Shown here: positions 1 to 34,974 of the stretch, piece after piece | Layout of the letters: every line of letters begins with the position of its first letter | How positions within the stretch are numbered: position 1 is the first letter of the stretch | Assembly: GCA_008933015.1 (NCBI GenBank) | Contig: WBXH01000009.1 | Location: 1 to 34,974, forward strand | Origin: Verrucomicrobiota bacterium | Lineage (GTDB): Bacteria > Verrucomicrobiota > Verrucomicrobiia > Chthoniobacterales > UBA6821 | DNA length: 34,974 bases | Reading direction: 5' to 3' | Made by a program: the position numbers and the translations under genes | Notes under the pieces: model-generated | The model's input: the letters and a program-made list of their open reading frames with translations, nothing else | What the model was told of the DNA's origin: nothing | Databases searched by the model: none

Positions 1-2286
1 CAGATCTTCCCGGCATATCCCTGCGTGGGATCCAAATTCCGAGGTGAAGGAAAGGAGGCGTTGCAGTTCAGGCAGGGAATTAACGATAATTATGGAGCGA
101 CTTGAGGACTGCTGTGACTGAGGTGAGAAGTGGGAGGGCTTTTCAGTGGCATCGGAGTTTTTATTTCTTTCCGTGTCGGAAAAGCTGAATTCAACTAATG
201 AAAGATCATCCACAAAGATCTCGCTCCCATTCTCTTTTCGGAGTCTTTCAAGAATGGAAGGAATCCTCTCCTCTCCCTCAGTTTTTGAGAGGATCTGCAC
301 AAACTCTTCATAGCTCATCATCTTCCTTCCCTGACGATCGATTTCGTAAGCCCCGTCGCTGAAAAGGTAGAGCCTGGATGGGGAAGTGAATGAAGAAGGC
401 GGAGTCATCTGAAACATGGCATTCTCAAACTCTGCTTTTGGAAAAGCACCTAAGACCGGTCCCTTGGCGGGAAGTAAGGAGACCGCGCCGCCGCCTCCAA
501 TCAAGACGGCTGGAGGATGTCCTCCGCAGGCATACCGCAGTTGATTTGTGGTTAGCGAATAGACCCCATACCATGCCGTGAAATACATGTCATTGTGGTT
601 CTCCATAGGGAAGGAGATGTTGAGTCGGGTCAGTACCGCCGAGGGATCGTGAAAATCGGTCTCTGGGAGTGAGGCTGTACGGAGGACGTTAACGAGGCTT
701 ACCGAGAGCAACGCGGCTCCTACTCCATGGCCACAGACATCAAGAAGATACAGGGCGAGGTGATTCTCATCGATCCAATGATATCCGAAGGAATCCCCCC
801 CCAACTGGGAGGAAGTCTCGAAAACCCAATCTGTCTCCACGACTCCCTTCATTTTCTTTGGAAGGACGGCTCTCGAGTAGGCCGCCGCCTCGGAGACTTC
901 CGCCCTCATGGCGCGGTTCGTTTTCTCGACCCTATCCATGGCCGCAGCAAGCTCCGAGGTGCGCTCCTTGATCGTCTTCTCCAAGCTTACATTCCATTCG
1001 GAAAGCCGTTTTTCCCTCTTCCGAATCTCCTTCGCCATGGAGGAAAAACTCCGTGCAAGCCGCCCTAACTCATCCGGGCGGCGTTCTATCTTTTTGAGCA
1101 CATCACTCCCTTCCCCAAGAGATCCCTGTGCTAAATTGGATGCCACGGTTTGAAGGGCTTTGATCGGCTCCGAAACCCTGCGGGCCACAAAGGAGACCAC
1201 TCCTAGCAGGAGAAGCAGTCCGCTAAGTCCGATGATAGCCGACTGTTCCGCCAGCACATGCGCCGGCGAGATAATGAGATCAAAGGGGACTTCCAAGATG
1301 AGTTTCCATCCAGTGATCCGGCTTGTCGCCCAGTAGATCACATTGTCTTTGTTTCCAGTGATCCTAAGCCAACCTCTATCTTGGGTGAGAAGTTTCTGTA
1401 AGTCGGCAGGGCCTATATCGAGTCCGTGGCTAGGCAGATCCCCGAGAAGTTTGTTGAAGTCCTTTTCTCCGAGGCAAGGCATCCGTTTTACCGCAGTGCC
1501 GGCTGGACCGATGATGACAACACCTGTCTTGGAGATCAGGTAGGCCGCCTCCTTCATGCTCTCCGGGGTCAGATCGGCTGTCGGTTGAAGATCGGCGCCC
1601 TTAGTGATTCTTGAATTCTTTAAAAAGTTTCGGATATGCATTTCCCTGACGATCCTTCTCATCTCAGTCAGGGCGACATCGGCGCCTGCCACACCGATGA
1701 ACCTGCCTTGATTGTCGTGAACCGCCCTTGTGATACTGATCATCTCGATCTCCGATCCCCCCTCGTCAAAATAGGGTAGGGTGACATGGGTTCCATTTGT
1801 CTCAAGAGCTCCGTGGTACCAGTCCTGAGCAGGATCATGGAAGTCGTATTTCAGTCGAGCTGCATGTGGCCAACTTTTGCGGTCTACCCAGATATCAGAC
1901 GCCGGGTCCCTCCAATCCATGGCCTCCCGGGCCATGTAGAGTCCGTAGACAGAGGAGATGGGGGAATGATCCAAAAGTGATGCCAACCACGGCGCGGACA
2001 CGGCGGTTTTATTTAATGGGTCGGACGAGGCCACTTCCGTGGCACCGATGATCATCGGGTACATGGCGATCCGGTCCACTAGATCGTCCCATTTACCCAT
2101 CTCATCGCGGACCTCCTTCCGAGCCTCGCTTGATGTTTGTTCCAACAGTAGTTCACGTCCGCTGATATAGTTGGCAACCGCGAGTACAATCAAGATCGCT
2201 CCTGCTCCTGCACCGATTGTGAGCGCAAAGCGCTGACCTATCGAGCGCGGCGACAAAAATTGATTAAGGCGAAAGGGGAGGGTCAT
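1..2286 (-). CDS. Membrane sensor with SpoIIE-type PP2C phosphatase and probable C-terminal kinase-like domain (partial)
   Basis: The frame is open for 762 codons from an ATG at 2286 to the left edge, so the C-terminus is missing. Domains in order: membrane segment about 23-42; extracytoplasmic region 43-342 resembling a double-Cache sensor; second membrane segment about 350-370; HAMP-like and coiled-coil region to about 470; SpoIIE/PP2C phosphatase about 480-705. The metal-binding acidic residues of the PP2C family are all visible: QLGGD (D498), DVCGHG (D516), SDGAYE (D644) and DDLSL (D693/D694). After a Ser/Gln-rich linker (about 705-730) a new domain starts (SIIIVNSLPELQRL). It resembles the N-terminus of RsbW-type anti-sigma kinases but is cut after about 30 residues. 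Family knowledge: such proteins dephosphorylate STAS anti-anti-sigma factors. A STAS gene lies divergently next door, supporting partner switching driven by an external signal. The kinase-like assignment is tentative. Confidence 0.9.
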   Translation of the reverse strand, partial: MTLPFRLNQFLSPRSIGQRFALTIGAGAGAILIVLAVANYISGRELLLEQTSSEARKEVRDEMGKWDDLVDRIAMYPMIIGATEVASSDPLNKTAVSAPWLASLLDHSPISSVYGLYMAREAMDWRDPASDIWVDRKSWPHAARLKYDFHDPAQDWYHGALETNGTHVTLPYFDEGGSEIEMISITRAVHDNQGRFIGVAGADVALTEMRRIVREMHIRNFLKNSRITKGADLQPTADLTPESMKEAAYLISKTGVVIIGPAGTAVKRMPCLGEKDFNKLLGDLPSHGLDIGPADLQKLLTQDRGWLRITGNKDNVIYWATSRITGWKLILEVPFDLIISPAHVLAEQSAIIGLSGLLLLLGVVSFVARRVSEPIKALQTVASNLAQGSLGEGSDVLKKIERRPDELGRLARSFSSMAKEIRKREKRLSEWNVSLEKTIKERTSELAAAMDRVEKTNRAMRAEVSEAAAYSRAVLPKKMKGVVETDWVFETSSQLGGDSFGYHWIDENHLALYLLDVCGHGVGAALLSVSLVNVLRTASLPETDFHDPSAVLTRLNISFPMENHNDMYFTAWYGVYSLTTNQLRYACGGHPPAVLIGGGGAVSLLPAKGPVLGAFPKAEFENAMFQMTPPSSFTSPSRLYLFSDGAYEIDRQGRKMMSYEEFVQILSKTEGEERIPSILERLRKENGSEIFVDDLSLVEFSFSDTERNKNSDATEKPSHFSPQSQQSSSRSIIIVNSLPELQRLLSFTSEFGSHAGICREDL

Positions 2287-2414
2287 TGTAACACCCCAGC
2301 GATAGGTGAATGAGCTGGGGATGCCAAGTTGTTGTGAACATATTCTTTCGCTGAAAAGAGCAGGTGTTATTCTCGGAAGTTGACTCCACATTGCTGAGCA
2401 TCTTGATTAGTGCC
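2287..2414. promoter_or_regulatory. Divergent intergenic region between SpoIIE-type gene and STAS gene
   Basis: These 128 bp separate two divergently read genes and must hold both promoters if each has its own. A 7-bp inverted repeat (CCCCAGC at 2294-2300, GCTGGGG at 2314-2320) ends 7 nt before the phosphatase start, so it would form a hairpin in that gene's leader. A weak sigma-70-like pair for the STAS gene (TTGACT at 2380-2385, TTGATT at 2403-2408) would give almost no leader. The promoter calls are guesses; the inverted repeat is plainly visible. Confidence 0.4.
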
Positions 2415-2765
2415 ATGGACATTCAATTTGAAAAAACGGGCCCCATTCTGGTGGTGACCCTTCAGGGACGGCTGGATGCCGCCGAACACAACATGATCCG
2501 CGAATCGGTCGGCAAGGAAATCGAGTCCAGTGGAAGCAAAGGTGTTGTCTTTGACCTTGCGGCCTTGGAATACGTCAGTAGTGCGGGATTCCGAGAGTTC
2601 TTTCTGCTAGGGCGTCAACTCCAGCGTATCGGGGGAGGTCTTGCCGTCTGTTCCCTTCAGCCTGCAGTCCAGCGTATCTTTGACATTGCACAGTTTCAGA
2701 CGGCCTATCCGGTTTGCCTCTCACGGGACGAGGCTCTGGTGGCGTTGGGTTCCTCCATCGCCTGA
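2415..2765 (+). CDS. STAS-domain anti-sigma factor antagonist (RsbV/SpoIIAA-like)
   Basis: A 116-residue single STAS domain. The ATG at 2415 is preferred over an in-frame GTG at 2364, because the fold starts directly at MDIQFEKTGPILVV and the longer form adds a tail without family similarity. The core strand and phosphorylation loop read FDLAALEYVSSAGFREFF. Aligned with SpoIIAA/RsbV (DSSG or DSTG), the acceptor serine would be Ser56, while the preceding Asp is replaced by Ser, as in many SSAG-type STAS proteins. The neighbouring divergent SpoIIE phosphatase is the obvious partner. Family knowledge: the unphosphorylated form binds an anti-sigma kinase and releases its target. No separate sigma factor or kinase gene is in the window, so the final target is unknown. 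The start has no Shine-Dalgarno motif. Confidence 0.88.
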   Translation: MDIQFEKTGPILVVTLQGRLDAAEHNMIRESVGKEIESSGSKGVVFDLAALEYVSSAGFREFFLLGRQLQRIGGGLAVCSLQPAVQRIFDIAQFQTAYPVCLSRDEALVALGSSIA

Positions 2766-2826
2766 TCAAAATATTCGATCACGCCGTTTCTTGCAGGGAT
2801 TGCCCCTGAACGGATAGCCTCTTGGC

Positions 2827-3624
2827 ATGTCAGCAGCATCGCCCTTGATCATTGCCGGTCGGGAGTTTTCCTCCAGGCTTCTTCTGGGAACCGGAAAATT
2901 CTCAGCAGGTTCCGTGATGAGTGAAGCCTTGGAGGCGAGTGGCACACAAATGGTGACCGTTGCCCTGAGGCGGGCCGATCTTGAACGGAAGGGCGGAAAG
3001 TCGGACCCATTCGCCAACATTCTTGAGTTCATCAATGCCGAGCGTTATCTCCTGCTTCCCAATACCAGTGGGGCCAATTCGGCTGAAGAGGCGGTACGAT
3101 TGGCCAGGCTTGCCGCTGCGGCAGGTCTCCCCAAATGGGTGAAGCTCGAGATTCATCCCGATCCCCGCTATCTTCTGCCCGACCCGATCGAGACGTTGAA
3201 GGCTACTGAAAAACTGGTCGCCGAAGGTTTCATCGTTCTGCCCTACATCAATGCGGATCCGGTGCTGGCGAAGCGCCTTCAGGAGGCGGGTGCGTCAACC
3301 GTGATGCCTCTTGGTTCGCCGATCGGTAGCAATCGCGGAATCGAGACTCGCCATCAGATCTCGATCATCATCGAGCAGGCCACCGTTCCTGTCGTCGTGG
3401 ATGCCGGCATCGGAGCTCCGAGTCATGCTGCGGAGGCCTTGGAACTTGGGGCCGATGCGGTTCTTGTGAATACCGCAATTGCCGTGGCAAGGGACCCTGT
3501 ACGGATGGCGCGGGCATTTCGCCTTGCGGTTGAGGGTGCCTCGGAGGCCTTTGCCGCAGGGCTTCCCATGAGGGAGGATCTCGCCGTGCCGACAAGTCCC
3601 CTCACAGCCTTTCTGAAATCGTAG
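2827..3624 (+). CDS. thiG: Thiazole synthase
   Basis: 265 residues, the usual ThiG length. ThiG is a cytoplasmic TIM-barrel enzyme that forms the thiazole phosphate of thiamine from deoxyxylulose phosphate, a glycine-derived imine and ThiS thiocarboxylate. The Schiff-base lysine is Lys106 in [17 protein letters not shown]. Other family blocks are GTGKFSAG near the N-terminus, [33 protein letters not shown] and [15 protein letters not shown]. It lies 61 bp after the STAS gene and 55 bp before mutS. No thiS, thiH/thiO or thiF is nearby, so it is separated from its usual pathway partners. The upstream gap is too short for a TPP riboswitch and shows none. Confidence 0.96.
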
Positions 3625-3679
3625 CGCCAGGATGTTCTCCAGACTTCCTGACAACATTCTTCTCCTGAAATCCTGATTT

Positions 3680-6178
3680 ATGGCTTCCGAGGCAACGCCG
3701 ATGATGAAGCAGTATCACGCCATGAGGCGTGAACTTCCCCCAGGTACCTTCCTGCTCTTCCGGCTTGGGGATTTTTACGAGATGTTCTTTGAGGATGCTC
3801 GTGATGCCTCGGAGATCCTGAATGTTGCACTCACGAAGAGGGGCGACGTGCCGATGTGCGGTGTCCCCTATCACGCTGCACGTGGCTATATGGAGAAGCT
3901 TCTGGCTGCAGGGAGGCGGGTGGCGCTCTGCGAGCAGGTCGGGGAGGTACAGGCCGGGAAGCTTGTCCGCCGGGAAATCTCCCGGATCCTTAGCCCTGGA
4001 ACGCTTGAGGATGCTGGGTTGGAGGAAAAAAATCATAATTTCACCGTTGCTCTGCTTCCCCCTGCAAAGGAAGGGGAAGTCTTTGGCTTCGCCTGTGCTG
4101 ACCTAAGCACCGGAGAGTTTAGGATCACTGAGCTGTCCAACCTAGATGCGCTTCTGGATGAGGTTGTGCGTGTGACTCCGGCCGAGATCCTTGCTCCCGA
4201 AGGGCGGAAAAATCTGCTGGGTGATCTCCCTGAACGGCTTCCGTTTGGCTTTCCCCCAATAGAGGAGGTCGAGAGCTATCTCTTCGATCCGATGGCCGCC
4301 TCGGAACTCCTTACCTCACACTTTAAGGTTCATTCACTCGACGGATTCGGTGTGTCTGACCTTCCGCGGGGAGTCTCGGCTGCAGGAGCCCTCCTTCATT
4401 ATCTCACTCGCATTCTCCGGAGGAATGCCAGTCATCTCCGTTCCCTGCATGCTTACCGACAGGCGGAGCACCTTCTTCTGGATGCTCCGACGCAGACGCA
4501 CCTAGAACTTGTGCAGTCCCGAGCAGGTCGTGCCATGACCCTGCTCGGAGCGCTTGACCGCACAGTGACCCCGATGGGAGCGCGCACGCTCCGCGACTGG
4601 ATCCTGCGTCCGCTGGTCTCGCCGGCATCAATTTCCCACCGTCAGGATGCCATCGGCCTTTATGTGGCATCTCCCATGAAGCTTGGAGATGTCCGCGAAC
4701 TGCTGCGCGGGGTCAGGGATATTGAACGTGCCGTTTCCAGACTCAGCCAAAGTTCAGGAACAGCCAGAGATCTCGCCGTACTGGCTGCCTCGCTCGCAGC
4801 GGTTCCTCTGATCAGGAATAGCCTCTCATTTAGCGACAAGGGGCTGCTCCCGGAGATCGCCGCAGCTCTTCACCCGCTTTCGGAACTGACCAGGCATCTC
4901 GAATCAGCCCTCGTCCCGGAACCTCCACCGACAATCCGCGATGGTGGGATGATCCGCCCTAGATTCGACGACTCTTTGGATGAACTTAGGAGGGCTTCCA
5001 CCGAAGGGAAGGAGTGGATCGCTGCGCTTCAGGAACAAGAAATCCGGCGAACTGGGATCAAGTCGCTGAAAGTCCGCTTCAATGCTGTTTTCGGATACTT
5101 CATCGAGGTCACCACGGCAAATCTTGGGAACGTCCCCGACGATTACACCCGTAAGCAGACAACCGCTGGAGGTGAGCGCTTCATCACCCCGGAGCTCAAG
5201 GAGATGGAAGGGAAAATCCTAGGAGCCGAGGAGCGGGCCAAGGCGCTTGAGATCGAGATCTTTCACCGGTTGAGGATTGCTGTTTTGGAGCAGGTCATTC
5301 CGCTGCAGGAGACGGCGGCCTCTGCAGGATCACTTGATGCGCTCGCTTCGCTTGCCGAGACAGCTCGTCTCTACAGTTACTCCAAGCCGGCAGTCGATGA
5401 TTCCACGGTGCTTCTCATTGAGGCCGGACGTCATCCGGTGCTTGAACAACGCCCGGGTGGAGAGGCATTCGTCCCCAACGACACTGATCTGGATGCCTTG
5501 GCCCATCGTATGGGCATCATCACGGGGCCGAATATGGCTGGAAAATCGACCTACCTCCGACAGGTTGGTCTTCTGACTGTCATGGCTCAGATCGGAAGCT
5601 GGATTCCGGCAACCTCGGCCCGGATCGGTGTGACCGACCGTATCTTCACGAGGGTCGGTGCCAGTGACGATCTCTCGAAGGGGCACTCCACCTTCATGGT
5701 CGAGATGAACGAGACGGCGAACATTCTCCACAATGCTAGCTCACGTAGTCTGGTCCTTCTCGATGAGATTGGCCGCGGGACAGCCACTTTCGACGGACTT
5801 TCCATAGCCTGGAGCGTCGCTGAGTACCTCCACGATATCACCTGCTCGAGAACCTTTTTTGCGACCCACTACCATGAGCTTCCCGATCTTTCGCGGACAC
5901 GTGCCGGTGTAAGGAACCTAAATGTCGCTGTGCGAGAGCAGAATGACCGGATCGTCTTTCTCCGAAAGATTATTGAGGGTGCGGCCGACCGCAGCTATGG
6001 CATCCAGGTTGCGCGGCTTGCAGGACTTCCTGCCGCGGTTGTGGACAGGGCGCGTGAGATCCTGACCAATCTGGAAAAATCTGAACTCAATGCCGAGGGG
6101 CGCCCGAAACTTGCCGGGACACGTCGGAAAATTCCGGGTGCTCCCGATCCGACGACTGAACTCCCTCTCTTCGGTTGA
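3680..6178 (+). CDS. mutS: DNA mismatch repair protein MutS
   Basis: 832 residues, near the usual 850. MutS recognises mismatches and small loops as a dimer and recruits MutL. The N-terminal mismatch-reading Phe-X-Glu motif is F32-Y33-E34 in RLGDFYEMFFEDA. It is followed by connector, lever/clamp and C-terminal ABC-type ATPase regions. Walker A is GPNMAGKST (616-624), Walker B is LVLLDEIGRGTATF with D695/E696, and the ATPase signature THYHEL follows. The TTELPLFG tail resembles the end of many MutS1 proteins. The start at 3680 fits the family N-terminus (MMKQYHAMRRELPPGTFLLF); no ribosome-binding motif is seen. Its partner mutL is not in the window. The following 170 bp before purA hold a terminator-like hairpin. 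Confidence 0.98.
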   Translation: MASEATPMMKQYHAMRRELPPGTFLLFRLGDFYEMFFEDARDASEILNVALTKRGDVPMCGVPYHAARGYMEKLLAAGRRVALCEQVGEVQAGKLVRREISRILSPGTLEDAGLEEKNHNFTVALLPPAKEGEVFGFACADLSTGEFRITELSNLDALLDEVVRVTPAEILAPEGRKNLLGDLPERLPFGFPPIEEVESYLFDPMAASELLTSHFKVHSLDGFGVSDLPRGVSAAGALLHYLTRILRRNASHLRSLHAYRQAEHLLLDAPTQTHLELVQSRAGRAMTLLGALDRTVTPMGARTLRDWILRPLVSPASISHRQDAIGLYVASPMKLGDVRELLRGVRDIERAVSRLSQSSGTARDLAVLAASLAAVPLIRNSLSFSDKGLLPEIAAALHPLSELTRHLESALVPEPPPTIRDGGMIRPRFDDSLDELRRASTEGKEWIAALQEQEIRRTGIKSLKVRFNAVFGYFIEVTTANLGNVPDDYTRKQTTAGGERFITPELKEMEGKILGAEERAKALEIEIFHRLRIAVLEQVIPLQETAASAGSLDALASLAETARLYSYSKPAVDDSTVLLIEAGRHPVLEQRPGGEAFVPNDTDLDALAHRMGIITGPNMAGKSTYLRQVGLLTVMAQIGSWIPATSARIGVTDRIFTRVGASDDLSKGHSTFMVEMNETANILHNASSRSLVLLDEIGRGTATFDGLSIAWSVAEYLHDITCSRTFFATHYHELPDLSRTRAGVRNLNVAVREQNDRIVFLRKIIEGAADRSYGIQVARLAGLPAAVVDRAREILTNLEKSELNAEGRPKLAGTRRKIPGAPDPTTELPLFG

Positions 6179-6312
6179 TTCCGCGAGGGGGCCCTGTGCG
6201 CTCGGGGTGACTTTGAAAATTCCATTGAGTACCCTTGGGCTCCCCTCCTCTCTGAAACAAATCTGTTATTTCCTTGCCCTTTGTTTCTCGAGTGGCGAAT
6301 TTTATTGATTCT

Positions 6313-6336
6313 GCCGGACTAAGTCCGGCCCTTTTT
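6313..6336 (+). terminator. Rho-independent terminator-like hairpin between mutS and purA
   Basis: A perfect 7-bp GC-rich stem (GCCGGAC at 6313-6319 and GTCCGGC at 6323-6329) with a TAA triloop is followed by CC and TTTTT (6332-6336). It fits an intrinsic terminator for the thiG/mutS transcript. It ends only 12 nt before the purA ATG, so it may instead act as an attenuator or leader hairpin for purA. I see no convincing promoter between it and the purA start. Confidence 0.6.
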
Positions 6337-6342
6337 GCGTAA

Positions 6343-7623
<1,281 letters not shown>

Positions 7624-7675
7624 GCAAAAGGGTGATATTATCCCCTGTTTTGGCCCTGTTTTCATAGTTTTCCCA

Positions 7676-8437
7676 GTGAGATCAGATTCCAATCAGCCGG
7701 TGCCGCAGAGTATTCCGAAGCACATAGCCATCATCATGGATGGCAATGGAAGGTGGGCCCGTGAGCGGGGTTGGATTCGTCTGAAGGGGCACGAGCAGGG
7801 ATCCCTTGCCGTCGAGAGGGTTGCTAACGCCTGCATGGATGCGGGTGTCGAATATCTGACCCTTTACGCTTTCTCCACCGAGAACTGGAAGCGTCCCGCG
7901 CACGAGGTTGCCGGACTTATGCTGCTTCTGGAGAGGTTTCTTTCCGAAAAAGTGGCCATGATGAATGAGAACGGAGTTCGATTGGCGACTATCGGTCGAA
8001 CGCATGACCTTCCCAGACCTGCGCGCAAGCGCCTTGAGCGGGCTATCGCTGAGACGTCTCACAATACCCGATTGATCCTGACCCTTGCTCTCAACTATGG
8101 GGGACGTGAGGAGATTGTCGATGCGGTCAGATCGATTGCGGCTGAAGTGCGTGTCGGCTCGATCGAACCCGAAGCAATCGAAGCGGCTACCATTTCAAGC
8201 CACCTCTACACGCGAGGTCTTCCGGATCCCGATCTTCTCATCAGGACATCGGGTGAGATGAGGATTTCAAACTTTCTGCTCTGGCAGCTCAGCTATACCG
8301 AAATCCATGTCACTCGGAAGCTTTGGCCTGATTTTGGCCCTGAGGATCTTCACGCCGCGCTCGCCGATTACGCTTCCCGGGAACGCCGTTTCGGTGAGGC
8401 CCGGGAGAATCCGGCACCAACCATCATTCCTTCATGA
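7676..8437 (+). CDS. uppS: Isoprenyl transferase (undecaprenyl diphosphate synthase)
   Basis: I chose the GTG at 7676, which gives 253 residues, the usual length. The frame is open further upstream, but that stretch overlaps purA and shows no similarity. The enzyme condenses isopentenyl diphosphates in cis onto farnesyl diphosphate to make the lipid carrier for peptidoglycan and glycan precursors. The catalytic Asp22 lies in IIMDGNGRWARERG. Later blocks are YAFSTENWKRP, LNYGGREEIVDAVR, LLIRTSGEMRISNFLLWQ and YASRERRFG. The stop overlaps the next start by four bases (ATGA), so translation of the two is probably coupled. The usual partner cdsA does not follow; a sigma-54 activator does, which is unusual. 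Confidence 0.95.
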   Translation: MRSDSNQPVPQSIPKHIAIIMDGNGRWARERGWIRLKGHEQGSLAVERVANACMDAGVEYLTLYAFSTENWKRPAHEVAGLMLLLERFLSEKVAMMNENGVRLATIGRTHDLPRPARKRLERAIAETSHNTRLILTLALNYGGREEIVDAVRSIAAEVRVGSIEPEAIEAATISSHLYTRGLPDPDLLIRTSGEMRISNFLLWQLSYTEIHVTRKLWPDFGPEDLHAALADYASRERRFGEARENPAPTIIPS

Positions 8438-9882
8438 ACACTCTATCCGTTAGTAACCAAACCGTCCTGATCGTCGACAGTGAGACCGATTTCCTCGACT
8501 GGGCACGACTCCAGCTCAAAGCCTCGGGAGTGAAGGTTATCACGGAGACCAATGCTACGAACGCCTTCAAGATTTTCTGTCTTGAGAAGCCGGATCTTGT
8601 GATCACCGAGATGCACCTCCGACCTGCGGGTGGGCTTGATCTTCTGGCCAAGATTAGGGCCGAATCCTCCAACGCCATGGTCATCATCATGAGTGCCTTC
8701 GGAACGACACAGGCCGTTATTGAGTCGATGAAGCTTGGTGCCTTTGACTTCCTGAGAAAGGAGTCCCTTCCCTTCACGATGAAAGTGGTTGTCGACAGTG
8801 CGCTCAAGGCTGCCGCCGAGCTGCGCTCTGCATCTCCGACAAAGCCAGCACTGACCGTCGAGCAATACAGGGATGATATTGTTGGCCAGTCCGAGGCCAT
8901 GCAGTCCGTCTTCAAGATGGTGGGGCGGGTCGCCATGAGCGATGCCCCTGTGCTGGTGACCGGTGAGAGCGGCTCCGGCAAGGAGCTTGTCGCCCGTGCC
9001 ATCCACAACTACAGCGAGAGGAGCAAGAAGAGTCTTCTGGCCATCAACTGTGCGGCAATCCCCGAGAACCTCTTGGAAAGCGAGCTTTTCGGGCATGAGA
9101 AGGGATCCTTTACCGGGGCCGCAACCCAGCGTATCGGAAGATTCGAGCAGTGCAGCGGCGGAACCCTTTTCCTTGATGAGATTGGCGAGATGCCGCTAGC
9201 CGTTCAGAGCAAGCTCCTACGGGTCCTTCAGGAAGGGGAGTTCTCGCGTGTGGGTGGCAACGCCACGATCAAGGCCAACGTGCGCATCGTTGCCGCCACG
9301 AACCGCAATCTCGAGCAGGCGATCGTTGCCAAAGAGTTCCGCGAGGATCTTTACTACCGCCTCAATGTGGTCGGGATCCACCTCCCCCCTCTCCGCGCCA
9401 GGGTTGAGGATATCCGCCTGCTGGCCGAATATTTCCTCTCCCGAATCGCCAATTCACAGCACCGCCCCCTTCTCCAACTTTCTGCTGAAACGATCAAAAT
9501 CATGGAGGCTTATCCTTGGCCCGGTAATGTACGCGAACTCCAGAACACGCTCCAGCGTGCCTGTGTCTTGGCGACGAGCGATGTCCTCCTGCCGAAGGAC
9601 CTGCCCCTCGGTCAAGTGAGCATCGTGCAGGAAATTCCGGAGTTGGCTGCCAGCACTTACACCGACCTGACCGTGGAGGAGGCAGCCACGGCGCTTTTCA
9701 AGGCTCTTGTCCGGGAGGGGGATGACCGGGAACTTCTTCCCTGGGTCGAGGAGGACTTCACGAGGCGTGCTATGGATTTGACCAAGCGCAACCAGGTGAA
9801 AGCCGCCAAAATGCTCGGTATCACGCGCGCTACCCTGCGCAAGCGGCTTGAGAGACTCTCAAGCATCACATCGCAAAAATGA
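8434..9882 (+). CDS. Sigma-54-dependent activator of NtrC type with degenerate receiver domain
   Basis: 482 residues in the order receiver (about 9-125), AAA+ sigma-54 interaction domain (about 148-375) and Fis-type helix-turn-helix (about 445-478, [20 protein letters not shown]). The ATPase has Walker A GESGSGKE (177-184), the sigma-54 contact loop as GSFTGA (224-229, a variant of GAFTGA), the Walker B block [12 protein letters not shown] and the arginine-containing [10 protein letters not shown]. The receiver is abnormal. The phosphoacceptor position is Glu59 (VITEMHL where NtrC has SDIRMP), and the second residue of the acidic pair is Ser16 (VDSETD). The Ser87 and Lys109 positions are kept. 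It may therefore work without phosphorylation. No histidine kinase is adjacent. It is translationally coupled to uppS and followed after 10 bp by a class IV aminotransferase gene. Confidence 0.93.
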
Positions 9883-9892
9883 ATCGCCGGCC

Positions 9893-10750
9893 ATGAGTCG
9901 GAGCTTGTCCAAGACGTGGCGCTGGATGGGAGGAAAGCTCTCCCCCTTCGACGGGACTATTCCGTTGGCCGACCGTGGATTCCGCTATGGGCAGCATGTT
10001 TTTGAGAGTGTTGCGATCCGTGACGGGAGGGCTTTGCTGGTCGATGAACATGTAGAGTTGCTTGATCAAGCGGCCAAGAGGCAGGGGTTGAGTTTTCCAC
10101 GGGCCCTTGAGGTGGCCCTTCGTCTCTTTGCAGGCAAGGCGCACCTTGCGGATGGAATGCTTAGGCTTTATCTCACGGCGGGTCCAGGGGCTCCCGGAGA
10201 GAGAGTCAAACAGTCTCCTTGTTACCTCACTTGGGAGCCAGTCCACTTTCCCACTGCAGGTGATCTTAGGAGGGGGTACGCCCTTCATTCCGTTGAACTG
10301 ACAGCTGACGGTGCGACATGGGGGGAGAAGTGCGGCAATTACGCGGCCCATCTCCATGCCCTGAAAGAGGCCAGAATGGTAGGCGCAGATGAGGCGATTG
10401 TCGTTGATAGAAAGAGGAGTGTTCTTTCCTGCGCCATGGGGAATCTTCTGGTCTGGCTGAAATCTTCGAAGAGAAACGGCGCCCCTGTGCTCTGTACTCC
10501 GCCGGCGAGTTCGGGCGCGCGCAGAGGAGCTCTCCTGACATGGGTGTGCGGTGAAACCCCCGTCGAGGAGCGCGATCTCAAGATGGTTGATTTGAGTCGG
10601 TCCCTGGCGCTTGCCGTCACCAATTCTAGGTTAGGGGTCATGCCGGTGGCTCTTCTGGATGGAAAAAAACTTCCTGATTTCAATCTTTCGTTGAGCCTTG
10701 CCCGGGAGTACCTCTGTTTTGCATCAAAGTCAGGCCAAACTCTTAAGTGA
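9893..10750 (+). CDS. Class IV PLP-dependent aminotransferase, possibly aminodeoxychorismate lyase (PabC-like)
   Basis: 285 residues from the ATG at 9893; an alternative start at 9848 would overlap the previous gene. Fold type IV landmarks are RGFRYGQHVFESVAIRDGR near the N-terminus, a candidate PLP lysine in GEKCGNYAAHLHALKEAR followed by GADEAIVVD, then a TPPASSGARRGALL segment and VTNSRLGVMPVALLDG near the C-terminus. The last two resemble PabC (4-amino-4-deoxychorismate lyase, folate pathway), but branched-chain and D-amino-acid aminotransferases share the fold. The position after the second strand usually reads E-x-x-x-x-N; here it is VLSCAMGNLLVW, with Ser instead of Glu. Substrate is therefore uncertain. 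The gene ends 4 bp before the mfd start. Confidence 0.8.
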   Translation: MSRSLSKTWRWMGGKLSPFDGTIPLADRGFRYGQHVFESVAIRDGRALLVDEHVELLDQAAKRQGLSFPRALEVALRLFAGKAHLADGMLRLYLTAGPGAPGERVKQSPCYLTWEPVHFPTAGDLRRGYALHSVELTADGATWGEKCGNYAAHLHALKEARMVGADEAIVVDRKRSVLSCAMGNLLVWLKSSKRNGAPVLCTPPASSGARRGALLTWVCGETPVEERDLKMVDLSRSLALAVTNSRLGVMPVALLDGKKLPDFNLSLSLAREYLCFASKSGQTLK

Positions 10751-10754
10751 CAGC

Positions 10755-13700
10755 ATGAGTTACTCAGGAGAGCATGATGATCTATTGGATGTCGCGGCGG
10801 CGGAGCCAAGCCTGAGTGGTCTACTCTTAGGTAAGTGGTCAGCGGAAGCCCCCTTTTTGCTGACTGATATTTCAGAGCAGGCTTGGCCCTTCCTGGGAGC
10901 GGTTGCTGCCCGCAAGCTGGGTGGAAGTAAAAGGGTCTGGTTTGTCTGCCGTGACGTGAGGAGCCAGGAGGAGTTTGCCTCGGAGTTGGGCTCCTGGATC
11001 CATCAGGCCATCCTCTTTCCCGATCTGGAACTTCCCGCCGCCGGCCTCGGCCTGCCTGATCCGGAGACGGCCTCCGAGAGGCTATCTGTACTTGGGAGAC
11101 TTTCTCACGGCGAACTTTTAGCCCCGGTCATCACGAACTCTCAATGGGAGGACAAGGTTCCCTCCCGCAGCGATCTTACCGGGGGAACGCTGACCCTTCC
11201 CAAGGGCTGGAAGGGATCACCCGGAGCCTTGGTGATTCAGTTGGCCGATGCCGGATACGAGCGTGCCTCGCAAGTAATCAGGAGAGGAGAGTTCGCGCTT
11301 CGCGGTGGTATTCTTGATCTCTTTTCTTGGCAGCAGGCGATGCCGTGCCGTCTTGAGTTTGACGAGGAGGGCGTTGTTTCGGTCAGGGAATTTGACATCG
11401 ATACGCAGACTTCGGTCGGGGAGATCGATGCATGCGAGATACAGACGGGTGATACGGAAAAGCCGAGCGTGACACTCCTCGACTACGTGCAGGCGGGCGA
11501 TTTGGTGGTCGAGATCGGTTGGGAGTCACCGGAGAACGAGTGCGAGTCCCACGATATCGCCTATCCCTCGGGTATCCGCAGGATGAGGATTTCTTCGGCT
11601 CCACAGCTGGAGAATCCTTCCGACGCGGGGGATGCATTACTCTCCTTCGATCCGATACCCTTCGCCGCTTTCGGCGCAGGTGATTTTATCGTGGACGAAG
11701 CGCGTCGCGGAGAGTTTTTTCGGCAGTTGGAAGAATGGAAGGGCGAGGGATGGCATCTTGTAATCTTCAGTGCCACGGAGGGCGAAGGGGAACGCTTCAG
11801 GGAACTCGCCCAGGCTTCCTCACGTGATCTCGTTGATTCTAAGGGGCCCGAAACCCGTTTGGGTGCGATTTCGCGCGGCTTTTGTTTCCCTAGGGCCAAG
11901 CTTGCCATCCTTTCCGATGCCGAGTTGTTCGGACGTTCCGCCAGTCAGCGACTGCGCAAGCTTCATCTGCGGCGTGAACGGCAGAAGGCCTCTCGTTCCG
12001 CCATTGATTTCACGGAGTTTGCCGAGGGAGACCTCATCGTGCATGCCGAGCACGGGATCGGCCGCTTCCTCGGACTCCAGTCCCTGCCGTCCGCGGAGGG
12101 GGGCGAGGGTGAGGTGCTGGCACTCGGGTTTGCGTCGGAGGCGAGACTCTTAGTTCCGATCGATCAGGCTTGGCAGGTCTCTCGATATGTCGGGGTTGGA
12201 AAGCTCTCCCCGGATCTATCGACACTCGGTGACGAGAAGTGGAGCAAGACACGCCGGGCAGCTGAGAAATCTGTATTTCTCTACGCGGGTCGCCTCCTGA
12301 AACTACAGGCTGAGCGGGATACCGGCCAGGGTCATGCCTTCGGGCCGGATACTCCCTGGCAGCGCGAGTTGGAGCAGAGTTTTCCGTACCGAGAGACCCC
12401 TGACCAACTGAGGGCCATCGCCGAGATCAAGCATGACATGGAGTCCCGCCTACCGATGGACCGACTGCTCTGTGGCGACGTCGGATTTGGAAAGACGGAG
12501 GTGGCCCTGAGAGCCGCCTTCAAGTGCCTGATGGGAGGTAAACAGGTTGTTTTCTTGGCCCCGACGACGGTGTTGGCTCAGCAGCATGCTCGCACGCTCC
12601 GCGAGCGGATGAGCGAGTATCCCGTGAAGATCGAACTCTTGTCCCGTTACAGGACCGCCTCCGAGCAGAAGGGGGTCGTGAAGGGACTGGCGGAAGGATC
12701 CATCGATCTCGTGGTGGGAACGCACCGGCTTCTTTCCCCAGATATCGTTTTCAAGAACCTCGGCATGGTCATCGTGGACGAAGAACAGCGCTTCGGGGTG
12801 AAGCATAAAGAGTCGCTCAAGGACCGATTCCGATTGGTCGATGTCCTGACACTTTCGGCGACACCCATCCCACGGACTCTCTACCTCTCACTTATGGGAG
12901 CGCGCGACATGTCGGTGATCGAGACCCCCCCGCCTGACAGACAACCCGTGGAGACAGTAATCTGTGCCTACGACGAACGGATCATCCGCGACGCCATCAG
13001 TCGCGAGATGGCCCGGGGTGGTCAAGTCTACATGCTTCACAACCGGATCGGAACTATCGAGAAGGTGGCCAACCGGATCACCGAACTCTGTCCCGGCGCA
13101 CGCGTCATCATCGGCCACGGCCGGATGGAGGAGGGGGCGCTCGAGGGGGTGATGAAGAACTTCGTCGAGGGTGGGGCTGATGTTCTCGTTTCCACGACCA
13201 TTATTGAGAGTGGTCTGGATATTCCAAACGCTAACACGATCATCATCGACCGGGCGGATCGTTTCGGTCTGGCCGATCTTTACCAACTCCGTGGACGGGT
13301 CGGTCGTGGCGCCCTGAAAGCCTACGCCTACCTGATGTTGCCGCGCGACATGATGATGGTTGGTGAGGCCCGGCGAAGGGTGCAGGCCATCCGCCAATAT
13401 TCCCAACTTGGATCGGGCTTCAGGATTGCTATGCGCGACCTGGAGATCAGGGGCGCAGGAAACCTTCTGGGAACCGCGCAGAGCGGGCATATCGCGGCCG
13501 TGGGATTCGACCTCTATTGTAAAATGCTGAAGCAGGCCGTTGAACGGATGAAGAGTTTGGAGGAGGGGGGCATCTCCACCTCTGTTCCCGATCTCCAGTC
13601 GTGCCTTCTCAGACTCGATTTCGTGGCAACCTCCCGGGAGGAGTTACTTGCCTCGCCACTCGTTGTTACCGGGAAATCTTCCCGTTCCCTCCACTGCGGG

Positions 13701-14048
13701 GCCTTCATCCCCGCCGATTACCTGCCGGAGGCGAAACTCAGGATTGATGCACACCGTTCTCTGGCTGCCGCCGCCGGAAATCCTGAGCTTGATATTCTAG
13801 CCGCCTCTTGGAGGGATAGGTTCGGCCCTCCACCCCCGGAGGTGCTGAATCTTCTGCAGTCTGAGCGGATCCGTCGGGTGGCCTCATCCAAGGGGATCAC
13901 GAAAGTCGAGACAAGGGCTGAGAAACTCATGCTGACCCGCCGGGGGGACTTTCTACTGATCGGTCACAGGTTTCCACGCTTGACGGCCTCCAAGCCCGCT
14001 TCCAAGCTTTCCGAGATTTTGCGCTTTCTGGAGGCGTTGAAACTATAG
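10755..14048 (+). CDS. mfd: Transcription-repair coupling factor Mfd
   Basis: 1097 residues from the ATG at 10755; a TTG at 10698 lies inside the preceding gene and is less likely. Mfd pushes stalled RNA polymerase off DNA and recruits UvrA. An N-terminal UvrB-homology region is followed by the CarD-like RNA polymerase interaction domain (GDLIVHAEHGIGRFLGLQ, from about 425). The RecG-like translocase comes next: Walker A GDVGFGKTE (574-582), DEEQ box in VIVDEEQRFGVKH (D675-Q678), TLSATPIPRTLYLSL, STTIIESGLDIPNANT and RVGRG. A C-terminal TRCF domain ends the protein. The gene sits directly after the PabC-like gene (4 bp) and 39 bp before the SurA-like isomerase, suggesting one transcript. Confidence 0.98.
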   Translation: MSYSGEHDDLLDVAAAEPSLSGLLLGKWSAEAPFLLTDISEQAWPFLGAVAARKLGGSKRVWFVCRDVRSQEEFASELGSWIHQAILFPDLELPAAGLGLPDPETASERLSVLGRLSHGELLAPVITNSQWEDKVPSRSDLTGGTLTLPKGWKGSPGALVIQLADAGYERASQVIRRGEFALRGGILDLFSWQQAMPCRLEFDEEGVVSVREFDIDTQTSVGEIDACEIQTGDTEKPSVTLLDYVQAGDLVVEIGWESPENECESHDIAYPSGIRRMRISSAPQLENPSDAGDALLSFDPIPFAAFGAGDFIVDEARRGEFFRQLEEWKGEGWHLVIFSATEGEGERFRELAQASSRDLVDSKGPETRLGAISRGFCFPRAKLAILSDAELFGRSASQRLRKLHLRRERQKASRSAIDFTEFAEGDLIVHAEHGIGRFLGLQSLPSAEGGEGEVLALGFASEARLLVPIDQAWQVSRYVGVGKLSPDLSTLGDEKWSKTRRAAEKSVFLYAGRLLKLQAERDTGQGHAFGPDTPWQRELEQSFPYRETPDQLRAIAEIKHDMESRLPMDRLLCGDVGFGKTEVALRAAFKCLMGGKQVVFLAPTTVLAQQHARTLRERMSEYPVKIELLSRYRTASEQKGVVKGLAEGSIDLVVGTHRLLSPDIVFKNLGMVIVDEEQRFGVKHKESLKDRFRLVDVLTLSATPIPRTLYLSLMGARDMSVIETPPPDRQPVETVICAYDERIIRDAISREMARGGQVYMLHNRIGTIEKVANRITELCPGARVIIGHGRMEEGALEGVMKNFVEGGADVLVSTTIIESGLDIPNANTIIIDRADRFGLADLYQLRGRVGRGALKAYAYLMLPRDMMMVGEARRRVQAIRQYSQLGSGFRIAMRDLEIRGAGNLLGTAQSGHIAAVGFDLYCKMLKQAVERMKSLEEGGISTSVPDLQSCLLRLDFVATSREELLASPLVVTGKSSRSLHCGAFIPADYLPEAKLRIDAHRSLAAAAGNPELDILAASWRDRFGPPPPEVLNLLQSERIRRVASSKGITKVETRAEKLMLTRRGDFLLIGHRFPRLTASKPASKLSEILRFLEALKL

Positions 14049-14087
14049 GATATCCCCCTAATCCCTGTTTCTGGACTTCCCATCATC

Positions 14088-15068
14088 ATGATCAACTTCC
14101 GATTTCTAACCATTCTCTTTCTTTTCATCTCGGCTTCAATCTCCCTGAATGCAGCTGAAGAGGTGATCAACGGCATCGCCGCCGTGGTCAATGGTGATGT
14201 CGTCACCTTTTCGCAGGTGCGTGAACTGATGGCTGCCCAGGAGAAGTCGGCTGCCGAGATCTATCACGGTGCGGAGTTGGAAAATAAGGTCAAGGAGATG
14301 CGTCAGTTGGCGATTCAGGATCTCATCGATCGTTCCCTCATTCTCCAGGAGTTCAAGAAGAAGGAATTCACCATCCCCGCCTATATGATCGATGACACCG
14401 TGCAGAGAATCATCCGCACTGATTTCGGAGGAGATCGCGCCGCCTTTGTACGGACACTTCAAGCGCAAGGGTACACGATGGTCCGCTTCCGCGATGTGCA
14501 GAAAGACAAGATGGTCGTCCAAGCGATGCGCCAGTCCAAGGTGAGTGACAATATCATCGTCTCGCCTCTGAAGATCCGCGACTACTACAATAAGAACATC
14601 GCCGCCTACACTACTCCTGCGCAGGCGAAGCTCAGGATGATTGTCCTTCACGAGGGGCGCGCATCGGGTGACGCCCCACCCGATGCTTCACTGAGCAAGA
14701 AGGAGATGGCTCAGGAAATCCATGACAAGCTGGCCGGAGGTGCCGAGTTTGACCGCCTTGCGCAGATGTATTCGGACGATTCCACCAAGGATGCCGGAGG
14801 TGATTGGGGATGGATTGAACGCAAGACCCTCAATGACGATCTTGCAAAGGTAGCTTTCTCACTCAAGACGGGTGAGATCAGCCCGGTAATTCCTTTGGAT
14901 AACGCCTACTACATTCTCATGGTCGAATCCACGAAACCGGCCGTCACTAAGCCGCTCTCCCAGGTTCAGGGTGAAATCGTGCAGAATCTGATTCAGCAGG
15001 AGAAAATCAAGGCTCAGGAACGTTGGCTGAAAACCCTGAGGGATCAGGCGTATATCAAGATTCTCTGA
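14088..15068 (+). CDS. Periplasmic peptidyl-prolyl isomerase/chaperone (SurA/PpiC-like)
   Basis: 326 residues with a hydrophobic signal peptide (about 1-23, cleavage probably after SISLNA). The N-terminal SurA-type chaperone segment begins INGIAAVVNGDVVTFSQV and includes LAIQDLIDRSLILQEFKKK. One parvulin-type rotamase domain (about 180-280) contains KLRMIVLHEG, GGAEFDRLAQMYSDD, GGDWGWIERKTL and AFSLKTGEISPVI. A C-terminal helix closes the chaperone part. SurA of E. coli has two parvulin domains; this has one, as in many other phyla. Family role: folding of outer-membrane proteins in the periplasm. The gene is followed after 15 bp by pdxA, the same order as surA-pdxA in E. coli, which supports the assignment. 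Confidence 0.88.
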   Translation: MINFRFLTILFLFISASISLNAAEEVINGIAAVVNGDVVTFSQVRELMAAQEKSAAEIYHGAELENKVKEMRQLAIQDLIDRSLILQEFKKKEFTIPAYMIDDTVQRIIRTDFGGDRAAFVRTLQAQGYTMVRFRDVQKDKMVVQAMRQSKVSDNIIVSPLKIRDYYNKNIAAYTTPAQAKLRMIVLHEGRASGDAPPDASLSKKEMAQEIHDKLAGGAEFDRLAQMYSDDSTKDAGGDWGWIERKTLNDDLAKVAFSLKTGEISPVIPLDNAYYILMVESTKPAVTKPLSQVQGEIVQNLIQQEKIKAQERWLKTLRDQAYIKIL

Positions 15069-15083
15069 CTGGAGCAGTCCTTC

Positions 15084-15971
15084 ATGTCTTCCCCGACACC
15101 AGTTATTAGGAGAATCATCGGCCTTGTTGCAGGTGATCCAGCGGGAGTAGGTCCCGAGTTGCTTGCCTATGCACTATCTCAACCTCCCGAGGGCATCGAT
15201 TTCAGGGTGATTGGCGACCCAACCCCTCGTCACCCTGGGCAACCCGACCGGAGAGGTTCCGTGTCCGCCATCAATGCGCTCGAAGAGTCCGCCGAGCTTG
15301 CACTCTCGGGGGAAATCGATGGCGTTGTGACGGGCCCCGTGAGTAAGAAGGGACTCCATGCGGCAGGATTCCCGTTTCCCGGACAGACGGAGTTCTTCGC
15401 AGCCCGGGCGGATGTTAAAAATTTTTCCATGCTCCTTACCGGTGGCCCCCTGACCGTCTCCCTCGTCACGGCTCACGTGCCCTTAAGGGAGGTTGCCGGA
15501 AAACTTACGACGGAAGAGATTGTAAGGGTGGGGGGATTACTCTCGGATCATCTCCTGCGGCGCAGAATCCCAGCACCCCGGATTGCCGTTGCCGGGCTCA
15601 ATCCCCATGCCGGGGAACAGGGTGATCTCGGCAATGAGGAAGAGGAGATCATCTCCCCGGCACTTCCCTTGCTGGCGGCTGCGAATCCCAAGAGTTTTTT
15701 CGCGGGGCCTTTTAGCCCTGACACGATTTTTTGGCGTGCCGCGGAGGGGGAGTTTGATGCCGTGCTCTGCATGTACCACGACCAAGGCCTTATCCCTCTC
15801 AAGCTCATCGCCTTCCACGAGGGGGTGAATGTCACGCTGGGCCTTCCCTTTGTAAGAACCAGCCCGGATCATGGGACGGCTTACGAATTGGCTGGGAGTG
15901 GGCGGGTTCGCCCTGACAGCTTCCTTTCAGCTGTACGACTAGCTGCTGAATTGGTCCGATCAAAGGCGTGA
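15084..15971 (+). CDS. pdxA: 4-hydroxythreonine-4-phosphate dehydrogenase
   Basis: 295 residues, somewhat shorter than the E. coli enzyme (about 330), with the shortening in the region after residue 45. PdxA oxidises 4-phosphohydroxy-L-threonine in the DXP-dependent route to pyridoxal phosphate. The N-terminal GDPAGVGPE is typical. Three metal-binding histidines are recognisable at family-like spacing: His131 (TAHVPL), His175 (GLNPHAGEQG) and His232 (MYHDQGLIPLK). VVTGPVSKKGL, FPGQTEF and RTSPDHGTAYELAG are further family blocks. It lies 15 bp after the SurA-like gene and is probably cotranscribed. A weak GGAG lies about 10 bases before the ATG. Confidence 0.95.
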   Translation: MSSPTPVIRRIIGLVAGDPAGVGPELLAYALSQPPEGIDFRVIGDPTPRHPGQPDRRGSVSAINALEESAELALSGEIDGVVTGPVSKKGLHAAGFPFPGQTEFFAARADVKNFSMLLTGGPLTVSLVTAHVPLREVAGKLTTEEIVRVGGLLSDHLLRRRIPAPRIAVAGLNPHAGEQGDLGNEEEEIISPALPLLAAANPKSFFAGPFSPDTIFWRAAEGEFDAVLCMYHDQGLIPLKLIAFHEGVNVTLGLPFVRTSPDHGTAYELAGSGRVRPDSFLSAVRLAAELVRSKA

Positions 15972-16040
15972 AAGACGTCCTGTAGTCGGAAAAAAGTTAT
16001 CGGGATTGCAGAAAATCATGAATTTAAGAAGAAGACTGCC

Positions 16041-16075
16041 GGGCTCTTTCCATTCCGATCCAGCCTTTTTGTTTT
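16041..16075 (+). terminator. Possible weak terminator after pdxA
   Basis: GGGCT (16041-16045) can pair with AGCCT (16062-16066, one G-U pair), followed by TTTTTGTTTT. The stem is short and the loop long. The T-rich tail and the 187-bp gap before lysS make termination plausible but not certain. Confidence 0.3.
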
Positions 16076-16158
16076 CCTGATTTAAAAAATTTCGGCAACT
16101 TTCAGATTCTTCTCCGTTTTTGATTGATCGAACTGGCCTGTCCGTTTGCTCTTTGAGT

Positions 16159-17631
16159 GTGGAACAGTCAACCCAATCATCTTCACCGATCAGCGAACTC
16201 ATTGCCGTCCGTCGGCAGAAACTTCAGGCCCTGCGTGACCATGGCATTGATCCATTTGGATCCGCCTTTGAGAACAGTGGCACAGTTGGCGACGTCAGGG
16301 ATTCCTTCGCCGAGGGGAAAGCTGTCTCGTTGGCCGGACGCATCACCGCTTACCGCGACATGGGCAAGAGCCGCTTCCTCGATCTCTTCGACATCGGGGG
16401 ACGGATGCAGGTCTATCTGAACACAAAGGAACTCGATGCGGACTCGCTTGCGGTGGCCGCTCAGCTGGATATCGGTGATTTCGCGGGGGTCGAGGGTGAG
16501 TGCTTCACGACCCGCACCGGCGAGGCAAGTATCCGGGCCACCCGATTAGTCATCCTGTCCAAGTCCCTCCGCCCTCTTCCTGACAAGTACCATGGCGTTC
16601 AGGATGCGGAGACCCGCTACCGTCAACGTTATCTCGACCTGATCTCCAACGCCTCCTCGCGTGAGGTCTTCCTCCAGCGCTCGGCGATCGTGCGTGAGAT
16701 CCGGAAGTTTTTGGACGAGCGCGGATTCCTCGAGGTTGAGACCCCGATGATGCAGGCTGTCCCGGGAGGAGCTGCGGCCGAGCCCTTCAAGACCCATCAT
16801 AATGCTTTGGGGATGGATTTTTTCCTGAGGATCGCTCCCGAGCTCTATCTCAAGAGACTTCTGGTCGCCGGGTTCCCGAAGGTGTTCGAGCTCAATAGGA
16901 GCTTCCGCAACGAGGGAATCTCTCGCCGTCACAATCCCGAGTTCACCATGCTCGAAGCCTACTGGGCCTACGCCGATTTCAAGCTAATGTCTGTGATGGT
17001 GGAGGAGTTGATCTGCCATCTTGCCGTCATGCTCGGCAACCAAGATCACCAGGTCCACCACAGGGATAGCGAGGGGAACATTACCCGCACGCTCAATCTC
17101 TCACGCCCCTGGAAGCGAGCCTCCTACCGGGACCTCATCGAGGAGGCTGTTCCTGGATGGTTTACGCTCGATACCGAGGGGAAGAGGCAGCGTTGTGCCG
17201 AACTCAAGCTCGACATCACCCATTGCCCCGCGGACTTCGAGATGACCCAGCATGTCTTCGAGAAACTTGTGGAGGAGAAGACCATCGATCCCTGCTTTGT
17301 CACCCATGTGCCCAAGGAGCTTGTGCCCCTGGCCCGTTTGAATGACGCAGATCCATCGACCGTCGATGTCTACGAATTGATCATCAACGGGCAGGAGATC
17401 TCCCCAGGTTACTCGGAACTGAATGACCCCGATCTTCAGCGTGAGCGACTCGAGCAGCAGGCTGGCGAGGAGCAGCAGAAGATCGACACCGAGTTCCTTG
17501 ATGCCCTCGAGTATGGCATGCCCCCGGCAGGTGGCATCGGGATCGGAATCGATCGGTTGGTCATGCTCCTTACAGGGGCGGAGTCGATCCGTGAAGTGAT
17601 TCTCTTTCCTCATCTCAAGAGCCGCTCTTAA
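16159..17631 (+). CDS. lysS: Lysyl-tRNA synthetase, class II
   Basis: 490 residues from a GTG at 16159, which matches the usual length; the open frame extends to a TTG at 16120 without family similarity. LysS charges tRNA-Lys with lysine. The N-terminal OB-fold anticodon-binding domain includes GRITAYRDMGKSRFLDLFD. The class II catalytic core has YRQRYLDLI, motif 2 FRNEGISRRHNPEFTMLE (from F249) and motif 3 GGIGIGIDRLVMLL (458-471). The C-terminal ELINGQEISPGYSELNDP block is also typical. A 6-bp hairpin (GCCGCT/AGCGGC, 17621-17636) surrounds the stop codon but lacks a T-run. A tRNA-Lys gene lies about 5 kb downstream, but nothing ties the two together. Confidence 0.98.
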   Translation: MEQSTQSSSPISELIAVRRQKLQALRDHGIDPFGSAFENSGTVGDVRDSFAEGKAVSLAGRITAYRDMGKSRFLDLFDIGGRMQVYLNTKELDADSLAVAAQLDIGDFAGVEGECFTTRTGEASIRATRLVILSKSLRPLPDKYHGVQDAETRYRQRYLDLISNASSREVFLQRSAIVREIRKFLDERGFLEVETPMMQAVPGGAAAEPFKTHHNALGMDFFLRIAPELYLKRLLVAGFPKVFELNRSFRNEGISRRHNPEFTMLEAYWAYADFKLMSVMVEELICHLAVMLGNQDHQVHHRDSEGNITRTLNLSRPWKRASYRDLIEEAVPGWFTLDTEGKRQRCAELKLDITHCPADFEMTQHVFEKLVEEKTIDPCFVTHVPKELVPLARLNDADPSTVDVYELIINGQEISPGYSELNDPDLQRERLEQQAGEEQQKIDTEFLDALEYGMPPAGGIGIGIDRLVMLLTGAESIREVILFPHLKSRS

Positions 17632-17713
17632 GCGGCGGATCCTTGAATGCAGGGGTTAGGTTTGAGATATCTACAATCGGAGATCGGATACCCTCTTTTC
17701 CGGCCTCTGTGAG

Positions 17714-19072
17714 ATGCATGCTGATCTCAGAACTCTTGTGAAAACCTCCGAGACTTCTCCTCAGTCGTCCGACTCCCACTATGCAGGTTTGTTTGGCCTC
17801 CTTCCCGTTCCCTATTCGCAAGGAGTCTTCAACTTTCACTGGTTCAACTTTTACAATTCCCTCTGCTTCCAGATCATCGGGGGCGCCCCGATCGTCTTGC
17901 TTGCGAAGGACTTGGGGGCAAGTTCCCTTATCCTGGGCATCATTGCGGCCTTCCTCCCGCTGATGACCATCCTTCAGTTGCCGGCGGCACATCACTTGGG
18001 CAAGTACAGTTACCGCTCATTCACCCTGATGGGATGGACGATGCGAACCCTCTTCATCGCCACTTCTGCGGTGATACCGCTCCTATTTTTTCTTTCAAGG
18101 GATTGGAGGCTTGCCCTTCTCGTGGGTAGCCTCTTTTTCTTCTATCTTTTAAGAGGGATCTCCTCGGCGGCTTTCCTGCCATGGGTGACCAGCATGGTGG
18201 GTGGTGAAATGAGAGGGCGTTTCATATCGATTGATCACTCCTTCACATATGGGGGTGCGTTCTTAACCATGCTCCTTTCCTCGCTCCTGATGAGCGGTCA
18301 TGTCGTTCCTTGGAGATACTCCCTCGTCCTCTGCTTCTCTCTGCTGGGTGCCCTCATCAGCATTTACTACATGCGACGCATTCCCGATCGGGAGCATCAC
18401 GAGGAGAAGTCGGCTTCCGCCGAACCGGTCTCCCTACGAACCATTTTCTCCCAGAAGCCTTTACGGAATTCCATCATCTTCAGCCTCCTTTTCGGGACGG
18501 TGGGTGGGGGATTGGGTGTCTTTCCTGTGGAATACCTGAGGATCCAGGCTCACTTCTCTCCCTCCGCGATATATGCTCTCACTTCGGGGACATTCCTTGC
18601 ACCCCTCTTGATCCTACAGATGCTCGGCCATCGTATTGACCGATTTGGCAGCCTTCCGACGATTCGCGGTTCGATCATTCTTTTTACCCTTGTCCTGGCA
18701 GTCTGGTTTGCTATGGCGGCAGAAGTGATTACCCCTTCCTGGCAGCTGGTTCTCCTCCTAAACGTGGTAGGCGGCATGGCGGTGGCTGCTTTCAATATGG
18801 CCTCCCTTCATCTCGGGATGTCCGTGGTCCCTGAATATGGGAAGAACCATTACTTTGCCGTGACCACCGTGATCACCGGTTTGGGGCTTGGCATCGTCCC
18901 CGTGCTCTGGGGTTGGCTTCTCGATACACTAGGCAACCTGGACCATGTCGCCGGCCCGTTCCATTTCACGAGACATAGCGTCTACTTCCTTGGAATCACG
19001 CTCCTCTGTGCCTCCTGCCTTCTTGCAAGTCGGATCCTGATCGATCCTCGTGAGCACAAGAGTGAGAGTTGA
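17714..19072 (+). CDS. Major facilitator superfamily transporter, substrate unknown
   Basis: 452 residues, strongly hydrophobic, with about twelve predicted membrane segments in two halves separated by a charged loop near 225-245 (RRIPDREHHEEKSAS). The N-terminus has a short soluble tail of about 30 residues before the first hydrophobic block. Family level only: secondary transporter of the inner membrane. I see no motif that fixes the substrate. The N-terminal half contains a conserved-looking segment FNFHWFNFYNSLCFQIIGG. It sits between lysS (82 bp upstream) and the LolC/LolE-type permease (90 bp downstream), same strand. Whether it is in their transcript is unclear. Confidence 0.85.
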   Translation: MHADLRTLVKTSETSPQSSDSHYAGLFGLLPVPYSQGVFNFHWFNFYNSLCFQIIGGAPIVLLAKDLGASSLILGIIAAFLPLMTILQLPAAHHLGKYSYRSFTLMGWTMRTLFIATSAVIPLLFFLSRDWRLALLVGSLFFFYLLRGISSAAFLPWVTSMVGGEMRGRFISIDHSFTYGGAFLTMLLSSLLMSGHVVPWRYSLVLCFSLLGALISIYYMRRIPDREHHEEKSASAEPVSLRTIFSQKPLRNSIIFSLLFGTVGGGLGVFPVEYLRIQAHFSPSAIYALTSGTFLAPLLILQMLGHRIDRFGSLPTIRGSIILFTLVLAVWFAMAAEVITPSWQLVLLLNVVGGMAVAAFNMASLHLGMSVVPEYGKNHYFAVTTVITGLGLGIVPVLWGWLLDTLGNLDHVAGPFHFTRHSVYFLGITLLCASCLLASRILIDPREHKSES

Positions 19073-19162
19073 AGTTCAAGATAGGAATACCTTCCTACGG
19101 ATTCAGGACTCCCTGACGAAATAGCCTGATCCCTATTTTTAAAATTTTCTTTTGGCGCCGTC

Positions 19163-20482
19163 ATGCCACCTTACGGAATGCAACTTCCGGCCCCGCTCTT
19201 CCTCGCGGCACGATATCTCAAGCCGAAGCGTACCTTCCTTGCCGTCATTACGCTCATTTCCGTTATCGGAGTGACCCTCGGTATCACGGTGCTCATTCTG
19301 GTCATGTCGGTCATGACCGGCTTCGAGCGAGAGCTTCAGCGTAAGGTGATCGGTTTCGACGCCCATCTGCTTGTCAGTAACAACGGCCTTATGGATGGGT
19401 GGAAAGATGTTGCCGAGAAGGCCGCGACAGTCCCGGGTATTGTGGCCTCCGCCCCCTTCGTGCAGGGACCGATCATCGTGGAATTCAATCACCAGAGGCT
19501 CGCCCCGAAGATCCGTGGCATCGAGCCAGAACTTGAGCAGAAAGTGAGTGATCTCTCCAAGTTCATTGTCTCGGGGAAGCTCGACCTCTCCGGAGATACG
19601 GCCGTTCTTGGTTCCGAGCTTGCGGGGACCCTCGGCGTTCATGTTGGAGATATCATCACGATCTACTCCCCGGGTAATCTCGGTCAGGTTCTCGAGCAGC
19701 TTGACAGACTGAAATCGAAGTCCGGGAAATCTTCCCAATCCTCCAAGGAAAATGACATCGAGTCCCTGCGCCAACTCGTCCTGCCGACACAGTTGACGGT
19801 GGCCGGGATCTTCGAGAGTGGCCGTTATCTCTACGACAGTGAGTTTCTGCTCCTTCCCCTCCACATCGGTCAGGAGCTTTACGGCCTCGGGGGATCCGTT
19901 CACGGATTAGCCGTCAGGACGACAGACCCCAATCGGGCTGCTGAGTTGAGGGAGGATCTCAGGAAGGTGCTCCCAGGGGACCTCTCCTGCGTGACATGGA
20001 TGGATATGAACAAGCAACTCTTCGACGCGATCGCCATGGAGCGCCACGTAATGTTCTTTCTACTGATGTTCATCATTCTGGTGGCCGCCTTCGGTATCAT
20101 GAACACCCTCATCACCATCACCGTCCAGAAGACCCGCGAAATCGGCGTGCTGAAGGCTCTCGGTGCCCGCACTTGGCAGATCGTCTCCGTCTTTCTGGTG
20201 CAGGGGATGGTTGTCGGCATCATTGGCGTGGCTAGCGGACTGGTGCTCGGCATGAGTCTGATCCGATGGCGCAACGAGGTCAGCCATTGGTTGGCCTCCA
20301 CGCTCGGGGTCGAGATTTTTCCCCGGAGCGTCTATCAGTTCAACGAGATCCCTGCCGAAGTCGTTCCTACCGACGTCGCTCTGATCTGTGCGAGCGCTTT
20401 CGTGATCTGCTCGCTCGCCGCGCTCATTCCCGCCTGGATCGCTTCACGGCTTGATCCGGTGAAGGCTCTCCGATGCGAGTAG
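19163..20482 (+). CDS. Lipoprotein-releasing ABC transporter permease (LolC/LolE family)
   Basis: 439 residues with the FtsX/MacB-type plan: one N-terminal membrane helix (about 25-50, LISVIGVTLGITVLILVMSV), a periplasmic domain (about 55-290) and three C-terminal membrane helices (about 293-318, 338-362 and 405-430). VMTGFERELQRKVIG, FGIMNTLITITVQKTREIGVLKALGA and the ending PAWIASRLDPVKALR are characteristic of LolC/LolE. Family role: with the ATPase LolD it extracts outer-membrane lipoproteins from the inner membrane and passes them to LolA. No lolD gene follows; the next gene is on the other strand. A single LolC/E-type protein could form a homodimer, as LolF-type permeases do in some lineages. 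Confidence 0.92.
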   Translation: MPPYGMQLPAPLFLAARYLKPKRTFLAVITLISVIGVTLGITVLILVMSVMTGFERELQRKVIGFDAHLLVSNNGLMDGWKDVAEKAATVPGIVASAPFVQGPIIVEFNHQRLAPKIRGIEPELEQKVSDLSKFIVSGKLDLSGDTAVLGSELAGTLGVHVGDIITIYSPGNLGQVLEQLDRLKSKSGKSSQSSKENDIESLRQLVLPTQLTVAGIFESGRYLYDSEFLLLPLHIGQELYGLGGSVHGLAVRTTDPNRAAELREDLRKVLPGDLSCVTWMDMNKQLFDAIAMERHVMFFLLMFIILVAAFGIMNTLITITVQKTREIGVLKALGARTWQIVSVFLVQGMVVGIIGVASGLVLGMSLIRWRNEVSHWLASTLGVEIFPRSVYQFNEIPAEVVPTDVALICASAFVICSLAALIPAWIASRLDPVKALRCE

Positions 20483-20507
20483 GGTAGGAGTTGGGGGCGA
20501 CTAAGAC

Positions 20508-21080
20508 TCAGTTCAGGAAGCTCATTCTGACACCATCAATGAGCAGGAGTAGGCCGTAGAGGAGCCCGGACCAGCATCCTGCCTTCCAGCGCCAAGGTGC
20601 CGCGCAGAACCAGGCAATGGCATCGCGCTGGAGATAGGGCATTCCGACCAGAAAGAGTCCTGCCAGAGCCCAGGCATAGGCAAGCAGGACCAACGCCAAC
20701 TTCAGCAGGCCGGTCTGGAGAAAGGTCGTTTCGAGGACCGGATGTGCAGCCAGTAGGAGCAGGAAGCCGATTGAGCGTGAGGCCAGGAAGTCAGGCACGA
20801 ATTTCCAGAGCAAGACGCTACTTGCCACGACTCCCAGGAGGATGAGGTTCCTCATCGGAGAGAACTCCCCGAGATCTGTGGTGGCCGCGATCAGGAGTGT
20901 CCAGAGTGCTGCGACTGCAAGGAGAGCCGTCCCCCAGAAGCGGGAGCGAGGGAGATTGCGGGCCCAAGCCATCGCCGGTTCTGGCGCAAGTAGGCCGAGG
21001 AGATGGGTGCCGGTAAGGAGGAACCCTATCAGAACAGCGACGAGTGGAAGATTTGGGGTAGTGAGTGAGAGGGAGTCCAT
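20508..21080 (-). CDS. Polytopic membrane protein of unknown function
   Basis: 190 residues from the ATG at 21080. Not recognised as a named family. About six hydrophobic segments (roughly 10-31, 48-66, 76-95, 103-119, 122-146 and 165-184) cover most of the chain, with no cysteine pairs or metal motifs. Charged residues are few and lie in the short loops (NLPRSRFW, DLGEFSPMRN). It is the most downstream gene of the minus-strand group with rnc and the lipoprotein, 120 bp beyond the rnc stop, and converges on the LolC/E gene with only 25 bp between stops. A direct repeat TCAGGAAATGA (21082-21092 and 21112-21122) lies just upstream of its start. Confidence 0.75.
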   Translation of the reverse strand: MDSLSLTTPNLPLVAVLIGFLLTGTHLLGLLAPEPAMAWARNLPRSRFWGTALLAVAALWTLLIAATTDLGEFSPMRNLILLGVVASSVLLWKFVPDFLASRSIGFLLLLAAHPVLETTFLQTGLLKLALVLLAYAWALAGLFLVGMPYLQRDAIAWFCAAPWRWKAGCWSGLLYGLLLLIDGVRMSFLN

Positions 21081-21081
21081 G

Positions 21082-21122
21082 TCAGGAAATGATGCAGAGA
21101 GGAATATGTGATCAGGAAATGA
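21082..21122 (-). repeat. Direct repeat TCAGGAAATGA upstream of the membrane-protein gene
   Basis: Two identical 11-bp copies (21082-21092 and 21112-21122) are offset by 30 bp, about three helical turns, immediately upstream of the minus-strand start at 21080. This geometry would suit a DNA-binding regulator, but two copies of an 11-mer may also be chance. Confidence 0.4.
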
Positions 21123-21200
21123 GGAAATTCCCTAGGAAGGATTTTTTGAACCTCTGGAGGATCAGGTGCGGTTATTTACGTCTCCTAAGCCACTTAGCCT

Positions 21201-21932
21201 TTAAGACTTGCAGGCACGAGTAATCCAGACCTCGGCCAAGAGTGCATTCATGGCTGCTGCTACTTCGGCCTCCTTTTTACTATTTCCTTCACCCTCTCCG
21301 AGGTCGAGTCCCTCCCAAAGAACACGGCAGCGGAAGTGCTTTAGATGTTCGGGCCCGCTCTCCGAGAGAACCTCGTAGGAGGGAGCGCTAGGGGCGAGTG
21401 CCTGAAGGAGTTCCTGAAGTTTTCCCTTGGGATTGATCTCACCGGGTTCCTCGTCGACCTGTTTGAAGTGATCTGCCGCGGATCTCAGGATGAAGGTCTT
21501 TGCGGCGGTTAATCCTCCATCCATGTAGATCCCTCCGACCAGTGCCTCGAAGGCATCTGCCAGCGTGGAGGCTCGCTCCCTCCCACCACTCGCATCCTCC
21601 CCACGCCCCATCATCAGATGTTCCCCGAGCCTCAGGACCTCGGCATGCTCCTTGAGTGCAGTGCGCGAGACGAGTCGGGTCCGGATCTTCGTGAGTTGAC
21701 CCTCGCTGAAGTCGGGAAACTTACGGAAGAGCTCCTCCGTGATGACAAGTTGGAGGACGGCATCACCCAGGAACTCGAGCCTCTGGTTATCAAACGGGTA
21801 GTCCTTCCGTTCCAGGGAGATGCTGGAATGGGTCAGGGCCTCCGCCAGCAGGAGGGAGTTGCGAAACTTGTAACCGATCCGCTCCTCGAGCGGGTTCATC
21901 AGATGCTCGGCGGCCAATTTCTTTTTATCCAT
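21201..21932 (-). CDS. rnc: Ribonuclease III
   Basis: 243 residues from the ATG at 21932. The frame is open to 22001, but the extra 23 residues (Cys/His-rich) do not fit the family; a later ATG at 21899 is also possible. RNase III cleaves double-stranded RNA in rRNA maturation and mRNA decay. The signature NQRLEFLGDAVLQLV holds Glu53 and Asp57, and LADAFEALVGGIYMDGG holds the metal-binding Asp126 and Glu129. A C-terminal double-stranded RNA-binding domain follows (NPKGKLQELLQ, then GEGNSKKEAEVAAAMNAL). The gene follows the lipoprotein gene by 106 bp on the same strand. Confidence 0.96.
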   Translation of the reverse strand: MDKKKLAAEHLMNPLEERIGYKFRNSLLLAEALTHSSISLERKDYPFDNQRLEFLGDAVLQLVITEELFRKFPDFSEGQLTKIRTRLVSRTALKEHAEVLRLGEHLMMGRGEDASGGRERASTLADAFEALVGGIYMDGGLTAAKTFILRSAADHFKQVDEEPGEINPKGKLQELLQALAPSAPSYEVLSESGPEHLKHFRCRVLWEGLDLGEGEGNSKKEAEVAAAMNALLAEVWITRACKS

Positions 21933-22038
21933 GCGCTCTTTCGGTAATGCGTGAGAAGGATATGTCAGCTGGTGAAAAGGGCAACAAGAACGATCCCGCA
22001 AGAGACCATTCAGTTAATCCCGATTGTCTGGTTAGACG

Positions 22039-22440
22039 CTAATAGCGGGCACCGTAACCCCGATAGGCGGCATTGCCACCACCCCAGACTGCACGACCGC
22101 GCCAGTAGCCATGAGAGTATCCTCCGTAATAGCGTCCCCCGTAGAAAGCGCATCCCGAGCGGTAAGGCCAAAAACGATTGCCATACCAGTAACCGTTACC
22201 CCAACCGCCGTAGAACGAGGGGGCGATCAGAACCGGGGCTGGCGCATAGACATAGGGATAGGCGGGTGCGATCACGCCACCCGGTGCCACCTGCGTGGCT
22301 AGGACAGGTTGAGCATAGGTTTGTCCGGCGCCGCTGCCGGGTGGAATCGCACCTTGGGGCACACCGCCATTGTAGGGATAACCGGGAGCAACACACCCCT
22401 GAAGAGCAAGGAGGAGCACCATGACAAGGAGGGCTCCCAT
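22039..22440 (-). CDS. Small Gly/Tyr-rich lipoprotein
   Basis: 133 residues from the ATG at 22440; the open frame extends to 22506, but this start places a lipoprotein signal peptide at the N-terminus. The lipobox is LQGC after a run of Leu/Val/Met, with the lipidated Cys near residue 16. The mature part is Pro/Gly/Ala-rich, then strongly Gly/Tyr/Trp-rich (GGWGNGYWYGNRFWPYRSG, GGRYYGGYSHGYWRGRA), with no known enzyme motif. An LolCDE-type system for such proteins is suggested by the permease gene about 2 kb away. Its role may be structural in the outer membrane; function unknown. The aromatic, glycine-rich tail is typical of low-complexity envelope proteins and could give false database hits. 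Confidence 0.75.
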   Translation of the reverse strand: MGALLVMVLLLALQGCVAPGYPYNGGVPQGAIPPGSGAGQTYAQPVLATQVAPGGVIAPAYPYVYAPAPVLIAPSFYGGWGNGYWYGNRFWPYRSGCAFYGGRYYGGYSHGYWRGRAVWGGGNAAYRGYGARY

Positions 22441-22603
22441 AAATGAGACTCTCTTGATGTTGAATGGAGTAACAAGCAAAGTGGTCAAATGTCGGGAGAT
22501 GATCAAACCAACCTCCCCGAATTATCTCCACCATGCAAATTTCATTTTGCAGTCTTGAACTCTTGAGGTTACAACTTTCGACCCTGCTTTTTAAGCGGCG
22601 ATT

Positions 22604-22678
<75 letters not shown>

Positions 22679-23082
22679 GTATTTATTGGGCTCAAATCGG
22701 CATTTTCCCTTTTTAGAAAAGGGAGCGCACTGGACTTCTGTGCTGGTGCATTTCCTTATTAGGGGTGCTTTTGTGGATTGGGCTATGACGCATTGGCTCT
22801 CGTGAATGTCTATCGTCGCAATAACAAATCAGTAGCAAGAAGGAACTGATTATACTGCGAAGCAGCCCCTTAGGGGTAAGTGGCTCGGTAGAGCCCGAAA
22901 TCAAATGCGTAGCAACTCCCGGGTCTTCAAAGGTTGCGTAATCAGACATAGCTTTTCAAAGAGCATCCATCTCCTGAAAAGAGGTGGGTTTCCTCTGGTT
23001 ATTTACGCATCCGGTGACAACGATATCACTTCAAACCGATGCAATCTGCATAAGCCACGCACAAGCTCTACCAAAAGCCCCC
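22679..23082 (+). other. 404-bp region without a gene, rich in short stem-loops
   Basis: No convincing coding frame is found on either strand between the tRNA and the YCII-like gene; the composition looks more AT-rich than the flanking genes. It holds a perfect 8-bp inverted repeat with a triloop just after the tRNA (TCCCTTTT at 22706-22713, AAAAGGGA at 22717-22724) and a string of five further stem-loops at 22827-22937. TGCGTA occurs twice (22905-22910 and 22935-22940). No integrase gene, and no second copy of the tRNA 3' end, was seen. It could be the tRNA trailer plus a leader or small RNA, or decayed sequence. Confidence 0.6.
22827..22937 (+). ncRNA. Candidate structured RNA: five consecutive stem-loops
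   Basis: The stems in order are AATCAGT/ACTGATT (22827-22833 with 22845-22851), CTGC/GCAG around GAA (22855-22865), CCCC/GGGG around TTA (22866-22876), GGCTC/GAGCC around GGTA (22882-22895) and GCAACT/GGTTGC (22912-22917 with 22932-22937). The first loop contains AAGAAGGA. I do not recognise a known RNA family. Only the complementarity is observed; expression and function are inferences. Confidence 0.35.
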
Positions 23083-23502
23083 ATGAAACGAACCACCAAA
23101 AAAACGGCAGTACGAGACAGATACTTAGTGATCGGAACCCATGGCCCAGGATTCACGACACAGGAGGAGGAACTCGCAGTGCTCCAAGACGGCATCATTC
23201 CTTCCTTCAACGCACTCCATCAACTGGAAGAAAAGGGCATCATCCTTGCCGGAGGGCTTCCACTGGGTGAAAGGACGCTGGTTTTCATCATGGAGGCCTC
23301 AAGCAATGAACAAGCGGACCGAATCCTGCGCGAGTTGCCCTGCTGGGGCGTCTTTGACTGGGAGGTGAGGCCGATCCTGAGCTTTGGAAAACGATCCAAA
23401 GAGGAGCAATCCATTGTTTCCAAGCTCAAGAAGAGAATAAAGTATAACACGCCCATAACCACGCGGGAAAAAGACTGCTCCCGCGATTCTCAATCCTTTT
23501 AA
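23083..23502 (+). CDS. YCII/muconolactone-isomerase-like dimeric alpha-beta barrel protein
   Basis: 139 residues from the ATG at 23083; the frame is open to 22984, but the upstream part has no similarity and lacks a good start. The pattern RYLVIGTHGPGFTTQEEELAV, then HQLEEKGIILAGGLPLGERTLVFIMEA, then ADRILRELPCWGVFDWEVRPILSF matches the beta-alpha-beta layout of YCII-like and muconolactone-isomerase-like domains, which are small dimeric barrels often of unknown substrate. The Lys/Arg-rich C-terminal tail (SIVSKLKKRIKYN) is an addition. A perfect 7-bp inverted repeat (CGCGGGA/TCCCGCG, 23462-23485) lies inside the last codons, and a strong terminator follows. Enzymatic activity is unproven. Confidence 0.7.
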   Translation: MKRTTKKTAVRDRYLVIGTHGPGFTTQEEELAVLQDGIIPSFNALHQLEEKGIILAGGLPLGERTLVFIMEASSNEQADRILRELPCWGVFDWEVRPILSFGKRSKEEQSIVSKLKKRIKYNTPITTREKDCSRDSQSF

Positions 23503-23507
23503 TAATT

Positions 23508-23551
23508 ACCCATCTCCTCCCAATTAATCGGCGGGGATGGGTTTTTCTTTT
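23508..23551 (+). terminator. Rho-independent terminator after the YCII-like gene
   Basis: ACCCATC (23508-23514) pairs with GATGGGT (23536-23542), with possible inner CCC/GGG pairing, and is followed by a T-rich tract TTTTTCTTTT (23542-23551). It begins 5 bp after the stop codon and ends 40 bp before the next start. Confidence 0.75.
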
Positions 23552-23590
23552 GTCGGAATCTTCCAGCTAAGAGGGTAGATTTCGAAATCT

Positions 23591-24451
23591 ATGCAATCCC
23601 CCTTCCTCTGCGTACTCCTCCTGTCGGCACTATCTGTGGTTCCCGGTAAGGGAGCTAATTCGAATTCCCTCCCTCCGATCGCTCCACTCCAGGCGCCCGC
23701 TCCCTTGGGCCAGACCTCAGTGACAGCAGGGGTGACCCCGACCACCGAACCGGATGGCACTAAATACTCTGACGGCACTGTGAAGAATGGCGTGACGGGA
23801 GCCCAACGGCTTGCCGAGTGCCAGAAGCGGGTCGATGATTTCAAGGACAAACCATGCGACCTGATTTTCATCGGTGATTCCATCACACGGCTCTGGCTTG
23901 ATCCGAAACGAGGAGCCCTCCCGATCTGGACCAAAAATTATGCGCCCCGCCATGCACTCGACTTCGGAATCGGCGGGGACAGCATCCAGAATGTCTTGTG
24001 GCGTCTCGATAACATGGGAGTTGGAAGCCTGAAGCCGAAGGTGGCTGTCATCATGATCGGAACGAATAATAGGAAGAACTCCCCTCAGGAGATCGCGACT
24101 GGTGTCAAAGCGGTGATCACGAAAACCCAGGGTGTCTTCCCCGGAATCAAGATTATCTTGGTCAGCATCATGCCGAGCAACAGGGTGAGCGCGGGCAAAG
24201 AGGGCCTGCTTCTCAACGAAAAGATGATGGCTGCCGATGCACTTATCAAGGAGTACGCTGATGGCCAATCGGTTTACTGGATTGATCTGGTTCCCTTGAT
24301 GCCGCAGGTCATGGTGACGTCTCCTGAAGGCAAGGTTGATGTCAGCTTCAAGGGGTTGGGCTCCGATAGGCTCCATCCCGATGCGACAGGATACCAGATC
24401 TGGTCGGAAGCCATGGAGCTGACCCTCTCGAAGCTGCTTCCGGCAAACTAA
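23591..24451 (+). CDS. Secreted SGNH/GDSL-type hydrolase
   Basis: 286 residues with an N-terminal signal peptide (FLCVLLLSALSVVPGKGA) followed by a Pro/Thr-rich stretch to about 70. The SGNH blocks are all present: block I IFIGDSITR with nucleophile Ser97, block II FGIGGDS with Gly129, block III MIGTNN with Asn159, and block V SDRLHPDATGY with Asp259 and His262. The arrangement is close to the PAF-acetylhydrolase-like GDSL esterases common in Planctomycetes and Verrucomicrobia, which remove acyl or acetyl groups from glycans or lipids. Substrate cannot be read from sequence. Its stop is 56 bp from the convergent uvrC stop, and it follows the YCII-like gene's terminator, so it probably has its own promoter. 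Confidence 0.88.
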   Translation: MQSPFLCVLLLSALSVVPGKGANSNSLPPIAPLQAPAPLGQTSVTAGVTPTTEPDGTKYSDGTVKNGVTGAQRLAECQKRVDDFKDKPCDLIFIGDSITRLWLDPKRGALPIWTKNYAPRHALDFGIGGDSIQNVLWRLDNMGVGSLKPKVAVIMIGTNNRKNSPQEIATGVKAVITKTQGVFPGIKIILVSIMPSNRVSAGKEGLLLNEKMMAADALIKEYADGQSVYWIDLVPLMPQVMVTSPEGKVDVSFKGLGSDRLHPDATGYQIWSEAMELTLSKLLPAN

Positions 24452-24507
24452 GAAGTTCCAATCGGCAACTTAGTTGCTGACCTGGGCTTGCTACCCGGAG
24501 CGATGGG

Positions 24508-26109
24508 TCAGGTGTTCTTGGGAGGCTTGTTCGGAGAAGGTTTGACCTGTTCAAGGATCAAGGCAGCAAGGGCTGGACTGATCCCCGAGGTCTCAGCCAA
24601 ATCATCCACGGAGGTCTTCCTGATGCGGGCAATGCTCCCGAACTTCGCAAGCAACGCCTTTTTGCGCGCTTCACTGACACCAGGGATATCATCGAGAGCG
24701 CTCTCGGTAATCCGTCGTCGCAGGAGCAACTCGTTGTAGCCATTGGCCACTCGGTGAGCCTCGTCTCGGATACGCTGGAGCAACCTGAGGGCACCGGAGT
24801 CCTTGTCCAAGCGCACGGGATTACTCTCACCCGGTCGGTAGATCTCTTCGAACTCCTTGGCGAGTCCGATGACCTTCTGGTCATGGAGTCCAAGTGCCTG
24901 AAGCTCCCGGCAAGCCATGCCGAGCTGTCCCTTGCCTCCATCCACGATGATCAGGTCGGGCAGGGGGCTCTCACCACCAGAGGAGCGGGTGCGGCGTTCA
25001 AGAGCCTCGGCGGGTAGTTCCTGGGTATCTGCCAACTCACGGTCATTCTTGGCAGCTTCGCTCAGGATGCGCTTGTAGCGGCGACGGATGACCTCCGCCA
25101 TGCTGGCAAAGTCGTTCTGGCCCTTGGTCGTGGTGATGCGGTAGCGTCGATAACTCTCACGATCCGGAACGCCATCCCTGAAGCGAACCATGGACGCGAC
25201 GATATGGTTGTCGGAGATGTTGGAGATGTCGAAGCACTCCATTGTCCGGGGTGATCGGGCAAGTCCGAGGGCCTGTCGTAACTCGAGCACATCGGCCTTG
25301 GGGTCGATGCTGTTGGGGAGTGACTTGCGCGTGAATCGTCGGGTCGGTTTGCTGGTCTCGCGCAAGTCCTTGAGTAGGTTGCGCAGATTGGCGGCCTTTT
25401 CAAAATCGAGCTTCTCGGCTGCCTTCTCCATTTCCGCCTCGAGTGAGGCCATCATCTCCTTCGATTTCCCCACCAGAACCTCGCAGGCCTGTTCCACCCG
25501 GATCTTGTACTCCTCCCTCGTGATCTTGGCCACGCAGGGGGCGGAGCAGTTCTTGATCACGTGGTCGAGGCAGTGCTTGAAATCCCGTTCGGTTGGCTCA
25601 AGCGGGCGGCAGGATCGGAGGCCGAACTGCTTCCGGATAGCCTGCAGGGATGTCCTGAGCGCGCCGGCATTTGCAAAGGGGCCGAAGTAGCGTGCTCCAT
25701 CCTCTTTCCTGAAGCGGGCGAGTTCGAAACGGGGGATAGCATCGCCCATCTGCACACGCACCATGAGGAAGCGTTTGTCGTCCCGGAAGCTGATGTTGTA
25801 CTTCGGCCTCCACTCCTTAATGAGGCGACCCTCGTAGAGGACGGCCTCGGCATCACTCTTGACCAAGTGCCACTCGTAGTCGGCAGCACTATCGATCAGG
25901 GCCCGTGTCTTGATGTCGACCCGGTTGCGTCGCGAGGGGGTGAAGTAATTGGCGAGACGGCGCCGCAGGTCACGGGCCTTGCCGACATAGATGATCTTTG
26001 CAAAGCGATCCCGGATGACGTAGACGCCGGGTCGGTGCGGGACCTCGCCCAGCTTTTTCTGCAGGGTAATGGCCTGGGGGTTGGCGGTATTGGCGACTGG
26101 ACCGTTCAT
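24508..26109 (-). CDS. uvrC: Excinuclease ABC subunit UvrC, shortened form
   Basis: 533 residues from the ATG at 26109; other in-frame ATGs at 26127 and 26163 only add a tail. UvrC makes both incisions in nucleotide excision repair. The GIY-YIG nuclease is at about 26-105 (GVYVIRD, IIYVGKARDLRRRLANYF). Four cysteines, C167, C180, C188 and C192, match the spacing of the iron-sulphur cluster in E. coli UvrC. The UVR motif for UvrB binding is at about 221-255 (EKAAEKLDFEKAANLRNLLKDL). The RNase H-like nuclease begins at about 288 (MECFDISNIS, LIIVDGGKGQLGMA, RDEAHRVAN). Helix-hairpin-helix motifs end the protein (DDIPGVSEARKKALLAKFGS). Only about 30 residues separate UVR and the RNase H-like domain, against roughly 140 in E. 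coli. The gene is divergent from the glycan operon. Confidence 0.95.
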   Translation of the reverse strand: MNGPVANTANPQAITLQKKLGEVPHRPGVYVIRDRFAKIIYVGKARDLRRRLANYFTPSRRNRVDIKTRALIDSAADYEWHLVKSDAEAVLYEGRLIKEWRPKYNISFRDDKRFLMVRVQMGDAIPRFELARFRKEDGARYFGPFANAGALRTSLQAIRKQFGLRSCRPLEPTERDFKHCLDHVIKNCSAPCVAKITREEYKIRVEQACEVLVGKSKEMMASLEAEMEKAAEKLDFEKAANLRNLLKDLRETSKPTRRFTRKSLPNSIDPKADVLELRQALGLARSPRTMECFDISNISDNHIVASMVRFRDGVPDRESYRRYRITTTKGQNDFASMAEVIRRRYKRILSEAAKNDRELADTQELPAEALERRTRSSGGESPLPDLIIVDGGKGQLGMACRELQALGLHDQKVIGLAKEFEEIYRPGESNPVRLDKDSGALRLLQRIRDEAHRVANGYNELLLRRRITESALDDIPGVSEARKKALLAKFGSIARIRKTSVDDLAETSGISPALAALILEQVKPSPNKPPKNT

Positions 26110-26248
26110 GGGACGTCCAAGGATCATAACGACTGAAGGCGGCTCCCGCCACGGTCTAATCACGGAACCAGCTCGTATCCTGGTTCAGGTTGCCCCAACC
26201 TTGACCTGTCGGGGAGGTTGCGGTTCTCTTGAGGATTATCTTACCTCT
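26110..26248. promoter_or_regulatory. Divergent intergenic region, uvrC and glycan operon
   Basis: 139 bp between two divergent starts. A TTGACC (26203-26208) could be a -35 element for the plus strand, but no good -10 lies at the right distance. GAGG upstream of the GT2 start is too far from the ATG to be a ribosome-binding site. No clear SOS box (CTG-N10-CAG) is visible near uvrC. Confidence 0.35.
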
Positions 26249-27211
26249 ATGATTTCAATCACTATACCGATCTACAACGAGCACGGTGCGATCGAGGCTC
26301 TTTTCGCCAAGATCAAGGAGGTGATGGATCGTCTCGGTCGGCGCTACGAGGTCATCTTCGTGAATGATGGGAGCACAGATGGAAGCTCGGTGCTCCTGAA
26401 TGCAATCGCCTCGCAGAACCCCGAGGCCAAGGTGATTCATTTCCGCAGGAATTTCGGCCAGACGGCGGCAATGATGGCGGGATTCGACCATGCCTTGGGA
26501 GAGGTGATCATCCCGATGGATGGGGATTATCAGAATGATCCTGAGGATATCCCTAAGATGCTGGCCAAGCTTGAAGAGGGGTATGATGTCTGCTCCGGAT
26601 GGCGCCGCGACCGTCAGGACAATGCACTCCAGCGTAATTTTCCAAGTATGATGGCCAACAAGCTCATCTCCTGGATCTCAGGCGTGAAGCTTCATGATTT
26701 CGGATGCTCTCTGAAGGCCTACCGCCGTGAGGTGGTCGAGGGGGTCCGCCTTTACGGAGAGATGCACCGCTTCCTACCGATCTACACACGCTGGCACGGC
26801 GCCAGGATCACGGAAATCCCCGTCAACCACTTCCCCCGACGGACGGGCCACTCCAAGTACGGTCTGGAGCGGGTGCTGAAGGTTATCCTCGATCTCATGG
26901 TGGTGAAGTTCCTCGACCGCCACCAACAGAAGCCGATGTATGTGTTCGGCATGTGCGGGGTGCTGAGTCTCTTTGCGGCGCTTATTTTCGGGATCTGGGC
27001 GATTGGCCTGCTCCTCTTCGCACACAAGCCGCTGATCACCACCCCGGTGCCCTCGTTCTGCCTCCTTTCCTTCATGACCGGGGTGCTCTGCATCCTGATG
27101 GGACTGCTTGCCGAGATGATCACACGCACTTTCTTCGAGTCCCAGGGCAAGTCAATCTACATGGTCAAGGAGATGAGGAATCTGGAGGACCGGAGTAACC
27201 CTCGGAACTGA
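26249..27211 (+). CDS. Family 2 glycosyltransferase with C-terminal membrane anchor (DPM1/GtrB-like)
   Basis: 320 residues from the ATG at 26249; the frame extends upstream through uvrC's start but the GT-A fold begins at MISITIPIYNEHGAIE. The GT2 motifs are VIFVNDGSTDGS, HFRRNFGQTAAMMAGFDHA, the DXD-type MDGDYQNDPED (91-93), and GCSLKAYRREV followed by MHRFLPIYTRWHG. Two membrane helices follow near the C-terminus (about 233-260 and 270-297). Relatives transfer a sugar from a nucleotide donor to a polyprenyl phosphate carrier. The stop overlaps the asnB start by one base (TGATG), so the two are translationally coupled. Likely role: lipid-linked sugar donor for surface glycan assembly. Confidence 0.92.
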   Translation: MISITIPIYNEHGAIEALFAKIKEVMDRLGRRYEVIFVNDGSTDGSSVLLNAIASQNPEAKVIHFRRNFGQTAAMMAGFDHALGEVIIPMDGDYQNDPEDIPKMLAKLEEGYDVCSGWRRDRQDNALQRNFPSMMANKLISWISGVKLHDFGCSLKAYRREVVEGVRLYGEMHRFLPIYTRWHGARITEIPVNHFPRRTGHSKYGLERVLKVILDLMVVKFLDRHQQKPMYVFGMCGVLSLFAALIFGIWAIGLLLFAHKPLITTPVPSFCLLSFMTGVLCILMGLLAEMITRTFFESQGKSIYMVKEMRNLEDRSNPRN

Positions 27212-29091
27212 TGTGCGGGATCGCGGGATTCGTTGCACCCCGTGGAGAGGCGGGGAGAGATGTCTTGGAGCGAATGACCCGTTCACTGGCCCACCGCGGG
27301 CCTGATGCAGAGGGATATTTTCTCGATCCAGAACGGGGAGTGCATCTCGGGCATCGCCGTCTTTCCATTGTCGATCTCTCCGGTGGAGCACAACCGATGG
27401 CGACCACCGATCAGGCTCTGGTGATCGTCTTCAATGGGGAGATCTATAACCATTCTGAATTGAAGGCTGAACTTCAGTCCAAGGGTTGTCGGTTCCAGAC
27501 GGATCACTCCGATACGGAGGTTCTTCTGGAGGGGTATCGCGAGTGGGGTGAGGGGATACTGGAGCGGTTGAACGGCATGTTTGCTTTCGCTATTTACGAC
27601 AAGGTTCATGGGAAGCTCTTCATTGCCCGCGACCGGTTCGGGAAAAAACCGCTCTACTGGTTCCAGCTCGACGGAGTATTCGCCTTTGCCTCCGAGTTAA
27701 CAGCCCTGATGCGGCACCCAGTTTCCCCGAGGAGCGAGTCACCCATCGCCCTGAAGAAATATTTCGCCTACGGCTACATACCGGCACCCCACTCCGTGAT
27801 CGATGGGATCCAGAAGCTGCCGAGCGGATGGTTTGGAACGCTGGATCTTGCCAACAGTCGGTGGAGCATGAGGAAGTGGTGGGAGTTTCGCTTGGAGCCC
27901 GAGTCCTCAGCGACTCAGGTGACACCTGACCAATGCAATCGCTGGGCAGGCGAGTTGCTCGAGGTCCTGGATCGTGCGGTCAAGCGTCGCCTGATGTCGG
28001 ATGTTCCGCTCGGCGTCTTCCTGAGCGGAGGGATCGATTCCTCTGCTGTGGCGGCTCTGGCCGCGCGCCATCTTCCTGCAGGACGTCTACGAACTTTCAG
28101 CGTGGGATTCACCGATCCCAGCTTTGACGAGCTTCCCTATGCCCGCGAGGCTGCGGCCTTCATCGGATCTGTGCATCAAACCGAGGTGCTTGATCTCTCA
28201 CGTGCCCGTGAGCTGATACCGGGGCTCTTGGCCAGACTGGATGAGCCGATGGGAGACGGGTCACTGCTGCCGACATGGCTCCTGTGCGGATTCACCCGCA
28301 GGCATGTCACCGTGGCGCTCGGTGGGGATGGAGGTGACGAGCTCTTTGCCGGTTATGATCCCTTCAAGGCACTGCGTACCGCTGATGTCTACGCAAGCAT
28401 GGTTCCGCGGGCCATCCATCCTGCGCTTCTGCTACTGGCTTCGCGGCTTCCAGTCTCGCACGCCAACATCAGCCTCGACTTCAAGATCAAGCGGATGCTC
28501 CGAGGGCTCTCCTATGGGGAAAAGATCCGCCTGCCGATCTGGATGGGACCGCTGGAGCCGAAGCAGATCGATGACTATTTCGGAGTCCACACAGCGCCCG
28601 AGGAACTCTACAGCGAGGCCATCGAGGCATGGGATTCGGCAGGAGAGCATGCCTCACCGGTGGATCGGGCTTTACAGTTCTTTACCCGTCTCTACCTGCA
28701 GGATGACATCCTGGCCAAGGTGGACCGCGCCAGCATGATCCACGGACTCGAGGTGAGGTCTCCCTTTCTCGATCTCGAGGTGATCAATTTTGCCCGAAAG
28801 CTTCCCCACACGGTCAAGCTCCGCGGCGGGACAACCAAGTGGATCCTGAAGAAGGCGCTGGAGCCAATTCTTCCGGCCTCGATCCTCTATCGGAAAAAGA
28901 AAGGATTCGGCACACCCCTCGGGCAGTGGTTTCGTGACAGGGCGCTCGCACCGGAAATCCCCGTGGGGGGCTCCGGTGGTTTTGTCGAAAGAGCCGTGCA
29001 TTCCCATCAGACGGGTCGGGGGGACGAGCGTCTCTTCCTCTGGTGCCAGCATGTCCTAGGAGAGTGGCGTAAAAGCAATACTGGCCGATGA
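27211..29091 (+). CDS. asnB: Asparagine synthase-like glutamine amidotransferase
   Basis: 626 residues, full length. The start is fixed by the catalytic Cys2 (MCGIAGFV), which becomes N-terminal after methionine removal. The class II glutaminase domain shows SLAHRGPDAEG, LGHRRLSIVDLS, FNGEIYNH and SDTEVLLEGY. The synthetase domain has the PPi loop LSGGIDSSA (271-279), LGGDGGDELFAGYDP and KVDRASMIHGLEVRSPFLD. Family reaction: ATP-dependent amidation of aspartate with glutamine. In glycan and exosortase-linked clusters, close homologues of this size are thought to amidate sugar acids or other substrates. It is flanked by two glycosyltransferases with overlapping start and stop codons (TGATG before, ATGA after). 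The assignment as true asparagine synthetase is therefore open; asnB is used as the family name. Confidence 0.9.
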   Translation: MCGIAGFVAPRGEAGRDVLERMTRSLAHRGPDAEGYFLDPERGVHLGHRRLSIVDLSGGAQPMATTDQALVIVFNGEIYNHSELKAELQSKGCRFQTDHSDTEVLLEGYREWGEGILERLNGMFAFAIYDKVHGKLFIARDRFGKKPLYWFQLDGVFAFASELTALMRHPVSPRSESPIALKKYFAYGYIPAPHSVIDGIQKLPSGWFGTLDLANSRWSMRKWWEFRLEPESSATQVTPDQCNRWAGELLEVLDRAVKRRLMSDVPLGVFLSGGIDSSAVAALAARHLPAGRLRTFSVGFTDPSFDELPYAREAAAFIGSVHQTEVLDLSRARELIPGLLARLDEPMGDGSLLPTWLLCGFTRRHVTVALGGDGGDELFAGYDPFKALRTADVYASMVPRAIHPALLLLASRLPVSHANISLDFKIKRMLRGLSYGEKIRLPIWMGPLEPKQIDDYFGVHTAPEELYSEAIEAWDSAGEHASPVDRALQFFTRLYLQDDILAKVDRASMIHGLEVRSPFLDLEVINFARKLPHTVKLRGGTTKWILKKALEPILPASILYRKKKGFGTPLGQWFRDRALAPEIPVGGSGGFVERAVHSHQTGRGDERLFLWCQHVLGEWRKSNTGR

Positions 29092-30221
29092 AAATCCTGA
29101 TTCTCAACTACGAGCATCCACCGATCGGGGGGGGCGGGGGTAGATTGGCTGCCAAGGTAGGTGCTGGTCTTGTTGCCCGAGGTCATCAGGTCCGCGTGCT
29201 GACCAGTGGGATGCCCCACCTTCCCGTGGAATCCGTAGAGCATGGAATGGAGATTCGTCGACTGAGGGCCTTTCGTCAGCGTGAGGATACCTGCAGTGTG
29301 CCGGAGATGGTGTTCTGGGTTGCTCGGGCGATCCCCGCTGCCGTTGCTGAAGTGCGCCGATGGAAGCCCGATGTGATTCATGCCCACTTCGCCGTTCCGA
29401 CCGGGGCCGTTGCATGGGTCGTCAGCAAGTTGACAGGAATCCCCTATGTGCTGACAGCCCATCTCGGTGATGTTCCGGGAGGGGTTCCTGAGCAAACGGG
29501 GAATCTTTTTCGCTGGATTAAGCCCTTCACGGTGCCGATCTGGAAAGGGGCGGCCGCTACCACGGCCGTGAGTAGTTTCGTGGCCGGCCTCGCAAAGAAG
29601 GCTTACGAGATAGCTCCGCAGGTGATCCTGAACGGGATGGAACTCCCCGTGCCGTCTCCTGTGGAGAGGCATGAACCTCCCCGACTCCTCATGGTGGGAC
29701 GGATGAGTGTGCAGAAGAACCCCCTCCTGACGGTTCGTGCTTTGGGACTGCTGAAGGATCTACCTTGGCGGTGCACGATTATCGGAGACGGCCCTCTCCT
29801 TCATGAGGCCAAGGCGGAGGCTGTCCGACTTGGCCTTGAAGACCATCTGGATTTCCGGGGATGGGCATCCGCCGCAGAGGTCAGCGAGGCGATGAGGGAA
29901 TCCGACATCCTACTGATTCCATCACTCTCCGAGGGGCTGCCCATGGTGGGGGTGGAGGCCTTAGCCCACGGATTGGCTATTGTCGGAAGCCGGATCGGCG
30001 GCCTTGCCGATGTGGCTTATGATGTCGGGGAAGATGCCAATGCACGGCTCTTCGAACTGAGTCAGGGAGCGGAGGGGTTTGCCGCTGCCTTAAAACCTCT
30101 TCTACTTGACTCGGTTGAGTTGATGAATGCCTGTGCCGCCTCGCTGGTAATGGCTGACCGATTCGATCTAAAGCATTCCCTCGACCAGTACGAGAGGCTT
30201 CTGGTCAGCGAGGCGCGCTGA
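29088..30221 (+). CDS. Family 4 glycosyltransferase
   Basis: 377 residues with a GT-B fold. The N-terminal half starts ILNYEHPPIGGGGGRLAAKVG and contains PDVIHAHFAVPTGAVAW and YVLTAHLGDVPG. The C-terminal half has LLMVGRMSVQKNPLLTVRAL, CTIIGDGPLLHEAKAEA, and the GT4 donor-binding segment SLSEGLPMVGVEALAHGLAIVGSRIGG with its E-x7-E spacing. Family role: retaining transfer of a sugar from a nucleotide-sugar donor in polysaccharide or glycolipid assembly. Coupled to asnB by an ATGA overlap. Its last 17 bp overlap the end of the opposite-strand membrane protein gene (30205-30221). Sugar specificity is unknown. Confidence 0.92.
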   Translation: MKILILNYEHPPIGGGGGRLAAKVGAGLVARGHQVRVLTSGMPHLPVESVEHGMEIRRLRAFRQREDTCSVPEMVFWVARAIPAAVAEVRRWKPDVIHAHFAVPTGAVAWVVSKLTGIPYVLTAHLGDVPGGVPEQTGNLFRWIKPFTVPIWKGAAATTAVSSFVAGLAKKAYEIAPQVILNGMELPVPSPVERHEPPRLLMVGRMSVQKNPLLTVRALGLLKDLPWRCTIIGDGPLLHEAKAEAVRLGLEDHLDFRGWASAAEVSEAMRESDILLIPSLSEGLPMVGVEALAHGLAIVGSRIGGLADVAYDVGEDANARLFELSQGAEGFAAALKPLLLDSVELMNACAASLVMADRFDLKHSLDQYERLLVSEAR

Positions 30222-32043
30222 GACGTTGAAGCGGGCTGTGGCCCTGATCCTGTTTAAGGGCATAAATTTCCACTTCATCGTCCGAGGCAATAAGGGTGCA
30301 ACGCTCCTTGATGTAGGCGTAAGTTTTGGAAGCCCAGTTTGGGAATCTGGATGATTCGGTGTCGTTCACTTTGCCGGTACCGATGACGATCACAGCCGGA
30401 TGGTGAAGTTCGAAGTTTGCCTTGGCCTTCTCAAAGAATCGCTCCGGGGCAATGGCGTTGTCAGCATAGAGATTGTACTCGTAGGAGGGGCGGTCAGTCA
30501 TGAAGTTGACCATCGGGAAGTAGGGGTAGCAGATGACATAATCGCCCGGCTTGGAGTGGTTAAGGATTGTATCGCGTAGCATGGTATCGCGTGCGATTTC
30601 CTGGGGATTGAGCTTTACGTGCACCCCATTGGAAGCCGTGAATTCAAGATGGCGCCTTCGTGATGACGCGATGCTTCCGGATCCATCAGTCTGCCACCCC
30701 TTGATGGCATAGAGTCCAAGATCGAGTGCCGCCGGAATCATGATTAGAACAAGCAGGAGGCGTTTCCATGTCGTGGAGTCCCGCCAAGTTGAGACTGCAA
30801 GGCATAGACCGATAACCAGCGTTACCATGAAGGGGACCATGAACTCGGCTAAATGCACCATGTCGGGTCGCCATAAGAAGTACTGCGGAAAAAGCACGAG
30901 CGCGCTACCAGTCGAGACCAAGAGCAGGCCCCCGCTTTTCCAGGGATTAAGATTCCGTGAAATCAAAGAACTCAGAATCAACAAAAGTCCCCAGCCGATG
31001 AAGAGCAGAGCAACGGGAATCGGCAGGTAAATTAATAGGGCAAAGAGGCGATCCTTGAATTTTGGCGCGACGAGGATATCCCGCAGTGGGGGGCGCTTCA
31101 GGCTGGTGTCGCTATAGGAGGCGGAGGCTGAAGGGGAGGAGGCCTTGGCTTGGGAGGGGGATGCAACCGGCATAGCGGAGGTAGTGGCTTCCTCAGCGGG
31201 TACCGTTCTCTTGATGACCTCGGTTTTTATGAGATTCGTTGCCAGTTGGTTGGCGCCGATCCTGATCATCGAGGTCCAGCCAAAATATTGCTCAACCAAA
31301 TGGCGATCAAAGCCGCGCTTGACTGCATCTTGATAAAAGGGTCCCTGAACTGCGGAAAACAAGAGCCCGAAGAGAACTATAGCCCCCGCAACATTCCCTA
31401 AACGGTTAATGAAACCACGCTCCGGTTTCAGAAGATAGAGAATCGCCGTGAGCAGAAAGAGAATGGTCTGAAAGAAACCGAGATCAATCCTGATAAGCCA
31501 AGCGAGGGAGATGGAGGATCCGGCAGCGATCATCCAGAGCAGTTGGTACAGTCCCCTTGATGACGGGATAAGAAAGACCCCTAGTATGGTGAGCATCCCC
31601 AATAAGCCCACGAGCCCCATATAATTACGACCGATGGCTCCCGGCATGAGAATGACCAGCAATCCCGTGGCAATGGCGAGAAGACTTTTCCGCGTCACCA
31701 ATAGGATCGTGAAGTAAGCCATCAGACCTGAGAGGATCCCGAGAATGAAAAAGTAGGCCCTCAGGATGAGGTAGTTTGGCCCAAGTATCTTAAAAAGCCA
31801 CGCTATGGGATAAAACCAGCCGAGATTATATCCCAGAAATGTATCCACAATCGGAAGTGCTCCGGCATTCAGGCGTTGTGCCACGACAGCGGCAACACCT
31901 TCCTCACCGCTGAGCATCAAACCGCATCGCCAGTAAAAGGCATAGTAACAGAGGGCGATGATCACCAGAGCCGCTGGAGTCCCTAGATAGGAGGTGGAGG
32001 AAGAGGAGTGAGTCCCCGCAGATTTTGATCCACAAATGGTCAT
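30205..32043 (-). CDS. Polytopic membrane protein, possible GT-C glycosyltransferase
   Basis: 612 residues from the ATG at 32043, preceded by the only textbook Shine-Dalgarno of the window (GGAGG, 8 nt spacing). A Ser/Thr-rich cytoplasmic start is followed by about ten membrane helices, interrupted near 290-320 by a hydrophilic Ala/Ser/Pro loop (ASPSQAKASSPSASASYS). A soluble C-terminal domain spans about 460-612. After helix 1, the segment MLSGEEGVAAVVAQRL then GALPIVDTFLGYNLGWFYP recalls the first extracytoplasmic loop of GT-C (PMT/ArnT-like) transferases, with acidic residues at the expected place. The soluble part contains GDYVICYPYFPMVNFMTDRPSYEYNLYAD, seen in GT39-like membrane proteins. 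The assignment is by resemblance only. Location beside the GT2-asnB-GT4 operon supports a glycan role. Confidence 0.7.
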   Translation of the reverse strand: MTICGSKSAGTHSSSSTSYLGTPAALVIIALCYYAFYWRCGLMLSGEEGVAAVVAQRLNAGALPIVDTFLGYNLGWFYPIAWLFKILGPNYLILRAYFFILGILSGLMAYFTILLVTRKSLLAIATGLLVILMPGAIGRNYMGLVGLLGMLTILGVFLIPSSRGLYQLLWMIAAGSSISLAWLIRIDLGFFQTILFLLTAILYLLKPERGFINRLGNVAGAIVLFGLLFSAVQGPFYQDAVKRGFDRHLVEQYFGWTSMIRIGANQLATNLIKTEVIKRTVPAEEATTSAMPVASPSQAKASSPSASASYSDTSLKRPPLRDILVAPKFKDRLFALLIYLPIPVALLFIGWGLLLILSSLISRNLNPWKSGGLLLVSTGSALVLFPQYFLWRPDMVHLAEFMVPFMVTLVIGLCLAVSTWRDSTTWKRLLLVLIMIPAALDLGLYAIKGWQTDGSGSIASSRRRHLEFTASNGVHVKLNPQEIARDTMLRDTILNHSKPGDYVICYPYFPMVNFMTDRPSYEYNLYADNAIAPERFFEKAKANFELHHPAVIVIGTGKVNDTESSRFPNWASKTYAYIKERCTLIASDDEVEIYALKQDQGHSPLQRLSAPR

Positions 32044-32126
32044 TTAGTCATCCTCCGTGAGCAGACGTTCTCGGAAAAGAGCTTTTTACACTCGCCGTGG
32101 AAACTGATCAGACCGATTTTAAATTC

Positions 32127-32459
32127 ATGGAAAAGCCTGATCTCAGGGTGATGATGACCACCTTTGCCGATAATGATTCTGCATTTGTCGCGGTGAAGGT
32201 GTTGCTTGAGGAGCGGTTAATCGCCTGCGGAACGGTGCTGCCTGGAGCCAGGTCCATGTACCGATGGGAAGGAGGGGTTGAGGAGGCGAGCGAGGTGATT
32301 GTTCTTCTGAAAACCGATCAGGAACAAGCATCCTTGTGTGAGAAGCGGTTGGAAGAGATTCACCCCTACAAGGTTCCTGAAATCATTACATTCACTCCCG
32401 AATCTCTCCCGGTTGCCTACGCCTCATGGGCAAGAGAGGCTTTGAGAAATCTGCAATAA
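32127..32459 (+). CDS. cutA: Divalent cation tolerance protein CutA
   Basis: 110 residues from the ATG at 32127; a GTG at 32097 would add ten residues that are not conserved. CutA is a small trimeric ferredoxin-like protein first linked to copper tolerance in E. coli, with unclear biochemical function. Family blocks are LLEERLIACGTVLPGARSMY, RWEGGVEEASEVIVLLKT and HPYKVPEIITF followed by YASWAREAL. It is 83 bp from the divergent membrane protein gene and 10 bp before trpC, with which it may be cotranscribed. No Shine-Dalgarno motif precedes either start. Confidence 0.92.
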   Translation: MEKPDLRVMMTTFADNDSAFVAVKVLLEERLIACGTVLPGARSMYRWEGGVEEASEVIVLLKTDQEQASLCEKRLEEIHPYKVPEIITFTPESLPVAYASWAREALRNLQ

Positions 32460-32469
32460 AAGGTTACCA

Positions 32470-33321
32470 ATGGAAACCATGACGACAAAAGTCTCCACAA
32501 CCATATTGGATCGCATCCTTGCCGATGTGCATGAGGAGCTCGCCGAGGCCAAGCACTCACGCTCCGAGGGTGATCTGCGTGGGATGATTGCGGATGCTCC
32601 TCCAGTGCAGGCATTCCCCGATGTGTTGGATGGAAACTTCGGGCTTATCGCCGAGATCAAGGAGCGTTCCCCTAGCGTGGGGGGCATGCGAGCCGAGAAT
32701 GTAGCCGATGCCCCCGTGGCCTATGAGGAGAGTTCTCTTGTCAGGGCTCTCTCTGTGCTGACCAACCAACGACACTTCGGTGGTTCCATGGATGATCTGC
32801 GCAGAATCAGGGAGCGGGTATCAAAGCCCATCCTGAGAAAGGACTTCATCGTGAGTGAGTACCAGATTCGTGAGGCGCGTGCCTTCGGTGCGGACGCCGT
32901 TCTTCTGATGGCCAGCGTGCTAGATGCTCCGAGATTAAAAGGCTTCCACCAACTCGTGCTCGAGTTAGGCATGGAGGCCCTCTTTGAGGTTCATGACAAA
33001 GACGAGGTTGCCGCGCTTCCCGTCAGCGCGAGGATCGTTGGTATCAATAGTCGCAAATTCAAGGCTCCTGTGGAATCCGCCGGATTTGTGGGTGATTCAG
33101 GTTCCTCTGAAAAGGATTTCAGTATCAGGCTCGACACCTTCGAACTTGTTGATCATCTGCCCGCGGGAGTTATCCGCATTGCCGAGAGTGGTCTCGATGC
33201 CGGCAACATTAAGACCGTGCGGGGACGATTCCATGCGGCGCTTGTCGGCACCTCCCTGCTACGTGATCCGGAGGGTATCAGGAAGGCGTTGGCCGAGTTC
33301 GAAGAGGCCCTTGCTGCTTGA
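32470..33321 (+). CDS. trpC: Indole-3-glycerol phosphate synthase
   Basis: 283 residues, the usual size for a single-domain TrpC. The enzyme closes the indole ring from carboxyphenylamino-deoxyribulose phosphate in tryptophan synthesis. TIM-barrel motifs are LIAEIKERSPSVGGMR with the catalytic lysine, LSVLTNQRHFGGSMDDL, PILRKDFIVSEYQIREARAF, ALFEVHDKDEV, RIVGINSRKFKAP and IRIAESGL. A weak AAAGG lies 6 nt before the ATG. No other trp genes are in the window, so the pathway is scattered here. It is followed by ruvB after 12 bp, an arrangement with no clear functional link. Confidence 0.95.
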   Translation: METMTTKVSTTILDRILADVHEELAEAKHSRSEGDLRGMIADAPPVQAFPDVLDGNFGLIAEIKERSPSVGGMRAENVADAPVAYEESSLVRALSVLTNQRHFGGSMDDLRRIRERVSKPILRKDFIVSEYQIREARAFGADAVLLMASVLDAPRLKGFHQLVLELGMEALFEVHDKDEVAALPVSARIVGINSRKFKAPVESAGFVGDSGSSEKDFSIRLDTFELVDHLPAGVIRIAESGLDAGNIKTVRGRFHAALVGTSLLRDPEGIRKALAEFEEALAA

Positions 33322-33333
33322 ACTGTACGATTC

Positions 33334-34368
33334 ATGAACTCCGAAGATTTTTCCATCGATCCCGATTCGCCCGACACACAATTTGATGTCTCGCTAAGGC
33401 CGCCGCTATTCGACGAGTTCTGCGGTCAGCCCAAAACGATCGAACGGCTCATGCTTCTTGTAGAAGCGGCCCGCCAGCGTGACGAACCGCTCCAGCACAT
33501 TCTGCTTAGCGGCCCCCCTGGTCTGGGAAAGACCACCCTTGCCTACATTCTCGGCAATGCAATGGAGGCCGAGGTGCGCACAACCAGCGGCCCAACCATT
33601 GAAAAGGCTGGGGATCTTGCGGGCCTCCTCACTACGATGCCTCGCGGAGGGGTGCTTTTCATCGACGAAATACACCGCCTGCAGCCTGCTATCGAGGAGT
33701 ACCTATATCCGGCGATGGAGGACTTCAGAGTCGATATCATGATCGATCAGGGCCCGAATGCTAGGAGCGTCCGGTTGAATCTGGCCCGATTCACCCTGAT
33801 CGGCGCGACGACTAGGGCTGGCATGATCAGCGCACCGCTCCGCTCGCGTTTCGGGATGAACTGTCGACTGGATTATTACGACGCCGAGGAACTTCGCAAG
33901 ATCGTCCTACGCACGGGAGGTCTGCTCGGAATGACGATCGACGAGGAGGGCGCGCTCGAGGTGGCCCGTCGTTCTCGCGGCACTCCCCGAATCGCGAATA
34001 ATCTCCTGCGATGGGTTCGTGACTTCGCGCAGGTCCGTGCCGGAGGGATCGTGAACCGCGACTCGGCAACCAAGGCGCTCGAAATGCTCGATATCGATGC
34101 CGAAGGGTTCGACGAGATGGATCTCAGAATCATCGAGGCGATCATCCACAAATTCGGAGGTGGCCCTGTGGGTCTCAACTCGCTTGCCGTCGCTGTGGGT
34201 GAGGAGGCGGGCACACTAGAGGATGTCCACGAACCTTACCTGATCATGCAGGGATATCTCGCAAGGACGCCGCAGGGCCGTGTGGCCATGCCCAAGGCGT
34301 ATCAGAAGCTCGGGATGCCCACTCCCAGAAATAAAGTTTCAGAAACGCAGCCGGATCTTCTTTCCTAA
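33334..34368 (+). CDS. ruvB: Holliday junction branch migration ATPase RuvB
   Basis: 344 residues, full length. RuvB is the hexameric AAA+ motor that with RuvA drives branch migration of Holliday junctions. Walker A is GPPGLGKT (60-67), Walker B is LFIDEIHRL (D111/E112), sensor 1 lies in [12 protein letters not shown], and the arginine finger region is [23 protein letters not shown] is the AAA lid, and the winged-helix end carries [17 protein letters not shown] and [12 protein letters not shown]. The start fits the family, although the first 18 residues are acidic and variable. ruvA and ruvC are not in the window. Confidence 0.98.
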
Positions 34369-34474
34369 GCCAGAATGGAGAATTTCTCGCGCAGAGAAGC
34401 GGAGAAGAAAGCAGAATGCTAAAAATCCGATCACCCCGCCTCATTTATACTCACTTCTCCGGATTATTAACCGT

Positions 34475-34974
34475 ATGAACAGGCTTTCCACAACCTCGTC
34501 ACCCTACCTGCTCCAGCATGCGGGTAATCCTGTGGATTGGTATCCGTGGTGTGAGGAGGCTTTTGAGCGTGCCAAGCGGGAGCAGAAGCCGATCTTCCTC
34601 TCGATCGGCTACTCGACCTGCCACTGGTGTCATGTGATGGCTCATGAGTCATTCGAGGATCCGGCGATAGCGGCTCTGATGAACAGGGATTTCATTAACG
34701 TGAAGATCGATCGGGAGGAACGGCCCGATGTCGATCGTCTCTACATGTCCTATGTGCAGGGACTCACTGGAAGTGGCGGATGGCCGATGAGCGTCTGGCT
34801 GACGCCTGAGTTGAAGCCCTTTTTCGGTGGAACCTATTTCCCCCCTGATGACAGGCACGGACGTGCAGGATTCCCCTCGATCCTGAGCCAGATCGCCCAA
34901 GTATGGAGGGAGAACCGGGAAAACGTGGAGCAGGAGGCAAACCGCTCTCTGGCTGCGCTTCAGGCAGCGGCGAA
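34475..34974 (+). CDS. Thioredoxin-fold DUF255 protein (YyaL/spermatogenesis-associated protein 20-like), partial
   Basis: Starts at the ATG at 34475 and runs off the right edge after about 166 codons, where full-length relatives have about 650-700 residues. The N-terminal thioredoxin-like domain is clear: [39 protein letters not shown] (CxxC at C49 and C52), [41 protein letters not shown]. The C-terminal six-hairpin glycosidase-like domain would lie beyond the window. Function of the family is not established. It starts 106 bp after ruvB. TATACT at 34446-34451 could be a -10 element, but I see no -35. Confidence 0.93.

Follow-up and report, generated by a model that had tools for sequence, protein, structure and literature searches.

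Introduction

Most small non-autonomous repeats consist of a single palindrome and are linked to a known transposase. REP/REPIN sequences are not known to produce target duplication. Rickettsia palindromic elements (RPE) are palindromic and dispersed, lie also inside protein genes and are known for in-frame inserts, and the SDR repeats of Nostoc, which are short, folded and smaller than the element presented here, sit within simple tandem repeats. REP sequences are described in PMC3733652 as palindromes of 20–40 bp in high copy, and the same paper records GTAG repeats in the PVC group, with Opitutus terrae highly enriched. ERIC/RU sequences and MITEs appear in PMC2229807 and PMC2759123 as non-autonomous, intergenic elements of about 100–170 bp. 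No description of the element family analysed here was recognised in the available parts of the open-licence literature.

The element lies in a window (the whole stretch of DNA analysed, 34,974 nucleotides) on contig C9 of an incomplete Verrucomicrobiota genome assembly of 1.42 Mb. Like REP/REPIN with their RAYT transposase, it is short, non-coding, hairpin-forming and present in many copies per genome. In contrast, REP/REPIN consist of one short palindrome, carry a GTAG/CGTC tag and are accompanied by RAYT, whereas the element has four serial hairpins in about 80 nt, displays no constant tag that could be seen and has no transposase linked to it in searches of Y1 genes and of matches to covariance models R1 and R2. 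Like RPE it is dispersed, palindromic and found in protein genes, although three of the four measured inserts shift the reading frame, whereas RPE insert in-frame, and the structure differs. ERIC/RU and MITEs resemble it in being non-autonomous, intergenic and small; it differs from both in its serial hairpins with covarying stems, in that the module has no visible terminal inverted repeat, and in the absence of target duplication at two compared sites in an HsdR gene. Nostoc SDR share the short folded form and the placement in simple repeats; here a 36-nt repeat is often found within CGCAGAG-like repeats and can carry a separate 80-nt module.

Results

Organisation of the window locus

The preliminary description had reported five consecutive stem-loops in the 111 nucleotides at 22827–22937. 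Stems 1–4 are present and are kept in relatives with compensatory changes, whereas the proposed fifth stem (GCAAC...GTTGC) is unsupported and accidental: its left arm is the tail of the element, and its right arm, nucleotides 22933–22937, belongs to what looks like the end of a PEP-CTERM-type gene. The 111-nt stretch resolves into a shell surrounding a module (Table 1). The element scores 108.3 bits (E 3.1e-29) with R1 and 91.6 bits (E 2.1e-31) with R2, of which it is the sole match in the window, this copy being itself among the members of both models. It is 73–82% similar at the DNA level to same-genus copies. P1–P4 are all retained; U-A replaces, at the sixth P1 pair, the C-G usual in most copies, P4 has C-G in place of U-A, and the closing stem P0 is lost. 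The dinucleotide AA (22903–22904) comes right after the module core.

Table 1. Features of the element and its neighbours in the window.
Feature	Position	Strand	Basis
Whole dispersed element (shell and module)	22818..22930	+	Matched by R1/R2
Shell, left part (36-nt-type repeat)	22818..22825	+	Alignment A2, short forms
Module core: AAA, four hairpins, CGAAATC	22826..22902	+	Bounds set by comparing 36-nt short forms and modules in other contexts
Hairpin P1, ATCAGT/ACTGAT, arms 22828-22833 / 22845-22850	22828..22850	+	Covariation
Hairpin P2, CTGC-GAA-GCAG	22855..22865	+	Covariation in 47-member set only
Hairpin P3, CCCC-TTA-GGGG, abuts P2 directly	22866..22876	+	Covariation
Hairpin P4, GGCTC-GGTA-GAGCC	22882..22895	+	Covariation
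Shell, right part (AAATGCGTAGCAAC...TTCAA)	22903..22930	+	Alignment A2, short forms
Apparent PEP-CTERM-type gene end (last codons, stop) and degenerate terminator hairpin, outside element	22933..22991	+	Similarity to G009
tRNA-Lys (CTT), neighbour only	22604..22678	+	ARAGORN, Rfam tRNA
YCII-like gene (name from preliminary description), neighbour only	23083..23502	+	ORF

The segment following the element shares 82% similarity with the terminator and preceding gene end on G009:C109, and its part at 22951–22975 is also similar to contig C60 of the window's own genome (G000). The gene ending here looks like one of PEP-CTERM type, by eye from its C-terminal motif, and the element lies between the tRNA-Lys gene and the tail of this apparently lost gene. 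Participation of 22933–22991 in a larger fold was rejected in favour of a gene end with terminator. No local function is indicated for the window copy. Terminator-like hairpins of one kind (CCATCTCC...) are positioned at 22968–22991 and at about 23508–23550, the latter downstream of the YCII-like gene and with a good T run; a terminator hairpin of the CCATCTCC type also follows the PEP-CTERM-type gene in G009. Pfam gave no YCII match at E<=0.001 for the YCII-like ORF, the only hit being a sub-threshold match to MIase. Orthologues of this ORF were found in three other genomes in the family search, with neither the element nor tRNA-Lys upstream within the fetched DNA (734 nt in G009), and in the longest-matching orthologue (L157) similarity to the window begins at 22988, past the element.

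Taken as a single sequence, the stretch has structure of weak to modest significance. The minimum free energy of 22827–22937 is no better than that of shuffled sequences (z -0.36; 71 of 200 shuffles as good), while 2 of 100 shuffles of the wider gap 22679–23083 fold as well. The summed base pairs of perfect stems in the shorter stretch were reached by 23 of 2000 dinucleotide shuffles, its three tight hairpins by 32/2000 and its hairpin number by 193/2000. The claim of more structure than expected by chance thus has modest support from stem counts and none from the folding energy of the 111-nt stretch, and the case depends on relatives. Chance stems, left possible by the energy and modestly opposed by the stem counts, are ruled out by the covariation described below. 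In the window the Rfam gathering score was reached by tRNA alone; a relaxed threshold gave nothing of note on the stretch and no informative match at six loci of copies, HEARO being absent from both, and a known RNA family was rejected on these grounds.

Dispersed copies in related genomes

The gap 22679–23083 was used as a DNA query against 58 related genomes including its own. The part 22822–22933 matched at unrelated places in other same-genus genomes, with 12 matches in G007 alone and a best match below 1e-9 in 7 of the 57 other genomes. When the fetched copies were aligned, the conserved sequence stopped abruptly and the flanks were unrelated. The neighbours of the copies are varied and some copies are inside genes. 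Of 24 copies, 20 entered alignments A1 and A2, while the long forms L022 and L023, L027 at a contig end and the tandem truncated L030 were left out. Copies within one genome are on average 86–92% alike (G007, n=7; G012, n=5; G010, n=3).

Covariance model R1 was built from 20 copies and the broader model R2 has 47 members; with 150 (R1) and 25 (R2) candidates scored per genome, the genome counts are lower bounds. R1 matches occur in at least 20 of the 22 family genomes at E<=0.1. Among 147 genomes of the order, at least 61 have R2 matches at E<=0.001, comprising 22/22 within the family and at least 39/125 outside it, and spread over at least 17 of 39 genera. Eleven R2 loci (nine outside the family and one each in G019 and G021) were re-examined, and the same model recovered all eleven; the B and C hairpins were plain by eye in nine and less so in L169 and L170. 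The loci of the two second-genus species, L171 (G021:C49) and L173 (G019:C103), both display serial hairpins and have a near-identical module in similar surroundings; they look like the same place in two species, and perhaps represent a shared old insertion. At L111 (G008:C282) the module ends directly at a gene that resembles, by eye, one for tRNA-Ser. A pattern scan of viral contigs gave no match. L131 (Rhizobiales), one of five contig pattern hits, was discarded as a chance hit because R1 found nothing there at E<=1.

The window's own genome, as judged by model scores, holds one clear copy plus one weak match (G000:C71:4064-4165, 25.1 bits, E 1.1e-5); one more R2 match is without significance (E 3.1). 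Conservation of the stems in relatives, raised in the preliminary description, is thus found in the form of a dispersed family and not at this locus.

Fold and compensatory change

The five-helix structure, consisting of the closing stem P0 and P1–P4, has standard pairs in 94.2% of cells among the 20 copies. Double changes affect nine pairs and 15 cells in this set, a level reached by none of 500 shuffles, and slid versions of the structure give at most 8 cells. In the 47-member set (A3, all 47 matches, two being 36-nt short forms), 225 double-change cells compare with 65.7 in shuffled and at most 47 in slid versions, and the covariation score of 0.491 drops to 0.140 on shuffling and to no more than 0.076 on sliding, A3 being fitted to the model and its counts therefore biased towards structure. 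Double-change cells count sequences, not events. P2 has no double change among the 20 copies and four changed pairs among the 47 members, P3 has one and three, and P4 two and five, respectively. P1 occurs as TCAGC/GCTGA, CCTCC/GGAGG, CCTGC/GCAGG and other variants, and P4 as GGCTT/AAGCC, GGCGT/ACGCC, CCTCG-type and others. The compensatory changes for which comparison of related genomes had been proposed are thereby found in all of stems 1–4. Conserved although unpaired are AAA ahead of P1, the loop of P1 (GACTGGCGGGA), GGA between P1 and P2, CGAG between P3 and P4, and CGAGTTCAA after P4; the second genus deviates in several of them. These comparisons of sequence give good support to the reality of the stems and to the dispersal of the element.

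Two layers and nesting

Many R1 matches are 36-nt short forms, GCCGTAACGGATGCGAAGCAACGGCCGGGCAAGCAA or near to it, whose middle is GG in 15 of the 16 fetched and GT in one. In the long form a module AAA...TTCAA takes the place of this GG, and the same modules are found without the 36-nt shell too. The shell contains a short inverted pair, GCCGT/ACGGC, and sometimes has similar flanks on both sides (by eye). Modules also lie within modules, in the P1 loop in L022 and L023 and between P3 and P4 in L097 (by eye). Two kinds of host, the 36-nt repeat and the P1 loop, display GG when empty and AA beside the module end when filled (L022, L023 and short forms L079-L094), and for this reason 'precise insertion' is not strict at these two hosts. 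Modules of other sequence and like architecture (e.g. AACCAAGCCCG...GGCGTCAA) were observed beside or inside modules at L032, L033, L097, L022 and L023. The 36-nt repeat, with or without module, was often observed within microsatellite-like sequence such as CGCAGAG, GGGATAAAGGGGAT or CACGAAAG (L021-L047, L085-L091).

Insertion sites and inserts in genes

From the 47 rows, 41 were usable and 12 with a 36-nt shell were set aside, leaving 29 modules. These modules outside the shell are followed by AA in 24/29 and by CA in 5/29, and have no constant 5' neighbour. Their flanks are somewhat complementary to each other, with a mean stem of 3.45 against 2.80 in permuted pairs (13 of 2000 permutations as high). 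The signal is modest, and some modules have common flanks and are therefore not all independent. This complementarity suggests placement in hairpin loops.

Two intact homologues served to identify a type I restriction (HsdR) gene that holds modules in two Verrucomicrobiaceae genomes (L127, JAIBCL010000041.1, 2651-4170; L130, DDQZ01000072.1). Four R2 matches are located in the L127 gene and two in the L130 gene, all six antisense to it. At two comparable sites L127 reads TTT and TTC, and in L130 an insert stands between TT and C, of 81 nt at the first site and 79 nt at the second; in module orientation these are insertions before AA, with target duplication absent. A third site has an 82-nt insert common to both genes. 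Some inserts are thus private and others shared. In the L127 genome the two exact patterns searched are confined to the HsdR contig, and R2 gives weaker matches on three other contigs. An empty site was found neither for the window copy nor for any copy of its family. A reverse transcriptase gene (L128, 1063-1801), with RVT_1 on one piece, carries three modules, two antisense and one sense, one of them a 59-nt insert after TT. The context TT^C or TT^T is shared by three HsdR inserts and the RT insert, and of the measured inserts (79, 81, 82 and 59 nt) three out of four are frame-shifting.

Across 321 codons in coding pieces of the HsdR gene, L127 and L130 show 52 synonymous and 12 non-synonymous differences, which gives an omega of 0.059. 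Outside the inserts, the coding part of L130 has also lost 1 nt. Within the shared insert the two copies are unlike at 1 of 83 positions, against a dS of 0.28 at synonymous sites, and parts of another insert differ at 3 of 77. Because the inserts differ far less than synonymous sites, they are probably recent or homogenised.

Search for a mobilising enzyme

Matches to Y1 (IS200-like) transposases were found in 5 of the 22 family genomes, at 8 loci, with one gene confirmed by Pfam. None of the 8 loci contains an R2 match at E<=1. Five Y1 genes of 312-352 aa (L119, L120, L124, L125, L126) had both sides read, and GGGGTC-type motifs in inverted arrangement flank every one, with upstream repeats of the motif in most. 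The Y1/GGGGTC combination is a system different from the modules. R1 detects a weak 36-nt short form some 1.1 kb upstream of Y1 in L119 (17.3 bits, E 0.0022) and gave one match at E 0.24 in L125; on contig C33 of G007 about 2.2 kb separate the element at 35-148 from the Y1 gene at 2330. In the second genus, G017, G018 and G020 have Y1 and are rich in R1 matches, and G016, G019 and G021 are without Y1 and have 0, 1 and 0 matches. With R2, these last three genomes have 1, at least 23 and at least 25 matches, respectively. Because R2 matches are abundant in G019 and G021 without Y1, the link to RAYT suggested by R1 was withdrawn. An invariant GTAG or CGTC end tag was not seen by eye in the 47-member alignment.

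RVT_1, present in 3 of 22 family genomes, does not track the elements. The TnpB-type domain (PF07282, Cas12f1-like_TNB) exceeded the cut-off in 0 of 22, with one sub-threshold match in G019. Reverse transcriptase and TnpB were rejected as general movers on these counts. Candidate relations to attC, ribozymes and bridge-RNA were considered by eye only.

Discussion

The reading preferred here, to which a probability of roughly 0.62 is given, is that the stem-loops are a REP/MITE-like relic: a single copy of a multi-hairpin element, non-coding, dispersed and about 80 nt long, that sits inside a shorter, 36-nt dispersed repeat. The earlier suggestion of a remnant of a mobile element agrees with the many dispersed copies, the nesting and the filled and empty alleles in a gene of remote relatives. 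The window element is a single degenerate copy with behaviour of the REP/MITE type, yet the tests of a RAYT connection came out negative.

Movement of a REP-like element by a RAYT or IS200-like (HUH, Y1) transposase that recognises hairpins in single-stranded DNA is considered unlikely. The Y1 mechanism is compatible with the hairpins, with the absent target duplication and with the suggested placement in hairpin loops; Y1 occurs in five family genomes including G007, which has the most R1 matches (at least 96), and the weak short form of L119 and the element on G007 C33 are near Y1 genes. However, Y1 is absent from 17 of the 22 genomes, several of them module-rich (R1: G012, at least 33; G010, at least 30), the co-occurrence in the second genus vanished under R2, and the GGGGTC flanks of the five Y1 genes, the lack of R2 matches at the 8 Y1 loci and the absence of a constant 5' neighbour also argue against it. 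The TTCAA 3' end, which presumably resembles the right ends of IS200/IS605, together with the compact structured unit, would suit a TnpB/IscB-type guide-RNA scaffold or the template of a retro-element, a very improbable reading in view of the Cas12f1-like_TNB and RVT_1 counts and of the lack of HEARO or any other informative Rfam match.

The strong covariation, the conserved unpaired GACTGGCGGGA loop, CGAG and CGAGTTCAA, and the abutment of some copies on gene ends (e.g. L039, L062, L076) are also what a duplicated functional small RNA or cis-acting RNA of the host, such as a terminator or stability element, would display. High copy number, varied neighbours, nesting and copies inside genes make this improbable, as does the presence of just one clear copy in the window's genome, and a dispersed repeat does not need a small-RNA role. 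A leader or riboswitch of the YCII-like gene, proposed in the preliminary description and prompted by the position of the element upstream of it, is hardly credible: the three further family genomes that have the gene lack the element within the fetched upstream DNA, and the reading was rejected because synteny contradicts it. The modules in genes could also be intron-like or byp-like, so that the mRNA loses them or the ribosome passes over them, which would accord with several inserts in the HsdR gene of two species whose coding omega is still 0.059 and with the TT^C or TT^T sites of three HsdR inserts and one RT insert. Against this stand the mixed orientation (HsdR 6/6 antisense; in L128 two antisense and one sense), the 1-nt deletion of L130 outside the inserts and the single difference in the shared insert, according to which the inserts may be recent. 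Purifying selection predating insertion would explain a low omega together with inserts. We take the gene inserts to have struck dispensable genes recently, and consider removal or bypass only remotely likely.

If the stem-loop stretch is a relic of a dispersed multi-hairpin element, as preferred above, the element would be non-autonomous and mobilised in trans, now or formerly, and in the window's genome it would be a fossil. We infer movement as a folded single strand, of which DNA would be a more likely form than RNA, with an insertion preference for loops between complementary sequences. It is possible, and proposed here only tentatively, that these elements form a separate class of mobile element, widespread in one bacterial order of the Verrucomicrobiota, which would move as a folded single strand by a mover outside the Y1, TnpB and RT families searched, enter loops before AA without target duplication, nest in one another and tolerate variation of their stems provided that pairing is kept.

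With its four-hairpin architecture and no evident enzyme, the family departs from the usual small non-autonomous repeats. The many compensatory differences between copies suggest that selection acts on the fold itself during the spread of the element. The copies are also natural variants ready for testing which of the unpaired motifs matter. Identification of the mover would reveal a new route of mobilisation or an extension of a known one.
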